A stretch of DNA of 64,000 nt from Anaerolineae bacterium (GTDB lineage: Bacteria; Chloroflexota; Anaerolineae; DUEN01), in contig JANXBS010000001.1 in the NCBI GenBank assembly GCA_025060615.1, positions 281,577 to 345,576 of the forward strand. Direction: 5' to 3'. Under the pieces are notes generated by a model that saw nothing but the letters and a program-made list of their open reading frames with translations, searched no databases and was not told the DNA's origin. The position numbers and the translations under genes are program-made. Shown here piece by piece: positions 1-64,000 of the stretch; positions within the stretch are counted from its first letter, which is position 1; every line of letters starts with the position of its first letter.

Positions 1-663
1 TGGATCGGAGATACCGGTAGGTGGTTCGCCGCCGATCCAGTAGTACGGTTTGCCCCGAGGGTCTATACGCTCGATCAGCACATCCCGATAGACGCGCTGA
101 CCCAAGCGAGTGACCCGCAGACCTTTGAAGCGAGCTCGCGGCAGAGCGGGTACGTTCAGGTTTAAGAAGGTGTTCGGAGGCAATCCGTTTTGCAACACCC
201 GAACAGCCAGCCGAGCCGCCAATTCCGCTGCCAGCTCCAAGTCTCGGTCTTGCCCCCAATCTTGCGATACAGCGATGGCCGGGATTCCGCTCACCACAGC
301 TTCCATCGCCCCTGCGACTGTGCCGGAATACGTGATGTCAGCTCCCAGATTAGGGCCGTCGTTGATGCCTGAGACCACCAGATCCGGCCGGAAGGGAATC
401 AGCCCTAGCAGTGCCAGCCCTACGCAGTCGGAAGGGGTACCAGTGGTCACCAGGGCGGGGGTGCCATCGGCCAGGTTGGTCTGAAACACCCGCAGAGGCT
501 TGTGCATGGTCTTGGTATGCCCTGCGGCTGACCAATTGTGGTCTGGGGCGAATACCACCACCTCTCCTACCCTTTCTAGCGCTAGCTTGAGCGCCAATAG
601 GCCAGGAGCGTGCACACCATCATCGTTGGTGATCAAGATACGCCTACGCTGTGTGTCAGACAT
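1..663 (-). CDS. surE: 5'/3'-nucleotidase SurE (3' end beyond window)
   Basis: Survival protein SurE, a metal-dependent phosphatase of nucleoside monophosphates acting in the cytoplasm. I translated the minus strand from the ATG at 663. The N-terminus carries the family metal-binding signature ILITNDDGVHAPGL. It is followed by a GTPSDCVGLAL segment and the block SGINDGPNLGADITYSGT, both diagnostic of SurE. About 221 residues are visible, and the frame stays open to base 1, so the last few tens of residues are outside the window. It lies 86 bases downstream of the PBP gene on the same strand, with a small hairpin (704-732) between them. Confidence 0.93.
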   Translation of the reverse strand, partial: MSDTQRRRILITNDDGVHAPGLLALKLALERVGEVVVFAPDHNWSAAGHTKTMHKPLRVFQTNLADGTPALVTTGTPSDCVGLALLGLIPFRPDLVVSGINDGPNLGADITYSGTVAGAMEAVVSGIPAIAVSQDWGQDRDLELAAELAARLAVRVLQNGLPPNTFLNLNVPALPRARFKGLRVTRLGQRVYRDVLIERIDPRGKPYYWIGGEPPTGISDP

Positions 664-703
664 CGGACGCTTGAGAGAAGCTTTTACAGAATCTATCGCA
701 TAT

Positions 704-732
704 GCCCCTGACGTGTATGCTACAGTAGGGGC
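704..732. terminator. Small hairpin between pbp and surE
   Basis: GCCCCT (704-709) pairs with AGGGGC (727-732), with an inner TGTA/TACA stem. It sits between the PBP stop and the surE start. No U-tract follows, so a processing site or weak terminator is as likely as a true terminator. Confidence 0.35.
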
Positions 733-749
733 ATTGGACAGACCTTAGC

Positions 750-3700
750 TCACATTCTTCGGGCTCTGAAACGGCCGAAGAGCAGCTCGTTCACTGCGAC
801 GGGCTCGTTAGGAAACCATATCGCGGCCCTCGACTGTTTCTCCACCTTTGGTTTACGAACCACCGAAATCGTCACCGGTGCTGTTGGAGTGGTGTTTCCA
901 GCGCTGTCATAAGCCGTTACAGTGATGACATGGGTCTCAGTAATGGTGGTGGACATGGTAATGGTCCAACGGAGGCTGTAAGGGGCTACGGTGCTGGTGC
1001 CAAGCCGGTTCCCGTCCATAAAAAACTCCACCCGATCCATGGACCAGTCATCGGTAGCTTCCGCAGTAATGCTCACCCATTCATCGTCCTCCATGACATA
1101 GACCTTGCCATCTGGTGGATGGATGAGCTCTACAGTGGGCGCAGTGTTGTCCACTGTGACCTGAGTGGTGGCGATACGCACACCCCCATCGCTGCGTGTA
1201 ACGATCAGGCGCAGCGTATACAGCCCGTTAAACGGCGTCGTATCCCAGTACTCCAACACCCCATTGCTGATCTGATTGGTATGCTCAGGGCCGATCTGGA
1301 TCCACGCGCCGGGGTTCAGCCCTTCGCCGAACTCAACACGATAGCTGCGGAAGTCGCCCACCTGTGCATTGCCCACAATGGGGATGATCCCTCGCACGTA
1401 ACTATAAGCGCTGGGCTCGATAATGGCTACCTCTGGATCAGCCGGGCCAGGGCCGTAGGCGTCATCATATTGAGTCGGCGGCTGAGGAATCCCGTTTTCG
1501 CGCACCCAATCGGCGGCTTCCGGCGGGAAGATCTGATAGACGCGCCGCTCCACCAGCTCCGGCGGAGTGTACTGCGTCGCTAGTTTGCCGGTCTCACGGT
1601 TGACCTCAAAGGCTCGATAGAGAGTATCGTAGGTGGTCGGCTCGGTGCCGGCAATGAACAGCTCCTGGCGCGTGGTCGGACAGTCGCTGGTAGGAAGCAG
1701 GCCAGAGGGGACGCAAACCGTCACCCGCACCATGCCAGGCGGCTCCTGCCATGTTTCCACAGGCTGATCACGCATGGCGTATTTCATAACCTGATGAAAG
1801 ATGGGAGCTGCGCCCAATGAGCCGGGCATCTGATTCATCGGCCGGTTGTCAGTGTTTCCAACCCACACCCCTACAGCCAGCTGCGGCGTATAGCCGATGG
1901 TCCAGTCATCCCGATAGTCATTGGTTGTGCCAGTCTTGGCAGCGACAGGACGGTCCTCCAAAGTCAAATACTTGGAGAAGCTGCCAAAGGCCGCTAGGCG
2001 TGCCTGCCGGTCGGAGAGGATGTCGGTGATCAGATAAGCTAGCTGCGGAGCCAACACTTGCTCCACTTGCGGCTGGCGATATTCTTTGAGCACGCGGCCA
2101 TTTCTGTCCTTGACCAACAGAATGGCAACGGGGTCAAGGTTACGGAACCCAGGCCGGCGCTGGATCGGCGGCACCGGTTGGCCAGCCATCACACCGTTGT
2201 TGGCCAGCACGCTAAAGGCGTAGGTCATGTCGAGCAGTCGTACCTCGCCGCCGCCCAAGGTCAAGCTCAGCCCGTAGTAATCCTTGGTCAGAGTGTTAAT
2301 CCCCAGGCGATGGGCGATGGCGAGTACATTCTTGACCCCTACCTTGCTCATCAGCCATACGGCCGGGATGTTGTATGAGCGCGCCAGAGCCTCGCGCAAG
2401 CTCTGTGGGCCATGATACTTGCGATCATAGTTTTCGGGCACATAGGGCGGGTTAGGAGGGTCTGGGAAGACAGTGCGTACGTCCATGACCATGGTGGCAG
2501 CGGTGTATCCCTGCTGAAAGGCTGTGAGATAGGTGAACGGCTTGAAGGAAGAGCCGGGCTGGTGTTCGGCGAGGGCGTTGTTCACTTCGCCGTCAATCTC
2601 TTTGTTGTAATAATCCAGACTTCCCAACATCGCCAGGATCTCGCCTGTCTTAGGGCGGATAGCTACGACCGCCGCATTCGTCACCTCGTGATCGAATTGG
2701 TTCCTGGGCAGGGTCAGTTCCTCGATGGGCGGAGGCGGCTCGCAGCCAGGATAGGGCTCTGGCTTCTTGTTCTGGAGATAAGCGATATGGGCGCGAGCGA
2801 CGCACTGGATGTACTGCTGTAGGTCCCAATCCAGCGTGGTGTATACCTGCAAACCATTGCGCCAGATGAAGTAAGGATCGTCGGCGGTGTTAAACTCGCG
2901 ATCGAGTTGGTCCAGCACGTACAGCGCAAAGTGCGGTGCATCGGGAGGGATCTCAAAGCGCTCCCGCGCTTGTTGCCGAACGAACTGCCAGAGGACACCT
3001 TCCCGCCGAGCGGCCTGCTGAGCCTCTTCTGGGTCAAGCAGGTCCATCTTCACTAGGGCTTGCAGGGCTTTCGCTGTGGCCGCTCGATCCCCTCGCCGGA
3101 TCGGGTCGAGATCATCTGGGGACAGTACCCCTTGTTCTACCATTGTGTTCAGTAAGCGATCGTTAAAGTATCTTTTGGCAGCGTCGGCCTCAGCCTGAGT
3201 AAGGTAGCCGGCTTCCACCATCGCATCAAGCACCTTGCGCTGCCGGCGATAAGCATCGGCCGGGGCCTGGATTGGATTAAGGCCTGGAAACTGGGGCAAC
3301 GCTGCCAGCATGGCTGCCTCATCCAGCGTCAGCTCCCTGGCTGGTTTGTCGAAGTACACGCGGGATGCGGCTTCTACGCCATAGGCTGCGTTGCCATAGA
3401 AGTTGTAATTCAGGTACCACTCCAGGATCTGGTTTTTCCCTTCGCGCCCCGGATAGCGCCGGGTAATCTCCAGCGCCAAGATCATCTCTTTAATTTTGCG
3501 GGCGTATGAGCGCTGGTAGCGTTCTTCAGGGGGAATAAGCACGTTCTTAACGAGCTGTTGCGTGATGGAAGAGCCGCCCTGGATCGCCTCGCCGCTCATG
3601 GTCATGATGAAGGCACGTGCCAAGCCGCGAAAGTTCACGCCGGGGTTCTCATAGAACGAGCGATCTTCCAAGGCGATGGTGGCCTGGATCAGGTGCGGCG

Positions 3701-4040
3701 AGATCTGATCGAGAGTAACGTACGTGCGGTCGCCGCGGAAAGGGCGCGGATCAATAGACTCGTAGAGCAGATGCTGTCCGGTGCGATCGTAAATACGGAC
3801 TGTCTCGAACTGCTCTTGTTCGGTTTCGATAGCGCTGGCGTCAGGTAGGTCACGAGCGAAGTAGGCGTAGACGCCGGCTGCCATCCCTACCGCTGCGGCT
3901 ACTACCGTCCCTGCGGCGATCGTGAAAAACAATAGCAAGCCCAGGAACAACCGCAAGACCCAGAGGTGGGGCTTAGGGGCTGTCTGGAATGTTCGGTAAC
4001 GGCGTTGTCGCCGGATGACTACGTGAGCTAGTCGGTTCAT
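750..4040 (-). CDS. Class A penicillin-binding protein (PBP1A type) with Ig-like C-terminal extension
   Basis: Bifunctional peptidoglycan glycosyltransferase/transpeptidase anchored by one N-terminal membrane helix. The GT51 domain shows the catalytic Glu in ALEDRSFYENPG and the GGSSITQQLVKN motif. The transpeptidase domain shows SSFK, SYN and KTGT in order. The frame extends upstream to a TTG at 4139. I prefer the ATG at 4040 because a good promoter (-35 at 4139-4134, -10 at 4116-4111) lies inside the longer version. From 4040 the protein has 1096 residues, far longer than a typical PBP1A. The last ~270 residues hold at least two Ig-like beta-sandwich segments (for example DNTAPTVELIHPPDG). 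The Ig region may bind wall polymer, which is an inference. Alternative start: ATG at 4058. Confidence 0.92.
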   Translation of the reverse strand: MNRLAHVVIRRQRRYRTFQTAPKPHLWVLRLFLGLLLFFTIAAGTVVAAAVGMAAGVYAYFARDLPDASAIETEQEQFETVRIYDRTGQHLLYESIDPRPFRGDRTYVTLDQISPHLIQATIALEDRSFYENPGVNFRGLARAFIMTMSGEAIQGGSSITQQLVKNVLIPPEERYQRSYARKIKEMILALEITRRYPGREGKNQILEWYLNYNFYGNAAYGVEAASRVYFDKPARELTLDEAAMLAALPQFPGLNPIQAPADAYRRQRKVLDAMVEAGYLTQAEADAAKRYFNDRLLNTMVEQGVLSPDDLDPIRRGDRAATAKALQALVKMDLLDPEEAQQAARREGVLWQFVRQQARERFEIPPDAPHFALYVLDQLDREFNTADDPYFIWRNGLQVYTTLDWDLQQYIQCVARAHIAYLQNKKPEPYPGCEPPPPIEELTLPRNQFDHEVTNAAVVAIRPKTGEILAMLGSLDYYNKEIDGEVNNALAEHQPGSSFKPFTYLTAFQQGYTAATMVMDVRTVFPDPPNPPYVPENYDRKYHGPQSLREALARSYNIPAVWLMSKVGVKNVLAIAHRLGINTLTKDYYGLSLTLGGGEVRLLDMTYAFSVLANNGVMAGQPVPPIQRRPGFRNLDPVAILLVKDRNGRVLKEYRQPQVEQVLAPQLAYLITDILSDRQARLAAFGSFSKYLTLEDRPVAAKTGTTNDYRDDWTIGYTPQLAVGVWVGNTDNRPMNQMPGSLGAAPIFHQVMKYAMRDQPVETWQEPPGMVRVTVCVPSGLLPTSDCPTTRQELFIAGTEPTTYDTLYRAFEVNRETGKLATQYTPPELVERRVYQIFPPEAADWVRENGIPQPPTQYDDAYGPGPADPEVAIIEPSAYSYVRGIIPIVGNAQVGDFRSYRVEFGEGLNPGAWIQIGPEHTNQISNGVLEYWDTTPFNGLYTLRLIVTRSDGGVRIATTQVTVDNTAPTVELIHPPDGKVYVMEDDEWVSITAEATDDWSMDRVEFFMDGNRLGTSTVAPYSLRWTITMSTTITETHVITVTAYDSAGNTTPTAPVTISVVRKPKVEKQSRAAIWFPNEPVAVNELLFGRFRARRM

Positions 4041-4062
4041 GACCCTAACACATAACATAAGT

Positions 4063-4096
4063 TGGCGGGGGAGGTTGACAGCTCTTTCCCCCGCCC
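4063..4096. promoter_or_regulatory. GC-rich inverted repeat in the PBP leader
   Basis: GGCGGGGG and CCCCCGCC arms separated by about 17 bases lie between the predicted transcription start and the ATG at 4040. In RNA this would form a strong hairpin just upstream of the start codon. A role in translation control is possible but not shown. Confidence 0.4.
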
Positions 4097-4110
4097 TAGT
4101 TGACGGCATT

Positions 4111-4139
4111 ATGATAGCCCAAGTGACGTGAAATGGCAA
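4111..4139 (-). promoter_or_regulatory. Promoter for the PBP gene
   Basis: On the minus strand TTGCCA (4139-4134), a 17-base spacer and TATCAT (4116-4111) make a sigma-70-type promoter. Predicted transcription starts near 4104. This places the apparent upstream start codon at 4139 outside the transcript. Confidence 0.6.
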
Positions 4140-4239
4140 GGATAGGACCTGGGTTTCGGCTTATAAGGCCGATTATGCTATACTGAAGTTTGCATTCTGC
4201 ACTTGGCCTGACAATAAGAGGTGATGTAAGGAGACGAAG

Positions 4240-5457
4240 TTGGACTTTGATGTCATCATCGTTGGAGCATCTTCCTCTGGTCTCTACGCGGCGGAGTTAC
4301 TTGCCAAAGCTGGGAAGCGCGTGGCCGTGTTTGAGCGTCAACCCGAGGTTGATCCAGCCAGGCGCACGTACATCACCACCGCCCACCTCAAACAGTTTAT
4401 CGCTGAAGAGGATATCACGATTCTCCATCGAATTCAGGTGATGTCCCTCACCTCATTAGGCGCTATTGTGGATATCCCACTGAATCCCCCCGATTGGATT
4501 CTCGACCGGAACTTGCTTATCAAAGGGCTGCTCGCCCGTGCGAAAGCGCGCGGGGCCGAGGTTTTCACCTGCCACCGCTTCCTGCGCTTCGAGGAAACGA
4601 ACGGCTATACTCAACTTGTCTTTGAACAGGCTAAAAGGGAGATCCGAGCCACAGCAGGTATCGTGATCGGCGCCGACGGGCTGTACAGCCAGGTCGCTCG
4701 GGCCGCCCATATCCCGCATCCGCCCTCTGTACCTATCGTCCAGGCCGAGATTGAGCTGCCCCCTCAATGGGATCCCAGCGTTACTCGAGTTTGGTTTGAC
4801 GTCCATGAAACGCGTTTCTTCTACTGGTTGATCCCAGAATCGCCAGAGAGAGGGGTGTTGGGCCTAGTAGGAGAACCCGCTAGTGAGCCCCGCCGGCTGT
4901 TGGATCGCTTTCTCGACAAGATGGGCATTCAAGCCCTGCGCTATCAAGGTGCTCGGGTCGCTCTTCACCATCCTGGTTTGCGCCCATGGGGAAGGGTGGG
5001 CCTTGTGCCGATCTATTTGGTCGGCGACGCGGCTGGCCAGGTTAAGGTGACCACGGTGGGCGGCACCGTCACGGGCATATGGGGGGCCCGGGCGGCTGCT
5101 AGTGCCATTATCAAAGGGACGAGTTACGCCCAGGAGATGCGCTCCCTCAAGCGCGAGCTGGATTTGCACTGGTATATACGCTGGCTCCTGGAGAGACTAG
5201 ATAATTCAGGATACGAACGCTTGATTCAATACACGACCCCCGCAGTCCGACGCTTCCTGAGCCAACGTCACCGAGATCAAATGATGGGCAGCATTTGGCA
5301 ACTGCCGTTCCGAGCGCCGCGGCTTTTGCTATTGGGGTTGCGGTTACTGCTGAGGGCTCAGAGGGATCGCCGGGCCGTCCCATCCTATTTGCCGAAGCCT
5401 ATCGGCTCTCGGAGAACGGATGTCGCCCAAGAACATCGGCCGAGGAGGAGGGCATGA
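4240..5457 (+). CDS. Geranylgeranyl-reductase-family FAD-dependent oxidoreductase
   Basis: Flavoprotein of the geranylgeranyl reductase/PHBH-like superfamily, which reduces isoprenoid chains or related unsaturated substrates. The start is a TTG with a strong AAGGAG ribosome-binding site. The N-terminal FAD-binding loop is VGASSSGLYAAE (residues 8-19). The second FAD motif, VGDAAGQVKVTTVGG, closely matches the GDAAG...TTGGG block of this family. At 405 residues the length is normal. The stop overlaps the next gene's ATG (ATGA), so the two are probably co-translated. The substrate cannot be read from sequence; menaquinone or lipid side chains are candidates. Confidence 0.82.
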   Translation: MDFDVIIVGASSSGLYAAELLAKAGKRVAVFERQPEVDPARRTYITTAHLKQFIAEEDITILHRIQVMSLTSLGAIVDIPLNPPDWILDRNLLIKGLLARAKARGAEVFTCHRFLRFEETNGYTQLVFEQAKREIRATAGIVIGADGLYSQVARAAHIPHPPSVPIVQAEIELPPQWDPSVTRVWFDVHETRFFYWLIPESPERGVLGLVGEPASEPRRLLDRFLDKMGIQALRYQGARVALHHPGLRPWGRVGLVPIYLVGDAAGQVKVTTVGGTVTGIWGARAAASAIIKGTSYAQEMRSLKRELDLHWYIRWLLERLDNSGYERLIQYTTPAVRRFLSQRHRDQMMGSIWQLPFRAPRLLLLGLRLLLRAQRDRRAVPSYLPKPIGSRRTDVAQEHRPRRRA

Positions 5458-6644
5458 GCCTGACCATCGCCCAATCGCCATCTCGTGGGGATGCTTCATG
5501 GGAGGCGGCAAGGTTTCTACAGGCTCTGACAGCGCCTTCTACAGACGCGCTGGGAGCCTGGCTGCTAACGAACGAGCTGAACACGGAGGCGGTGAGTTGG
5601 CTGCAAAGACAACGGCTGGCACCTTATGCATTCTATCGGCTGCGTGAGGCCGGGCTAATCGCACGCCTGCCCCAGGCCACGCAGGCTGCTCTGCGGTCGT
5701 CCTTCTACGCTACGGCCGCCTACAACGCGGTCCTGACCGCTGAGTTAGGTGCCCTGTTGGCCAGCCTGCGTCGCCGAGAGGTGGAACCGATTGTCCTCAA
5801 AGGGATGGCGTTGGGCATCACATTATATCCTGTCCCCAACGCTCGGCCGACGTCTGATCTCGACCTGCTAGTCGAGCGAAGGCAGATGGAGGCAGTCAGG
5901 CAAGTGTTAGTTGAGCGGGAATACCGCGATATGGGGCTTGACCCGGAGCATCACCAAGCGTTCTGCAACCATTTGCACGCCTGGCGGAAAGTGTCAAACG
6001 ACCTCTCTGTAAGCGTGGAAGCTCATTGGCACCTGGTGCACGATCCTGCCTATGCCCGTCATATGGACTTGCGCGACCTGCGCGCACGGGCCCGGCGGGT
6101 GGACTTCGGCCCGTTCTCGGCGTTGGTGCTCGATCCGGCCGATCAGTTGATCCACGCGTGTGCCCATCTGCTGCTCCATCACGGCTATAATTGGAGCTGG
6201 TTGTGGCTGCTCGACCTGCATTTGCTTGTGGAGCGCTACGGGGCCACATGGGACTGGGATGAGCTTGTCAGCCGCGCAGAGGCGCTTCGATTGGCCAGAG
6301 CTCTGCAGTATTGGCTGGAGCTGGCCGAGACATGGATGGGAACCCGTCTGCCAGCACAGGCTAAGCGCGCGCTGACTAGCGCACAGAGTAGCGAGGAAGA
6401 GGAACATCGTCTGTATATCGCTCGCACCCAACGAGTGCGCGTGGGGAAGCTGCTCTGGCTGCGCGCTCGAGGGGCAGGCGGCTGGCGGGAGCGGCTGGCT
6501 TATCTGGCCGAAGCCCTCTTTCCGCCATGGGCTTACATGCAGCATCGGTACGGAGCCCGCTCTCGTTGGCTCGCCCCGCTTTACTATGGCTGGCGAATCG
6601 CTCGCGCTGTAGTCGCCGTGTTTCGGCAGGTTGGCCTGGCGTAA
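5454..6644 (+). CDS. NTP_transf_5 (PF14907)-type nucleotidyltransferase
   Basis: Uncharacterised nucleotidyltransferase family protein of 396 residues. The core shows VLKGMALGITLYP (about residues 114-126) followed by RPTSDLDLLV (131-140), whose Asp-x-Asp pair is the expected metal-binding site. The start at 5454 overlaps the flavoprotein stop as ATGA. Members of this family occur in peptide-natural-product clusters, but no precursor or cyclase is visible here. The tight coupling to a geranylgeranyl-reductase-like enzyme hints at a shared lipid or small-molecule pathway (inference). Family assignment is fairly firm; the substrate is unknown. Confidence 0.78.
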   Translation: MSLTIAQSPSRGDASWEAARFLQALTAPSTDALGAWLLTNELNTEAVSWLQRQRLAPYAFYRLREAGLIARLPQATQAALRSSFYATAAYNAVLTAELGALLASLRRREVEPIVLKGMALGITLYPVPNARPTSDLDLLVERRQMEAVRQVLVEREYRDMGLDPEHHQAFCNHLHAWRKVSNDLSVSVEAHWHLVHDPAYARHMDLRDLRARARRVDFGPFSALVLDPADQLIHACAHLLLHHGYNWSWLWLLDLHLLVERYGATWDWDELVSRAEALRLARALQYWLELAETWMGTRLPAQAKRALTSAQSSEEEEHRLYIARTQRVRVGKLLWLRARGAGGWRERLAYLAEALFPPWAYMQHRYGARSRWLAPLYYGWRIARAVVAVFRQVGLA

Positions 6645-6705
6645 AGAAACGGCCCAGGGCTTTTGTGAACAGGTGCAATCGAGTAACTCACAGTTTTAAA
6701 GAATT

Positions 6706-7599
6706 TCAGCGTTCCCTGTTCGAGGAGGACATGGTTGATCCAAGCAAGCCAGAGATAGTACCAGCGATGATCACGCCGGCAAGGGCTCCTAACATAGCCC
6801 CCAATAGGATGCCTAACAGGTTTTGGCCGATCGCGCCCAGGATCACTGCGCCTGCGATCGCGCCGCCGAGGGTCCATCGCCGAGTCAGCCCGGGGTTGTC
6901 CCTGTATGTTATGATCCGATCCTGGATGAAACCGTCCCGGATTGTCAAATGGCTACCTTGCTCAAGCCGAATCCCTGCTCTGGCGTTGCCAAAGATCAGG
7001 CAATCCTCGACCGTCCCCTGTCCGCTGTGATAGGCCCAAATCCCGTCGCCTTTGTTATGATGAATCCGACAACGCCGAATGACCGGGGCGCTGTCTTCAC
7101 AGATCTCGACTCCGGCATACTTATTCGCAAAGATCTCGCACTCCTCTACGATTCCCCGGCTCCCTTCATAAAATGAGACGCCCACGCCTTCGCCATCGTG
7201 GATGCGAGACTGGCGGAGGGTTGGGTTTGCAGCCGGGCCATGAACGGCGACACAGGCAAAGGCATCTGAGGTGATATCGCAGTTCTCGATTAGGGGCTGG
7301 CCTTGGATAACCTCTAAGGCGTAATATTTGTTTCCCCTTAGGCCGACCGAGCTACGAATCGTCAGGCCGCGCAAGATCGCTTGGTCGGCTTGTACGAGCA
7401 CGCAGCGTGACTCGGTGCTCTCGATGATGATCTCCTCTATGGGACCGTCGCCGATTAGCTCCAGTGGCTTGTCCAGGACGAGGCTCTCATGATAGAGGCC
7501 GGGGCGGATGAAGATGCGCGTGCCGGGCTGGGCGTTGCGTACAGCTGCGTTAAGAGTCTTCAAATGCTCTGGCTCTCGCTGAGAAACAATCAGTTCCAT
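6706..7599 (-). CDS. Right-handed beta-helix protein with glycine-rich hydrophobic C-terminus
   Basis: About 297 residues. Residues ~10-225 contain repeated parallel beta-helix rungs typical of pectate-lyase/NosD-like folds (PGLYHESLVLDKPLELIGDG, then rungs spaced about 23 residues apart such as CRIHHNKGDGIWAYHSGQG). There is no signal peptide. The last ~60 residues form two Gly/Ala-rich hydrophobic segments (GGAIAGAVILGAIGQNLLG and GAMLGALAGVIIAGTISGLLG), so the protein is probably held in the membrane by its tail. The GTG at 7611 is an alternative start. No catalytic residues are recognisable. Polysaccharide binding is only a guess. Confidence 0.72.
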   Translation of the reverse strand: MELIVSQREPEHLKTLNAAVRNAQPGTRIFIRPGLYHESLVLDKPLELIGDGPIEEIIIESTESRCVLVQADQAILRGLTIRSSVGLRGNKYYALEVIQGQPLIENCDITSDAFACVAVHGPAANPTLRQSRIHDGEGVGVSFYEGSRGIVEECEIFANKYAGVEICEDSAPVIRRCRIHHNKGDGIWAYHSGQGTVEDCLIFGNARAGIRLEQGSHLTIRDGFIQDRIITYRDNPGLTRRWTLGGAIAGAVILGAIGQNLLGILLGAMLGALAGVIIAGTISGLLGSTMSSSNRER

Positions 7600-7648
7600 A
7601 TCCTTCCACACCGATCACCCGCAATGGAGGAGGGTGTACGCAGGCTGC

Positions 7649-8353
7649 TCAATCCAAAGCGCACAGGATGCGCCCGCAGCTTGAGCAATATATCAGCTCC
7701 TCGCGCTGGCGAACGGCTTGTACGAGGCTTGTGGGGAGCGTCACCCCACAGATCCGACAGGCGCCATGCCGGACCTCGGAAACGGCGTACCCGTTGCGGC
7801 GTTGGCGCAGGCGCTGATATTCGCTGAGTGCGTCAGGAGCTAATCGGTGAATCAGCGCCTCGCGCTCCGCATGCAGCCGGGAGATCTCCCGTTGCAGGGC
7901 GCTTTGTTCTTCGTTGAGCCTAGCCTGGTCCTCTCGCCAGCGGGTCTCCGCCCGCTGATACAGGGTCACGGCCTCGTGGTGGCGAAGGGTGTGCTCTTCC
8001 ACATGGACCATTGCCTCCAGCAGGCGGTCCTCCAGCTCTCGCCGGCGATGGTGCAAAGATTCTACATTCGCCTGCATCCCCCCTAGCTCTTTGGGATTGC
8101 GCACCCGTCCGCTCAAGAGATCACGTTCGAGCTCGGCAATACGTTGCTCCAGAGAGCGGATTTCCCACTCGAGTTCCTGCTGGCGTTTTTTCCAACGTTC
8201 CAACTCGCTCGTCGCCTGTTTCATGGCCTCTCGGGCCGAGCGAAGGGCTACGGTTTCGCCCAGGGTCGCTTTGACCTCATGTAGACGTCTTTGTTTGGCC
8301 TCCAGATCCAACTCGATCATCTGTAGCGTGTATAGGGCGCGAGGCAGGTTCAC
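7649..8353 (-). CDS. Coiled-coil protein with C4 zinc ribbon (PF02591-like)
   Basis: A 234-residue protein starting at GTG 8353 behind a strong GAGGAGG site. Residues ~5-180 are a long charged coiled coil. The C-terminus is a zinc ribbon: CRIC near 199-202 and CSSC near 223-226. This architecture matches the bacterial zf-RING_7/CT398 family, which is widespread, poorly characterised and probably nucleic-acid or translation associated. The function here is unknown. Confidence 0.8.
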   Translation of the reverse strand: MNLPRALYTLQMIELDLEAKQRRLHEVKATLGETVALRSAREAMKQATSELERWKKRQQELEWEIRSLEQRIAELERDLLSGRVRNPKELGGMQANVESLHHRRRELEDRLLEAMVHVEEHTLRHHEAVTLYQRAETRWREDQARLNEEQSALQREISRLHAEREALIHRLAPDALSEYQRLRQRRNGYAVSEVRHGACRICGVTLPTSLVQAVRQREELIYCSSCGRILCALD

Positions 8354-8484
8354 AGCACCTCCTCATACCAGATCAGATACACGTACAGCTTACCCCAACT
8401 CAGCGTTTCGATCAAATCGAAGAGGGTATCCATAAGGTAGACATGAACAGCGTGAAGACCCTTTGTCCTCAGTGGACGCCCCAT

Positions 8485-8793
8485 TCAGCCACGTGAGTTG
8501 CTTGGAGATGGCTCATCAGCGTCGCCTGTAGGACGCATGCTGGTGAACTTGGGAATGACCTCGGCTACGGTTCGATACAAGCGCACGCGCTCGGCCTCGA
8601 CTGGGCGCATGAAAGCTGTCGTCGTGGACTGCTTGATCACCGAGGCCAGATCGGAGAGTGCGCTTGCCGGGGCGGGCCTTGCCACCTCTTCCGATGCGCT
8701 CGCCTCAGGATCAAACATGCTATAAGCCTCATCGAAAACGAGCTGACCTTGATGGCGCACTTGCAATACGATGACTGAGGGGGTCTTCCCCAT
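8485..8793 (-). CDS. Small hypothetical protein
   Basis: A 102-residue frame from ATG 8793. Codon choice is G/C-rich at third positions like neighbouring genes, and the start VIVLQVRHQGQLVFDEAYSM looks like a folded beta-alpha segment. No family is recognised. The ribosome-binding site is weak. It may be co-transcribed with the zinc-ribbon gene 131 bases downstream. A small palindrome (CATCGC/GCGATG, 8807-8822) lies just upstream. Confidence 0.45.
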   Translation of the reverse strand: MGKTPSVIVLQVRHQGQLVFDEAYSMFDPEASASEEVARPAPASALSDLASVIKQSTTTAFMRPVEAERVRLYRTVAEVIPKFTSMRPTGDADEPSPSNSRG

Positions 8794-8922
8794 GCCTGAT
8801 TTCAGCCATCGCTTTCGCGATGACTGGTCTCAATCCAATTTTTCTGCTCGGTGAGGAATAAACAAAAAATGAAGCAATCCCACAGGAGGGCTTGCCAGGT
8901 AGTTATTAATCCGGGGCCTTGA

Positions 8923-8952
8923 TTGTCACACCCTGTGTTCTTATGGTAGAAT
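8923..8952 (+). promoter_or_regulatory. Promoter for the lipid kinase operon
   Basis: TTGTCA (8923-8928), an 18-base spacer and TAGAAT (8947-8952). Transcription would begin near 8959, about 50 bases before the ATG at 9010. Confidence 0.5.
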
Positions 8953-9009
8953 CGGCTAGGTGTCCGCGCATAAAGTGATTAAAGCCCTGTCTTCTTACAG
9001 CAGGCTTCC

Positions 9010-10011
9010 ATGCGAGCAATCCTGGTTTACAATCCATGTGCTGGCTCTGGGCGCTCTATTGAAGACATCGACACGGTAGTGGGGATGTTGCACCGACGCG
9101 GGTGGATAGTACGCGTGCAGGAAATCCGAAAAGCTGGAGACGCAGCGCACTTCACCCGCGAGGCTGCTGCCGACGGATATGAGATGGCGCTGGTAGCAGG
9201 CGGGGACGGCACAGTAAGCTCTGCTGTCCAGGGGCTGGTAGGCTCGCAGACGGCGCTGGGAGTGCTTCCGGCAGGAACAGGCAATGTGTTGGCGCGTCAA
9301 CTGGGCATGCCGGTACCTGGCCCTCTCCACCCTACTATCTTGCGCAAGGCTGCGGAGCTCATCCTGGGAGGTGAACCGCACTTGGTGGACCTAGGGCTGT
9401 TGATTAACGCTACTACTGGCGAGCGCGGGCGGTATTTCCTTTGCTGGGCCGGGATCGGCATTGATGCGGCGATCACGCAGGAGGTGGAGCTGTTCCCGCA
9501 GCTTAAGCGCCGGCTGGGCCTTGGCGCCTTTGTGATCTCAGCACTGCAGGTGCTGCGACACTACGCAGGCACGCGCGCAGAGCTGATTGTAGATGGGCAG
9601 CGGGTGCGGCCGCGACGCATGTTACTGGCAGTGGCTAGCAACATGGAGCTATACGGCGGCTTTTTCCATATCTCTCCCCAAGCGCGCTTGGACGATGGGC
9701 TGCTCGACTTCACTTGCTTTCGCGGCGATTATTGGTTTGACACCCTGTACCATGCTTTTATCATCCTGCTACGTCGTCATGTGCGCGACCCGCGTGTCAT
9801 CTGCTACCAGGCGCGTGAGATCGAGATCAGCACGGCTCGGCCGCTGCCCGTGCATGTGGATGCCGAGCCATATGGGACCACGCCGGTACGCATTCGGGTC
9901 GTTCCCCAAGCGTTGCGCCTGATCATCCCTTCCACTGCACCCCCGCACATCCTGTCGCGCTCTGACGCATCTCGAGAGCTGCGCTATGTGCTACTTAAAC
10001 CTGCCGCTTAG
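9010..10011 (+). CDS. Diacylglycerol kinase-family lipid kinase
   Basis: A 333-residue DAGK_cat-domain protein (DgkB/YegS type) that phosphorylates diacylglycerol or a related lipid using ATP. The N-terminus shows YNPCAGSG. The nucleotide-binding motif GGDGT is at residues 64-68 and PAGTGN at 87-92. The C-terminal beta-sandwich half ends with the expected DAEP...VRVVP pattern. It is the first gene of a plus-strand run with xseA, xseB and a PAP2-like phosphatase, and it has its own promoter. Exact lipid substrate unknown. Confidence 0.88.
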   Translation: MRAILVYNPCAGSGRSIEDIDTVVGMLHRRGWIVRVQEIRKAGDAAHFTREAAADGYEMALVAGGDGTVSSAVQGLVGSQTALGVLPAGTGNVLARQLGMPVPGPLHPTILRKAAELILGGEPHLVDLGLLINATTGERGRYFLCWAGIGIDAAITQEVELFPQLKRRLGLGAFVISALQVLRHYAGTRAELIVDGQRVRPRRMLLAVASNMELYGGFFHISPQARLDDGLLDFTCFRGDYWFDTLYHAFIILLRRHVRDPRVICYQAREIEISTARPLPVHVDAEPYGTTPVRIRVVPQALRLIIPSTAPPHILSRSDASRELRYVLLKPAA

Positions 10012-10197
10012 AGAGTGTTGCGAAAATCGGCCGAGTGGGACCCAAATTGGCTTAGACGAGGCTGAGAAGGCATTGGATGGGATAGCTCCTCCCCCCTGCG
10101 CCTATGAAGCCTGGCGCAAGTTGAAAGGGGCACAGCGTCTGATGGTCTACGTGATCATTAGCCTTGCCCTCTTCTACCTTCGACTTCCGATTTGAGT

Positions 10198-11418
10198 ATG
10201 TGGAGACCCATTCTCACCGTTTCGCAGGTCACCGGTTACATCAAAGGGCTTTTCCTCCAGGATGAGCTATTGCAGGACGTTTGGGTGGAGGGGGAGATCA
10301 GCAACTTCTCGCGCGCCGCTTCGGGACACTGTTATTTCACCCTCAAGGACGAGTCGGCTGCCCTAAGCTGCGTAATGTGGCGTGCTCAAGTGGCTCGCCT
10401 GTCGCAAGAGCCGCGCAATGGCGACGCCGTCCTAGTTCATGGCTACGTGTCGGTGTACGAGCCGCGCGGCGCGTATCAACTGTATGTGGATCTGCTACAG
10501 GCAGCTGGGCTGGGTCGGCTTTATCTGGAGCTGGAAGCCCTTAAGGCGCGCCTGGAGGCCGAAGGGCTGTTTGCGGCGGAGCGCAAGCGCCCCATCCCCG
10601 CCTGGCCACGGCGGATCGGCATTGTGACCTCGACGGATGCGGCCGCGCTACGAGACATCCTGCGGACGCTTTCCGTACGCTATCCGCTGGTAGAAGTGAT
10701 CTTGGCCAGCACGCTGGTGCAGGGGGTCGAGGCTCCGCCACAGATTGTCGAAGCCATCGCTATGCTCAACCGCTGGTCTGAGACTCGGGAGCCCATCGAT
10801 GTGCTGATCGTGGCCCGAGGCGGCGGCAGCTTGGAGGAGCTGTGGGCGTTCAACGACGAGCGAGTAGTGCGGGCCATTGCGGCCTCTCGTATCCCCGTCA
10901 TCAGCGGTGTAGGCCACGAGACCGATTTCACCCTGGCCGATCTGGCGGCTGATCTGCGCGCGCCCACCCCGACCGGCGCGGCGACGATGGCTGTGCCTGA
11001 CGCCCGCGAGCTGGCGCGGCAAGTCGCTGATCGGCGCTCTCGATTGGTTACGCTGATCTCAGGCCGGCTGGCGGAGGCCCGCGCGCAAGTAGAACAGGTA
11101 CAACGAGACCTGCGCCGTCTTACACCTCTGGCTTTCATCGCCAGCCAGCGGCAGCGGCTGGACGAGCTCACTCGAGCTATGCAGAGACAACTGATGCACG
11201 ATCTGGCGTTACGACGCGCTCGCGTTGAGGCGCTGCGCGCCCGACTGGAGGGGCTTAACCCTACCGAGGTGTTGCAACGAGGTTATGCCATCGTCCAGGA
11301 TGTTGATTCGGGGCAGGTAGTGCATTCCATGCGCCAAGTTGCGCCTGGCATGAACCTGCGCGTGTATGTGGCTGACGGCGTGTTTGACGCACAAGTGACC
11401 TCCATCGACGGGGGATAA
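10198..11418 (+). CDS. xseA: Exodeoxyribonuclease VII large subunit
   Basis: XseA degrades single-stranded DNA from both ends to short oligonucleotides in complex with XseB. An N-terminal OB fold (residues ~1-100, including GEISNFSRAASGHCYFTLKD) precedes the catalytic core. The core holds RRIGIVTSTDAAALRDI, DVLIVARGGGSLEELWAFND and ISGVGHETDFTLADLAAD, all hallmark blocks. The C-terminus is a long coiled-coil arm followed by the LQRGYAIV segment. From ATG 10198 it has 406 residues; an upstream in-frame TTG at 10192 is less likely. xseB follows after 66 bases. Confidence 0.96.
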   Translation: MWRPILTVSQVTGYIKGLFLQDELLQDVWVEGEISNFSRAASGHCYFTLKDESAALSCVMWRAQVARLSQEPRNGDAVLVHGYVSVYEPRGAYQLYVDLLQAAGLGRLYLELEALKARLEAEGLFAAERKRPIPAWPRRIGIVTSTDAAALRDILRTLSVRYPLVEVILASTLVQGVEAPPQIVEAIAMLNRWSETREPIDVLIVARGGGSLEELWAFNDERVVRAIAASRIPVISGVGHETDFTLADLAADLRAPTPTGAATMAVPDARELARQVADRRSRLVTLISGRLAEARAQVEQVQRDLRRLTPLAFIASQRQRLDELTRAMQRQLMHDLALRRARVEALRARLEGLNPTEVLQRGYAIVQDVDSGQVVHSMRQVAPGMNLRVYVADGVFDAQVTSIDGG

Positions 11419-11484
11419 AAGATCGAGAACAGCAGTCCATAACCTGTGGACTGTAGTTTAGCTTGCTAGACTCAAGGAGTATCC

Positions 11485-11727
11485 ATGAGCGAGCAAGAGC
11501 GATTGACGTTTGAAGAGGCATATGCCCAACTCGAAGCGACGGTCCGGCAGCTGGAGGCAGGAAATCTCAGCTTGGAGAAGTCGTTGTCCCTCTACGAACG
11601 GGGTATGGAACTAGCCAAGCTATGCGCGGAACAGCTTGATCAAGCCGAGCTGCGTGTGCGCCGGCTAATCCCTTCCCCCACTGGCGAGCTCACGACTGAA
11701 CCGTTTAAGGAATGGCAGGAGCCATGA
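11485..11727 (+). CDS. xseB: Exodeoxyribonuclease VII small subunit
   Basis: An 80-residue helical partner of XseA. The diagnostic pattern [20 protein letters not shown] followed by LEKSLSLYERGMEL is present. The ATG at 11485 has a clear AAGGAG site. The stop overlaps the ATG of the next gene (ATGA at 11724), so the PAP2-like gene is probably translationally coupled. Confidence 0.95.
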   Translation: MSEQERLTFEEAYAQLEATVRQLEAGNLSLEKSLSLYERGMELAKLCAEQLDQAELRVRRLIPSPTGELTTEPFKEWQEP

Positions 11728-12182
11728 CCGCCATTGCTGGAGCCGGAATATGGGACAATCTCACCCTCTGGATACCAATGGCGGCCGGGCTGTTAGTACA
11801 ACTGATCAAGTTCATCACTACTTGGGTCTGTCAGCGGCATGTGGATTTTCGCGTACTTGTCCAGCCGGGTGGCATGCCTAGCGCCCATTCCGCTGTCGTC
11901 ACTGCGCTGGCAACAGCCGTAGGTATTCGCGAAGGGACAGCTTCAACTGCGTTTGCGCTGGCCTGCATTCTAGCCAGCATCGTCATGTACGACGCGGCCG
12001 GCATACGACGGGCAGCTGGCCGCCAGGCACGTATCCTCAACCGGATCGTTGAAGACCTGTATCAGGGACATCCTATTGCCGAAGAGCGCCTACGGGAGCT
12101 CCTTGGCCACACTCCATTCGAGGTGATTGCGGGAGCCGCGGTCGGCTTCGCCTTCTCATGGGCGTGGCTGATGCTGATATAA
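11724..12182 (+). CDS. Divergent PAP2 (DUF212) family membrane protein
   Basis: A ~152-residue membrane protein of the divergent PAP2/acid phosphatase-VanZ-related family. It shows the block QPGGMPSAHSAVVTALATAV and the following ASIVMYDAAGIRRAAGRQA, which together define the family. About four membrane segments are visible. The chosen start at 11724 overlaps the xseB stop and has AGGAG five bases upstream; 11712 is the alternative. Possibly a phospholipid or isoprenyl-phosphate phosphatase, which would fit the lipid kinase three genes upstream (inference). Confidence 0.85.
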   Translation: MTAIAGAGIWDNLTLWIPMAAGLLVQLIKFITTWVCQRHVDFRVLVQPGGMPSAHSAVVTALATAVGIREGTASTAFALACILASIVMYDAAGIRRAAGRQARILNRIVEDLYQGHPIAEERLRELLGHTPFEVIAGAAVGFAFSWAWLMLI

Positions 12183-12210
12183 GCCTTTTTAAAGACGAAC
12201 GGCATAAAGA

Positions 12211-12238
12211 ACGGCGAAGGGCCTACGCCCTTCGCCGT
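12211..12238. terminator. Bidirectional hairpin between convergent genes
   Basis: A perfect 12-bp stem (ACGGCGAAGGGC, 12211-12222, with GCCCTTCGCCGT, 12227-12238) and a 4-base loop lies between the PAP2-like gene and the pyrophosphatase gene. There is no long U-tract on either side. Confidence 0.75.
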
Positions 12239-12252
12239 GTTGTAGAAGAAGT

Positions 12253-14565
12253 TTACTTCCCCGCCGGCGTTGCTACAGGGCTGGGAGTCCCCGGGACGGG
12301 AGCCTCACGCTTTGAAGCGGAAATCGCCCATGCCAGCGCTGCGATCAGCAGGATCACGACTGCAATGGTGCCGAAGTTCAGCCCCTTGTACTGAACGATA
12401 ATGGGAGCGATGATCAAGCTGACTAGGTTTACCACTTTGATCATCGGGTTCAGCGCAGGACCGGCGGTGTCTTTCAACGGATCGCCCACTGTATCGCCAA
12501 CCACGCTGGCCTTATGTCGCTCGGAGCCCTTACCTGTGTTCGCCGCCAGGTTGCGTGGCTCGTCCTCGATCGTCTTCTTAGCGTTGTCCCAGGCGCCACC
12601 AGCGTTAGCCATAAAGACGGCTAGCAACTGGCCGGAGAGGATGATGCCGGCTAAGAAGCCGCCAAGCGCCTCTACCTGCAAGAGCAGGCCGACGATGATG
12701 GGGGTCACTACGGCGATGGTGCCCAGGCTTATCAGCTCCTTCTGCGCAGCGATGGTCGAGATAGTCACCGCCTGCCGATAATCCGGTTTGACTTTTCCCT
12801 CCATTAGACCAGGGATACGGAATTGCCGGCGCACTTCCTCCACGATCAAGCCCGCCGCCCGACTAACAGCCTTGATAGCCAGCGAGGAGAAGAGCCAGGG
12901 CACGGCGCCCCCGATCAGCATACCGACAAAGACGATCGGCTCAGACACGCGAATACCAGAGGCGAGCGCCTGTGGATCAATTTTGGCCACGTCGGTGATG
13001 TACGACCCGAACAGAGAGACCGCGGCGATCACCGCCGAGCCAATGGCGATCCCTTTGGTGATGGCCTTGGTGGTATTGCCTACTGCGTCCAGGTCGGCCA
13101 TGATCTGACGGGCTGTCGGATCCAGGCCAGCCATCTCGCCGATGCCGTTGGCGTTATCGGCAATCGGGCCAAAAGAGTCCATAGCCACGTTATTGCCGGT
13201 CAACGTCAACATGCCGATGCCGGTCATGGCCACGCCATATAGGACGAAGGTAGCCGTGTGTGCCGGGTTGTCCACGGGCACACCGATGTAGATAAGGATC
13301 GCCGCGACGATAGTAAGCGCGATCACAATGATCGCCCATACACTGGATTCGTATCCAACGCTGAGGCCGGAGAGGATGGTGGTTGCTGGCCCGCCGTTGG
13401 TGCTCTTGCGGATCTCCTTCACTGGCGCGGCGTGGGTGCCGGTGAAGTAATCCGTCAGGCGGTCAATTACGATGGCTAGCAGTACCCCCACTGTCGTGGA
13501 TAGGAAGGGGCGCCACCAACCGCCCGGCACTTCGTTCATATAGACGATCGCAACGATGCCAAATAGCACCACAGAGATCGCTGCCGAGGTAAGGTAGCCC
13601 CGGAAGATGGCAGCCATAGCATCGCCGCTCTTTTCGGGTCCGCCTTTCACTCGGTATGTGCCGATGATGGAAGCTAACACGCCGATGCCGCGAACCAGTA
13701 GCGGATAGAGGATCCACTCAATGTGACCAGTGATCGCGGTGAGCGCGAGACCCAGGATGAGGCCGGAAACAATGGTGACCTCGTAGGATTCGAAGATATC
13801 GGCTGCCATCCCAGCGCAATCGCCGACGTTGTCGCCTACCAGGTCGGCGATCACGGCGGCATTGCGCGGATCATCTTCGGGGATATCCTGCTCCACTTTG
13901 CCCACCAAGTCGGCGCCCACGTCAGCCGCCTTGGTATAAATACCGCCTCCTACGCGCATGAACAGCGCCAGTAACGTGCCCCCAAATCCGAAGCCCAACA
14001 GGGCATCCGGCGCGGCCTTACCGAAGATGATGAAAATGATGGTCCCGCCAAAAAGGCCCAGCCCATCGGTGAGCATGCCCGTGATAGTACCTGCACGATA
14101 GGCAATGCGCAGCGCATCGCCGAAGCTATGGCGGGCGGCAGCAGCCACGCGCACATTACCCTGAACCGCCATACGCATTCCAATCTGGCCCACGGCTAGC
14201 GAGAACCCCGCGCCCATCACAAAGGCTAAGGCGCGCCCAATGCCTACCAGCAAGCGGACAGTGTTCTCATCAAAGCCAGCGAAGCGTTCCTTCGCTTCTA
14301 CGCTAGGAGGGACGATATACACGCTCAGGAACAGCGCTACCGTTAAGAGCGCAATGAAGGGTAAGATCGTGCGGAGCTGCTGATTCAGATAGGCATCCGC
14401 TCCCTGCCGGATGGCATCCCATACCTCTTGCATCTCCCGCGTGCCCTTGTCTTCTCGCAAGATCTGGTTACGCAGGAAGATGGCATATAGAAGGCCGAGG
14501 ATCGCAGTTGCTAGCACCGCCCAGACTGAGATCGTCTCGAGCGGGGTCAAACCCATAGTGCCCAT
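12253..14565 (-). CDS. hppA: Membrane-bound proton-translocating pyrophosphatase
   Basis: Integral membrane M-PPase that couples hydrolysis of PPi to ion pumping. It shows the core motifs GGGIYTKAADVGADLVGKVE, DNVGDCAGMAADIFESYEV and, near the C-terminus, GGAWDNAKKTIEDE...HKASVVGDTVGDPLKDTAGP. About 16 membrane segments are predicted and the length is ~770 residues, as usual. The K+-dependence position (Ala/Lys near the GNTTKA block) reads GNTTKAITKG, with Ala at the variable site, suggesting the K+-dependent subtype. The ATG at 14565 follows AAGGGAGG. The frame extends further upstream, but that part lacks family similarity. A soluble pyrophosphatase is also encoded (28771). Confidence 0.95.
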   Translation of the reverse strand: MGTMGLTPLETISVWAVLATAILGLLYAIFLRNQILREDKGTREMQEVWDAIRQGADAYLNQQLRTILPFIALLTVALFLSVYIVPPSVEAKERFAGFDENTVRLLVGIGRALAFVMGAGFSLAVGQIGMRMAVQGNVRVAAAARHSFGDALRIAYRAGTITGMLTDGLGLFGGTIIFIIFGKAAPDALLGFGFGGTLLALFMRVGGGIYTKAADVGADLVGKVEQDIPEDDPRNAAVIADLVGDNVGDCAGMAADIFESYEVTIVSGLILGLALTAITGHIEWILYPLLVRGIGVLASIIGTYRVKGGPEKSGDAMAAIFRGYLTSAAISVVLFGIVAIVYMNEVPGGWWRPFLSTTVGVLLAIVIDRLTDYFTGTHAAPVKEIRKSTNGGPATTILSGLSVGYESSVWAIIVIALTIVAAILIYIGVPVDNPAHTATFVLYGVAMTGIGMLTLTGNNVAMDSFGPIADNANGIGEMAGLDPTARQIMADLDAVGNTTKAITKGIAIGSAVIAAVSLFGSYITDVAKIDPQALASGIRVSEPIVFVGMLIGGAVPWLFSSLAIKAVSRAAGLIVEEVRRQFRIPGLMEGKVKPDYRQAVTISTIAAQKELISLGTIAVVTPIIVGLLLQVEALGGFLAGIILSGQLLAVFMANAGGAWDNAKKTIEDEPRNLAANTGKGSERHKASVVGDTVGDPLKDTAGPALNPMIKVVNLVSLIIAPIIVQYKGLNFGTIAVVILLIAALAWAISASKREAPVPGTPSPVATPAGK

Positions 14566-14651
14566 GATAAACTCAAAACCTCCCTTTCCCAGAATATGAC
14601 CAGGCCTTCTGAGCCCGGCCGGTAATTTCCTTGCAAGTAAACAAGGGAAAA

Positions 14652-14683
14652 GCCTCCCGCGATCGGAGATACCCGCTGGAGGC
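14652..14683. promoter_or_regulatory. Terminator-like hairpin in the hppA leader
   Basis: GCCTCC (14652-14657) pairs with GGAGGC (14678-14683), with an extended inner stem. On the minus strand the hairpin is followed by TTTTCCCTT, like an intrinsic terminator. It lies between the hppA promoter and its start codon, so it could act as an attenuator. On the plus strand TTCTTT follows. Confidence 0.5.
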
Positions 14684-14724
14684 TTCTTTGCCAATCCCCT
14701 GTGTATGCCATGGGAACTGTAAGA

Positions 14725-14739
14725 TGGCTAACTTAGCCA
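14725..14739. promoter_or_regulatory. Operator-like palindrome at the hppA transcription start
   Basis: TGGCTAA-C-TTAGCCA is a perfect 7-bp inverted repeat with a one-base centre. It covers the predicted hppA transcription start (~14738). It could be a repressor site or the first leader hairpin. Confidence 0.45.
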
Positions 14740-14744
14740 GGTGG

Positions 14745-14773
14745 ATTTTACTCGTGGTGCCATGAGAAGTCAA
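14745..14773 (-). promoter_or_regulatory. hppA promoter
   Basis: On the minus strand TTGACT (14773-14768), a 17-base spacer and TAAAAT (14750-14745). This gives a leader of about 170 bases ahead of the ATG at 14565. Confidence 0.65.
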
Positions 14774-14823
14774 GGATGTAGATCATATACCTGCACATCA
14801 CTAAGGCTAAGCCGATAGCTTTT

Positions 14824-14851
14824 TTGACATCTTGCGCCACCAGTGCATAAT
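14824..14851 (+). promoter_or_regulatory. glgA promoter
   Basis: TTGACA (14824-14829), a 16-base spacer and CATAAT (14846-14851). Transcription from ~14858 rules out the upstream in-frame ATG at 14843 as the glgA start. Confidence 0.5.
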
Positions 14852-14953
14852 GACAAGGCGATCTATGCCTCACGAGGTATGGTGGGATCGTTGAGGACAA
14901 TCGAATTGCGGATGGAAGGGCTGAGCTGTGATGATTTCTCGCAAAGGGCGAAG

Positions 14954-16495
14954 ATGAGCGCACAACAGCCTCTGAAGATCCTGTTCCTTTCCGCTGAGGT
15001 GGTGCCGTTTGCCAAAACCGGCGGCCTGGCCGATGTAGCTGGTTCCCTGCCGAAAGCTGTGCGGGCGCTAGGCCACGATATCCGGATCGCCATGCCGCGC
15101 TACGGCCGGATCTCGCCGGAGAAGTTCGACCTTAGGCCTAAAATTGGGCCTTTTCCGGTGCCATTGGATAACCTACTTGAGCCAGCCCATATCCTAGAAG
15201 GTAAGATCGGCAAAGACCTGCCGGTGTATTTTGTGGAAAACGCCCGACTGTTCGATCGGGACGGCATTTACATGTACCCAGACGATGCCGAGCGTTTCAT
15301 CTTCTTCTGCCGGGCTTCCTTGGAGATGTGTCGGCAGATGGGCTGGCGACCTGACGTGATCCACTGTAACGATTGGCACACGGCCATCGTCCCGAACTGG
15401 TTGCAGACCATTTACCGTAATGATGAGTTCTTCAAGGAGACTGCCACGCTCTACACCATCCACAACCTGGCATACCAGGGGATCTTCGGCTATCGCGTCC
15501 TAGAGATCGCTGGCATTGACGAATATGGCTTCATCGCCCATCCGGACCTGGCCCCAGATCTTAATGATGTAGTGGATTTGATGGCGCGTGGCATCCTCTT
15601 CGCCGACATCATTAACACCGTCAGCGAGCGGTACGCTCAAGAGATCCTCACGCCGGCTTACGGTGAACGTTTAGATCCCATCCTGCGCGATCGTCGCGAT
15701 CGCCTATTTGGGGTGCTCAATGGGCTTGATTACGAGATCTACAACCCGGCGACCGATCCTCACATCGCCTCACACTTCGACCGCGAGCATTTGGAGGCGC
15801 GGCTGCCCAACAAGCTTGCGCTGCAACAGGAAGCCGGCCTTCCCGAACGGATAGACATTCCTGTGATCGGCGCCATCTCTCGCCTGGCTGATCAGAAAGG
15901 CTTTGACTTGATCGCGCAGATCATTGATGCATGGATGCAGTATTTGCCCAGCCAGTTCGTCCTACTGGGCACCGGTGAGCAACGTTACCATGAGCTATTC
16001 GAGAGCATTCGGGCTCGCTATCCTGATCGCGTTCGCGTCTTCCTGACCTTTAACGCCCCCTTGGCTCAGCGCATTTATGCCGGCAGTGATATGTTTCTGA
16101 TGCCTTCGCGCTTTGAGCCGTGTGGATTGGGCCAGATGATTGCTATGCGCTATGGATCGGTTCCCGTGGTGCGCGCCACCGGGGGCCTGGCCGATACGGT
16201 GAAGGACTACAACCCACGCTCGGATGAGGGAAATGGCTTTTCCTTCGAGCCGTACGATGCGATGGCGCTCTACACCACCCTGGTACGGGCGGTGGAGACT
16301 TACAAGTACCGCGACGTGTGGTGCAAGCTGATGCTGCGAGGGATGAGCGCTGACTTCTCGTGGGAGCGCTCCGCCCAAAAATACGTAGACCTCTACTACC
16401 GCGCAATTGCCATTCGGCGCGGGGCACATCGTCCAGAGGAGTATGGGGTGCTACGCCATAAGGGGACAGCGGAGCGAATGAGCGGTGTGGAATAG
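14954..16495 (+). CDS. glgA: Glycogen synthase (GT5)
   Basis: Transfers glucose from ADP-glucose (or UDP-glucose) to growing alpha-1,4-glucan. The N-terminal GT5 domain shows SAEVVPFAKTGGLADVAGSL with the KTGGL substrate motif. The C-terminal Rossmann domain shows MPSRFEPCGLGQMIAMRYG and VRATGGLADTVKD, the conserved nucleotide-sugar site. From ATG 14954 (AAAGGG upstream) it has 513 residues, slightly longer than E. coli GlgA. A GalT-like gene follows after only 8 bases, so the two form an operon for glucan/sugar-phosphate metabolism. Confidence 0.95.
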   Translation: MSAQQPLKILFLSAEVVPFAKTGGLADVAGSLPKAVRALGHDIRIAMPRYGRISPEKFDLRPKIGPFPVPLDNLLEPAHILEGKIGKDLPVYFVENARLFDRDGIYMYPDDAERFIFFCRASLEMCRQMGWRPDVIHCNDWHTAIVPNWLQTIYRNDEFFKETATLYTIHNLAYQGIFGYRVLEIAGIDEYGFIAHPDLAPDLNDVVDLMARGILFADIINTVSERYAQEILTPAYGERLDPILRDRRDRLFGVLNGLDYEIYNPATDPHIASHFDREHLEARLPNKLALQQEAGLPERIDIPVIGAISRLADQKGFDLIAQIIDAWMQYLPSQFVLLGTGEQRYHELFESIRARYPDRVRVFLTFNAPLAQRIYAGSDMFLMPSRFEPCGLGQMIAMRYGSVPVVRATGGLADTVKDYNPRSDEGNGFSFEPYDAMALYTTLVRAVETYKYRDVWCKLMLRGMSADFSWERSAQKYVDLYYRAIAIRRGAHRPEEYGVLRHKGTAERMSGVE

Positions 16496-16503
16496 GGGGC
16501 ATC

Positions 16504-17649
16504 GTGAGGAGAGCAACGGAATTCGAGAAAACGCGGGAGCCCTTGGCGGAACCACTGCCGGAAATCGTCCCGGGGATTGTTAACTTGCCGCAGATGGTAG
16601 CCGAGCTACCCGATGGAGCGGCTAACCGGTTCCGTCGCATCTTTCACGTCAGCGAGACGATCGGCCACCTGAGCCCGCCGGAGTCCATGCACGCCTGGAT
16701 CAAGGGCTACTTCGGTTCCGTGGATGTGGTGGTTGCCCAGCGCATCATCAAGATCACGAACTTGGTGACATTAGAAGGAGCCCTCTTCAACGAGTTGCGG
16801 GCACGTCGGCCGATGGAAGCGCGCGCTCCCAGCGATCTGGTGACCGAGGCCCGCACAAAACGGGGCGATCCCTTCTGTCATCCGGAATTAGGTACGCCGG
16901 ATGATATCTTCGGTCGCGTGCGTGGGAAATACTGCATCACTGCGTCCAACATCGCCAAGTATGATGGCTTCCATGGTCTGGTGATCTTCCATGAACATGA
17001 TCCGCTGGGATTTAATGAGGAGCAGGTGGTTGATTACGTCACCACGGCGCGCGCTTGGGCAGACGAAGTGCTCGCCTGCGATCCACAAGCTCGGTACTTT
17101 TTTTTCATGTGGAACTGCCTATGGAAGGCAGCTGCCAGCATCCTGCATGGACATGCGCAGGTGACCATGACGCGCGATCTTCATTATGCCAAGATCGAGA
17201 GTTGGCGCCGCGCAGCCGTAGTCTATCGTCAAGCCTACGGCCACAATTATTTTGATGACCTTTTCCTGGCGCACGCTGATCTGGGTTTGGCCTTTCAGGT
17301 CGGGGATGTACGGGTGATCGCTTATCTGACGCCCGTCAAGGAACGGGAGACCTTGCTTATTGCGCCCACGCTGACCGAGAGCCTCAAGCGGGCGCTATAT
17401 CAGGCTCTCGCCTGTTTTCGCGATCAGATGGGAGTGCTCAGCTTTAATGTCGCTCTCTATCTGCCACCTCTGATCCCAGCACCTGAGGATTGGTCTGACT
17501 TTCCGGCGATCTTTCGTCTGGTAGACCGCGGCGACCCAGTCAACCGCACGGCCGATATTGGCGCTATGGAGCTATATGCGGCCAACGTCATCGGCACCGA
17601 TCCATTCTACGTAGCCAACGAGATGCGCAAAGCCTTCGGGATCGCATGA
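16504..17649 (+). CDS. GalT-like (HIT superfamily) nucleotidyltransferase/phosphorylase
   Basis: A 381-residue protein resembling galactose-1-phosphate uridylyltransferase in its second half. N204 and the H215-G-H217-A-Q219 triad have the same spacing as N153 and H164-P-H166-P-Q168 of E. coli GalT, with His217 as the probable nucleotidylated nucleophile. ASNIAKYDGFHGLVIFHEHD corresponds to a strand of the HIT fold. The N-terminal half lacks the usual CxxC zinc motif. Position behind glgA suggests it handles a glucose-1-phosphate nucleotide, for instance as an ADP-glucose phosphorylase (inference). The GTG start has a GGGGG site. Confidence 0.65.
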   Translation: MRRATEFEKTREPLAEPLPEIVPGIVNLPQMVAELPDGAANRFRRIFHVSETIGHLSPPESMHAWIKGYFGSVDVVVAQRIIKITNLVTLEGALFNELRARRPMEARAPSDLVTEARTKRGDPFCHPELGTPDDIFGRVRGKYCITASNIAKYDGFHGLVIFHEHDPLGFNEEQVVDYVTTARAWADEVLACDPQARYFFFMWNCLWKAAASILHGHAQVTMTRDLHYAKIESWRRAAVVYRQAYGHNYFDDLFLAHADLGLAFQVGDVRVIAYLTPVKERETLLIAPTLTESLKRALYQALACFRDQMGVLSFNVALYLPPLIPAPEDWSDFPAIFRLVDRGDPVNRTADIGAMELYAANVIGTDPFYVANEMRKAFGIA

Positions 17650-17666
17650 ATGTCTCTCGTCTAAGC

Positions 17667-17698
17667 AGAAGAGGCCACCCTTTAGGGTGGCCTCTTCT
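17667..17698. terminator. Bidirectional hairpin after the glgA operon
   Basis: A perfect 14-bp stem (17667-17680 with 17685-17698) closed by a TTTA loop separates two convergent genes. No U-tract follows. It resembles the hairpin at 12211-12238. Confidence 0.75.
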
Positions 17699-17747
17699 AT
17701 CGCAGTGGTGGATCTTTGATCAGCGAGAGCTCACGATGCTTCCTGGA

Positions 17748-18125
17748 TCAGGCAGGGATGGGCTCTCGTTCTTTGACTGCCTGAATCTTAGAGGAAGCCT
17801 TGCGGGTTTCACGCTCTTTCAGATAGACCTCTACCTCCCGCCGCGCCTTTTCAAACTCTTTAAGCAGCTCTTCATCGCTGAGTTTAAGCCCAGCGATAGT
17901 ACGCTGGGCACAAGCGGTGCACCCCAAGGAAGCCTTATAACTTCCCATATCACAGTTCAAGCAATCACATAGGCGGATCATCATATAGGAAAAGGCGATC
18001 GTGTCAAGTGAGCCATCTGGCTGGGCGGCCACCCGCTCCACTAGAGCTCGCCAGGCCTCGCCTCTTAAGTTCTTCAGCGCAGCGATACTGCGGTATGGGA
18101 ACAGGATCTCACTTTGAGGATACAT
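17748..18125 (-). CDS. Small Cys-rich hypothetical protein
   Basis: 125 residues from ATG 18125, which has a GGAGG site and lies just downstream of the predicted transcription start. The middle contains LCDCLNCDMG followed by GCTACAQ. The spaced Cys residues could bind zinc or an Fe-S cluster. The C-terminal third is a charged helix. No family is recognised. It is divergently transcribed from the EF-G-like gene with overlapping control regions, which suggests a link to translation or stress (inference). A longer reading from TTG 18158 is unlikely given the promoter. Confidence 0.7.
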   Translation of the reverse strand: MYPQSEILFPYRSIAALKNLRGEAWRALVERVAAQPDGSLDTIAFSYMMIRLCDCLNCDMGSYKASLGCTACAQRTIAGLKLSDEELLKEFEKARREVEVYLKERETRKASSKIQAVKEREPIPA

Positions 18126-18161
18126 ACCAACCCATCCCTCCGAACGCAAGATTTTCAATAC

Positions 18162-18191
18162 ATAGTAGCACAGCTAAAGCTTACATGTCAA
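18162..18191 (-). promoter_or_regulatory. Promoter of the Cys-rich gene
   Basis: On the minus strand TTGACA (18191-18186), an 18-base spacer and TACTAT (18167-18162). Its -35 box lies 5 bases from the -35 box of the opposite promoter. Confidence 0.7.
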
Positions 18192-18196
18192 GCGCG

Positions 18197-18225
18197 TTGA
18201 CAGTTTGTCCCTTTTCGTTTACAAT
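18197..18225 (+). promoter_or_regulatory. Promoter of the EF-G-like gene
   Basis: A consensus TTGACA (18197-18202), a 17-base spacer and TACAAT (18220-18225). Transcription should start near 18232. Confidence 0.75.
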
Positions 18226-18235
18226 GGATACGTTA

Positions 18236-18282
18236 AGCCGCCGGTCTTCCGGCCTACATCTTAGCCGGAAACACAGGCGGCT
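18236..18282 (+). promoter_or_regulatory. Structured leader of the EF-G-like mRNA
   Basis: Two nested stems: AGCCGCC (18236-18242) with GGCGGCT (18276-18282), and TTCCGGC (18247-18253) with GCCGGAA (18264-18270). They are separated by a GGTC/ACACA internal loop. The element begins at the predicted 5' end of the transcript and ends about 20 bases before the AAGGAGG site. No U-tract follows, so it is not a terminator. Confidence 0.6.
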
Positions 18283-18314
18283 GCCTTTAGGATAGGGAAT
18301 TTTAAGGAGGATCC

Positions 18315-20390
18315 ATGGCAAAGTATACGGGTGAACGGCTCCGTAATGTGGCACTTCTGGGACACGGAGGCTCGGGCAAAACCTCGTTGGCCGAGGCGAT
18401 CCTGTTTAACAGTGGTGGCACCAGCCGACTAGGGCGAGTCGAGGACGGCACTACCGTCTCGGACTGGGATCCGGAGGAACAGCGGCGCCGTATCTCCATT
18501 AATACGTCCATCCTGCCGAGCGAATGGCAGGGCTATAAGCTCAACATCCTGGATACACCAGGCTATATGGACTTCATTGGCGAGGTGATCAGCGCGGTGC
18601 GTGTGGCTGACGGTGCAGTGATCGTCCTGGACGCTGTTTCTGGCGTCGAAGTGGGCACGGAGGCTGTCTGGGGATATGCCAATGAGCGCTCGCTACCTCG
18701 TCTAGCCTTTATCAACAAGATGGACCGTGAGAACGCCTCTTTTGATGGCGTAATTAAGCAATTGCGCGAGGCTTTCACAGGGAATATCGTGCCCTTGCAG
18801 CTCCCGATCGGTGCCGAGTCGAACTTCCGTGGAGTGGTAGACCTAGTGGAGCGCAAAGCATACTTGGGCTCTAGCCGTGAGCCGACCGAGGTGCCAGCTG
18901 ACCTGATCGACGCGGTGGAGGAGGCCCGCTTTCAATTGGTGGAGGTGGCGGCTGAGAGCGATGATGAGCTGATTATGAAATACCTGGAGGGTGGGGAGCT
19001 CACCTCTGAAGAGATACGGCGCGGCTTGAGCGCTGGTGTTCACAAGGGAGATGTCATCCTTGTGCTCTGCGGTTCCGCTTTGAACAATCTAGGCATTCAT
19101 GCCCTAATGCGTGCCATCGTTGACTACTTGCCGTCTCCTCTAGAAGCACCTAAAGAACCGGCTACCATCCCTGCTACCGGAGAAGAGACCTTTGTAACGC
19201 CCGATCCTAACGGTCCCGTGGCAGCCCTGGTTTTCAAGACCATGGCAGATCCTTTCGTGGGCAAGCTGACGTATTTCCGGGTTATGTCGGGCAAGGTACT
19301 CTCAGATAGCCGGCTCTACAATCCACGCGCCGGCCAAGAGGAACGGATTGGCCAAGTCTTTATGGTGCGCGGCAAAGAGCAGATTGGCGTGGAAGAGGTC
19401 GTAGCGGGAGACCTGGGAGCTGTCGCCAAGCTGACCCAGACGCTAACAGGAGACACTCTGTGCGATCGCAGCAATCCATACGTGTTTAGGCCCATCGTCT
19501 TCCCGCATCCGCTGTACGAGGTCGCTGTTAACCCCAAGACCAAGGCTGATTCAGCTAAGATGGGTACCTCCCTTACCCGTTTGATCGAGGAGGATCCCAC
19601 ATTGCAGTGGCGACAGGAGCCCTCTACCCGTCAGACGATCTTAGCCGGCTTGGGAGAGACGCACATTGATGTAGCTGTGCGTCGGCTGGAGTCTAAATTC
19701 GGCGTGGGTGTGACGACCGAAACCCCAAAGGTCCCCTATCGCGAGACGATCTCTAAGATCGCTACGGCCCAATATCGGCACAAGAAGCAGACGGGCGGCG
19801 CTGGGCAGTTTGCGGAGGTGCATCTGCGAGTCGAGCCTTTGGAGCGTGGCAAAGGGTTCGAATATGTAAACGAAGTTTTCGGCGGCGCCATCTCCAGCAG
19901 CTTCATCCCGTCTATTGAAAAGGGTATTCGCCAGGTGATGGAGCAAGGAGTGATCGCCGGGTATCCGGTGGTGGATATCAAAGCGGCTGTCTACGATGGG
20001 AAGGAGCATCCGGTGGATTCTAAAGACATTGCGTTCCAGATCGCCGGACGCGAGGCCTTTAAGCTGGCAGTTCAACAGGCAGGGCCAATTCTGCTGGAGC
20101 CAATCATGAACGTCACGATTACTGTACCTGAGCAATACATGGGCGATGTCATGAGCGACCTGAACACCAGGCGAGGACGAGTGCAAGGCATGGAACAGGT
20201 GCGCGGCAAGAGCATCGTTCGAGCACAGGTGCCGTTAGCGGAGATGCAACGATATTCCACTGACCTACGTTCCATAACCCAAGGGCGGGGCGTCTACACG
20301 ATGGAGTTTTCGCACTACGAGCCGGTGCCTAGCCACCTTGCGGAGAAGATCATCGCTCAGGCCAAGCAGGAAGCCGAAGCGGAGAGATAA
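18315..20390 (+). CDS. EF-G-like translational GTPase (EF-G2 type)
   Basis: A 691-residue translation-factor GTPase with all five EF-G domains. The P-loop is GHGGSGKTSL (residues 16-25) rather than the GHIDAGKTT of canonical EF-G. That places it in the EF-G-like/EF-G2 group whose role is not settled (elongation paralogue, recycling or stress). G3 is DTPGYMDF and G4 is NKMD. Domain IV includes the conserved RHKKQTGGAGQFAEV-type segment. The ATG has an excellent AAGGAGG site. It stands alone, without rpsL, rpsG or tuf. A strong promoter and structured leader precede it, and an intrinsic terminator follows. Confidence 0.9.
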   Translation: MAKYTGERLRNVALLGHGGSGKTSLAEAILFNSGGTSRLGRVEDGTTVSDWDPEEQRRRISINTSILPSEWQGYKLNILDTPGYMDFIGEVISAVRVADGAVIVLDAVSGVEVGTEAVWGYANERSLPRLAFINKMDRENASFDGVIKQLREAFTGNIVPLQLPIGAESNFRGVVDLVERKAYLGSSREPTEVPADLIDAVEEARFQLVEVAAESDDELIMKYLEGGELTSEEIRRGLSAGVHKGDVILVLCGSALNNLGIHALMRAIVDYLPSPLEAPKEPATIPATGEETFVTPDPNGPVAALVFKTMADPFVGKLTYFRVMSGKVLSDSRLYNPRAGQEERIGQVFMVRGKEQIGVEEVVAGDLGAVAKLTQTLTGDTLCDRSNPYVFRPIVFPHPLYEVAVNPKTKADSAKMGTSLTRLIEEDPTLQWRQEPSTRQTILAGLGETHIDVAVRRLESKFGVGVTTETPKVPYRETISKIATAQYRHKKQTGGAGQFAEVHLRVEPLERGKGFEYVNEVFGGAISSSFIPSIEKGIRQVMEQGVIAGYPVVDIKAAVYDGKEHPVDSKDIAFQIAGREAFKLAVQQAGPILLEPIMNVTITVPEQYMGDVMSDLNTRRGRVQGMEQVRGKSIVRAQVPLAEMQRYSTDLRSITQGRGVYTMEFSHYEPVPSHLAEKIIAQAKQEAEAER

Positions 20391-20432
20391 GACCGTTTGT
20401 CCCAGGAAGTGATCCCTGGAGAGCTCCCTGGA

Positions 20433-20472
20433 ACGGCCACATGTCTGATGGCATGTGGCCGTTTGTTTCTTG
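20433..20472 (+). terminator. Intrinsic terminator of the EF-G-like gene
   Basis: An 11-bp perfect stem (ACGGCCACATG, 20433-20443, with CATGTGGCCGT, 20452-20462) is followed by TTGTTTCTT. This is a typical rho-independent terminator 40 bases after the stop codon. Confidence 0.85.
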
Positions 20473-20536
20473 AGCCGATCCGAAGACCTCACCAGATAAG
20501 CGAAGGCATTGCCTCCGCCTATAGTAGTATAGGCTC

Positions 20537-21154
20537 TTAGTTCCACCCAGCCCGCTGGATCGCCAGCGCTGCCTGTAAGTAGCTTATCGCCTCTTGATAG
20601 GTGTCTCGCGCTTCTAGAGCTAAGCGCAGGAAACTGCTGTTGACCTTACCATCTGTCGCCAGAAAGGCCAAAGCACCTAAATAGGTGCACCAGCGCACAT
20701 AGCTTCCCTTCAGGACGCCGGCCGGATCGTACATCAACAAGGGATGTTCGTTGCTAGCGATAATGAAGTGCCCAGGTAGATCGAAATGGGTCACTTCGAA
20801 GGCCACGCGCAGATAATCTTCAGGCCCACCAGCATAGCGATCTGATGCTTGGCGCATCACAGCTTCCAGATCAAAGCCGATCTCCTCTAGAAGTGATGGG
20901 TAGATCGCCATCCCCCATCGGCGAACCATCTGGATGCAGCCGTTGTAGCCGATCGGCACCGGCACACACCGATCAGCCAGACCTGCCGGTAATTGGATGA
21001 TCACCTGGCGTTGCTCCAAAGTCCCCTCTTCGTTGACCGACCAATATGTCACTTGCCAGTCTTCGGTAGGGAAGAGACCGGGCAGATTGTTCAAGACCAA
21101 TGCTTCAGGCTCAGCTCTGCTACGTCTTACCGTGTTCCCTGCTCGCTTTCCCAT
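20537..21154 (-). CDS. Hypothetical protein, 205 residues
   Basis: No family is recognised. The sequence is soluble and mixed alpha/beta, without signal peptide or membrane segment. Notable stretches are the central VAFEVTHFDLPGHFIIASNE and a C-terminal helix with several Ala (EAISYLQAALAIQRAGWN). The ATG at 21154 is the likely start. It runs toward the EF-G-like gene and is separated from it by that gene's terminator. Confidence 0.6.
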   Translation of the reverse strand: MGKRAGNTVRRSRAEPEALVLNNLPGLFPTEDWQVTYWSVNEEGTLEQRQVIIQLPAGLADRCVPVPIGYNGCIQMVRRWGMAIYPSLLEEIGFDLEAVMRQASDRYAGGPEDYLRVAFEVTHFDLPGHFIIASNEHPLLMYDPAGVLKGSYVRWCTYLGALAFLATDGKVNSSFLRLALEARDTYQEAISYLQAALAIQRAGWN

Positions 21155-21221
21155 CTCCCCCTCTCCTAACTGCCACTCCCGTGTTGAGGCCGAGACCCTC
21201 TAGAAGGTGAAGCTGGCCCCT

Positions 21222-22040
21222 TTACCGCACTGCCAAATCGTTATCGTGTTGGTTGATATCGGCTACCGGATAGTAGGGACCTTCCGCCTGAGGCGGCGTG
21301 GGCCTGCGCGCGCCAGAACCAACATCCAGCACTATGTCTCGTTGTCCCAACAACACCGGTCGTCCCCACGCGTCGGTGGCGGCAATTAACTCCACAAAAA
21401 GCAGGTCACCGTTCCTACCAGCCGCTCGGAAGATGCCCTCACGCTCCACCTCGGCTTGGTCCATTGCAAAGTAAAACTGTGTAGTCAAAAGCTCTTGTCC
21501 CTCTCGTTTCACTTTGACATGAATATGCCGTGGGCGAGGCGAATAGCGGCCCGGTACAATGGTGCGGAACATATATAGGCCTTGTTCGTCAGTTATGGCA
21601 GTGCCAAAGAACTGAAAAGCCTTGTCGCGTTGCTCGGTGAATGGGGCTCTCGGGTGGTCATAAATGCCATTTGCATCGGTCTGCCAAATCACTACTGTGA
21701 CACCGGCAATTGGGGTCCCTGCTTTGTCAGTCACCTGGCCATAGAGCAATAGGAGCTCGCCTTGAGCGACTTGCGGTGGAGCTGGGAAAGCAGACAAAAC
21801 AAGCCTCTGCAGAGACAAGGGGCTTGGTGATAATGATCCTTGGGACATAGTTTCAGGGGTTATAGTGAGTTGTGCAGGAGCAGAGCTCTGTCTATGAGTG
21901 GGTGTCACTGGAGGAGATGAAGGGGTGAGAGCCTGCTCTGTCAGCGTTGGATAAGAGATAGGCATTACCGTGCAGCTCGTCATCCCCAGTGCTATCAAAA
22001 TGATCCACCTTAGCCAACGCGACATCAAAAAGTAGCTCAT
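21222..22040 (-). CDS. Intradiol ring-cleavage dioxygenase-like lipoprotein
   Basis: A 272-residue exported lipoprotein: a hydrophobic start ends in a lipobox (LGMTSC, Cys at ~23). A Ser/Thr/Pro-rich linker follows. The catalytic-type domain (residues ~85-250) shows the transthyretin-like start VTDKAGTPIAGVTVVIWQTD, then GIYDHP, and PGRYSPRPRHIHVKV. The Tyr and two His in these motifs are the expected non-haem Fe(III) ligands of the protocatechuate/catechol dioxygenase superfamily. As a cell-surface enzyme it could open lignin-derived aromatics; a pure binding role is also possible. Confidence 0.78.
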   Translation of the reverse strand: MSYFLMSRWLRWIILIALGMTSCTVMPISYPTLTEQALTPSSPPVTPTHRQSSAPAQLTITPETMSQGSLSPSPLSLQRLVLSAFPAPPQVAQGELLLLYGQVTDKAGTPIAGVTVVIWQTDANGIYDHPRAPFTEQRDKAFQFFGTAITDEQGLYMFRTIVPGRYSPRPRHIHVKVKREGQELLTTQFYFAMDQAEVEREGIFRAAGRNGDLLFVELIAATDAWGRPVLLGQRDIVLDVGSGARRPTPPQAEGPYYPVADINQHDNDLAVR

Positions 22041-22163
22041 CTCGTTTTCACCTTAACCACCAGAAGGAATCCTTGATTCATAGCTAGTCACGAATCCGTC
22101 TCTATCCTGAGGCAAGTGCTAGCAGTAGTGGTCGCATACTGAGGAACTCATATATCTAGTGCG

Positions 22164-22239
22164 TGGCGCCCCCAGCAGGATTCGAACCTGCGACCTGCGG
22201 ATTAGAAGTCCGTCGCTCTATCCTCTGAGCTATGGGGGC
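22164..22239 (-). tRNA. tRNA-Arg (anticodon UCU)
   Basis: A complete cloverleaf on the minus strand: acceptor GCCCCCA/TGGGGGC, D-arm GCTC...GAGC, anticodon loop CTTCTAA (anticodon TCT), T-arm GCAGG-TTCGAAT-CCTGC. Discriminator G and an encoded CCA follow (22166-22164). The outer anticodon-stem pair is an A-C mismatch; other pairs fit. It lies 13 bases after the 6S RNA terminator. Confidence 0.95.
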
Positions 22240-22251
22240 ATCGCTTCGAAC

Positions 22252-22278
22252 AAAAAAGCTACCGGTTTCACCGGCAGC
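22252..22278 (-). terminator. Intrinsic terminator of the 6S RNA
   Basis: On the minus strand a 9-bp stem GCTGCCGGT/ACCGGTAGC (22278-22258, one G-U pair) is followed by six T residues (22257-22252). Confidence 0.85.
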
Positions 22279-22279
22279 C

Positions 22280-22467
22280 TACCCTTCAAGCAAGCCCCCG
22301 CCGTGCCGTGTGCCAATGGGTTTTGAACCTGCTCACGCAGGTGGGAGCCTGCTGAGAGTTCCTGTCTTGCCGCTCTATGGGCTATCACATTCCCCCCCAG
22401 ACGGCCGGCCCCCTATGGATCTTGTGTTGGCTCAAAACGCTTCTTTGGCATCACGGGCACCGCAGGG
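22280..22467 (-). ncRNA. ssrS: 6S RNA (RNA polymerase-binding regulatory RNA)
   Basis: This ~190-base minus-strand region has no credible gene but folds like 6S RNA. The 5' end CCCTGCGGTGCC (22467-22456) pairs with GGCACGGCGGGG (22307-22296) in 11 of 12 positions as the closing stem. Near the 5' side TTTTGAGCCAACA recalls the TTGAGCC block of known 6S RNAs. On the 3' side GGTTCAAAACCCATTGGCA is similar to the matching strand. The central part contains an apical GC-rich hairpin (GCTCCCACCTGCGTGAGCAGG). A weak promoter precedes it and an intrinsic terminator follows. 6S RNA sequesters the housekeeping RNA polymerase in stationary phase. Confidence 0.72.
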
Positions 22468-22509
22468 TATTTCTACAATACCATAACTTCCCTCAACTGG
22501 CAAATGCCC

Positions 22510-23502
22510 TCATTTTTCGGAGGCCAGAGCGGCAGCTAGCTCCACCGGTGATACGGTCACGTTGCCCATCCGACGCACCACTAGGCCCGCCGCCCGGTTA
22601 GCTAAAAGCGCAGCTGTTTCTATCTCTATCCCTGCCGCCAGCGCTAAGGTCATCACGGCGATCACGGTATCCCCAGCTCCTGTCACATCGAACACCTCTG
22701 AGCGATTGGCGGCCGGCAAATGTAAAATCGGCCGCCCTCGCACAGCCACGGTCATCCCATCCGGCCCGCGCGTGATGACCAATGTCTTCACGCTAATCGC
22801 CGACAATAGCCGACCGGCTGCCCACTCGAAATCGGCATCGGTGTTTAGCGAAACCTCTAGCTGGGCTTCAGCTTCTGCCCGATTGCACTTTACCAGGTCA
22901 AATCCACGAAAGGCGCTCAGCCTTCCCTGCGAATCCGCCGTCATCAGAATGCCACGTGCGCCCGCCACCGCCCGCGCCGTCTCCACTAGGGCCGGCACCA
23001 CTACACCGGAACCGTAATCGGAGATGAGCAGTGCATGGGCTCCTTCTGATAGCCGCTCGATGTGGGCTTGCAGCGCCGTCAGTACCTCGCCCGTCACTGG
23101 CCGGCGATCCACTCGATCGATACGTGCCAGGTGCTGAGCGAAGATCAACGAGCCTTCGGCCACGATACGGGTTTTCACCGTGGTGCAGCGCGTCGGGTCC
23201 ACAACCACTCCCTCTACATCTAACCCTGCCGCCGCCATCTGATCGATCAAACTACGGCCAGCTGCATCGTCCCCTACCACACCTATCACACTCGCCCGCC
23301 CTTTCAGCGCAACCACGTTGTGCGCCGGATTCGCTGCGCCTCCCAGGACTGTAAAGCTGCGCACGTATTCCAGCACCGGGACCGGAGCTTCTCGGCTCAA
23401 GCGCGTCGCCCGCCCTACCATGTATTCGTCTAAAATCAGGTCCCCAACGACTACAATTCGATATCCAGCCAACCGGCTGACCAACTCTGCCGCCGCTGTC
23501 AC
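22510..23502 (-). CDS. PfkB-family kinase similar to heptose-7-phosphate kinase (RfaE domain I)
   Basis: A ~330-residue ribokinase-fold sugar kinase. It shows VGDLILDEYMVGRATRLSRE APVPV in two adjacent blocks, GGAANPAHNV, and the C-terminal PfkB signature DVTGAGDTV with the catalytic Asp. These blocks match the kinase half of HldE/RfaE, which makes heptose 1,7-bisphosphate. The cytidylyltransferase-like second half of HldE is absent. The GTG start (23502) overlaps the stop of the upstream WecG-type gene; TTG 23505 is an alternative. Last gene of a five-gene glycan operon. Confidence 0.83.
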   Translation of the reverse strand: MTAAAELVSRLAGYRIVVVGDLILDEYMVGRATRLSREAPVPVLEYVRSFTVLGGAANPAHNVVALKGRASVIGVVGDDAAGRSLIDQMAAAGLDVEGVVVDPTRCTTVKTRIVAEGSLIFAQHLARIDRVDRRPVTGEVLTALQAHIERLSEGAHALLISDYGSGVVVPALVETARAVAGARGILMTADSQGRLSAFRGFDLVKCNRAEAEAQLEVSLNTDADFEWAAGRLLSAISVKTLVITRGPDGMTVAVRGRPILHLPAANRSEVFDVTGAGDTVIAVMTLALAAGIEIETAALLANRAAGLVVRRMGNVTVSPVELAAALASEK

Positions 23503-24257
23503 CAAGCCCGCTCTCCTACGAAACGCTCAGCCACCACGCGCGCGGCAAATTGTGGGAGTGCCAGCATGCGTCGCCATCGCCATGGCTGACGAATCAAGCG
23601 ATACAACCACTCTAACCCTGCTCGCCGCATCCACGTCGGTGCTCGCCGAACAACCCCTGCGATGAAATCCAACGCCCCACCTATCCCCATCATCACGGGC
23701 ACCGCCAACACATCCCGATACCGGGCGATCCATAGATCCTGGGCCGGAGCGCCAAAGGCGACAAACAGCATGTCCGGCCGCGTAGCCCGGATGCGGGAGA
23801 TGATCTCCGGCGCCTCTTCATCGGCCGGCGAGCCGGGGTAGGTGCCTGCCACCGAGAGCCCGACATACCGAGATGCCAATACCTGGGCAGCTTGCTGTGC
23901 TACGCCTGGCCGGGCGCCCAGAAAAAACAGCCGCCATCCCTCTCGCGCCGCGCGTTCGGCAATCCTTGGCAGCAGGTCAGACCCGGCTACTCGCTCCGGC
24001 AGTGGCCGTCCCAAGATCCGCCCTGCCCATAACAGCCCAACTCCATCGGCCAGACACAAGTCGGCCGCCTCTAACACCAGGCGGAAAGCAGGATGGCGTC
24101 GCGAGGCTATGACGAATTCCGGATTGATGGTGACCACATGGTGAGGCGTGCCCTCGGCGACGAAGCTCGCTAGGCGGTCCAGCGCCTCTTTCATTGTCAC
24201 CGGGTCTACTCGAACGCCCAGAATCCGGCAGGGCGCGGCTTGTATGCCGTCAGCCAT
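23499..24257 (-). CDS. WecG/TagA/CpsF family glycosyltransferase (GT26)
   Basis: A 252-residue GT26 enzyme that adds a sugar (often N-acetylmannosamine or its acid) to a lipid-linked acceptor at the membrane. Family blocks are HHVVTINPEFVIASRRHP, ADGVGLLWAGRILG, FFLGARPGVAQQAA and FVAFGAPAQDLWIARY. The ATG at 24257 overlaps the upstream GT9 stop and has a GGAGGG site. An upstream extension of the frame is not homologous and is rejected. Confidence 0.9.
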   Translation of the reverse strand: MADGIQAAPCRILGVRVDPVTMKEALDRLASFVAEGTPHHVVTINPEFVIASRRHPAFRLVLEAADLCLADGVGLLWAGRILGRPLPERVAGSDLLPRIAERAAREGWRLFFLGARPGVAQQAAQVLASRYVGLSVAGTYPGSPADEEAPEIISRIRATRPDMLFVAFGAPAQDLWIARYRDVLAVPVMMGIGGALDFIAGVVRRAPTWMRRAGLEWLYRLIRQPWRWRRMLALPQFAARVVAERFVGERAW

Positions 24258-25332
24258 CCCTCCATAGCTCCATCGCGGCGGCGAGAACGGGCTCAGGGCC
24301 CAGGTCGGCCATACACGCGCGTTGTGGGCACCCTTCGCGGGCGCCCACTTGCGTCCCAATATATGAGCAAGGGCTGCAAGGGATGCCCAGCCGCACAACT
24401 CGAGCGCGCGCTGGGGGGGCCCATGGCCTCCATGCCTGATGGTTGGAAGGCCCAAAGAGGGCGATCACCGGCACTCCCACCGCAGCTGCCAGGTGCATCA
24501 CTCCGGAATCCGCTCCAATGAACAGCTTACATCGGCGTAGAACGGCAGCCAGATCGGCCAGATCCGTCTGCCCCTGCAGATTGAGCGCTGGGGACCGCAT
24601 CGCCCTAACCACCTTATCACCGTCATCAGTGAAAGTGCCTACCACAACCACGTTCACGCCTAAGCGGTCCACCAGCGCATCGGCCACAGCTGCGAACTTC
24701 CATGGATCCCAGCGCCGGGCTCGGCTATAGCTGCCGGAGCCGGCGTGGATCACGATATAAGGCGCCCGATCTTCCCCCATCAGCGCTGCCACCCGTTCAT
24801 CCTCATCGGCAAAAGGCGGCAACACTAGCGAAGTATCCTCCGTTCGCGCGCCCAACGCCTGGGCAACTGCTAGCGCGTATTCCACCTCATGGCGCCGGCC
24901 GAAGCCCTCATCGGGCACAGGACAGGTTAACCAGCCATGACCGCGGCCGTTCTCCAGCCCGGCTATGCGCGGCGCACCCGTCGCTGCAGCCAACAGCCGC
25001 CATTTGATCGCCCCGTACCTGGTACTTAGGTGATGAAATAACGCTACCGCGTCGTAACGCGCAGTCCATAATTGAGCGAAAAGCGACACCAGCCGCTTCC
25101 ATCGGGCGAGGTGCCGCAGCTCGCGTGGCGCATCGTAGTCATGTTTAGGAAAAGGGATCACACGATCTACCAGCCCAGTATGGCGGATCAGCAGCTCTGT
25201 ATGCGGCGTGACCAATGCGTCTAAGCGCGCTTGCGGATAGGTCTGCCGTAGAGCACGCAGCGCTGGTGTGCACAGCAACACGTCGCCCAGGTCGGCTAGT
25301 TTGACTGCCAAAATCCGGTGGGGACCGGACAT
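24250..25332 (-). CDS. Glycosyltransferase family 9 (heptosyltransferase-like)
   Basis: A 360-residue GT-B enzyme. The N-terminus reads RILAVKLADLGDVLLCTPAL, and the C-terminal half has FIGADSGVMHLAAAVGVPVI and ALFGPSNHQAWRPW, which are signature blocks of ADP-heptose:LPS heptosyltransferases. Paired with an RfaE-I-like kinase, it suggests a heptose-containing glycan. The ATG overlaps the preceding stop as TGATG (25334-25330). The true sugar donor is not proven. Confidence 0.88.
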   Translation of the reverse strand: MSGPHRILAVKLADLGDVLLCTPALRALRQTYPQARLDALVTPHTELLIRHTGLVDRVIPFPKHDYDAPRELRHLARWKRLVSLFAQLWTARYDAVALFHHLSTRYGAIKWRLLAAATGAPRIAGLENGRGHGWLTCPVPDEGFGRRHEVEYALAVAQALGARTEDTSLVLPPFADEDERVAALMGEDRAPYIVIHAGSGSYSRARRWDPWKFAAVADALVDRLGVNVVVVGTFTDDGDKVVRAMRSPALNLQGQTDLADLAAVLRRCKLFIGADSGVMHLAAAVGVPVIALFGPSNHQAWRPWAPPARARVVRLGIPCSPCSYIGTQVGAREGCPQRACMADLGPEPVLAAAMELWRDG

Positions 25333-26486
25333 CACGCTGCCCCTCCCACCTCTTCCAGCACATTCAGCACCTGGCGCGCTGTTTGAGCCCACGAAAAGCG
25401 TTGCACGTTGCGATAGCCGCGGGTGATTAGCTGGGCGCGCAGCCACTCGTCGGTTAGCAGGCGATGTAACCCATCAGCAATCGCGTCCACGTCGATGGGT
25501 TCCACTAGCCAGGCGGCGTCACCGGCCACCTCTGGCAAGGAGGAGACCGTCGAGGTCAACACCGGCACGCCACATGCCTGGGCCTCTAGCACAGGGAAGC
25601 CAAATCCTTCATGCAGGGACGGGTAGGCGTACACCAACGCCCCTGAGATCAAGGCCGGCAAATCGGCATCGTCTACATAGCCGGGGAAGCGGATGCGATG
25701 CTCGATCCTCAGGCGCCGCGGTTCGGCTAGGATCGCCTCCGACAGCCATCCCGGCTGGCCAGCTAATACCAGCTCTAGATCGGGAGGGATATCCTGATGA
25801 CGGGCACATAGGCGGGCGAACGCCTGGATGAGGCGGATCAGGTTTTTGCGCGGCTGTAAGGTCCCCACATACAGCACATAGTGTGGGCCGATGCCGTAGC
25901 GCGCTCGCACCACAGCCCATCTCGCTGGGTTATCTACCCGGGCGATGGACTCGTTGCGACCCGGATAAACGACGGTGATCCGGCCTGGGTCCATGTCGTA
26001 GGTGGCGATGAGGTCGTCACGTGTGGCCTGTGAATCCGCCAAGACGTGCGTGGCGGTGCGCGCATTCCACCAGGTAGACCACTCCAAATACCATCGTTGT
26101 TGCCATGGATGCGCTTCAGGATAGCGACGATACCCCAGATCGTGCACGGTGACCACGCTGCGCGCCGGCTGCCAGAGGGGCAATACATGCGCCGGCACGA
26201 ACAATACATCGGGTGGCCGGACCACCATCTCCCAGCTTAGGCCCAGATGGGTCCATAGCCGTGGCATCCGGAGCACGCGCCAGTCCACTCGCTCATCAGC
26301 AGCAAATAGCCCTGACTCAGGCGGCGATGAGAAATAGAGTCGCCAATGATGCCGCCCGTTCAGGGCCAGCAGATGACGGATTAGCTCTAGCGAGTAGCGC
26401 TCGGTGCCGGTACGTTGCGCTCGCACCGCCCGGCTAGCGTCGATTCCGATCAGCACGCCGTTCCCCAACCCGTTAGCCGGTGGCAT
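25332..26486 (-). CDS. Glycosyltransferase family 4 (group 1)
   Basis: A 384-residue retaining GT-B glycosyltransferase. The C-terminal nucleotide-sugar domain has YVGTLQPRKNLIRLIQAFA, YAYPSLHEGFGFPVLEAQAC and TSTVSSLPEVAGDAA. The Glu in HEGFGFPVLE is the usual donor-binding residue. It starts 4 bases after the rpiB stop. A GTG ten codons in is an alternative start. The acceptor is unknown. Confidence 0.88.
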   Translation of the reverse strand: MPPANGLGNGVLIGIDASRAVRAQRTGTERYSLELIRHLLALNGRHHWRLYFSSPPESGLFAADERVDWRVLRMPRLWTHLGLSWEMVVRPPDVLFVPAHVLPLWQPARSVVTVHDLGYRRYPEAHPWQQRWYLEWSTWWNARTATHVLADSQATRDDLIATYDMDPGRITVVYPGRNESIARVDNPARWAVVRARYGIGPHYVLYVGTLQPRKNLIRLIQAFARLCARHQDIPPDLELVLAGQPGWLSEAILAEPRRLRIEHRIRFPGYVDDADLPALISGALVYAYPSLHEGFGFPVLEAQACGVPVLTSTVSSLPEVAGDAAWLVEPIDVDAIADGLHRLLTDEWLRAQLITRGYRNVQRFSWAQTARQVLNVLEEVGGAA

Positions 26487-26490
26487 GCCA

Positions 26491-26940
26491 TTAGCTGGGC
26501 TGCCATTCCTGGCTCAACTCGATCTTCTCCACCCGCCGGGCATGCCGTCCGCCAGCGAACGAAGCGTTAAGCCAAGCGTTTACGATATCCAACGCCAGGC
26601 CAACGCCGATCACGCGCCCTCCTAGGCACAATACATTGGCGTCGTTGTGCTCACGGCTGACGCGGGCCATGAAAGCATCGGTGCACAAGGCGGCACGAAT
26701 CCCAGGATGGCGATTAGCCGTGATGCTCATACCGATGCCCGTTCCACAGATTAAGATGCCGTAATCACAGCGTCCCGTCAGCAGTTCCTGTACCACTAGC
26801 CGTGCATAATCTGGATAATCTACAGAATCCGTCGAGTAGGTTCCCAGGTCCTGCACCTCATATCCTTCCATGCGCAGGAAAGAGACGATCTCGTTTTTGA
26901 GCTCAAAGCCGGCATGATCCGCTGCTACCGCGATGCGCAT
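26491..26940 (-). CDS. rpiB: Ribose-5-phosphate isomerase B
   Basis: A 149-residue RpiB that interconverts ribose-5-P and ribulose-5-P. It begins MRIAVAADHAGFELKNEI and shows the active-site segment GILICGTGIGMSITANRHPGIRA (Cys general base) and SREHNDANVLCLGGRVIG. The ATG at 26940 follows a strong AAGGAGGAGG. As first gene of the glycosyltransferase operon it may supply pentose-P for sedoheptulose-7-P and hence heptose synthesis (inference). Confidence 0.95.
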   Translation of the reverse strand: MRIAVAADHAGFELKNEIVSFLRMEGYEVQDLGTYSTDSVDYPDYARLVVQELLTGRCDYGILICGTGIGMSITANRHPGIRAALCTDAFMARVSREHNDANVLCLGGRVIGVGLALDIVNAWLNASFAGGRHARRVEKIELSQEWQPS

Positions 26941-26973
26941 GAGTTGACCTCCTCCTTGAGTCGGTTTGCCCGG

Positions 26974-27003
26974 ATTATAGCACGCGGCCAGGATGTGCGC
27001 CAA
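26974..27003 (-). promoter_or_regulatory. rpiB operon promoter
   Basis: On the minus strand TTGGCG (27003-26998), an 18-base spacer and TATAAT (26979-26974), about 30 bases before the rpiB start. Confidence 0.6.
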
Positions 27004-27061
27004 GGCCGGCAAAAAGGACGAAGGTTTCGATGCCTACCTCTTCCTTGCGCAGAGGAAGCGG

Positions 27062-27090
27062 TTGCCGAATCAAGGCCTTTGCGGTATGAT
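27062..27090 (+). promoter_or_regulatory. Promoter for the SH3-domain protein
   Basis: TTGCCG (27062-27067), a 17-base spacer and TATGAT (27085-27090). Transcription from ~27097 places the start codon at GTG 27124, not further upstream. Confidence 0.6.
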
Positions 27091-27123
27091 GAAAACGCTC
27101 TCACCCCATTTAGGAGAAGGGTT

Positions 27124-28626
27124 GTGCGTCGAATTGTCTTCGCTCTAGTGATTTTGGCCGTGTTGACCCTGGGTGGGATGATTATTCAGAGCGTGGCCAA
27201 AGCGGCGGGACAGCTTCAGCTCCATCCCCGGCCCGTTAACCAGGCTACGGCGACCCCTACTGCTTCTCCTAAGCCTGCCACAGTCACGCCTTCACCGGCT
27301 ACGCCTACCCCAATCGCGCTTCTTGCCGTCAGCTCAGAGATCACCGATACGGCGATCCTCTCGGGGACGATCATCGCCAACCGCACGACAGTGACCGCCA
27401 CGTTCTTCCTAGAAGGGCAGCTATACACCATCCGGCGGCTGCGCGCCCTGGGGATCCGCTTACCTCGTTCCACGGCAGTACTCACCCTCTACAACTGCGA
27501 AGCAAGCAACTCTCAAACCTCCAGCCAGGAGGCGTGTTTTTGGGATCCGTACCTGGTCCGACGCGATGGCTTTTATGAGATCGTCAACGGCGCAACAGCA
27601 GGCCGCCCCGTCAGCTTACTGCTCCGAGAGGCGAATCCGCCCCCTTTGGACCAAGTCTGGGTCCAAAACCGCACGGGCGCTGATCAAGAGTTGCTATATG
27701 GCGATCAGATCTATCGGTTGCCAGCAGGCTCTGTACAGGAGATCCAGCTCCAAGAGAAGGTACAGCCGGTCTTTTTCCTCAGCAACTGCTTGGTCCTCAA
27801 TACTCGATCTGCCTGCGAGTGGCTCCCACAGATGGTCAAGGGAGGCATTTACTACGCGCTCGTGCAGATATCCATCCCTGGAGGCCTGCCTGGCAGCCGT
27901 ATTGAAACACTAGAGCTGCAACCGATCTTGACATCCACATCCACTCATCTGGCGGTTAATCCTCCGCCCGTCACCGTGCAAGCTTCGACCGAAGAAGCTA
28001 CACCCATGCCGGAGCGGCCGAGCCAGCTCCTTTGTCGCTTACAGGTGCCTTTGTTGAACGTGCGCAGCGGCCCCGGCATGCAGTATCTGATCGTATCTCG
28101 GCTGCAACGCGCCCCGGGAACCGAAAGGGTCATAGCTGTCACCGGGCGTGATCCATCTGGAGAGTGGCTGGCTCTAGACGCGCAAGTAGTGGTCGGCGGC
28201 TGGATCAGCGCAAGCAGAGAGCTTGTCCGCTGCGATGGCGACGTCGCTTCGCTTCCCATTGCAAAGGTGATTGACGGACGGCTGGCCCCGACCCCGGCGC
28301 CGCCCAAATCATCCGGCAAACCTGTGACAGAACAGCCCACGCCCCAACCTACAGGGCCAGCGCCAGCTCCGGATAAGGCGCTGCTGATCGTGACCAACGC
28401 TTACGACCGAGATATCACCTTTACCCTGTCGCCGGAAGTGTGGATCCTAAAGCCCGGACAAAGTCTGAATCTAGAGCTGCCTCCCGGGCGTGTCACGTTT
28501 ACTGCCAGTATACCGTTCTTCTCCGGTAATGGCGAGCTAGTGCTGAAGGCTGGCGATGTCCGACAGCTCTGGCTCCACTTCGCCCCAAAGGAGCCCGAAT
28601 CCCAGGAGCTAGAACTTCGGTTCTGA
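27124..28626 (+). CDS. Membrane-anchored protein with bacterial SH3 domain
   Basis: About 500 residues from GTG 27124 (AGGAGAAGG upstream). A single N-terminal helix (FALVILAVLTLGGMI) anchors it. A Thr/Pro-rich linker follows (ATATPTASPKP...). Residues ~70-290 form an uncharacterised beta-rich region with several Cys pairs. An SH3_3 domain follows (LNVRSGPGMQYLIVSRL to GGWIS). The C-terminal ~90 residues are another beta domain (LIVTNAYDRDITFTLSPE). The arrangement suggests a cell-wall or surface-associated binding protein. Confidence 0.75.
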   Translation: MRRIVFALVILAVLTLGGMIIQSVAKAAGQLQLHPRPVNQATATPTASPKPATVTPSPATPTPIALLAVSSEITDTAILSGTIIANRTTVTATFFLEGQLYTIRRLRALGIRLPRSTAVLTLYNCEASNSQTSSQEACFWDPYLVRRDGFYEIVNGATAGRPVSLLLREANPPPLDQVWVQNRTGADQELLYGDQIYRLPAGSVQEIQLQEKVQPVFFLSNCLVLNTRSACEWLPQMVKGGIYYALVQISIPGGLPGSRIETLELQPILTSTSTHLAVNPPPVTVQASTEEATPMPERPSQLLCRLQVPLLNVRSGPGMQYLIVSRLQRAPGTERVIAVTGRDPSGEWLALDAQVVVGGWISASRELVRCDGDVASLPIAKVIDGRLAPTPAPPKSSGKPVTEQPTPQPTGPAPAPDKALLIVTNAYDRDITFTLSPEVWILKPGQSLNLELPPGRVTFTASIPFFSGNGELVLKAGDVRQLWLHFAPKEPESQELELRF

Positions 28627-28713
28627 GAAGAGCGCGAAAATTTGTCGGGTGAATGGAAAACCGTCCTAAAGAGGCTGAAAGCACCCTTAGCAGGGGAACA
28701 AAGGGCTGATGGG

Positions 28714-28756
28714 GGCTTTTCAGAGACCCTCTAAAGAGGATCCTGAAAAGCCTTTG
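28714..28756. terminator. Bidirectional terminator hairpin
   Basis: GGCTTTTCAG (28714-28723) pairs with CTGAAAAGCC (28743-28752), with an inner CCTCT/AGAGG stem. It sits between convergent genes (SH3 protein and ppa). Confidence 0.7.
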
Positions 28757-28770
28757 CGCGCAAGCAGATA

Positions 28771-29313
28771 TCAGCTGATGCGCAGGGTACGCATGTAGGT
28801 TTCGATTGCACGCTCGATCTCAGCGTGGGCTTTCTCTACGCCCTCCCATCCCTGTGCCTTGACTTCCACCTGCTCTAGGTCCTTGTAGACGCTGAAGAAA
28901 TGTGCCATCTCGTCCAAAAAGTGAGGAGGTAGGTCTTCTAGCGAGCGATAGCTGTCGAAAAGTGGATCCGTGTGAGGCACGGCCAAGATCTTATCATCGA
29001 GCTTGTCTTTGTCGAGTAGGTGGAAGATCCCCAGCGGCCGGGCCTCGATGACACAGCCGGAGAAGGTTGGCTCGTTGGTCATCACTAACACGTCAAGCGG
29101 ATCACCGTCCGAGTGCAAGGTGCGGGGGATAAAGCCGTAGTCACCAGGATAATGGAGCGGAGAATAAAGCACCCGATCCAGCTTGATGAAACCGCCCTGC
29201 TTATCGTATTCGTACTTGTTACGCGAGCGCTTAGGGATCTCCACGACGACATACACGACCCGAGGGACATCAGGACCCGGCGGTAACTCCCGCCACAAAT
29301 TCATTACAGACAT
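28771..29313 (-). CDS. ppa: Inorganic pyrophosphatase (soluble, family I)
   Basis: A 180-residue Mg-dependent pyrophosphatase. Conserved metal-binding residues occur in YPGDYGFIPRTLHSDGDPLD (the D-x-D-P-x-D motif) and in the downstream LDDKILAVPHTDP. The ATG at 29313 has a GGAGGTG site. It coexists with the membrane H+-pyrophosphatase at 12253, so PPi can be either burned or used for ion pumping. Confidence 0.96.
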   Translation of the reverse strand: MSVMNLWRELPPGPDVPRVVYVVVEIPKRSRNKYEYDKQGGFIKLDRVLYSPLHYPGDYGFIPRTLHSDGDPLDVLVMTNEPTFSGCVIEARPLGIFHLLDKDKLDDKILAVPHTDPLFDSYRSLEDLPPHFLDEMAHFFSVYKDLEQVEVKAQGWEGVEKAHAEIERAIETYMRTLRIS

Positions 29314-29375
29314 AGTCACCTCCAGTTAAGGACTTCACTGCAAAGTTCGCTCAATTTCGCAATGTAAGGAGACGT

Positions 29376-29798
29376 ATGCCGCTTCATCCGCGTGTGATCC
29401 ACTTCCCAATTGCATTGCTTCTGACGGGCACGGCGCTGGCCTTCTTCGCCTTCTGGCGCCGCGATCAGCTGTGGGACAAGAGCGCCCATAGGCTACTGGT
29501 GATTGGTTGGCTATCCCTTCTTCCAGCTGCGCTTACCGGATTAATCAGCCTAAATGAGTTGGCCACTACTGATCCGCGGCGAGCTGCGGTGAACACGCAC
29601 ATCACTTACTTCTTTGCTACCCTCATCACTTTCGGGGCTGCGCTCTACGTACGGCTAAGGGAGCCAGCCATCCTTGACCATTCGCGCCGGCGCTGGTATT
29701 ACCTGGGCGCTCTCGCTTTAGGCAGCCTCTTCGTCTTCTTGACCGGTCATACCGGCGGACAGCTCGTATACCAACTGGGTATAGGGGTTGCGCGATGA
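29376..29798 (+). CDS. DUF2231 membrane protein
   Basis: A 140-residue protein with four membrane helices. It starts with MPLHPRVIHFPIALLLTGTA and ends with FLTGHTGGQLVYQLG, both hallmarks of DUF2231. Conserved His in HPRVIHFP and TGHTGG could bind haem or metal. The function is unknown. It is divergent from ppa. Confidence 0.85.
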   Translation: MPLHPRVIHFPIALLLTGTALAFFAFWRRDQLWDKSAHRLLVIGWLSLLPAALTGLISLNELATTDPRRAAVNTHITYFFATLITFGAALYVRLREPAILDHSRRRWYYLGALALGSLFVFLTGHTGGQLVYQLGIGVAR

Positions 29799-29801
29799 AG
29801 C

Positions 29802-30914
29802 TCAAAAACCTATTTTGCGGCGGCGGAGGGCTATGCTTTCTGCTAGGCCAATGCCCATCAGCATAGTGACAAGCGAGCTGCCGCCATAGCTGATGAATGG
29901 CAAGGGGATACCAGTGACGGGTAACAGATTGAGGTTCATACCGATGTTGACCACGCTTTGAAAGAAAATAAGGGTGGTCACGCCAATAGCAATGGACCTG
30001 CCCAGCGAATCACGGGCCTGTTCGGCAATGCGGATCAGGCGCAACAGCACGATCACGATCAGTAACATCAGGGTCACTGCACCGACAAACCCCAGTTCCT
30101 CCGCGATCACCGAGAAGATGAAATCGGTATGGCGAACTCTCAAAAAATGCAGTTGACTCTGCGATCCCTGGCCATATCCCTTGCCCAACCATCCCCCTGA
30201 GCCGATGCTGATCAGCGCCTGGATGACGTTATAGCTAGCGGCAGGATTTCGCTCCGGATAGAGAAACATCAGGACCCGATCCCGCATGTATCCCTCCAGA
30301 GACATCCAGATGACCGGCAAAGAGGCCAGCCCTGCTCCTCCCAGTATCAACGCGTGCCAGAAGCGTATTCCGCTCATCAAGATCATCACGCCGCCAATAA
30401 CGGTAAGTGAGATCGCCGTGCCTAGGTCCGGCTGCAAATAGATGAGCACCACCGGCGGTATCAACAACGCAAGGGCCGGGATCACATACACGAAACGCTT
30501 CATCTGCTCTTCATGGGTGGCCAGGTAGCTGGCCAGGATCAAGATCATGAGGATTTTGCCTAGTTCGGAAGGCTGAATGGGGAAAATGCCCAGATCAATC
30601 CAGCTTTGAGCGCCGCCTGCGGTCATCCCTATGGCGTCTACAAGCAATAGTAACGCCAATAGCACTAGATAAATCGGCTTCTGTAAGCTGCTCAGGTTCC
30701 GGTAATCTATGGCCGCCACGGCCAACATAAGCACGATGCCGATGAGGCTATAGATGATTTGCCGTCGCGTTACTTCCTCCAAGCCGGGCGAGTTGGCTAC
30801 GGCTGAGCGGATCATCGCAATGCCATAGGCGACTAACAGTAGCACTGCGCCTGCTAAGACAAAATCGAAGTCGCGCCATATACGCCGTGGCGAGTTAACA
30901 GCCTGTCCCCTCAT
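29802..30914 (-). CDS. rodA: Rod-shape protein RodA (SEDS glycosyltransferase)
   Basis: A 370-residue SEDS-family peptidoglycan polymerase with about ten membrane helices. Signature segments are QPDLGTAISLTVIGG, RHTDFIFSVIAEELGFVGA and GIPLPFISYGGSSLVTML. The ATG at 30914 overlaps the mrdA stop (ATGA) and has an AAAGG site. It works with the PBP2 encoded just upstream. Last gene of the mre operon. Confidence 0.95.
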   Translation of the reverse strand: MRGQAVNSPRRIWRDFDFVLAGAVLLLVAYGIAMIRSAVANSPGLEEVTRRQIIYSLIGIVLMLAVAAIDYRNLSSLQKPIYLVLLALLLLVDAIGMTAGGAQSWIDLGIFPIQPSELGKILMILILASYLATHEEQMKRFVYVIPALALLIPPVVLIYLQPDLGTAISLTVIGGVMILMSGIRFWHALILGGAGLASLPVIWMSLEGYMRDRVLMFLYPERNPAASYNVIQALISIGSGGWLGKGYGQGSQSQLHFLRVRHTDFIFSVIAEELGFVGAVTLMLLIVIVLLRLIRIAEQARDSLGRSIAIGVTTLIFFQSVVNIGMNLNLLPVTGIPLPFISYGGSSLVTMLMGIGLAESIALRRRKIGF

Positions 30915-32929
30915 GGTTGACCTTTCTGTCCTTGAGAGGGACCCATCGAATCCCAATCGAGCTCGACGGGACCACCGGGCTGGGCTGGATAGAAATATGC
31001 CTTTAGGATCTCCGCGGCTACCGGCGCGGCTACAGCGGAACCTTCGCCGCCTCCCTCGATAAGGACGACCACTGCGATCTCGGGATCATTGTATGGCGCG
31101 AAAGCGGTAAACCAGGCATGAGTGGGAAGATTCCCCTCATCGTCACGGGGGCCGGCAAATTCGGCCGTGCCTGTCTTTCCCGCTACTTTCAGCCCTGGGA
31201 CGTTGGCTTTGTACCCGGTGCCGCCTGGCCAGTGGACAGCAGCGTACATTCCTTGCCGTACCAGCTCCAGGTTTTCTGGAGATACAGCAACTTGCCGAAT
31301 CAGATTGGGCTGAAAATCTCGGATGACACGGCCATTCGCGTCTAAGATTTGACGCACCAGTTGCGGACGGTAGAGATAGCCCCCATTCGCCACTGCCGCC
31401 GTAGCGTTGAGTATCTGCAGCGGCGTGGCTAACACGAATCCCTGGCCGATGGCCATGTTATACGTGTCACCGGTGACCCATGACTCCGCCAGGTTGATCC
31501 GTTTCCAGCGCGGACCGGGCACCAAGCCGGGATTCTCTGCCGGCAAATCAATGCCCGACGGCTCCCCTAGCCCAAACTCATGGGCATAATAGTTCAATAG
31601 CTCCACCCCTAGCCCCTGAAAACTCTGATAGCCTCCCGCCACCACATAAAAAAACACATCACAGGAGACAGCCAGGGCTGAGATCACGTTGACGCTCCCA
31701 TGTCCGCGCCCGTACTTGTGCACCCAGCAGTAAAACGGCTGTGCCTGCGATGGATCGTTTGGAAAATATTGATTCGGCAGCCAAAGCACACCTCCATCGT
31801 AAATCGTCGTCCTGGCGTTGATAATCCCTTCTTCTAAAGCTCCAGCTGCCGGAATGATCTTAAAGGTGGAACCGGGCGGATATAAGCTGCTGATGGCATG
31901 GTTCACCAAGGGATGCTTGGGGTCGTTTAAAAGCGCGGCGTACTCCTCCACGCTGATGCCGCGAGCGAAAAGATTGTTGTCGTATGAGGGCAGGCTAACC
32001 ATGCCCAGGATCTCACCCGTCTGCGGGTTCATAGCGATAGCAACACCAGACTTCGACTGAGCCTCTTCCATTCCTTTGCGCAGGGCAGCCTCCATTGCCG
32101 TTTGAAGCGCCAAGTCTAAGGTCAGAATCAGGTTGTAGCCAGGCATCGGTGCGCTCTCTTCGGCGACGGTACGCACCTCCCGTCCTAGCACGTCCACCTC
32201 GATAAGTCGACTTCCTGCCCGCCCTCGTAGTTCCGCCTCATATGTGTACTCTAGCCCTGTTAGCCCGACTAAATCGTTGGGACGATACCCTTTCTCCGCA
32301 TAGACATCAGCTTTCCCCTCTGGAATGGGGCCCATGTATCCCAAGATATGCGCCGTTAGCGGACCAGCCAGGTATTCGCGTACCGGCTCGACGATCACGT
32401 GCACGCCGGGGAGGGTATGGCGCAGCTCTTCGATTTGGAACGCCAGGTCTCGATCGACCTGGGTCATCACTGGCACTGGCATGTATGCATTACCCAGACG
32501 AGCTTTGGCGACGTGCTCGCGCATCTCGGCTTCGCTGAGCCGAAGCTTAAAGCGAGGAAGTGCGCCGCCGACTGAGGGCAAGTTTTGGATAGGGACTGTC
32601 GGCGCTGCTGGGACGCCGAGGAGCCCGGCCAGACGATGGATCACCGAATCTGCCTCTTCCGGATCCTCTGGCAGGTCGGCCGGCACGATCGCAACGGCAA
32701 AGGAAGGGCGATTACGGACCAAAATGTGGCCATTTCGGTCATACATAACGCCTCGTGGCCCTGGCACGGTGATTTGGCGAAAACGATTGCGATCCGCCAG
32801 GCTTCGATAGGTCACCACCTGATCAATCTGTAGCCGCCACAGCTGTCCGATCAGCGCAAGGAAGGTTAAGAGGATGAAGCTGCGATAGACTAGAAAGCGT
32901 GCCGGGGGCACGGAGCGATCGTGTTTCAC
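30911..32929 (-). CDS. mrdA: Penicillin-binding protein 2 (class B transpeptidase)
   Basis: A 672-residue monofunctional transpeptidase partner of RodA. It has an N-terminal helix (FILLTFLALIGQLWRLQI) and a PBP dimerisation domain starting GPRGVMYDRNGHILVRN. The catalytic motifs STFK (in YPPGSTFKIIPA), SCD and KTGT (AGKTGTAEF) are present. The GTG at 32929 is preceded by GGAG and lies just past the mreD stop. A longer form from GTG 32965 would overlap mreD and is less likely. Confidence 0.93.
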   Translation of the reverse strand: MKHDRSVPPARFLVYRSFILLTFLALIGQLWRLQIDQVVTYRSLADRNRFRQITVPGPRGVMYDRNGHILVRNRPSFAVAIVPADLPEDPEEADSVIHRLAGLLGVPAAPTVPIQNLPSVGGALPRFKLRLSEAEMREHVAKARLGNAYMPVPVMTQVDRDLAFQIEELRHTLPGVHVIVEPVREYLAGPLTAHILGYMGPIPEGKADVYAEKGYRPNDLVGLTGLEYTYEAELRGRAGSRLIEVDVLGREVRTVAEESAPMPGYNLILTLDLALQTAMEAALRKGMEEAQSKSGVAIAMNPQTGEILGMVSLPSYDNNLFARGISVEEYAALLNDPKHPLVNHAISSLYPPGSTFKIIPAAGALEEGIINARTTIYDGGVLWLPNQYFPNDPSQAQPFYCWVHKYGRGHGSVNVISALAVSCDVFFYVVAGGYQSFQGLGVELLNYYAHEFGLGEPSGIDLPAENPGLVPGPRWKRINLAESWVTGDTYNMAIGQGFVLATPLQILNATAAVANGGYLYRPQLVRQILDANGRVIRDFQPNLIRQVAVSPENLELVRQGMYAAVHWPGGTGYKANVPGLKVAGKTGTAEFAGPRDDEGNLPTHAWFTAFAPYNDPEIAVVVLIEGGGEGSAVAAPVAAEILKAYFYPAQPGGPVELDWDSMGPSQGQKGQP

Positions 32930-32933
32930 CGGT

Positions 32934-33434
32934 TCACCACTCCAATCGCTCTCTCCCTGTGACACGATGTAGCCATCGTAGAGGAGGGAACACGATAGGG
33001 GTCAGCAGGCTGGTATAGATCGCTGCCGGGATGACGATGCGCCATAACGCCGCCAGGGTAGCCGCGGGATGGCCTCCCAGGCGCAGGAGCAACAAGTACA
33101 AAGCACCGTGCAGGAGCCCGGCTCCTATTGCAATCACCATGACCAAGATGATATGCTCGCGAAACAGGTTCGCTTCCAACAAGCTGATCAGGAACACCAC
33201 CAGGACGAGCACAAGCGAGGAAAGCCCAAAAGGTCCCCCGGACAGCAGGTCTAGCCATAACCCTCCGATGAAGGCCCAAACCAACCCCTCGACCAGGCCG
33301 CGCAACAGAGTCCAACTCATCACGGCCAATAGTATCAGATCGGGCTGAACGCCCAGGATGGCTATCAAAGGTAACAAGACAGATTGCAACAGAGCCAACA
33401 CGCCGAGCAGAGGGATGAATAGAAACGGTCTCAT
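32934..33434 (-). CDS. mreD: Rod-shape protein MreD
   Basis: A 166-residue membrane protein with about five helices. It begins MRPFLFIPLLGVLALLQSVL and shows the MreD pattern GLVWAFIGGLWLDLLSGGPFG. Its place between mreC and mrdA supports the call. It takes part in the elongasome membrane complex. Confidence 0.9.
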   Translation of the reverse strand: MRPFLFIPLLGVLALLQSVLLPLIAILGVQPDLILLAVMSWTLLRGLVEGLVWAFIGGLWLDLLSGGPFGLSSLVLVLVVFLISLLEANLFREHIILVMVIAIGAGLLHGALYLLLLRLGGHPAATLAALWRIVIPAAIYTSLLTPIVFPPLRWLHRVTGRERLEW

Positions 33435-33454
33435 AGGCCCAACCGAACCCTTGG

Positions 33455-34360
33455 CTAGGGGCCGCCCTCCTCATCCAGGCCCGTCAAAGGGACGAAGTTG
33501 GTGATGACCAGAACGTGCTCGATCCGATCGAAATCTGCTGAGGGTCGTACTACGGCCCGCTGGAACATTTCGTAATCTCGTCGGTATACGGAGATGACTT
33601 GCCCGATCACCAAGCCGCGCGGGAAACGGCCGCCCAATCCTGAGGTGATCACGATCTCACCGGGAACTACGGCAGCATCCTGGGGAATGTACTCCATAAT
33701 GAGTCCACCTCCGGCCTGTCCCTGTATGATCCCGGTCAATCGCGAGCTTTGCAAGAGGGCGCTCACGGCACTAGCTGGATCGCTGAGCAGCATCACTCGG
33801 CTAGATGTACGATGAACTTGAGTGATCCGCCCTACTAAGCCCCGCTCGGTGACGACGGGCATTCCCTCGCGAATGCCGTGTTCCTGTCCCAGGTCAATTA
33901 TCAGGTAATTGGACAGGTTAATGGGATCCCGGCCGATGACGCGGGCCACCACCTCCGCGCCGCGAAACGTCAGGAACGGATGAGCCTCGGCGAATTGCAA
34001 TAGCCGCCGGAGGTTGGCGTTCTCGACTTCCACCTCTTTGAGCTGCACATTTTCAATGAGCAAGTTGTTAATCTGGCTCTCCAGTTCCGCATTGCGCTGT
34101 CGCAGCGTCCATAAATCTCCCACAAAGGAGGCCATGGAGTTGAGAGAGCCGGCAAGGCCGGCTAGCCAGCTCTGAAGTGGGGCCAGCCCACGCAAAACCA
34201 CCTCCTGGACCGGCGCCAAATATCCTACTGCAGACAGCTCGATTACCAGCAGGCACAATGCTACAAAGCCTGCCAGCCAGGCCAGGCGATAGCGCGGACG
34301 CCGGACGAAGGCCCCCTTCTCGGTCCAGGCTAGTGGCTGCTGTAGAGAACGATTTCGCAT
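33455..34360 (-). CDS. mreC: Rod-shape protein MreC
   Basis: A 301-residue bitopic protein. One N-terminal helix (LAWLAGFVALCLLVIELS) is followed by a coiled coil (QRNAELESQINNLLIENVQL) and two beta-barrel domains with VIGRDPINLSNYLIID, VVTERGLVGRITQV and VITSGLGGRFPRGLVIG. These are classic MreC blocks. It scaffolds PBP2/RodA to MreB. Confidence 0.95.
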   Translation of the reverse strand: MRNRSLQQPLAWTEKGAFVRRPRYRLAWLAGFVALCLLVIELSAVGYLAPVQEVVLRGLAPLQSWLAGLAGSLNSMASFVGDLWTLRQRNAELESQINNLLIENVQLKEVEVENANLRRLLQFAEAHPFLTFRGAEVVARVIGRDPINLSNYLIIDLGQEHGIREGMPVVTERGLVGRITQVHRTSSRVMLLSDPASAVSALLQSSRLTGIIQGQAGGGLIMEYIPQDAAVVPGEIVITSGLGGRFPRGLVIGQVISVYRRDYEMFQRAVVRPSADFDRIEHVLVITNFVPLTGLDEEGGP

Positions 34361-34387
34361 CGCTCAGCTCATTTCTCGGAAGGTGCT

Positions 34388-35452
34388 TCAGTGGATAGTG
34401 CTGCCACGTTGCAAGGTGGTTAAGGTCTCTCGGTAGTACTCCGGCTTTTCCAACACCATGCCGGCGCCGCGCGCTACGCAGGTCATCGGGTCATCAGCCA
34501 CATAGACCCGCATCTTCGTCTCTTCGCTCAAACGCACATCCAGTTTACGCAGCAATGCCCCACCCCCGGCCAGCACGATGCCGCGCTCCATCAGGTCGGC
34601 CACCAACTCTGGGGGCGTCTCGTCCAGGGCCTCGCGCACCGTGTTCACAATCATGGAAACCGAATTGCTGAGCGCCTCGCGGATCTCCACGCTGGAGACG
34701 TCCACTGCTTCTGGCAGGCCGGTGATCAGATTCCGCCCCCGCAATGTAATAATCTCCTCCTGCTCCAGCGGAAAAGCGGAGCCCACTGCGATCTTCGCTT
34801 GCTCAGCCATGCGCTGTCCAATGAGCAGATTGTATTTCTGCCGGGCGTAGTTGATGATATCCTCGTCCATCTCGTCGCCGGCCACCCGGATCGAGCGCGC
34901 TACAACAATGCCGCCCAACGCGATCACTGCCACCTCGGTGGTGCCGCCACCGATATCCACGATCATGCTCCCCACGGATTCGGTCACCGGCAGTCCAGCG
35001 CCGATAGCGGCGGCCATCGGCTCCTCGATCAATCCAGCCTCGCGCGCCCCGGCACTGATGGCTGCGTCATGCACAGCTCGCTTTTCAACCTCTGTAACGC
35101 CGCTGGGAATGCCGATCACCACCCGAGGCCGTGGGATCCGAAGCAAGTTCTGATTATGGACCTTGTGAATGAAATAGTGGAGCATCTGCTCTGTAACGTC
35201 GAAGTCGGAGATCACGCCATCCTGAAGGGGGCGAATCGCCACGATGTGGGAGGGTGTACGACCTACCATCTCCTTCGCCTCTGCGCCGATGGCTACTACC
35301 CGATTCTTGCGGCGGGTGTCAATCGCCACGACCGAGGGCTCGTTGATGACGATCCCATGACCTTTGACATGGACCAGGGTATTTGCCGTTCCCAGGTCAA
35401 TGCCAATGTCCAAGGAGAACATGCCAAGGATCCAATCCAAGGGGCTAAACAC
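34388..35452 (-). CDS. mreB: Rod-shape-determining actin-like protein MreB
   Basis: A 354-residue bacterial actin that directs lateral wall synthesis. The phosphate-1 loop is DIGIDLGTANTLV. Other nucleotide-binding motifs are MIVDIGGGTTEVAV and GIVLAGGGALLRKLD. I chose GTG 35452 because AGGAGAGAG lies upstream; ATG 35422 lacks such a site but would give a length closer to typical MreB. First gene of the mreBCD-mrdA-rodA operon. Confidence 0.96.
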   Translation of the reverse strand: MFSPLDWILGMFSLDIGIDLGTANTLVHVKGHGIVINEPSVVAIDTRRKNRVVAIGAEAKEMVGRTPSHIVAIRPLQDGVISDFDVTEQMLHYFIHKVHNQNLLRIPRPRVVIGIPSGVTEVEKRAVHDAAISAGAREAGLIEEPMAAAIGAGLPVTESVGSMIVDIGGGTTEVAVIALGGIVVARSIRVAGDEMDEDIINYARQKYNLLIGQRMAEQAKIAVGSAFPLEQEEIITLRGRNLITGLPEAVDVSSVEIREALSNSVSMIVNTVREALDETPPELVADLMERGIVLAGGGALLRKLDVRLSEETKMRVYVADDPMTCVARGAGMVLEKPEYYRETLTTLQRGSTIH

Positions 35453-35492
35453 GCTGTGCTCTCTCTCCTGTCTGCTTCCTGTTTTCGCTTGC

Positions 35493-35522
35493 ATTATACC
35501 ACAATGAAGAGGCAGCCCCCAA
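35493..35522 (-). promoter_or_regulatory. mre operon promoter
   Basis: A perfect TATAAT (35498-35493 on the minus strand) sits 40 bases before the mreB GTG. A weak -35 (TTGGGG) lies 18 bases further upstream. Confidence 0.55.
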
Positions 35523-35575
35523 AGGCCCTGATTTGCCACTGGACGGATGGGAAGTAAGTCTCACCAGGCAAAACA

Positions 35576-35610
35576 GAAAGCGCAAGACGTACACAGCGCC
35601 TTGCGCTTTC
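35576..35610 (-). terminator. Terminator after the GH-A lipoprotein gene
   Basis: An 11-bp perfect stem GAAAGCGCAAG (35576-35586)/CTTGCGCTTTC (35600-35610). On the minus strand it is followed by TGTTTTGCC. It separates the upstream secreted-protein genes from the mre operon. Confidence 0.75.
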
Positions 35611-35702
35611 ATTCTCTTCATCCTCTTATCGTTGGCCTTGGCAATGGTCAAAGATGTCGCCTGGGGCTAGCCGCTTATGGGCTTGATAGGCGCCAATCTA
35701 TT

Positions 35703-37073
35703 TCACGGGGCGTGCTTGCAGCGCGGCCGTCCTTGCACCTCATTCAGATACAGGCAGAGCTTCATATAGGCTGGCCGCCAGTGAATATCCGGATAGGCTG
35801 GCCCGATGATGGACCACCAGTACTGCTCATCTTGTTCAGTCCAGTTTACGTCCGGCATGTAGATTAGGCTCATTAGTCCGATCCACGGCCGCCAGTGTTC
35901 CTGCGCCCATTGATAAGCGCGCACTAGGTAATCTGCTTTCTCTTCCTCGCTGACGGCATGCCAGGCATACTCGGGGTGAATAGGATCGCTGGTCCAACCG
36001 AATTCCAGAATCACTACCCGGCGATTCACGTCGCCGTATCGTTCCATAATGCGCCGGATGTCTTCGACGTGCCGAAACGCGAAAAATCGCTCTCCGCCGT
36101 ATAACGGCTTATTTGCGGCTGCCTCGGCGGGGTCCAACTCGGGCGGGGCTTTATAACCAGCCGCATGGACGCCCAGCATATCGAAATAGCCATCGCTACT
36201 GCCGCCAATGGCTCGATATAGCTCATCGTAGAACCGCTCATCGGGCATTGCGTTGGCATCATCCGTGCCGGTGGGCGCCATGCCCGCCGTGATGACGATG
36301 GCGTTGGGATCGGCTTGCTTAATAGCAGTGTAGGCCTTCTTGAGCATGACCGCGTACTCAGCGGGGTTAGGGCGTTTGCGCCCCCACTCTCGCGCTAGGT
36401 TAGGCTCGTTCCAGATCTGATAGGCATGGATGCGGCCCCGGTAGCGGGCGGCCATTGCGCCCAGGAAGCGAGCGAAAGCATCGGCGTTTTGGGGCGGCGG
36501 CCCAGCCCAAATGGCCTTCTCTGGGTCCAAGCTGACCCGAGCGAGCAACTTCAGCCCTTTGTTGTTCACCTGCTGAACGACCCGGTCGGCGAATTCCCAG
36601 TTGTATTGGCCTGGACCTCCGCCTTCCATCAGCTCCCAGTCAAACGTCTGTTTGACCCAGTTGAAGCCCGCATCTTTTATCAATTGGAGATCACGGTCAG
36701 CTACCTCTGGACGCCACCACAGAAACGCCTGCACGCCGAAGTCTGGGGAAAGCATGGTCACAGGGGAGCTGCTCACAGGCGCGGGGCCTATTGGAACGGG
36801 CGTATTGGTGGGCGGGATGGGTGTGTCCGTCGGCGGCTCATTCGCATCAGCCGTCCCCTGAGGTGTAGGCGTAGGAGACGGCGCTTCCGCTTTCATCACC
36901 GGAGTTGGTGTATCAGTAGGCCGTGGCGTGGGGGTTGGACGCTCCAAGCGAGGCTTGGTCGGTGTCGGCGACGGCGCCGGCCTCTCTCTGGAACAGCCGC
37001 TTAGCGCTGCGGCGAACAATACCAAAAAGGCAATTACCACCTGGACGGTGCTAAACCATCGTTTCTGGGTCAT
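35703..37073 (-). CDS. Lipoprotein with clan GH-A glycoside hydrolase domain
   Basis: About 456 residues from ATG 37073. The signal peptide ends in a lipobox (ALSGC, Cys ~27). A long Pro/Thr linker (to ~110) precedes a TIM-barrel domain. Candidate catalytic residues are Glu ~223 in [13 protein letters not shown] (acid/base) and Glu ~357 in VVILEFGW (nucleophile), spaced as in GH39/GH5-like clan A enzymes. The domain is clearly paralogous to the C-terminal domain of the 37883-41080 protein (shared AYRAIK/AYTAIK, APTGT/TPTGA, HPSGYN/HAAGYK-type blocks). The substrate is unknown; a wall-linked or environmental polysaccharide is likely. Confidence 0.8.
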
Positions 37074-37158
37074 GAAACTCCTCGACAAAAGAGGTAGCGG
37101 CAAAGGCGCTCAATCGCCAGTTCTGGCAACCAGGCAAGCCCGCCCACCGCCGGATCGC

Positions 37159-37806
37159 CTACGACGAGGCGGAAGGGGTAAGTGTAGGCGGTGGGGGGAC
37201 GTTCACCACCGGAACGGCCATGGGATCACCACTTAAGGTTACGAGGCCACCGAAGACCCAACCGCTGCGCTCGCCTGGAAGGCAGCATATCTGCCACCAG
37301 GTGCCATCAGCGTTACGCCCGATCACCGTAAACGTATCTCCGCTCCTGGCAGTTCCAAGGATCGCATAAGCCACATCGGGCCCTTGGCGCACGCGCACAT
37401 TCTCCGTCGCTATAATCGTCAGAGTTACGGCAGCCGTCGGTATCACTTCGGCGGTCTGAGTTACGGCAACCGTCGGCGTCATACTAGAAGCCACCTGCGC
37501 AGCCGATGCGAAGGTCACCGTAGCAGTTACAGTGATTTCCGCCGTGGCCGTGAACGTGGAAGAGGCGGCGACGGTGGCAGTGGGCGTCGCAGTGGACGTC
37601 GCAGTGGGCAGGAGAGACAGCATTGGGGTCTCCGTGGGAGTCACGGTCAGCGTCGGGGTAGATGGTGACGGGAGCACAATGAGGGTGGGACGCGCGCCTA
37701 GAGACACCTCTTCTCCGGAGAGGAGAGGAACGGCCAGGCCAATGAGCGCTGCCATGATGATGACGGCAGCAATAATCAGGTGATTCCAGCGCAGCGCAGA
37801 GCTCAT
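37159..37806 (-). CDS. Membrane-anchored Thr-rich SH3-domain protein
   Basis: 215 residues: an N-terminal helix (IIAAVIIMAALIGLAVPLL), a Thr/Ala/Val-rich linker of ~100 residues with TATxTATPT-like repeats, then one SH3_3 domain (NVRVRQGPDVAYAILGTAR to GWVFGGLV). The SH3 contains GTWWQICC, closely matching GTWWQLCC of the SH3 in the neighbouring 1065-residue protein. Their C-terminal tails are also alike (VPVVNVPPPP versus VPVAKNIPEPP). Probably displayed in the cell wall. Confidence 0.78.
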   Translation of the reverse strand: MSSALRWNHLIIAAVIIMAALIGLAVPLLSGEEVSLGARPTLIVLPSPSTPTLTVTPTETPMLSLLPTATSTATPTATVAASSTFTATAEITVTATVTFASAAQVASSMTPTVAVTQTAEVIPTAAVTLTIIATENVRVRQGPDVAYAILGTARSGDTFTVIGRNADGTWWQICCLPGERSGWVFGGLVTLSGDPMAVPVVNVPPPPTLTPSASS

Positions 37807-37882
37807 CTAGGCCTCTCGCATAGAGTGAATCCCTGTGCTTCCTCTTCGCTTGTCTAAAGGAACGAGCACAGAGGTTCGTCCT

Positions 37883-40800
37883 CTATTTGGGCATAGCGGC
37901 AAGGGCTTGATAGACGGGCAAGGGGTTGCCGCCTCGGTCCACAATCCCCCATTGCTCTAGCTCAGTGCCGGGGTTGGTCATGCGGAAGTTAAGGTTCCAT
38001 AGAAAGGCGGGCCCGACGAAGCCCCAATTCTTCATCATCTGGTAAGCCCGCACAGTCCACTGCGCCTGCTCTTCCAGCGTGTTGTCATTGGCGTACTCAT
38101 AGCCTGGCGCCCCCACCCAACCAGAAGCCCAACCAAACTCCGTGGGCCAGATCCGCTTGTTCGCATCCCCATATTTCACCATGATGTTGCGATATCCCTC
38201 CATGGTCGAGCGGAAACTCCAGGAATGATGCGGAGAATTGCACGGGCCGCGGAATGATGATCCTTGCCGTGTGATGAAGTCACAGGCCTGCTCCCATGGG
38301 ATATCCGGCGCTACGTTGTAACCGCTGGGATGGGCGCCGATAGCATCCGAAACGTTCTTCAAGCCAGCCTGATACATCCGCTCTAAGTAGGTAAAATCGT
38401 CCATAGCGACGGGCGGCGGCGCCCCTGTGGGTGTCAACGCGCCGCTCACCACAATAGTCTGGGGACAGGCGGCTTTAATAGCCCGATAGGCAGCGGCCAG
38501 CAACTGGACATAGCGAGCTGGATCCAACGGCTCGCGCCCCCATTCGTAGTCCAGGTTCTGTTCATTCCACACCTCGATAGCGTTGATCTTGCCGCAGTAG
38601 CGGCCGGCTAATTGTCCCACGAAATTCGCATAGGTCCCCGGATCGGCAGGAGGCCCTTCCACGCTCAGGTCAGTGTTAGGTGGACGAGCCCAGGCCGGCG
38701 CTTTCACCACTGAGGCTAAAATCTTAAGCCCGCCGGCGTTCAGAGTGCCCACAACTCCATCTAACGTTCCCCAGCCATAGGCGCCTGGCGAGCCTTCGAA
38801 GTCCTTCCAAGGTAACTGAAACTTGACCCAGTCGAAGCCCATCCCCTTCGTCGCGTTGACAACAAAGTTTAGGTCAGCACCTCCCCACACCTGCGCCTGA
38901 ACTCCATAGCCGAAGGAGCCACTCCCAGCCGGCGGTGGCGCGCTACCGCCCGTCACCGCCGCTACGCTTCCCACCCCAGATGGCCGCTGAGGCGGCTCAG
39001 GGATGTTCTTGGCTACGGGGACGTTCGCCGTCGAACCGATCACCTGAACTAGGTCCGCGCGCACCCAGCCAACCTTGTCGCCGTAACAGCACAATTGCCA
39101 CCATGTCCCTTCCGGGTTCTTCCCTACGATCTCGCGCACTTCACCTGGCCTGGCTATGGTAATGCGGTTGTAGACGGTGCCGGGGCCCTCGCGGATATTA
39201 ACGTTAGCACTAAACCGAGCCTGTGGCGTTGTGGCGTTTGCGGGAGTAGGGATGGGTGTCGCAATTGCGGCCGGCGCTGGGGTAGGCGTGGGCGTGCGGG
39301 TTGCAACAGCTAGCGTCGTCTGCCCTTGGGGCAGTACAGGCCGGCCGTTATCCACGATCACAGCCTCGATTTGTACTGTCTCCCCCGGCCGGTCGGGGAT
39401 AGGGACAGCGAATTGATCCTCGCTAAGCGGCCGCTGGTCGCTTGCCAACTCGCCCTCTGATGGGCTGCTCACCCGCCAGATAAGCGCAAGCTGACTCCGG
39501 CGTTGGACCAGGTCACCCATCTGGAAGGCTCGCGCGACCTGCCAAATCTCCGGATCTGCGTCAGCCGCCAGGAGCGATTGCAGTACTACTCCGCCCAAGT
39601 TGTAACGGCTGACGATGTTGAGCTTGTGGCTAAGGCTAGCCGCGTTTTCCAGCCAGATAGTGCGGGGATAGCCCTGCATGTCTATATACTGATATGTCTG
39701 CATTCCCACGGATTCGTCTAACGTTAAGGCGGTAGGTTGACGCTCACGGCGTAACTGAACCATTATCTGCTGTCCTGGCTCTGCTACAGGCTGCTGGACA
39801 ATCATTTCCCCGAGCAATGGGGCAAGTGCTTCGCTATAGGATTTAAGCAACAGGTAGCGTCCCGCCTGTTCCACGCTTCGAGCCGGCAGCACCAGGTAGA
39901 TCTTGCTGCGTTCCACTTCGCCTGTCGCCCATGCCAGGAGCGCTTCAGCCTGGCCGCCGGGAGCCCATGCCTTTGGGTCTATCGGGGCCGGGATGAGCAA
40001 GGCATCCGCATATTGCCCTAGCGTACGCCAGTCGTAGCCGTAGGTGTCCCAGCGATCCGCTGAGACTTGGCGCGGCGGCTCAACGCGCACAGAGAGGGTC
40101 TTACCCTGCGCATGCAGGCGGTCAGCCAGCTCCTTAATGAACTGGTTGTACTCAGCTTGCAAGTTAGGATCGAGGCCACGATAGTCCACGTCTACGCCTG
40201 GCCACAGGTTCGATACGGCCAACTCCTCAATCACCGTGAGCTGTGTAAGCTGCATGCTGGGGTCAATGAGCAAGTTATCAAAGAGGTCAGTTCGCACAAC
40301 GCCATCTTCGCCCCAGTTGCGCAACGTAGGGATGACTGCGTAGGTACCATCGGCTGCAGGTTTGGGCAGCGCGGCCGGATCACCGTCAAAGCCGCCGTCC
40401 CCCCGCAGGTAAAGGCCTGCTGCGTATACCGTTGAGAGCGCATCTATCGCGCCGGCGGGGATCATCCCACCCTCGTTCAGATCAGCCGCAATGGCAGCTG
40501 GCCGAACCTGGGCCTGCATCACCATCACTGATCGCGGTACATACCCCACTCGGGCTTCGATCAACTGATCTTCGAGGATGAGCTGGCTGGGCACAAACCG
40601 CCAGCGCATACCATCCCACTCATAGACGCTTAATGTCTCCCATGGCTCCGCGTCAGTAGGGATGGGGATCGTAATGATGGCGCCGTGAGGTTGCTCGCCA
40701 CGAATCAAGATCTGATAAAGGGGGCTTTTGGGCACCAGATCATTGGGAATGGCCTCGGCCGCCGCACGCAGCTCTGCTCCGGCCTCGCCAGCTAAGAAGT

Positions 40801-41080
40801 CTGCCATCGGCACGCTTACGAGGCGCGCTAGGGTGCGACCACCGGTCAACACTTCCGGTGGGAAAGTCACCTGTGTGCCATCGGGATCGGTCACCGATCC
40901 TAGCTCCGATGTGATGCGCGTGTAGCCACTGTTGATCACTCGATCGTACAAAGAAATCGGAGGCGACAGCAGCACGGCGAGCACTAGCAGCGGCAGGATC
41001 ACATAATTGACCAGCCGGCTGCCGGGCCCTTCGAGCCAACGGGTCAAGTTGTTCAGCACAGGGATTTCGGTTCGCTCCAT
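37883..41080 (-). CDS. Membrane-anchored protein: GH18-like (inactive), SH3 and clan GH-A domains
   Basis: 1065 residues. An N-terminal membrane helix (~23-45) precedes a GH18/YaaH-like TIM barrel (~200-560). Its active-site strand reads WPGVDVDYRGL; the DxxDxDxE motif of GH18 becomes PGVDVDYR, so the catalytic Glu is Arg301 and the first Asp is Pro. After a Thr/Pro linker an SH3_3 domain follows (~655-715, with NVNIREGPGTVYNR and GTWWQLCC). The C-terminal clan GH-A barrel (~770-1065) keeps both Glu candidates: E840 in EVWNEQN and E981 in WPTEFGWAS. Likely a surface enzyme whose first barrel binds rather than cuts. Confidence 0.8.
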   Translation of the reverse strand: MERTEIPVLNNLTRWLEGPGSRLVNYVILPLLVLAVLLSPPISLYDRVINSGYTRITSELGSVTDPDGTQVTFPPEVLTGGRTLARLVSVPMADFLAGEAGAELRAAAEAIPNDLVPKSPLYQILIRGEQPHGAIITIPIPTDAEPWETLSVYEWDGMRWRFVPSQLILEDQLIEARVGYVPRSVMVMQAQVRPAAIAADLNEGGMIPAGAIDALSTVYAAGLYLRGDGGFDGDPAALPKPAADGTYAVIPTLRNWGEDGVVRTDLFDNLLIDPSMQLTQLTVIEELAVSNLWPGVDVDYRGLDPNLQAEYNQFIKELADRLHAQGKTLSVRVEPPRQVSADRWDTYGYDWRTLGQYADALLIPAPIDPKAWAPGGQAEALLAWATGEVERSKIYLVLPARSVEQAGRYLLLKSYSEALAPLLGEMIVQQPVAEPGQQIMVQLRRERQPTALTLDESVGMQTYQYIDMQGYPRTIWLENAASLSHKLNIVSRYNLGGVVLQSLLAADADPEIWQVARAFQMGDLVQRRSQLALIWRVSSPSEGELASDQRPLSEDQFAVPIPDRPGETVQIEAVIVDNGRPVLPQGQTTLAVATRTPTPTPAPAAIATPIPTPANATTPQARFSANVNIREGPGTVYNRITIARPGEVREIVGKNPEGTWWQLCCYGDKVGWVRADLVQVIGSTANVPVAKNIPEPPQRPSGVGSVAAVTGGSAPPPAGSGSFGYGVQAQVWGGADLNFVVNATKGMGFDWVKFQLPWKDFEGSPGAYGWGTLDGVVGTLNAGGLKILASVVKAPAWARPPNTDLSVEGPPADPGTYANFVGQLAGRYCGKINAIEVWNEQNLDYEWGREPLDPARYVQLLAAAYRAIKAACPQTIVVSGALTPTGAPPPVAMDDFTYLERMYQAGLKNVSDAIGAHPSGYNVAPDIPWEQACDFITRQGSSFRGPCNSPHHSWSFRSTMEGYRNIMVKYGDANKRIWPTEFGWASGWVGAPGYEYANDNTLEEQAQWTVRAYQMMKNWGFVGPAFLWNLNFRMTNPGTELEQWGIVDRGGNPLPVYQALAAMPK

Positions 41081-41308
41081 GGAAAATCACCTCAGGCATC
41101 AAAGGATGAATGGAGCAGGGGCCACTGCAACAGTAACTAAAAAGCAAAAGGCTATGTCATGATTGAGAGAAGACGCGTAACAACCCCTGATAGGCAAAGA
41201 CGATATTTGGAAGGGGAGAGCGAACTCAAATGTGGCCGTTCGTGGTCGTCGCAGGGATGGGATACAAAAGCTGAGATCGGTATTCAGCATGTCCTGGAAT
41301 CCGTTCAA

Positions 41309-41551
41309 CTATAAGCTGACAAGAAGCCCCGGTGGCGTCACGACGGCCATTCTAGCATAGGGTGTATCGTTTTGGCAAACAGGGTTAGAATTCATAGGTG
41401 AGTTGTTGAAGTAGCGGCCACTGTAGCTGTCGATCTGGATATCAAGCGGGCCGAGGAGAAGCCATGTCTCCAACGGAACCATCGGATCTCCGCTTGCGGG
41501 GGGATCGCTCAACTGGCAGATTGCGGCGATCCGGTCTCCGGCGATCCCCAT
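41309..41551 (-). CDS. Small hypothetical protein or gene remnant
   Basis: An ~80-residue frame from ATG 41551 (AGGGAAG upstream); an earlier ATG is at 41596. Codon use resembles real genes here (many G/C third positions). The central stretch LETWLLLGPLDIQIDSYSGR looks folded. No family is recognised. The remainder of the gap (41081-41308) shows nothing I can interpret beyond short frames. Confidence 0.4.
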   Translation of the reverse strand: MGIAGDRIAAICQLSDPPASGDPMVPLETWLLLGPLDIQIDSYSGRYFNNSPMNSNPVCQNDTPYARMAVVTPPGLLVSL

Positions 41552-41611
41552 CACAAGCGGCTTCCCTGTCTCAATAGATTGGCTGCACAGATGCATAGGT
41601 GATTCCGAGCA

Positions 41612-43246
41612 TCAGACCTTGGCCTGGGGCCGTTCTTCCATAGCGACTAGCTCACGCAGTCGCTGGATGGCAGCTGGAATGTGAGCCAAGGGCAGATGCT
41701 CTAAGATGATAGGAAGGTCTGGCCGGCGCGTCCGTAGGAAATCCAGATAGAGCTGCTGTGGAAAGACTCCTTGACCAAACTCCGGTGTTGCCACCTCAGC
41801 TCCCTCAGCGCTGACGTCCTTGAGATGGGCCAGCACGAAGCGATGCTCAAAACGGCGGAGAAGCTCGGCTGTGATACGCTCGCGTGCCGGGATTAAGTGC
41901 CGCGATAGGTAATTGTATGGGTCGAGTACGAGCCGCAGATGCGGGGAGGGGAATCGCTCAAACAGGCCGATCAGCCGCCCGTGGGTGCACAGTACATGGT
42001 TGACGTATCCCTCCAATGCTAGGATGGAGCCATGTTTCTCTGCCACTGGAAGTAGCTCTTCCAGTGACTCACAGAGCAACGACCATGCTTGGTCGCTCCA
42101 GTTCTCGTGCACGGGCAGCCAATCGTGCTCCGGATGAAGCGTTCCCGTTTCTGTGGCGACAATGCCCGTACCAAACAGCGGGGCCAACTCCAGGCAGCGC
42201 TTCAGAAAATCCAGGTTTTCTTGCCGTTTACTTGCCTTGGGCGCTATCAGGTTGCGATATCCCGCTAACCCAACCACCGTGATGCCATTCTCCTCTAGTT
42301 GAGCTCGCAGGCTGGGGACCGCCGAAGGGTGGTTCAGAGCCTCCAGCAACAATTCGCCACTGAGCTGTACAGCGCTCAAGCCCAGCTCTCGGAAGCGTTC
42401 GATGAGGCGTTGCCACTCACCGCGTTGAAACTCCCTCGAGAAGGCACCTAGCCGCGGCCAGGGCTCCGGCTTCAGGAGCTCTGGGAAGCAAAACCGGGTA
42501 AAGCTAATATCGCGGGTGATCAGCTCGGCTGGGCCGGCGGGCGTCTCCATCACGATCCAGCCGTCAAAACCGATCTCGTGGAGCGCGCGGGCGCTCTCGG
42601 CGTAGTCCACGAGCCCCAGGCCTGGAGGACAGTCGCCAGGGCCGACGCGGGCATCCTTCATATGCACCTGCTGGATCAAATCGCCCAGAGCCCGAATCTC
42701 AGTCGCCGTATCCATGCCGCGCCAGACCACGTTCGCTAGGTCGAAGTAACACCCGAAGGCATTGGAGCTGACTTCGGCGGCCATGCGGCGGATGTCACTG
42801 GCGGGGAGTGTGCCTTCGTAGCACAGCCGAACGCCCACCTCTGCCGCCACCGGGCACAGCTGGCGAAAACCTTGAACGGCCCGCTCGAAATCGGCTTCTG
42901 TCACGATCTCGCCTTGGAAGAAGAAGGGCACCAGGATCACCTTGGCCCCCAACTCGGCCGCCCACCGGATCGCCTGACGGATGTCCTCCGCGGCCGCCTC
43001 AGCGACCGTTGGATCGGCGCTAGCCAACCCGCCGTGGTTGTGCTCCCCTAGCATCAGCGAAGGGACGGCCAACCCGCTTGCCTGGCAAGCTTGCTGGAGC
43101 CGCTTCAGCCGTTCCTGCCCCGGCGCCCGCAGCTGGTCGCGGGTCAGCATGACTTCGACACCCTCGAATCCTAACCGCTGAGCTTGTTGAAACGTGGCCA
43201 TCTCATCAGCGCCCCTGACCAGGTATTCTACGGCTCCTAGTCGCAT
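41612..43246 (-). CDS. Tandem sugar phosphate isomerase/epimerase fusion
   Basis: 544 residues containing two consecutive AP-endonuclease-2-type TIM barrels. Domain 1 (~1-255) shows LGFEGVEVMLTRDQL, CYEGTLPASDI, CYFDLANVVWRG, QVHMKDARVGPGD and GWIVMETPAG. Domain 2 (~270-544) shows LGLSAVQLSGELL, LALEGYVNHVLC, LVLDPYNYLSRH and LAHLKDVSAEG. The Glu, Asp, His and Glu metal-ligand pattern of xylose-isomerase-like barrels is visible in both. The ATG at 43246 overlaps the previous stop (TGATG). Most relatives are single-domain, so this is a fusion or internal duplication. Substrate unknown (inositol/ketose class). Confidence 0.82.
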   Translation of the reverse strand: MRLGAVEYLVRGADEMATFQQAQRLGFEGVEVMLTRDQLRAPGQERLKRLQQACQASGLAVPSLMLGEHNHGGLASADPTVAEAAAEDIRQAIRWAAELGAKVILVPFFFQGEIVTEADFERAVQGFRQLCPVAAEVGVRLCYEGTLPASDIRRMAAEVSSNAFGCYFDLANVVWRGMDTATEIRALGDLIQQVHMKDARVGPGDCPPGLGLVDYAESARALHEIGFDGWIVMETPAGPAELITRDISFTRFCFPELLKPEPWPRLGAFSREFQRGEWQRLIERFRELGLSAVQLSGELLLEALNHPSAVPSLRAQLEENGITVVGLAGYRNLIAPKASKRQENLDFLKRCLELAPLFGTGIVATETGTLHPEHDWLPVHENWSDQAWSLLCESLEELLPVAEKHGSILALEGYVNHVLCTHGRLIGLFERFPSPHLRLVLDPYNYLSRHLIPARERITAELLRRFEHRFVLAHLKDVSAEGAEVATPEFGQGVFPQQLYLDFLRTRRPDLPIILEHLPLAHIPAAIQRLRELVAMEERPQAKV

Positions 43247-44313
43247 CACTGCACCTCCTCCAGGGCCACTGGTGCCCCATCCCGATCGGCGGAAAGACAG
43301 GCAGCCAGTGTGATCTGCAAAGAAAGGAGATTGTGGTAAGCTGAGTTGTATGGCTCTCGTCCCTCGGCGATGGCACAGAGTAGCTCGCCCATAGTGCCAG
43401 CGAAGCCGTCGGGGAACCATTGCCCCTCTAGCTGATAGCGACAGGTCACGCCTTTCGTCTCCAGTTCCACAAACTCCTCGCCTAAGACGCTGCCACGGAT
43501 GGTTCCCTCGGCGCCGTGGATCCAGAAAGGATGACCACGCCGGTAGGTTTCTGAACACCCTATGCCGCGAATCATGGCGCTGGTTCCATCGGCATAGGCG
43601 ATCTCTACCCACATGCCCCACGGGGTTTTCCCTGTGGCCGGCTGGTTAGGCGTCCGGTAATCGCGCGCCCGCACAGTGGCGACCACCTTACCCTCTGTCC
43701 AACAACGCGTGATGTCTATCCAATGTATCGAATAGTCGTAGATGGCAAAGTGCCGCAGTTCATCGAAGTGAGTGCCTGGAATCCAGTTAAACTTCATGTC
43801 ATATAGATGGGTGACCGCCAGCACGTCGCCTATGATGCCCTGTTGAATCAGGAGGGTGGCAATGCGCCAGGGCGGAGCCCAGCGCCCATTCTGGTTGACT
43901 GCGATCTTTAGCCCTCGCCGCTCTGCCTTCTCCACGACCTCTCTGGCCTCGCGGACGGTGAGTGCTAGGGGCTTCTGAGCCAGGATGTGTTTGCCTGCCT
44001 CGATAGCCTGGTGCATGAGTGGCACGCGCTGATCCGGATGAGTGGCGATGTCTACCACCTCGATGTCGGGATGGGACAACAGCTCCTCTAGGCTGCGAAA
44101 GACGTGCTGGACGCCGAATTCCTCCTGAACGCCGCGCGTGGCCTCAGGCACGATGTCGTAGACGCCGACGACATTTAGGCCGTACTGCTTGTACGCCTTG
44201 AGATGAGCGCTTTTGACGATATTGCCGCAGCCGATGATCCCGATGCCCGGACGGTAACCGACAGGTAAACGTGGCTTGTAATCGAGCTGGGTAGGTACAA
44301 CAGATACTTGCAT
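43246..44313 (-). CDS. Gfo/Idh/MocA family NAD(P)-dependent oxidoreductase
   Basis: 355 residues from ATG 44313 (GGAG upstream). The Rossmann motif is GIGIIGCGNIVKSAHLKAY. The conserved EKP motif appears as QKP (HILAQKPLALT). The second domain has IYDYSIHWIDITRCW, supplying the usual active-site His. It probably oxidises a sugar or inositol hydroxyl. It lies between the UroD-like gene and the double isomerase, and this trio suggests degradation of an uncommon cyclitol or sugar (inference). Confidence 0.88.
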   Translation of the reverse strand: MQVSVVPTQLDYKPRLPVGYRPGIGIIGCGNIVKSAHLKAYKQYGLNVVGVYDIVPEATRGVQEEFGVQHVFRSLEELLSHPDIEVVDIATHPDQRVPLMHQAIEAGKHILAQKPLALTVREAREVVEKAERRGLKIAVNQNGRWAPPWRIATLLIQQGIIGDVLAVTHLYDMKFNWIPGTHFDELRHFAIYDYSIHWIDITRCWTEGKVVATVRARDYRTPNQPATGKTPWGMWVEIAYADGTSAMIRGIGCSETYRRGHPFWIHGAEGTIRGSVLGEEFVELETKGVTCRYQLEGQWFPDGFAGTMGELLCAIAEGREPYNSAYHNLLSLQITLAACLSADRDGAPVALEEVQ

Positions 44314-44348
44314 GAAATCGCTCCAGCAGAGAAGTTTTCCGCGTGATC

Positions 44349-45374
44349 TCAAGGGGGAGTTTGAGCGGAGAACGCTTCAACCACTGCGGCGGCGTTCTCT
44401 GTAGGTGTCTCTGGCTGAAGCGCCTTGGCCGGGCTTAGGATATAGCCGCCGCCGCGTCCCATTTCGCGGCAAAGTCGGGCTACTTCCGCCCGGATGCTAT
44501 CTGGCGTGCCAAAGGGGATTATAGACTGCGATCCTAGCCCTCCCCAAAAGGTAATATGAGCCCCATATCGTCGCTTGAGTTCGTACGGGTTCATCCCCAC
44601 GGCTTCTGGTTGAACGCTCTCCAGGACGTCTAGCCCGATCTCGATCACATCTGGCATGATGTCAACGATGCTGCCACAACAGTGGCTAAGGGTGTACCGG
44701 CCCGCAGCATGGACGCGCTCGTATAAACGGGCAAGACGCGGCTTCAGAAATCGTCGCCAGCGATCTGGGCCGAGCAGAACCCCTTGCTGATAGCCCCAGT
44801 CATCGCTAAACATGATCCCGTCTACCGGCAGTTCCAGCAGCCGTTCGATAATGGCCAACTGGTGCTCAGCCACCCGCTCGACGAGTTCATCGTAAAAGGC
44901 GGGATCGGCGGCGGCGTCCATGAGCGCTTCATCGAAGCCGCGCAACGCCCAGGTGCGTTCGAATAACCCGAAGCCAAAGCCGGCCACTAGGAAATAGTTG
45001 TGATGTCTCTCGATAAAACGCAAGGCCTCTTCCTTCCAGGCCGGTGTAAAAAGGTTGTCCAAATCAGGAAAGGTAAAGCCTTCCAATGAAGGACGCTTCA
45101 GCGCGGGCTCGACCAGATGAAATGGACGATGGTCAACGCGCCAAGTAGTGCCGAACGGGTCCGTGTAATAAATGTCGGCTTGCTCATCCACAACCAGGTT
45201 AGGGACGGGCACGTGTCGGATTGCGTTGTCAATTCGATCGCGCCAAGCTCGGGTACCATACCAGGCGTCCAGTCGCTCGGCGACATCACCTTCAAATTCG
45301 AGGGTATACGGGATGAAATCAGTTTCCTGGTGGTGGATTTGGGCAATCACGCGCTCTTTAGGGGTCATAGTCAT
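44349..45374 (-). CDS. Uroporphyrinogen decarboxylase-family (UroD/MtaA-like) protein
   Basis: 341 residues from ATG 45374, which has AGGAG at the right distance. The UroD fold shows VDGIMFSDDWGYQQG and the block YTLSHCCGSIVDIMPDVI, with the His-x-Cys zinc motif typical of corrinoid methyltransferases (MtaA/CmuA) rather than of HemE. The N-terminus lacks the HemE signature arginines. Such proteins are common next to sugar oxidoreductases, where their role is unclear; demethylation of a methylated sugar is one possibility. First gene of a three-gene operon. Confidence 0.82.
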   Translation of the reverse strand: MTMTPKERVIAQIHHQETDFIPYTLEFEGDVAERLDAWYGTRAWRDRIDNAIRHVPVPNLVVDEQADIYYTDPFGTTWRVDHRPFHLVEPALKRPSLEGFTFPDLDNLFTPAWKEEALRFIERHHNYFLVAGFGFGLFERTWALRGFDEALMDAAADPAFYDELVERVAEHQLAIIERLLELPVDGIMFSDDWGYQQGVLLGPDRWRRFLKPRLARLYERVHAAGRYTLSHCCGSIVDIMPDVIEIGLDVLESVQPEAVGMNPYELKRRYGAHITFWGGLGSQSIIPFGTPDSIRAEVARLCREMGRGGGYILSPAKALQPETPTENAAAVVEAFSAQTPP

Positions 45375-45563
45375 CGCCATGCTCCTGGCCTGCAACGCTG
45401 GTAATTGGCAAATGTGACGCGCTAAAAACCATAGCAGACGAGACAAACTGAGCCATTGCGCATGGCTCGGCGCATCGTCAATGTTTTCGTTGTTTCGCCA
45501 TTCTGTCCTTCTCCGACGGATAAGTAATCTATTGGATTTTATCACCGCTGACCATTATCGCAA

Positions 45564-45604
45564 AAACAGGGAAGGGACGGCATCGCCCTGTCCCTTCCCT
45601 GTTT
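45564..45604 (-). terminator. Intrinsic terminator of the metzincin gene
   Basis: A 15-bp perfect stem (45564-45578 with 45590-45604), followed on the minus strand by TTTTTGCG when read past 45564. It ends the transcript of the secreted protease gene. Confidence 0.85.
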
Positions 45605-45633
45605 GCGGAATGGCTATATAAGTAGAACCGAGA

Positions 45634-48366
45634 TCACCTCTTGATCAGCGGCAGGTAAAGGCGATGGCCCACGAACACGGAAAGCGTAGCCTGGGTGGTG
45701 TTACCATCCTGGTCGGTAGCGGATAGGGTGATGGTATGCGGCCCAGGATCCAGCGTTACAAGCAGGCGACGCCCTGTCCCCAGCCCGTTCGTCCCCTCCG
45801 TCCATACCAACCGGTCGTCGGGAAGCAGGCCATCCTCCTGATCCACGGCCTCTCCTATCAGCGGCACCGGAGCGCCTGGCGCGATCAGCGGCGGCGCGGA
45901 GGCGGTCACTACGGGAGCATGATCTCCAACGATAAAGGTGCCATCAGAGTCATCCTGGGCCGTGTTAACGCCATCAGAGACGATGACGCGGATACGAGCG
46001 GCCGCCCCGCCGGGGATCAGGTTCAGGTCCAGGTCGTAACTGTTGCCTTGGATGTTCGAGACGATGGGATACCAGTTCTGGCCGTCGTCCGGGCTATAAA
46101 GCAATGTGAAATACAGCGCGTCGCCATCCAGGTCCGAGGCAGACCAAGCAATACGTAGGGTCTCCATAGGCTGGTAGACTTCCTCCATCCGCGTCGCCTT
46201 GGAGACGCTGAAGCTCTGGCCGCCTTGGGGCGAGGTCACCATCACTGTAGGCGGATTCGGAGAGAAAGAGATGTTATCCAACTCCCTACCCTGATAGAAT
46301 AGGACAATCTTTTTGGCCCCCCGTCTGTAAGGGAGCAGGAAATTAAAATACACGGTCTCCACAGGTTCTTCAGGATCGTCGAGGAACTCTACTGGAAAGG
46401 GGAAACTATCCAGCAACTTCCCCCCAGCGTCCAGGATTCGCAGTTCACCGTTTCCCTCCCCGTAGCGCATAGAGGGAATCCCAGGCTGTACAAAGGCGGG
46501 GTTGAGCGAACCGGTGCTATCCCTGTGGATTTCGCCGGAGATGTAATACACGACTTGGACCTGGTTGACCGATTCCAGCATGGCCGCGCTCGCCGACGCG
46601 GCGAAGGTGCCGTACAGATTCGTCCAGCGGTAAGGCGATATCCACTTGGTGGGCAAGAAGCCAGACTGGCAGTAGGACATGAAATCGGGCACATTGCTGG
46701 GCACCACGCTTTTCTGCGCGGACGTGCTCACCCACGGCTGGCGCGTGTCAAACCCTACCTCCTGGATGTCATCATTGCTGTAAGGCCAGGCAGAGTCAGG
46801 ACCTCCTGCGCCACATCCGCCTGGCACGTGCCGTCCCCAGGTTCCAGTGGCGGAGCGATCCAGGTTGTGATTGATCTCGTGCGCCATCGTGCCCTCAAGA
46901 GAAGTGCCCCGAAAGCCGCGCGCTACCCGTCCAGCGGCCCCAACCCACACCGGATCAGATAGGCCACCGCCGCTAGGAGTGAAGCCGTAAATCTGATCCG
47001 GTAATGGGTAAGGCTCCCTACCGGTAAAGAGCACACTTAAGGCCCATGCCAGCACGACAGCGTTGTAGTATTCGTTCAGTTCGGCGATGGCATTGCCTAT
47101 GGTCGTGGGCCCGATGACCGTCCAGGGCTTGAACACCCAATTGACGCCCGGCACAGGGTATACGGTCTCCAGGTAACTGCGCTGGCTATCCATCTCGCTG
47201 GTGCTGATCAAGGTAGGTGACGCATTGGTGCCGGTGTTGATCGGGATATACCAATAGGTGGGCCTTTTGCGTGCGTTAAAGGTGATCCCGATATCAGCGG
47301 TATTGATCTCGCCGCCCAGCAGAGTGCGCGCTTTGCCCTTAAAGGTCACTGTGCCCTGATCCCAGGAAGAGGGCAGGGCGAAGTTGGCCGTGTGGCTGAG
47401 CTGAGCACGGTCGATGCTCGTCGGCGCCTGATAAAGCGTGGCTAAAGGTGATCCAGGCAAGTCTACGCCTCCAACGCTGCCGTACAGATACGCGATCACC
47501 GGCTGAGAAGCAGCGACCCCGTTAACATCTACGTACATGCGGGCCACAGTAGCCTTGTCCTGTACCAACGGCAGGGTATTCCCGCGGGTTTGAATGGCCT
47601 GGGTGAACTCGATGGGGTTGGCGTCGAACACGATGGTGGCCGATGGGCTTGGAGAGGGCAAAGTCACGTTGCTTAGATTGACTTGGATCAGGTTCGAAAA
47701 GTTGCTAGAGAAGTTAGCCGGCACATCGTTGGTGAAGCTAGGCGTGCCTGAGGCGGCCCGAAAGCCCATGCGGATGGTATCACCAGGTTGGGCGCCGATC
47801 TCCGCCAGGTCAAAGCCGAATTCCCACACTCGGTGGCTGGCGCAACTGACGGAGAAGGGGGAGAAAGTGAACTGCAAAGTGCCGTCTCCAAAGAAGCAGT
47901 CGAACCCTTTGGCTCTGCTGGAGCGTGTACTCGGCTGCAAGCCAGTCCATTGGCTAGGACCTAGATAGTACTGGTAGCGCATGTTGCCAGTGGTCGGATG
48001 GATGCCATAGTTCAGGTCCTGGTTAGCATCAATGACTCCGTCCTCGTCAACATCAAAGGTGATCCAGAAGTAGTCACCAGCCCCATCAGCAGTATCGCCG
48101 AGCACATCGAGCAAGATGTAGAGGCGAATGCCATCGTTGGCGGCGACCAGGAAGCCATTGGCAAACTCCACTTTGCTGCTGAGATTCCACTCCCCCACCC
48201 CCACCACGCCATCAATCTGAGGCGGTGACGAGGCTAACGGTGAGAGAATGGTGGTAGTCGGGCCAGTAGCCGACGTTTGAGCTGAAGCATATGCCAGCAC
48301 TGGCCATGCTATCCCCAACAGTAAAGATAAAAGCAAAGGAACAGAGAAAACGCAGCGACTTCGCAT
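45634..48366 (-). CDS. Secreted metzincin-like metalloprotease with Ig-like tail
   Basis: 910 residues from ATG 48366 (GGAGG upstream). A signal peptide (VPLLLSLLLGIAWPVLAYASA) leads into a DOMON/CBM9-like domain (PPQIDGVVGVGEWN, ~30-230). The protease core has HEINH (H496-H500). The family zinc motif HExxHxxGRxH appears stretched: HEINHNLD, an insert, then GRHVPGGCG. FMSYC is a likely Met-turn. Ig-like domains follow. The protein ends YLPLIKR, a C-terminal pattern I associate with exported Anaerolineae proteins (recollection, not searched). A second start at 48444 has its own GAGGAGG site. Confidence 0.75.
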   Translation of the reverse strand: MRSRCVFSVPLLLSLLLGIAWPVLAYASAQTSATGPTTTILSPLASSPPQIDGVVGVGEWNLSSKVEFANGFLVAANDGIRLYILLDVLGDTADGAGDYFWITFDVDEDGVIDANQDLNYGIHPTTGNMRYQYYLGPSQWTGLQPSTRSSRAKGFDCFFGDGTLQFTFSPFSVSCASHRVWEFGFDLAEIGAQPGDTIRMGFRAASGTPSFTNDVPANFSSNFSNLIQVNLSNVTLPSPSPSATIVFDANPIEFTQAIQTRGNTLPLVQDKATVARMYVDVNGVAASQPVIAYLYGSVGGVDLPGSPLATLYQAPTSIDRAQLSHTANFALPSSWDQGTVTFKGKARTLLGGEINTADIGITFNARKRPTYWYIPINTGTNASPTLISTSEMDSQRSYLETVYPVPGVNWVFKPWTVIGPTTIGNAIAELNEYYNAVVLAWALSVLFTGREPYPLPDQIYGFTPSGGGLSDPVWVGAAGRVARGFRGTSLEGTMAHEINHNLDRSATGTWGRHVPGGCGAGGPDSAWPYSNDDIQEVGFDTRQPWVSTSAQKSVVPSNVPDFMSYCQSGFLPTKWISPYRWTNLYGTFAASASAAMLESVNQVQVVYYISGEIHRDSTGSLNPAFVQPGIPSMRYGEGNGELRILDAGGKLLDSFPFPVEFLDDPEEPVETVYFNFLLPYRRGAKKIVLFYQGRELDNISFSPNPPTVMVTSPQGGQSFSVSKATRMEEVYQPMETLRIAWSASDLDGDALYFTLLYSPDDGQNWYPIVSNIQGNSYDLDLNLIPGGAAARIRVIVSDGVNTAQDDSDGTFIVGDHAPVVTASAPPLIAPGAPVPLIGEAVDQEDGLLPDDRLVWTEGTNGLGTGRRLLVTLDPGPHTITLSATDQDGNTTQATLSVFVGHRLYLPLIKR

Positions 48367-48864
48367 GGGCATCCCTCCTTTAACTCTGGAACCAACGGAC
48401 AAAGCCACTATAAAAGACACGAGGGGACAAGACCTGAAAAGCATAACGAACCTCCTCGGCCCTTCCTGGCCTTGAGCGCTTGTACCGGGACTCTGAGGCA
48501 GGATCTCTTGAGGGGAGACATTATGGAAGAGAGATCCGGGGGGAACAGAGCAGCCGATAAAAGCAGAGTATAGTGAGAAAACCAGAAGCTACTGTTTTAT
48601 ATATAGTAAACGACGAATTGTCAAATCAACTTATCGGCGCCGGTATGCACGCGCGATTTGTAGCGAGTTCCCAGGGCGACGCCATTCACTGCGGAGGAGA
48701 CGCGAGGACACATTTTACGCGATAGCCTCTTTCTGGCTCGGCCATGCGTGCTCTCCCGCCTGGCAATCCTTCCCTTACTTGACGAAGCCTCTCCTTTCAT
48801 GGCATACTGCCACTAGCGGCATCTTTAAGCCCGCAGTGGGGATCTTGAGGAGCCAACTGTAGAC
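48367..48864. other. Intergenic control region between the metzincin and GNAT genes
   Basis: About 500 bases without a confident gene. It holds the metzincin promoter (48596-48624), a ~220-base leader with a GGATCTC/GAGATCC stem, and two candidate ribosome-binding sites. On the plus side a GAGGAG lies before the GTG at 48865. I see no riboswitch class that I can name. Confidence 0.5.
48596..48624 (-). promoter_or_regulatory. Strong promoter of the metzincin gene
   Basis: On the minus strand consensus TTGACA (48624-48619), a 17-base spacer and TATAAA (48601-48596). The surrounding sequence is AT-rich. Confidence 0.75.
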
Positions 48865-49797
48865 GTGTACGAGCTCGAGATCCAGGTTCGCCCGGCTGCC
48901 GCGCGCGATATGGAACGGGTCTTGGCGTTACTCGATCAGACCCGTCGCCGCTACATCGGATTTGGCCGGGAGGACCTGCCGGGTCTGTTGACGCATCCAA
49001 CCCACGCGTTCGTCATCGCTGAGGCAGGCGTGAGCCTATGGGGAATCGCCTGCGCCACCGTGCGAGCGCGGCCGGCCGCCTCCGGAGAGCCGCGCGAGGT
49101 CGTATGGGGTTATTTGCGAGGATTGGCGCTTACCGATGGCTGGCGCGCAGAGGTGGGCGTGTGGACGCTGATGGAAGGGCTGCGCGTCGTTTTACATGAT
49201 CGCCAGGTAGAATACCTAGCCTCCTACACCACACAGCCATGGCTAGAAGCGCCATTGACTAAGGCCGGGATGCACCTCGTTGACCACATCGTGATATACG
49301 AACGGATGTACGCCACAGTACCGGCTTCCTCGCCTCCAGTCAACGTCCACCTGCGTCCGGCTCAACCGAGCGATGTGGAGCTGTTGGTGGCTCTGGACAC
49401 GGCCGCGTTTCCATCCCTCTGGCGTCAGGCAACCAGCGAGCTGATCGAGTTGTTGGTGACGAGTGGCCGTTTCACTGTAGCCGAACAGGGGAAAGCCCTA
49501 GTGGGATACGCCTGCAGCGATGTGCGACGCGGGCTGGGCCAGGTCTACCGCCTGGCTGTGAATCCTACCTCTCGGGGACAGGGGATCGGCAGCGCGCTTC
49601 TAGCCGACGCGCTGGCCTACTGCCAGGCGACTGGAGCCGGCGTGGTCACAGTAAGCACCCAGCAAAGCAACCACGCGTCGGATCGGCTCTATCGTCGGTT
49701 CGGCTTTCGGCGGATGTTTCAGCGTGTCCCAGTGATGGTAGGCAAAGTTACAGCCGATCATTGGTTGCCCCCCGATCCCTCTCTGATCTATCCTTGA
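48865..49797 (+). CDS. Tandem GNAT acetyltransferase
   Basis: 310 residues with two GNAT folds. The N-terminal copy (~1-150) is degenerate. The C-terminal copy (~155-305) has the acetyl-CoA loop VNPTSRGQGIGSALLADAL and the YRRFGFRR C-terminal motif. The start is GTG 48865. The N-terminal half probably stabilises or binds substrate. A HAD gene follows after 32 bases. Substrate unknown. Confidence 0.85.
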   Translation: MYELEIQVRPAAARDMERVLALLDQTRRRYIGFGREDLPGLLTHPTHAFVIAEAGVSLWGIACATVRARPAASGEPREVVWGYLRGLALTDGWRAEVGVWTLMEGLRVVLHDRQVEYLASYTTQPWLEAPLTKAGMHLVDHIVIYERMYATVPASSPPVNVHLRPAQPSDVELLVALDTAAFPSLWRQATSELIELLVTSGRFTVAEQGKALVGYACSDVRRGLGQVYRLAVNPTSRGQGIGSALLADALAYCQATGAGVVTVSTQQSNHASDRLYRRFGFRRMFQRVPVMVGKVTADHWLPPDPSLIYP

Positions 49798-49829
49798 TCC
49801 TCCGCGTGGCCTATCTGGCCAATGGCATC

Positions 49830-50431
49830 ATGCCTCAACCTTCGATCCAGGCTCTGGTCTTCGATTACGGTGGCGTGTTCAGCGTAGATCGCGTTTCCCA
49901 AGCGATCCTGGCCTGCTACGATCGTCTGCTAGGATGGCCCTCGGGCACGCTAATGCAACGGTTGCTGGCCGGGCCGGCATGGGAAGCGGCCTCGCGCGGG
50001 GAGATTAGCTTGGCAGTGTATTGGGAGAGGGTGGGGGCGGAGCTGGAATCTCGGCTGCCGCCTGGTTTCGCTCGCTTTCGCGAAGGCCCTTTCGCCGTCG
50101 AGCCGCTCAACCCGAAGATGGTGGATCTGGCGCGCCAGCTCAAGCGCCGATATCGTTTGGCGTTATGCAGCAACGCATTGATCACCCTGCGCGCGGAGCT
50201 GGAGGTCGAACCGGCGCTCTTGGGCCTGTTTGACGTGATAGTCATCTCAGCGGAAGTCGGATTGCGCAAGCCGGATCCCCGCGTTTTTGAGCTGACGGCC
50301 GAGCTTCTCCATTTGCCACTTGCCGCGTGCTTGTTGATTGACGACAAGCCGCGCAACACGCTGGCTGCACAGGCGATCGGGATGCCAGCGATCACGTTCA
50401 CCTCGCCGCAACAACTGCTTCAGGAGCTGAG

Positions 50432-50447
<16 letters not shown>
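49830..50447 (+). CDS. HAD-superfamily hydrolase (subfamily IA)
   Basis: 205 residues. Motif I is LVFDYGGVFSVD (nucleophile Asp), motif II LALCSNA, the Lys motif occurs in GLRKPDPRVFEL, and motif IV in CLLIDDKPRNTL. This is the pattern of haloacid dehalogenase/epoxide-hydrolase N-domain phosphatases. The ATG at 49830 lacks a clear ribosome-binding site. Its last 16 bases overlap the end of the convergent YhhN gene. Confidence 0.85.
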
Positions 50448-54621
<4,174 letters not shown>

Positions 54622-55824
54622 TTAAGCGTATTCTTGCAGTACCTCGGCGATGGCTTGACAGATTCGATCCATGTTCTCTGCTGTCATCCCGGCGACGTTG
54701 ATGCGGCCAGAGCTCACAATGTAGATGGAGTACTTCTGGCGCAGGATCTCTACTTGCTTTGGCGTCAGGCCGGAAAACGAGAACATACCTCGCTGGCGGG
54801 CGATGAACGAGAAATCACGTCGCACCCCCTTGTCGGCCAACGTTTCTACGAAGAGTGTGCGCATCTCGTGGATGCGATCGCGCATCTCCTTTACCTCTGC
54901 CTCCCAATCGACGCGCAGCTCGGGGTCGTTCCAGATGGTGGTCACGATGGCTGCGCCGTGGGCGGGCGGGTTCGAGTAGTTGGCACGAATGCACAGCTTC
55001 ACCTGGCTGAGTACAGCCTCCGCCGCGGCCTGCGAGGAGGCGACAATGGTCAGCGCGCCCACGCGCTCGTTGTACAGCCCGAAGTTCTTGGAGAACGAGC
55101 TAGCGATGAGCAGCTCACAGCCGGGCCGGCATAGCGTCAGCAATCCCCTGGCATCCTCGCGGAGGCCATCGCCCAGGCCCTGATAGGCGAAGTCCACCAG
55201 CGGGAGCAAGCGGCGCTCCTCGATCACGTCGGCGATCTGGCACCACTGCTCGGGTGTGGGATCAACGCCTGTCGGATTGTGACAGCAGGCATGGAGCAGG
55301 ACGATGTCTCCCTCTGGGATCTGTCGGAGCGCAGCTAGCATCTCGTCAAAGGCCAGACTGTTGGTTGCGGCGTCGAAATACGGGTACGTCTTGACCTCGA
55401 GGCCAGCCGCCTGGAACACGCCAGGGTGGTTGGGCCAAGTGGGCTGGCTCACCCAGATGTGCTTATCGGGGAACATCTTCTTAAGGAAGTCGCCAGCCAC
55501 ACGCAGTGCCCCCGTGCCGCCTGGCGTGTGAGCTGTCGCCACTCGCTTGCTGGCTAAGACCTCGTGCTCCGGTCCGAACAACAGTTCTTGGACAGCCACC
55601 GCATACTCGGCTGAGCCCTGGATGCTTAGGTAGTTCTTGCTGGTCTCCTGCCTCAGGATACGCTCTTCCGCCCGTTTGACCGCTCGGAAGATAGGAGTTT
55701 TGCCCGTCGCGTCGCGATAGACACCGGCGCTGAGGTCCACCTTAGCAGGGTTCGGATCCTTACGAAATGCCTCGGCCAGCCCTAGGATGGGATCTGGGGG
55801 CGCCATAGGAAGTGTCTCAAACAT
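54622..55824 (-). CDS. Aromatic/aspartate aminotransferase (class I, PLP)
   Basis: 400 residues of the AspC/TyrB group. Lys246 in ASSFSKNFGLYNERVG binds PLP. HACCHNPTGVDPTPEQW and the C-terminal GRINVAGMT support class Ia. It interconverts aspartate/glutamate or aromatic amino acids with 2-oxoacids. The ATG has an AGGA site and a good promoter (55871-55898). The beta-galactosidase and YhhN genes follow in the same transcript. Confidence 0.94.
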   Translation of the reverse strand: MFETLPMAPPDPILGLAEAFRKDPNPAKVDLSAGVYRDATGKTPIFRAVKRAEERILRQETSKNYLSIQGSAEYAVAVQELLFGPEHEVLASKRVATAHTPGGTGALRVAGDFLKKMFPDKHIWVSQPTWPNHPGVFQAAGLEVKTYPYFDAATNSLAFDEMLAALRQIPEGDIVLLHACCHNPTGVDPTPEQWCQIADVIEERRLLPLVDFAYQGLGDGLREDARGLLTLCRPGCELLIASSFSKNFGLYNERVGALTIVASSQAAAEAVLSQVKLCIRANYSNPPAHGAAIVTTIWNDPELRVDWEAEVKEMRDRIHEMRTLFVETLADKGVRRDFSFIARQRGMFSFSGLTPKQVEILRQKYSIYIVSSGRINVAGMTAENMDRICQAIAEVLQEYA

Positions 55825-55870
55825 CTTGACTGTCCTTTCCTTAAGTTTGGTTAGGAATTAGAGCTTCCCA

Positions 55871-55898
55871 ATTGTAGCACGGGCGATAAGGTTGGCAA
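55871..55898 (-). promoter_or_regulatory. Promoter of the aminotransferase-lacZ operon
   Basis: On the minus strand TTGCCA (55898-55893), a 16-base spacer and TACAAT (55876-55871), about 45 bases before the ATG. Confidence 0.6.
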
Positions 55899-56038
55899 GC
55901 GACGAAGCCATCTGGGGCTCCCTCTCTCGTCTGTCACTGATCCTAGTCATGTTCGGTTCCAGTGAAATCCGATAAATATGCTTTGTTGATCATCGGCGTA
56001 CAATTTTCTCTCAATCAGATCTTCTGCGGAGGTGTACC

Positions 56039-56479
56039 ATGTCACTCGATCCCAAAGTCAAGCAGGAGTTAGAGCACGGGTTTGCCGGAGAGTCCATGGC
56101 AAATCGCCGCTACCTGTTCTTTGCGCGTAAGGCGGAAGAGGAGATCAACTTCGCTCCTTCCGCCGAGGTCGCTGAGTTGCTGAGGGAGATCGCCGCCCTC
56201 TTCCGGGAGACCGCTGAAGAGGAGACAGCCCATGCCTATGCTCACCTGGTGGCGATGGGCGGAATCGGCGATACGTTGCAAAATCTGCAGACTGCTCTCG
56301 AGGGTGAGACGTACGAGTATACAACGATGTATCCCGCTTCGGCGGAGGCTGCGCGAGCGGCCGGCCGAGAGGATATTGCACGGCAGTTTGAGTCTACGGC
56401 CAGGGCTGAGCGACGCCACGCGGCCCGCTACGAGCGCACCATCCAGCGCTTAAAGGAAGCCCTGGAGCGGGCCAAGTAA
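56039..56479 (+). CDS. Rubrerythrin-like diiron protein
   Basis: 146 residues of the ferritin-like rubrerythrin family, without the C-terminal rubredoxin domain. Diiron ligands lie in GESMANRRYLFF, ETAEEETAHAYAHL and in the second pair of helices (EGETYEYTTMY, RAERRHAARY). It probably reduces hydrogen peroxide in an anaerobe or microaerophile. The ATG has a GCGGAGG site. A GlpC-like Fe-S protein follows, perhaps as an electron partner. Confidence 0.9.
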   Translation: MSLDPKVKQELEHGFAGESMANRRYLFFARKAEEEINFAPSAEVAELLREIAALFRETAEEETAHAYAHLVAMGGIGDTLQNLQTALEGETYEYTTMYPASAEAARAAGREDIARQFESTARAERRHAARYERTIQRLKEALERAK

Positions 56480-56497
56480 CAAGTAAAGATACGGCAA

Positions 56498-56534
56498 ACA
56501 GGTAGGGGCGCAGCGACGCTACGTCCCTACCTGT
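56498..56534. terminator. Hairpin after rubrerythrin
   Basis: ACAGGTAGGG (56498-56507) pairs with CCCTACCTGT (56525-56534). No U-tract follows. The GTAGGGGCG core resembles short dispersed inverted repeats seen in many genomes, so it may be a mobile hairpin rather than a dedicated terminator. Confidence 0.5.
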
Positions 56535-56574
56535 GTTCCCTCCTTGATGGGTCATCTGGACTGGAGCTTACTCA

Positions 56575-57834
56575 ATGGCTAAGAAATCCCCAGAAACTCG
56601 CCCTGGTCTAGTGGATGAACAAGACCTGCTCCAGCGGCTCAAGCTCAACGTTAACAAGTGCTACTACTGCGGCATCTGCGAGCCGCTCTGCCCAGTGTTC
56701 ACTCCCCTCTTCACCCTGTGGGATCGGGAGGTAGAGAAGGGAGAGCAGCTGCGCATGGATGACTTCCGCCCGATAGTGGACCTGTGTTACTACTGCAAGC
56801 TCTGTTTGCTCACCTGCGGCATTGGTGTGGATTTGCCGCGACTGATGCTGGAGAGTAAGATTTTCTATGTTCAGCGCCACGGACAGACGCTGCAAAACCG
56901 GTTGCTGATAGACACGGACCTCATTGGCCGGCTGAGCGGACTGGTGCCGTCACTAGCCAATTTGGCCCTGACCAACCCCATCAGCCGCCGGGTGATGGAA
57001 GCGGTCGTTGGCGTGGATCGGCGACGCACGTTCCCCAGAGTGCCCAGCCAGCCATTTCCGCGCTGGTATCGGCGCCACGTAGCCCGGCGTGTTCGCCCGC
57101 TGGCCACGGGCAGCCGCAAGGTGGCCCTCTTCTCTGGATGTTACACCGATCATTTCGACCCGGAGGTGGGCATCGCAGCGACGCTGGTACTAGAGCACAA
57201 CGAGATCGAGCTCGTCTATCCAGAACAGCGGTGCTGCGGCATTCCCAAACTGGTGGACGGCAGCCTCGAGGCCGCCCGCGAGAACTTCCGGTATAACCTG
57301 TCAAAGCTGGCTCCACTGGTGCGCCAAGGGTATGATATAGTCGTGATCAGCACACCGTGTAGCATGACCTTCAAGCAAGAGTATCTGGACTACCTAGGCG
57401 GCGAGGAGGCGGAACTGGTGGCAAAACACGTCTTTGACATCAGCCAGTACCTACGCCAGATGCACGAGCGAGGCGAGCTCAAGACTGACTTCCGACCGCT
57501 GCCGCTGCGCGTAGCCTACCATGTCCCCTGCGCAGCTAAAGCACAACGCATTGACCGGGCTGCGCTCGAGCTGCTGGCGCTAGTCCCGGAGCTGCAGGTA
57601 ACCCTGGTAGACCGGGGATGTTGTGGCTTTGATGGCACCTTCGGCTTCAAAAAGCAGTTCTTCGACCTCTCGATGCAAGTGGGGAAGCCATTGTTCGAGG
57701 CAATTCGCCAGTCAGGGGCCACACATGCTGCCACCGATTGCCCCCTGTGCGAGGTGCAAATCGCAGATGGGGCACATACGGCGACAGTGCATCCGATCGA
57801 ACTGTTGTGTCAAGCGTATGGGTTACGACCTTGA
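56575..57834 (+). CDS. GlpC/HdrB-like Fe-S oxidoreductase subunit
   Basis: 419 residues. Two 4Fe-4S motifs, CYYCGICEPLCP and CYYCKLCLLTCG, open the protein. Two CCG domains follow, with CCGIPK and CCGFDG as cysteine-rich cluster-binding blocks. This is the layout of glycerol-3-phosphate dehydrogenase subunit C and HdrB-like proteins. No GlpA or GlpB is present here. With rubrerythrin upstream it probably passes electrons in oxidative-stress defence (inference). Confidence 0.85.
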   Translation: MAKKSPETRPGLVDEQDLLQRLKLNVNKCYYCGICEPLCPVFTPLFTLWDREVEKGEQLRMDDFRPIVDLCYYCKLCLLTCGIGVDLPRLMLESKIFYVQRHGQTLQNRLLIDTDLIGRLSGLVPSLANLALTNPISRRVMEAVVGVDRRRTFPRVPSQPFPRWYRRHVARRVRPLATGSRKVALFSGCYTDHFDPEVGIAATLVLEHNEIELVYPEQRCCGIPKLVDGSLEAARENFRYNLSKLAPLVRQGYDIVVISTPCSMTFKQEYLDYLGGEEAELVAKHVFDISQYLRQMHERGELKTDFRPLPLRVAYHVPCAAKAQRIDRAALELLALVPELQVTLVDRGCCGFDGTFGFKKQFFDLSMQVGKPLFEAIRQSGATHAATDCPLCEVQIADGAHTATVHPIELLCQAYGLRP

Positions 57835-57903
57835 ACTGGAGGTCGAAATCTTCACCATTCCAGTGAACAAAGAGGATACAAGACCGAACAGGGGAGCAAG
57901 ATC

Positions 57904-59337
57904 ATGGCCTCATTTTTGAGTGCGCTGCAGACCATCCATGAAGGGATTGCCGCCGGCCCCTTTAGGGCCGCCTGGAGCTCGCTAAAGGGATACCAGGTGC
58001 CACAATGGTACTTAGACGCTAAGTTCGGCATCTTCATCCACTGGGGTGTCTACTCAGTCCCTGCCTTCGGCAACGAGTGGTATCCGCGTAACATGTACCG
58101 CCAGGGCACTCCCGAGTTCGAACATCACCTCGCCACTTACGGCCCCCATACCCGATTCGGCTACAAAGACTTCATCCCGATGTTTCGGGCAGAGAAGTTC
58201 GACCCTGACGCCTGGGCTGAGCTATTCCAACAGGCTGGAGCGAAGTACGTTGTGCCCGTCGCAGAGCACCATGACGGGTTTGCCATGTATGACTGTAGCT
58301 TCTCCCGCTGGACCGCGGCCAAAATGGGGCCGAAGCGCGATGTCATCGGCGAGTTGGCGGAGGCCGTCCGCCGACGAGGGCTGATCTTTGGCCTTTCGTC
58401 CCACCGGGCTGAACACTGGTGGTTCATGAACGGTGGGATGCAGTTCGACTCCGACGTGCAAGATCCTCGCTTCTACGATTTTTATGGTCCTGCCCAGCCT
58501 GATGGCACCCAGCCCGACGCCGAATTTCTGGACGACTGGCTGGTACGCACCTGCGAGCTAGTGGACAAATACCGGCCGCAACTGATCTGGTTCGATTGGT
58601 GGATCGAGCAGCCAGTCTTCCAGCCGTATCTGCAGAAGTTCGCCGCGTTTTATTACAATCGCGGTGCAAGTTGGGATCAAGGCGTCGTCATCAACTATAA
58701 ACTCGAAGCCTTCCCCGAAGGCACTGCGGTGCTTGATGTCGAGCGGGGACAACTGGGGGACGTCCGTCCGCTGTTCTGGCAGACGGATACCTCTGTGTCG
58801 AAGAACTCTTGGGGGTACATCACCCACCACGAGTACAAGCCGGTGGACTGGATCATCCACGACCTGGCTGATATCGTAAGCAAGAACGGATGCCTACTGT
58901 TAAACATCGGCCCACGGCCGGACGGCACCATCCCTGAGCCGGAAGAGCAGAGACTGCAAGAGATCGGCCGATGGCTAGCGATCAATGGTGAGGCGATCTA
59001 TGGCACTCGCCCATGGAAGGTCTTCGGCGAGGGCCCTACGCAAGTGGTCGCGGGGTCCTTCTCCGACACGAAGCGCAGCCCGTTCACTAGCGAGGACATC
59101 CGCTTCACTATGAAAGGAGATGTACTATACGCGATCGCCTTGGCCTGGCCAGAGAACGGCCAGATGATTATCCGCTCGCTTGGCGAGCGCCGTGGGCTAT
59201 GGGAGCAGAGAATCGCCCGAGTGGAGCTCTTGGGAAACCCTGTGCCACTGCGCTGGACTCGCGACGACCACAGCTTGACGATCCAATTGCCACCGCAGAA
59301 GCCATGTGAACACGCTTTCGTTTTCCGTGTTGTCTGA
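57904..59337 (+). CDS. Alpha-L-fucosidase (GH29)
   Basis: 477 residues. The family start WYLDAKFGIFIHWGVYSVPAF and the AEHHDGFAMYD block are present. Asp231 in LIWFDWW is the catalytic nucleophile. The C-terminal SWGYI and LLLNIGPRPDGTIP motifs close the barrel. There is no signal peptide, so it acts in the cytoplasm on imported fucosides. It has a GGGGAG site and lies 69 bases downstream of the Fe-S gene. Confidence 0.94.
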   Translation: MASFLSALQTIHEGIAAGPFRAAWSSLKGYQVPQWYLDAKFGIFIHWGVYSVPAFGNEWYPRNMYRQGTPEFEHHLATYGPHTRFGYKDFIPMFRAEKFDPDAWAELFQQAGAKYVVPVAEHHDGFAMYDCSFSRWTAAKMGPKRDVIGELAEAVRRRGLIFGLSSHRAEHWWFMNGGMQFDSDVQDPRFYDFYGPAQPDGTQPDAEFLDDWLVRTCELVDKYRPQLIWFDWWIEQPVFQPYLQKFAAFYYNRGASWDQGVVINYKLEAFPEGTAVLDVERGQLGDVRPLFWQTDTSVSKNSWGYITHHEYKPVDWIIHDLADIVSKNGCLLLNIGPRPDGTIPEPEEQRLQEIGRWLAINGEAIYGTRPWKVFGEGPTQVVAGSFSDTKRSPFTSEDIRFTMKGDVLYAIALAWPENGQMIIRSLGERRGLWEQRIARVELLGNPVPLRWTRDDHSLTIQLPPQKPCEHAFVFRVV

Positions 59338-59447
59338 TCTATTTGGAGGAGCGTTCTACTCCTCCAGGCCTCCCCACCCTAGAAGGAGCCGGCATATGTT
59401 TGACTGAGCCGAAGTCCGCCTGTATACTCCAGGCAGGAGGCAAACAG

Positions 59448-60155
59448 GTGCAAAGATCTGGGCGCTTTCCGTGGCAGTACATAGCGTTAACTGCAGCGCT
59501 GCTAGGTGCAGTGGTGATCTTCTGGCGCCCACTCGTGCAGTTGGCGACCGACGTGGATAGTGTCCAAGCATGGCTGGCCTCTCTAGGCCCCTGGGGCCCT
59601 GTCGCGATGATCCTGGCAAGCGCAGCACAAATCGTCTTCGCCCCCGTCCCAGGTTACTTCGTCCAGGTGGCAGGTGGGTATCTCTTCGGCATGGTACCGG
59701 GCGCCATCTATGGAACGCTTGGCATGTTATTGGGGGGGACCATCGCGATGACTCTGTCCCGCCGCTTCGGCCGGCCCTTCGTCGAGCGAAAACTGGGTGC
59801 TGAGCGAATCAGGCGCTGGGAGCAGGTGGTACATGCCAATAGCATCTGGGTGTGGTTTCTCTTGATGGCTGGTCCTACCGGTGATGTGCCGTACTACCTG
59901 GCTGGCCTGACTCAAGTCCCAATGTGGAAAATCCTGGGGATCGTCTTGTTCACGCGCGGCCCGGCTATCACGGTCGCCGCGGCTATAGGTGCCGGCGCCG
60001 CTGATCTTTCCCCTGAATTGCTGCTAGGGCTCCTCGTGCTGGTGCTTCTCCTGGGCGCGTTGTTCTTCAAAGCTGGCCGACAGGTGGCCAGACGTCTAGA
60101 AGCCTTTCTGTTGCATCGGATGGTCAAGACAATTCCCCCGCCAGAACAGCCCTGA
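59448..60155 (+). CDS. VTT/TVP38-family (DedA-like) membrane protein
   Basis: 235 residues from GTG 59448 behind AGGAGG. Five or six helices surround a VTT (SNARE-associated) core: FAPVPGYFVQVAGGYLFG and GTLGMLLGGTIAMTLSRRFG. The family has been linked to lipid scrambling or undecaprenyl-phosphate transport. The C-terminal AITVAAAIGAGA fits too. The longer frame from 59343 is rejected because it lacks a good start site. Confidence 0.85.
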   Translation: MQRSGRFPWQYIALTAALLGAVVIFWRPLVQLATDVDSVQAWLASLGPWGPVAMILASAAQIVFAPVPGYFVQVAGGYLFGMVPGAIYGTLGMLLGGTIAMTLSRRFGRPFVERKLGAERIRRWEQVVHANSIWVWFLLMAGPTGDVPYYLAGLTQVPMWKILGIVLFTRGPAITVAAAIGAGAADLSPELLLGLLVLVLLLGALFFKAGRQVARRLEAFLLHRMVKTIPPPEQP

Positions 60156-60212
60156 TCTTCCCCTTTTCGATCACACGGATGCTCAAAATCATGTCTGCCA
60201 GGCTTGGCGTGA

Positions 60213-60221
60213 TGATATAAT
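60213..60221 (+). promoter_or_regulatory. Extended -10 promoter of the hyp operon
   Basis: TGATATAAT is an extended -10 element (TGn-TATAAT) lying 17 bases before the ATG at 60238. The -35 region is poor. Confidence 0.5.
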
Positions 60222-60237
60222 GGCGTTAGAGGAAAGA

Positions 60238-62610
60238 ATGATCCAAGAAGTAACTGTCGTTCGGCGCCATATCCATGTGCGCGGCGTGGTCCAGGGGGTA
60301 GGATTTCGCCCCTTCGTCTATAACCTGGCCCAACGTCATGGCCTGCGCGGCTGGGTGTGCAACACCTCATCTGGGGTGGACATTGAAGCCGAGGGCACCC
60401 CCCAGGCAGTGGACGCGTTTTTACACGCGCTCACTCTGGAAGCGCCCCCGTTGGCCCGTATTGACGCCGTGGATGTATATGAGCTGCCGCCCAACGGAGA
60501 CGCCACATTTGAAATCCGCCACAGTCAAGCTCAGCCAGGACAGTTTCAGCCCATCTCGCCCGATGTGGCCACGTGCGATGCCTGCCTGGCCGAGGTGATG
60601 GACTCAGCCGATCGACGCTACCGCTACCCATTCACCAACTGCACTCACTGCGGCCCACGTTTTACCATCATCCGAGACATCCCATACGACCGGCCTCGGA
60701 CCACCATGGCCGTTTTCACCATGTGTGCAGATTGCCAGGCGGAGTATGACGACCCAGCCAACCGACGGTTCCATGCGCAGCCTAACGCCTGTCCGATATG
60801 TGGCCCGCGCTTGACATTGGCGCCTGCCCCAGGGAAGTCGCTCCCACCAGACCTGCCTGATGATCCCATTGAGGCCACGCGAGTTCTGCTGGCTCGGGGC
60901 TGGATCGTGGCAATCAAGGGGTTAGGCGGCTTCCACCTGGCCTGCAATGCCCGCGACGAGGAAGTGGTACGACGGTTGCGTGTCCGGAAAGGCCGCATCG
61001 GCAAGCCCTTTGCGCTGATGGCGCGCGACCTGGAGACCGCTCGCTCCCTCTGTGAGGTGAATGATGACGAGGCAAAGCTCCTGAGCGGCCGGGAACGCCC
61101 CATCGTTCTCCTACGCGCTCGGCCCGGAAATGGCATTGCGCCAAGCGTGGCCCCACGACAGCGCAACCTAGGGATCATGCTCCCATATACGCCGCTGCAT
61201 CACCTGCTCCTCCGGCTGGCTCCTGGGATCCCTGACGTTCTGGTAATGACCTCCGGTAACCTGAGCGAGGAGCCCATCGCCATTGATAACGATGAGGCCT
61301 TCACGCGGCTGAGCGACCTGGCCGACGCCCTCTTAATACACAATCGAGACATCTACATCCGTTGCGACGATTCGGTGGTGCGCGTGTTTCGGGGAGCCGA
61401 GTTGCCCATCCGGCGCTCGCGAGGATATGCGCCCTATCCGGTTCACCTAGGGGCTGAGGCTGTCCCGCTCCTGGCCTGTGGAGCTGAACTCAAGAACACG
61501 TTTTGCCTGACCCGTGGCTCCTATGCCTTTCTCAGCCAGCACATCGGCGATCTGGAGAACGTGGAAACGCTGGAAGCCTATCGGATGGCCATCGCGCACT
61601 TCGAGCGGCTGTTTCGTGTGCGCCCGCAAGCCCTGGCCTATGACTTGCATCCTGACTACTTGGCCACTCGCTATGCGTTGCAGCGCGCGGAAGAGGAAGG
61701 GTTGCCGGCCATCGGCGTGCAACATCATCATGCACACATTGCCGCTTGCCTGGCTGAACATCAACGACCTGGCCCGGTCATTGGCGTGGCTTTTGATGGC
61801 ACAGGCTACGGCGAGGATGGCGCCATCTGGGGTGGCGAGTTTCTGATCGCCGATCTAGCCGGCTATCAGCGAGCAGCTCACCTGGCCTATGTACCGCTGC
61901 CGGGTGGCGACGCTGCGGTGCGCCGTACATACCGTATGGCGTGGAGTCACCTGTGGCATGCCTTCGGCCCCATCTGGCCCGATGTGCCTACGCTGCGCCA
62001 GATTAGTCCAATGGAGCGACGAATAGTGGAACGACAGCTTGCCACCGGTCTCTACGCGCCCCCTACGTCCAGCATGGGCCGGCTATTCGACGCTATCTCA
62101 GCCCTCTGCGGCGTCTGCCTGGAAGCGACTTACGAGGGGCAAGCTGCCATTGAACTAGAAATGCTGGCCGATCCGGCCGAGGATGGAGTTTACGAGTGGC
62201 CGTTACCGGATGCGACTGGCGACACCCCATGGGCGATTGATCCGGCTCCGATCGTTCAAGCCGTCGTAGCGGATGTGCAAAGGGGAACAGGAGTGGCCGC
62301 TATCGCGGCCCGCTTTCACAACGCGGTGGCTGCGATGGTGACGGAGATATGTCGGCGACTGCGCGCGGTGACGGGATTCAACGAGGTGGCGTTGAGCGGC
62401 GGAGTATGGCAGAATGTGCTGTTGCTGGAGCGGACACTGGCTCGGCTAGAGGCCGCCGGCTTTACCGTATACACCCATCGCCTGGTGCCACCCAACGATG
62501 GCGGGTTGTCGTTGGGACAAGCAGTTGTAGCGAACCGGCGCATTAGCAAGCAGGGATATAAAGTTGGTTACAACCCGAAATGCTCTGGAGGAGATGATCT
62601 ATGTGTCTAG
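60238..62610 (+). CDS. hypF: Carbamoyltransferase HypF ([NiFe]-hydrogenase maturation)
   Basis: 790 residues from ATG 60238, which has a GAGG site. The N-terminal acylphosphatase domain has VRGVVQGVGFRPFVYN. Two zinc fingers with C-x2-C-x18-C-x2-C spacing follow (CDAC...CTHC and CADC...CPIC). A YrdC-like domain and the Kae1-like carbamoyltransferase half (VQHHHAHIAACLAEH, AFDGTGYGEDGAIWGGEF) complete the protein. It makes thiocarbamate on HypE for the cyanide ligands of the hydrogenase. The upstream ATG at 60220 overlaps the promoter. Confidence 0.97.
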   Translation: MIQEVTVVRRHIHVRGVVQGVGFRPFVYNLAQRHGLRGWVCNTSSGVDIEAEGTPQAVDAFLHALTLEAPPLARIDAVDVYELPPNGDATFEIRHSQAQPGQFQPISPDVATCDACLAEVMDSADRRYRYPFTNCTHCGPRFTIIRDIPYDRPRTTMAVFTMCADCQAEYDDPANRRFHAQPNACPICGPRLTLAPAPGKSLPPDLPDDPIEATRVLLARGWIVAIKGLGGFHLACNARDEEVVRRLRVRKGRIGKPFALMARDLETARSLCEVNDDEAKLLSGRERPIVLLRARPGNGIAPSVAPRQRNLGIMLPYTPLHHLLLRLAPGIPDVLVMTSGNLSEEPIAIDNDEAFTRLSDLADALLIHNRDIYIRCDDSVVRVFRGAELPIRRSRGYAPYPVHLGAEAVPLLACGAELKNTFCLTRGSYAFLSQHIGDLENVETLEAYRMAIAHFERLFRVRPQALAYDLHPDYLATRYALQRAEEEGLPAIGVQHHHAHIAACLAEHQRPGPVIGVAFDGTGYGEDGAIWGGEFLIADLAGYQRAAHLAYVPLPGGDAAVRRTYRMAWSHLWHAFGPIWPDVPTLRQISPMERRIVERQLATGLYAPPTSSMGRLFDAISALCGVCLEATYEGQAAIELEMLADPAEDGVYEWPLPDATGDTPWAIDPAPIVQAVVADVQRGTGVAAIAARFHNAVAAMVTEICRRLRAVTGFNEVALSGGVWQNVLLLERTLARLEAAGFTVYTHRLVPPNDGGLSLGQAVVANRRISKQGYKVGYNPKCSGGDDLCV

Positions 62611-62855
62611 GAGTCCCTGGCCGTGTGGTGGAGATATTTGAGCAGGATGGCATTCGAATGGGAAAGGTGGATTTCGGAGGCATTGTCAAGGAGGCTTGTT
62701 TAGCCTATGTACCCGAGACCGAGGTAAATGACTATGTGATCATCCACGCCGGTTTCGCTATCTCTCGCCTGAATGAGGAGGAGGCCCAGGAGACGTTGGC
62801 GATCCTGCGAGAGATGGGCGAGGATGTCCCGATGGGTGAGTTCACGAGTCGATGA
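62601..62855 (+). CDS. hypC: Hydrogenase assembly chaperone HypC
   Basis: 84 residues beginning with the invariant [12 protein letters not shown]; Cys2 carries the Fe(CN)2CO unit with HypD. KVDFGG and [11 protein letters not shown] are further family blocks. It overlaps the hypF end by 10 bases and has a GGAGG site. Confidence 0.97.
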
Positions 62856-63940
62856 AATACGTAGCAGAGTTTCGTCAACCGGAGCTGATTCATAAACTGG
62901 CCGGAGAGATCCGCCGGACGGTGACCAAGCCGTGGACGATCATGGAGATCTGCGGCGGTCAGACACACGCCTTCATGCGGTTTGGCCTGGAATCGCTGTT
63001 GCCGCCTGAGATCGAACTAGTACACGGCCCTGGCTGTCCCGTATGTGTGACGCCTTTGGAGCTAATCGATAAGGCCATTGCCATCGCCTCTCGACCCGAG
63101 GTGATCTTCTGCTCCTTCGGTGACATGTTGCGCGTGCCAGGCTCCCATGCGGACCTGTTTCGCGTCAAGGCGGCGGGTGGCGACGTGCGCGTGGTCTACT
63201 CCCCGCTAGAGTGCCTGAAGATCGCCCGACAACATCCTAATCGGGAGGTGGTGTTCTTCGCCATCGGCTTCGAAACCACCGCGCCGGGCAACGCAATGCT
63301 GGTCTGGCAGGCCCGACAGCAGGGAATTCGCAACTTCAGCATGCTGGTATCCCATGTACGGGTACCACCGGCCATCACGGCAATCCTTTCATCGCCAGGT
63401 AATCGCGTACAAGGATTCCTCGCTGCAGGCCACGTCTGCACGGTCATGGGGTACTGGGAGTACGAGCCATTGGCCGAGCGCTTTCGTGTCCCCATCGTCG
63501 TCACCGGATTCGAGCCAGTAGACCTGCTCCAGGGGCTGCTGCGGACAGTGCGCCAACTGGAGGCGGGCCGTCATGAGGTGGAGAACGCTTATGAACGGTC
63601 AGTGACGCGAGAGGGGAATCGCCCTGCGCAGGAGCTGATCGCCCGCGTTTTCGAACCGTGTGACCGGACCTGGCGCGGCATCGGCCTGATCCCGGATAGC
63701 GGCTGGCGGCTGCGGCCGGAGTTCGCCGCCTTCGATGCTGAGAACCGTTTCCCCGTGGGAGACATTCAGACGCAGGAGTCGAGTGTCTGCATCAGCGGGC
63801 TAGTGTTACAGGGCCGTAAGAAGCCGCACGAATGTCCTGCCTTCGGTACAAGCTGTACCCCTGCACACCCTCTAGGCGCAACAATGGTCTCATCGGAAGG
63901 AGCGTGTGCAGCATATTATCGCTATAGACGGAGCCTATAG
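62852..63940 (+). CDS. hypD: Hydrogenase formation protein HypD
   Basis: 362 residues. [31 protein letters not shown] and the C-terminal Cys-rich cluster region ([16 protein letters not shown]) are all conserved. It carries a 4Fe-4S cluster and assembles the Fe(CN)2CO centre with HypC. The ATG overlaps the hypC stop (ATGA). Confidence 0.97.
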
Positions 63941-63980
63941 CTCTCCACCATGTGGTGAGGCTGGAGACGAGTTTAAAGCG

Positions 63981-64000
63981 ATGGAGATGGGTTTCACGTT
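63981..64000 (+). CDS. Possible start of the next hyp-operon gene (cut by window edge)
   Basis: An ATG at 63981 opens a frame (MEMGFT) 40 bases after hypD, with a GGAGACGAG-type site upstream. By gene order hypE would be expected next. Only six codons are visible, so identity is a guess from context. Confidence 0.3.

What the first reader, a model, noticed from the sequence alone, without database searches (positions are those of the whole stretch)
35703..41080. SH3/GH-A family in split and fused forms, one with an inactive GH18 barrel
Three adjacent genes share modules. One is a GH-A lipoprotein, one a Thr-rich SH3 protein and one a fusion of GH18-like, SH3 and GH-A. The SH3 domains share GTWWQ(I/L)CC and the GH-A domains share several blocks. 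In the fusion the GH18 motif DxxDxDxE reads PGVDVDYR, so the first barrel should not cleave. The set sits directly upstream of the cell-shape operon, separated by a terminator. It may be a wall- or sheath-remodelling surface system with a carbohydrate-sensing pseudoenzyme.
Basis: partly seen in the sequence, partly recalled or inferred. Interest (0 to 1): 0.62.

Follow-up and report, generated by a model that had tools for sequence, protein, structure and literature searches.

The report
Dead-barrel anchor carrying a live glycosidase
This Chloroflexota bacterium has a membrane-anchored surface protein in which a chitinase-like domain has lost its catalytic parts but carries an apparently working sugar-cutting domain, and most members of its class have the same undescribed protein, usually next to a second gene of the same cutting type.

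Summary
The 1065-aa fusion (37883-41080, minus) reads: membrane helix, ZU5-like domain, GH18 barrel, small beta domain, SH3b, PslG-type GH39 barrel. Arg301 replaces the GH18 proton donor. Of 96 family proteins 95 lack that Glu; 11 of 11 ordinary GH18s of the phylum keep it. The loss looks ancestral, with one possible regain. The other GH18 catalytic motifs (beta6 M-x-Y, beta7 YGYDW, beta8 Trp) are lost too, and the old catalytic face is no more conserved than the opposite face. That favours a structural barrel over a sugar sensor. By contrast, the GH39 catalytic Glu pair is intact in 75/75 fusions and 50/51 partner lipoproteins. The family occurs in 315/396 genomes of the class, mostly once; another GH39 gene follows in 59/76 loci. 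The lipoprotein barrel is an ancient sister of the fusion barrel. The MreB neighbourhood is real here but rare elsewhere, and the shared SH3 motif is common in this lineage. Best reading: a pseudo-GH18 scaffold that anchors an active endoglycosidase acting on an envelope polysaccharide. Substrate and activity are untested.

The parts
37883..41080 (-). Fusion protein, 1065 aa: membrane helix, ZU5-like, pseudo-GH18, small beta domain, Pro/Thr linker, SH3_3, PslG-type GH39
   Evidence: ORF; Pfam; PDB sequence matches; models
40955..41017 (-). Predicted N-terminal membrane helix (res about 22-42), followed by the conserved PP of LLxPPIS
   Evidence: sequence; hydrophobic helix in first 110 aa of 78 of 84 long-form proteins; P40 and P41 99% conserved
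40496..40921 (-). ZU5-like domain (res about 54-195)
   Evidence: AlphaFold2 model pLDDT 93.1; Foldseek top 11 hits all ankyrin ZU5, best E 5e-6
39521..40432 (-). Catalytically dead GH18 barrel (res about 217-520)
   Evidence: PF00704; profile match to 5jh8, YdhD, YaaH, SleL E 1e-33 to 1e-22; Foldseek SleL 2e-20
40178..40201 (-). PGVDVDYR, the DxxDxDxE site, with Arg301 at the donor position
39305..39490 (-). Small beta-strand domain after the barrel (res about 531-592)
   Evidence: secondary structure of model
39047..39205 (-). SH3_3 domain of the fusion (res 626-678)
   Evidence: PF08239 E 8.7e-7
37895..38914 (-). PslG-type GH39 barrel of the fusion (res about 723-1062); acid/base Glu840, nucleophile Glu981
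   Evidence: PslG match E 1e-17; catalytic pair kept in 75/75 fusions
37159..37806 (-). Thr-rich SH3_3 protein, 215 aa; membrane helix at the N-terminus; same-place gene in relative L040
   Evidence: PF08239 E 3e-10; 63% identical SH3 in L040
35703..37073 (-). GH39 lipoprotein (ATG start; lipobox LSGC); acid/base in WNEPN, nucleophile in LEFGW
   Evidence: catalytic pair kept in 50/51
35576..35610 (-). Intrinsic terminator between the lipoprotein gene and mreB
41349..41378 (-). Promoter-like site upstream of the fusion (TTGCCA-18-TAGAAT, 10 of 12)
   Evidence: the count of such sites is not above chance (4 found, 2.6 expected)

Best explanation
The fusion is a membrane-anchored cell-surface glycosidase. 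Its N-terminal half (membrane helix, ZU5-like domain, catalytically dead GH18 barrel, small beta domain) serves as an extracytoplasmic scaffold or protein-interaction platform. A Pro/Thr linker and an SH3b domain then hold a catalytically intact PslG-type GH39 endoglycosidase close to the wall. The adjacent lipoprotein supplies a second, anciently diverged GH39 of the same kind. Together they trim or release a beta-linked envelope polysaccharide made by the cell itself. Shown here: domain order, class-wide conservation, ancestral loss of all GH18 catalytic motifs, strict retention of the GH39 catalytic pair, tandem arrangement, sister relation of the two GH39 barrels. Inferred: outside location, scaffold role, endo action, self-envelope substrate.
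For: Donor Glu absent in 83/84 long and 12/12 short forms but present in 11/11 ordinary GH18s; beta6, beta7 and beta8 GH18 motifs lost as well. Catalytic face not more conserved than the opposite face in the pseudo family (1.59 vs 1.60 bits at equal sampling), unlike ordinary GH18s (1.03 vs 1.48). Barrel still under purifying selection, dN/dS 0.10-0.27 in pairs with dS below 1.3. GH39 Glu pair intact in 75/75 fusions, 50/51 lipoproteins. Present in 315/396 genomes of the class, mostly once. A GH39 gene follows on the same strand in 59/76 loci, median gap 63 nt. PslG is a retaining endo-glycosidase of a cell's own exopolysaccharide cluster (PMC11912335).
Against: No activity, substrate or location has been measured. 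Neighbouring genes vary; only a few loci show polysaccharide genes (UDP-glucose dehydrogenase-like in 8, flippase-like in 6). 17 of 76 loci were counted without a GH39 partner gene. GH39 activities are diverse, so PslG-like substrate choice is not implied. Asp299 and Tyr300 of the old site are still common (71/84, 78/84), so some pocket function is not excluded.
Confidence: 0.5

Rival explanations
1. The dead GH18 barrel is a lectin-like sugar sensor, as in animal chi-lectins, that recognises peptidoglycan or another polymer and steers the GH39 domain.
For: GH18 proteins without the Glu act as lectins in animals (PMC1945033); chitinase-like proteins are among the Foldseek hits (SI-CLP, IDGF-2, Ym1). 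Asp299 and Tyr300 remain common.
Against: The beta8 Trp (11/11 in ordinary GH18s) is replaced by E/Q/R/D, beta6 Tyr mostly by Pro, beta7 YGYDW is lost. The old catalytic face shows no extra conservation.
Confidence: 0.2
2. The GH39 enzymes serve nutrition: a surface system that cuts foreign polysaccharides for uptake, with the GH18-like half as a mere stalk.
For: GH39 enzymes act on many plant-type beta-glycosides (PMC11912335); the genome has at least five further PslG-like proteins.
Against: Near-universal, mostly single-copy conservation through the class is more like housekeeping than diet; no transporter or polysaccharide-utilisation genes recur as neighbours among the shared gene clusters.
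Confidence: 0.2
3. The set is a dedicated part of the MreB elongation machinery.
For: Directly upstream of mreBCD-PBP2-rodA in the window; fusion-lipoprotein-murA-mreB in four genomes of other families.
Against: Only 5 of about 77 loci; a strong terminator separates the set from mreB here; not adjacent in the closest relatives.
Confidence: 0.06
4. The GH18 barrel is still an enzyme with relocated catalytic acids.
For: Acidic residues near the mouth are common (Asp299 71/84, Glu/Asp404 72/84, Glu/Asp334 54/84).
Against: No invariant Glu or Asp on the catalytic face and no extra conservation there; the apparent Arg301-Glu334 coupling does not survive correction for relatedness.
Confidence: 0.04

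Closest known systems
PslG (GH39 endoglycosidase of the Psl exopolysaccharide cluster, Pseudomonas aeruginosa)
   Same: Both GH-A barrels of the set match it best among solved structures (E about 1e-17) and keep its acid/base and nucleophile Glu columns
   Different: Distant; here fused to ZU5, pseudo-GH18 and SH3b, or as a lipoprotein; no Psl-like synthesis cluster next to it in the window
SleL/YaaH and YdhD-type bacterial GH18 (spore cortex-lytic type)
   Same: Closest GH18 relatives by profile and fold
   Different: Those keep the catalytic Glu and other motifs (aligned); here they are lost; no LysM; fused to other domains
Chi-lectins (GH18 proteins without the catalytic Glu: YKL-40, Ym1, SI-CLP, IDGF)
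   Same: GH18 fold with the proton donor replaced
   Different: Independent loss in bacteria; here the sugar-subsite Trp and Tyr are lost too
ZU5 domain of ankyrins (and related ZU5/GAIN-type folds)
   Same: Fold of the N-terminal domain
   Different: Bacterial; sequence below the Pfam threshold; no HFS-type self-cleavage motif (Pro182 in 62 of 67 at the expected place)

Membership tests
GH18 (catalytic enzyme family) | GH18 sequence profile and barrel fold | tested here: met
   54 of 67 members match PF00704 at E 0.01 or better (the window protein itself is just under the cut-off); Foldseek to SleL 2e-20
GH18 (catalytic enzyme family) | DxxDxDxE with the proton-donor Glu | tested here: not met
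   Glu absent in 95 of 96 family proteins, present in 11/11 ordinary GH18s of the phylum
GH18 (catalytic enzyme family) | beta6 Tyr, beta7 YGYDW and beta8 Trp of the active site (as seen in ordinary GH18s of this type) | tested here: not met
Chi-lectin-like GH18 pseudoenzymes | GH18 fold with catalytic Glu replaced | tested here: met
Chi-lectin-like GH18 pseudoenzymes | Retained sugar-binding cleft | tested here: not met
   Judged from residues only: subsite aromatics lost, no conservation of the face; binding itself not testable here
GH39 / PslG-type | Sequence relation to PslG | tested here: met
   E about 1e-17 for both barrels; no Pfam GH39 model matched
GH39 / PslG-type | Acid/base and nucleophile Glu pair | tested here: met
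   75/75 fusions, 50/51 lipoproteins; residue roles from PMC11912335
GH39 / PslG-type | Retaining endoglycosidase activity | not testable with these tools
   needs an assay
ZU5 domain | ZU5 fold | tested here: met
   Model pLDDT 93.1; top 11 Foldseek hits are ankyrin ZU5, TM-score 0.53-0.58
ZU5 domain | Pfam ZU5 sequence profile | tested here: inconclusive
   3 of 67 members, best E 0.005; the window protein none
ZU5/FIIND/GAIN self-cleaving domains | HFS-type self-cleavage motif (motif from own knowledge) | tested here: not met
   Expected place reads x-P-x-S/A; Pro182 62 of 67; alignment of this place by eye
MreB elongation operon | Conserved linkage or shared transcript with mreB | tested here: not met
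   Terminator between; 5 of about 77 loci; absent in closest relatives

The most novel reading that the evidence does not exclude
The ZU5 plus pseudo-GH18 protein is a core, old component of the Chloroflexota envelope: a short form without the glycosidase in other families of the phylum, a long form with fused GH39 in the window's class. It would be a structural platform around which a yet unknown envelope polysaccharide is processed in these bacteria, which lack a conventional outer membrane.
Probability: 0.3. Interest if true: 0.72.

Novelty: new variant of a known kind. Interest (0 to 1): 0.5.

Why it matters
Chloroflexota envelopes are poorly understood: they lack the usual outer-membrane genes, yet a Caldilineae member has a multilayered envelope (PMC13319060). 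A surface protein kept by about 80% of the genomes of one class, with a short form elsewhere in the phylum and no NCBIfam name, is a concrete handle on how that envelope is built. It also gives a clear bacterial GH18 pseudoenzyme that is older than the class and fused to a strictly conserved, apparently live glycosidase, so the division of labour between a dead and a live barrel can be tested directly.

Tried and rejected
Shared SH3 motif as a sign of recent duplication: rejected; the motif is found in several unrelated SH3 proteins of the genome and the two SH3 domains are only 41% identical, no closer than to others. Recent duplication of the GH-A barrels: rejected; two clades with support 100 each. 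The extra GH39 genes between fusion and lipoprotein are repeated local duplications of the fusion barrel. Arg301-Glu334 salt bridge in place of the catalytic Glu: Fisher p 2e-4, but the independent-pairs test gives no support, so dropped. ZU5-type self-cleavage: no motif. Literature searches for this family, or for bacterial GH18 pseudoenzymes, returned nothing on point. Other phyla could not be scanned by profile; the pattern search of 84,980 species found only Chloroflexota but reaches only close relatives.

Full report
What is there. Three minus-strand genes lie between 35703 and 41080. In transcription order: a 1065-aa fusion, a 215-aa SH3 protein 76 nt later, and a GH-A lipoprotein whose better start is the ATG at 37073 (85-nt gap). 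A terminator with a 14-pair stem at 35610-35576 closes the set before mreB. The spacing suggests one transcript; that is inference.

Domains. Pfam finds GH18 (res 294-500) and SH3_3 in the fusion, SH3_3 in the small protein, and only general GH-A models in the lipoprotein. Against solved structures, the C-terminal barrel of the fusion and the lipoprotein both match PslG (E about 1e-17), so they are PslG-type GH39. PslG is classed as GH39 and was shown to be a retaining endo-beta-glucosidase with Glu165 and Glu276 as catalytic pair (PMC11912335). The N-terminal half was modelled from a 67-sequence alignment: pLDDT 93.8, pTM 0.90. Its barrel is closest to SleL, chitinases and YdhD (Foldseek; profile search). 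The first domain, modelled alone (pLDDT 93.1), has ankyrin ZU5 domains as its top 11 matches.

How widespread. The N-terminal half has a homologue in 315 of 396 genomes of the class (185 of 234 high-quality genomes; 186 of 222 genera), mostly one copy, commonly in open frames of about 950-1150 aa. Named hits are all Chloroflexota, labelled Anaerolineae, Caldilineae or similar. A profile search of the phylum shows three layers: the long form in the class and in a few other genomes (G397, G405, G409); a short form of about 550-640 aa (one of 837 aa) without the GH39 barrel in other families, which in the loci read stands among lysS, greA-like, trypsin-like protease, rsmD-like and coaD-like genes; and ordinary GH18 proteins. 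Two families of the class (f27, f53) lack it even in nearly complete genomes.

The first barrel is dead, and long since. At the donor position the long form has R 60, Q 12, H 3, K 2, A 2 and single S, G, V, D, E (84 proteins, the window's included); the short form L 5, R 2 and single H, P, M, T, S (12); the ordinary GH18s E 11 of 11. The single Glu (L118) sits in a group that otherwise has Gln and has lost the preceding Asp. On a tree built without columns 301 and 334, ordinary GH18s, short form and long form separate (support 100, 100, 85), and the Glu state needs only two changes. The other GH18 motifs are gone too: beta6 Met and Tyr (11/11 in ordinary GH18s), beta7 YGYDW (9-10 of 11), beta8 Trp (11/11). 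Residues at the catalytic end of the strands are clearly conserved in ordinary GH18s (entropy 1.03 bits against 1.48 at the opposite end); the pseudo family, cut to the same sample size, shows no such contrast (1.59 against 1.60). The barrel is still under purifying selection (dN/dS 0.10-0.27 in pairs with dS below 1.3). So it is kept, but apparently not for its old pocket. Arg391 is kept in 83 of 84 long forms; its role is unknown.

The second barrel is alive on paper. Both catalytic Glu are present in 75 of 75 fusions with this domain, 50 of 51 lipoproteins and 32 of 33 extra copies. In 59 of 76 loci with enough sequence a GH39 gene follows on the same strand within 6 kb, median gap 63 nt (49 with the lipoprotein type, 25 with a fusion-type copy); one more locus (L102) has it with an overlap that the counting rule excluded. 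In an 82-sequence tree the lipoproteins form one clade (100), the fusion barrels with the extra copies another (100), and the two join apart from five other PslG-like proteins of the same genome (82). The pair is therefore an old duplication, and the extra SH3 plus GH39 genes arose several times from the fusion barrel. 'Split and fused forms' is thus real, with the fused form the standard one.

SH3. The motif GTWWQ(I/L)CC is shared, but close variants occur in several unrelated SH3 proteins of the same genome; the two SH3 domains are 41% identical and no closer than to others. The SH3 gene has a same-place counterpart in L040 (63% in the domain) and similar-sized SH3 genes at that place in L042 and L087.

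Neighbourhood. The mre operon (mreB, mreC, PBP2 and rodA confirmed) follows in the window. It does not follow in L040 (6.6 kb read), and in L039 an unrelated convergent gene is next. Four genomes of other families have fusion-lipoprotein-murA-mreB (L106, L107, L110, L116). A divergent gene for a membrane protein without a Pfam match stands upstream in 18 loci; a UDP-glucose dehydrogenase-like gene and a flippase-like gene are near it in 8 and 6 loci. This leans to envelope glycans but is not strong.

Mechanism. The most economical account is a membrane-anchored protein whose dead barrel and ZU5-like domain form a platform, with linker and SH3b domain setting the reach of a live endoglycosidase, and a lipoprotein partner with the same kind of active site. 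A sugar-sensing role for the dead barrel is possible but gets no support from residue conservation. The substrate is unknown; the cell's own envelope polysaccharide is favoured because the system is near-universal and mostly single-copy in the class. This step is inference.

Known or new. The parts are known kinds: GH18 barrels without the Glu act as lectins in animals (PMC1945033), PslG-type GH39 enzymes and ZU5 folds are known. The combination, its class-wide conservation and the old pseudo-GH18 family were not found in the papers searched or in NCBIfam. That is absence in the libraries held here, not proof of novelty.

Limits. The ordinary GH18 set is 11 proteins taken from the better-scoring profile hits. 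Pocket geometry was judged without coordinates.

Noticed in passing
L007 (G000:C31:8748-9749) and L008 (G000:C14:69087-70040): Two further PslG-like proteins of the same genome align Arg and Ala at the GH39 nucleophile column, so they may be GH39 pseudoenzymes; the alignment there is distant.
   Followed up: no
L114:3599-6313: A family member with an RNA polymerase alpha C-terminal-like domain fused at the N-terminus and an N_BRCA1_IG domain in place of the GH39 barrel.
   Followed up: no
L143, L146, L150: The short form (ZU5-like plus pseudo-GH18, no GH39) sits in a repeated housekeeping neighbourhood: lysS, greA-like, trypsin-like protease, then rsmD-like and coaD-like genes.
   Followed up: partly
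L093:10889-12268 and 17 other loci: A gene for a membrane protein without any Pfam match is divergently transcribed directly upstream of the fusion in 18 loci; possible functional partner.
   Followed up: partly
L166, L167, L171: Divergent members of about 950-1000 aa without a detected GH39 barrel in the fusion, followed by a separate fusion-type GH39 gene: a natural split version; two of these C-terminal parts were scanned and have no Pfam match.
   Followed up: partly
window 41612-43621: One 669-aa ORF holds two xylose-isomerase-like barrels (AP_endonuc_2, two stretches).
   Followed up: no
window 38735-39070 of G000 contigs C10, C13 (L022, L027, L032): WW[QR]ICC is a recurring signature of SH3_3 domains in several unrelated proteins of this genome and its family; the paired Cys may be a lineage feature.
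   Followed up: no
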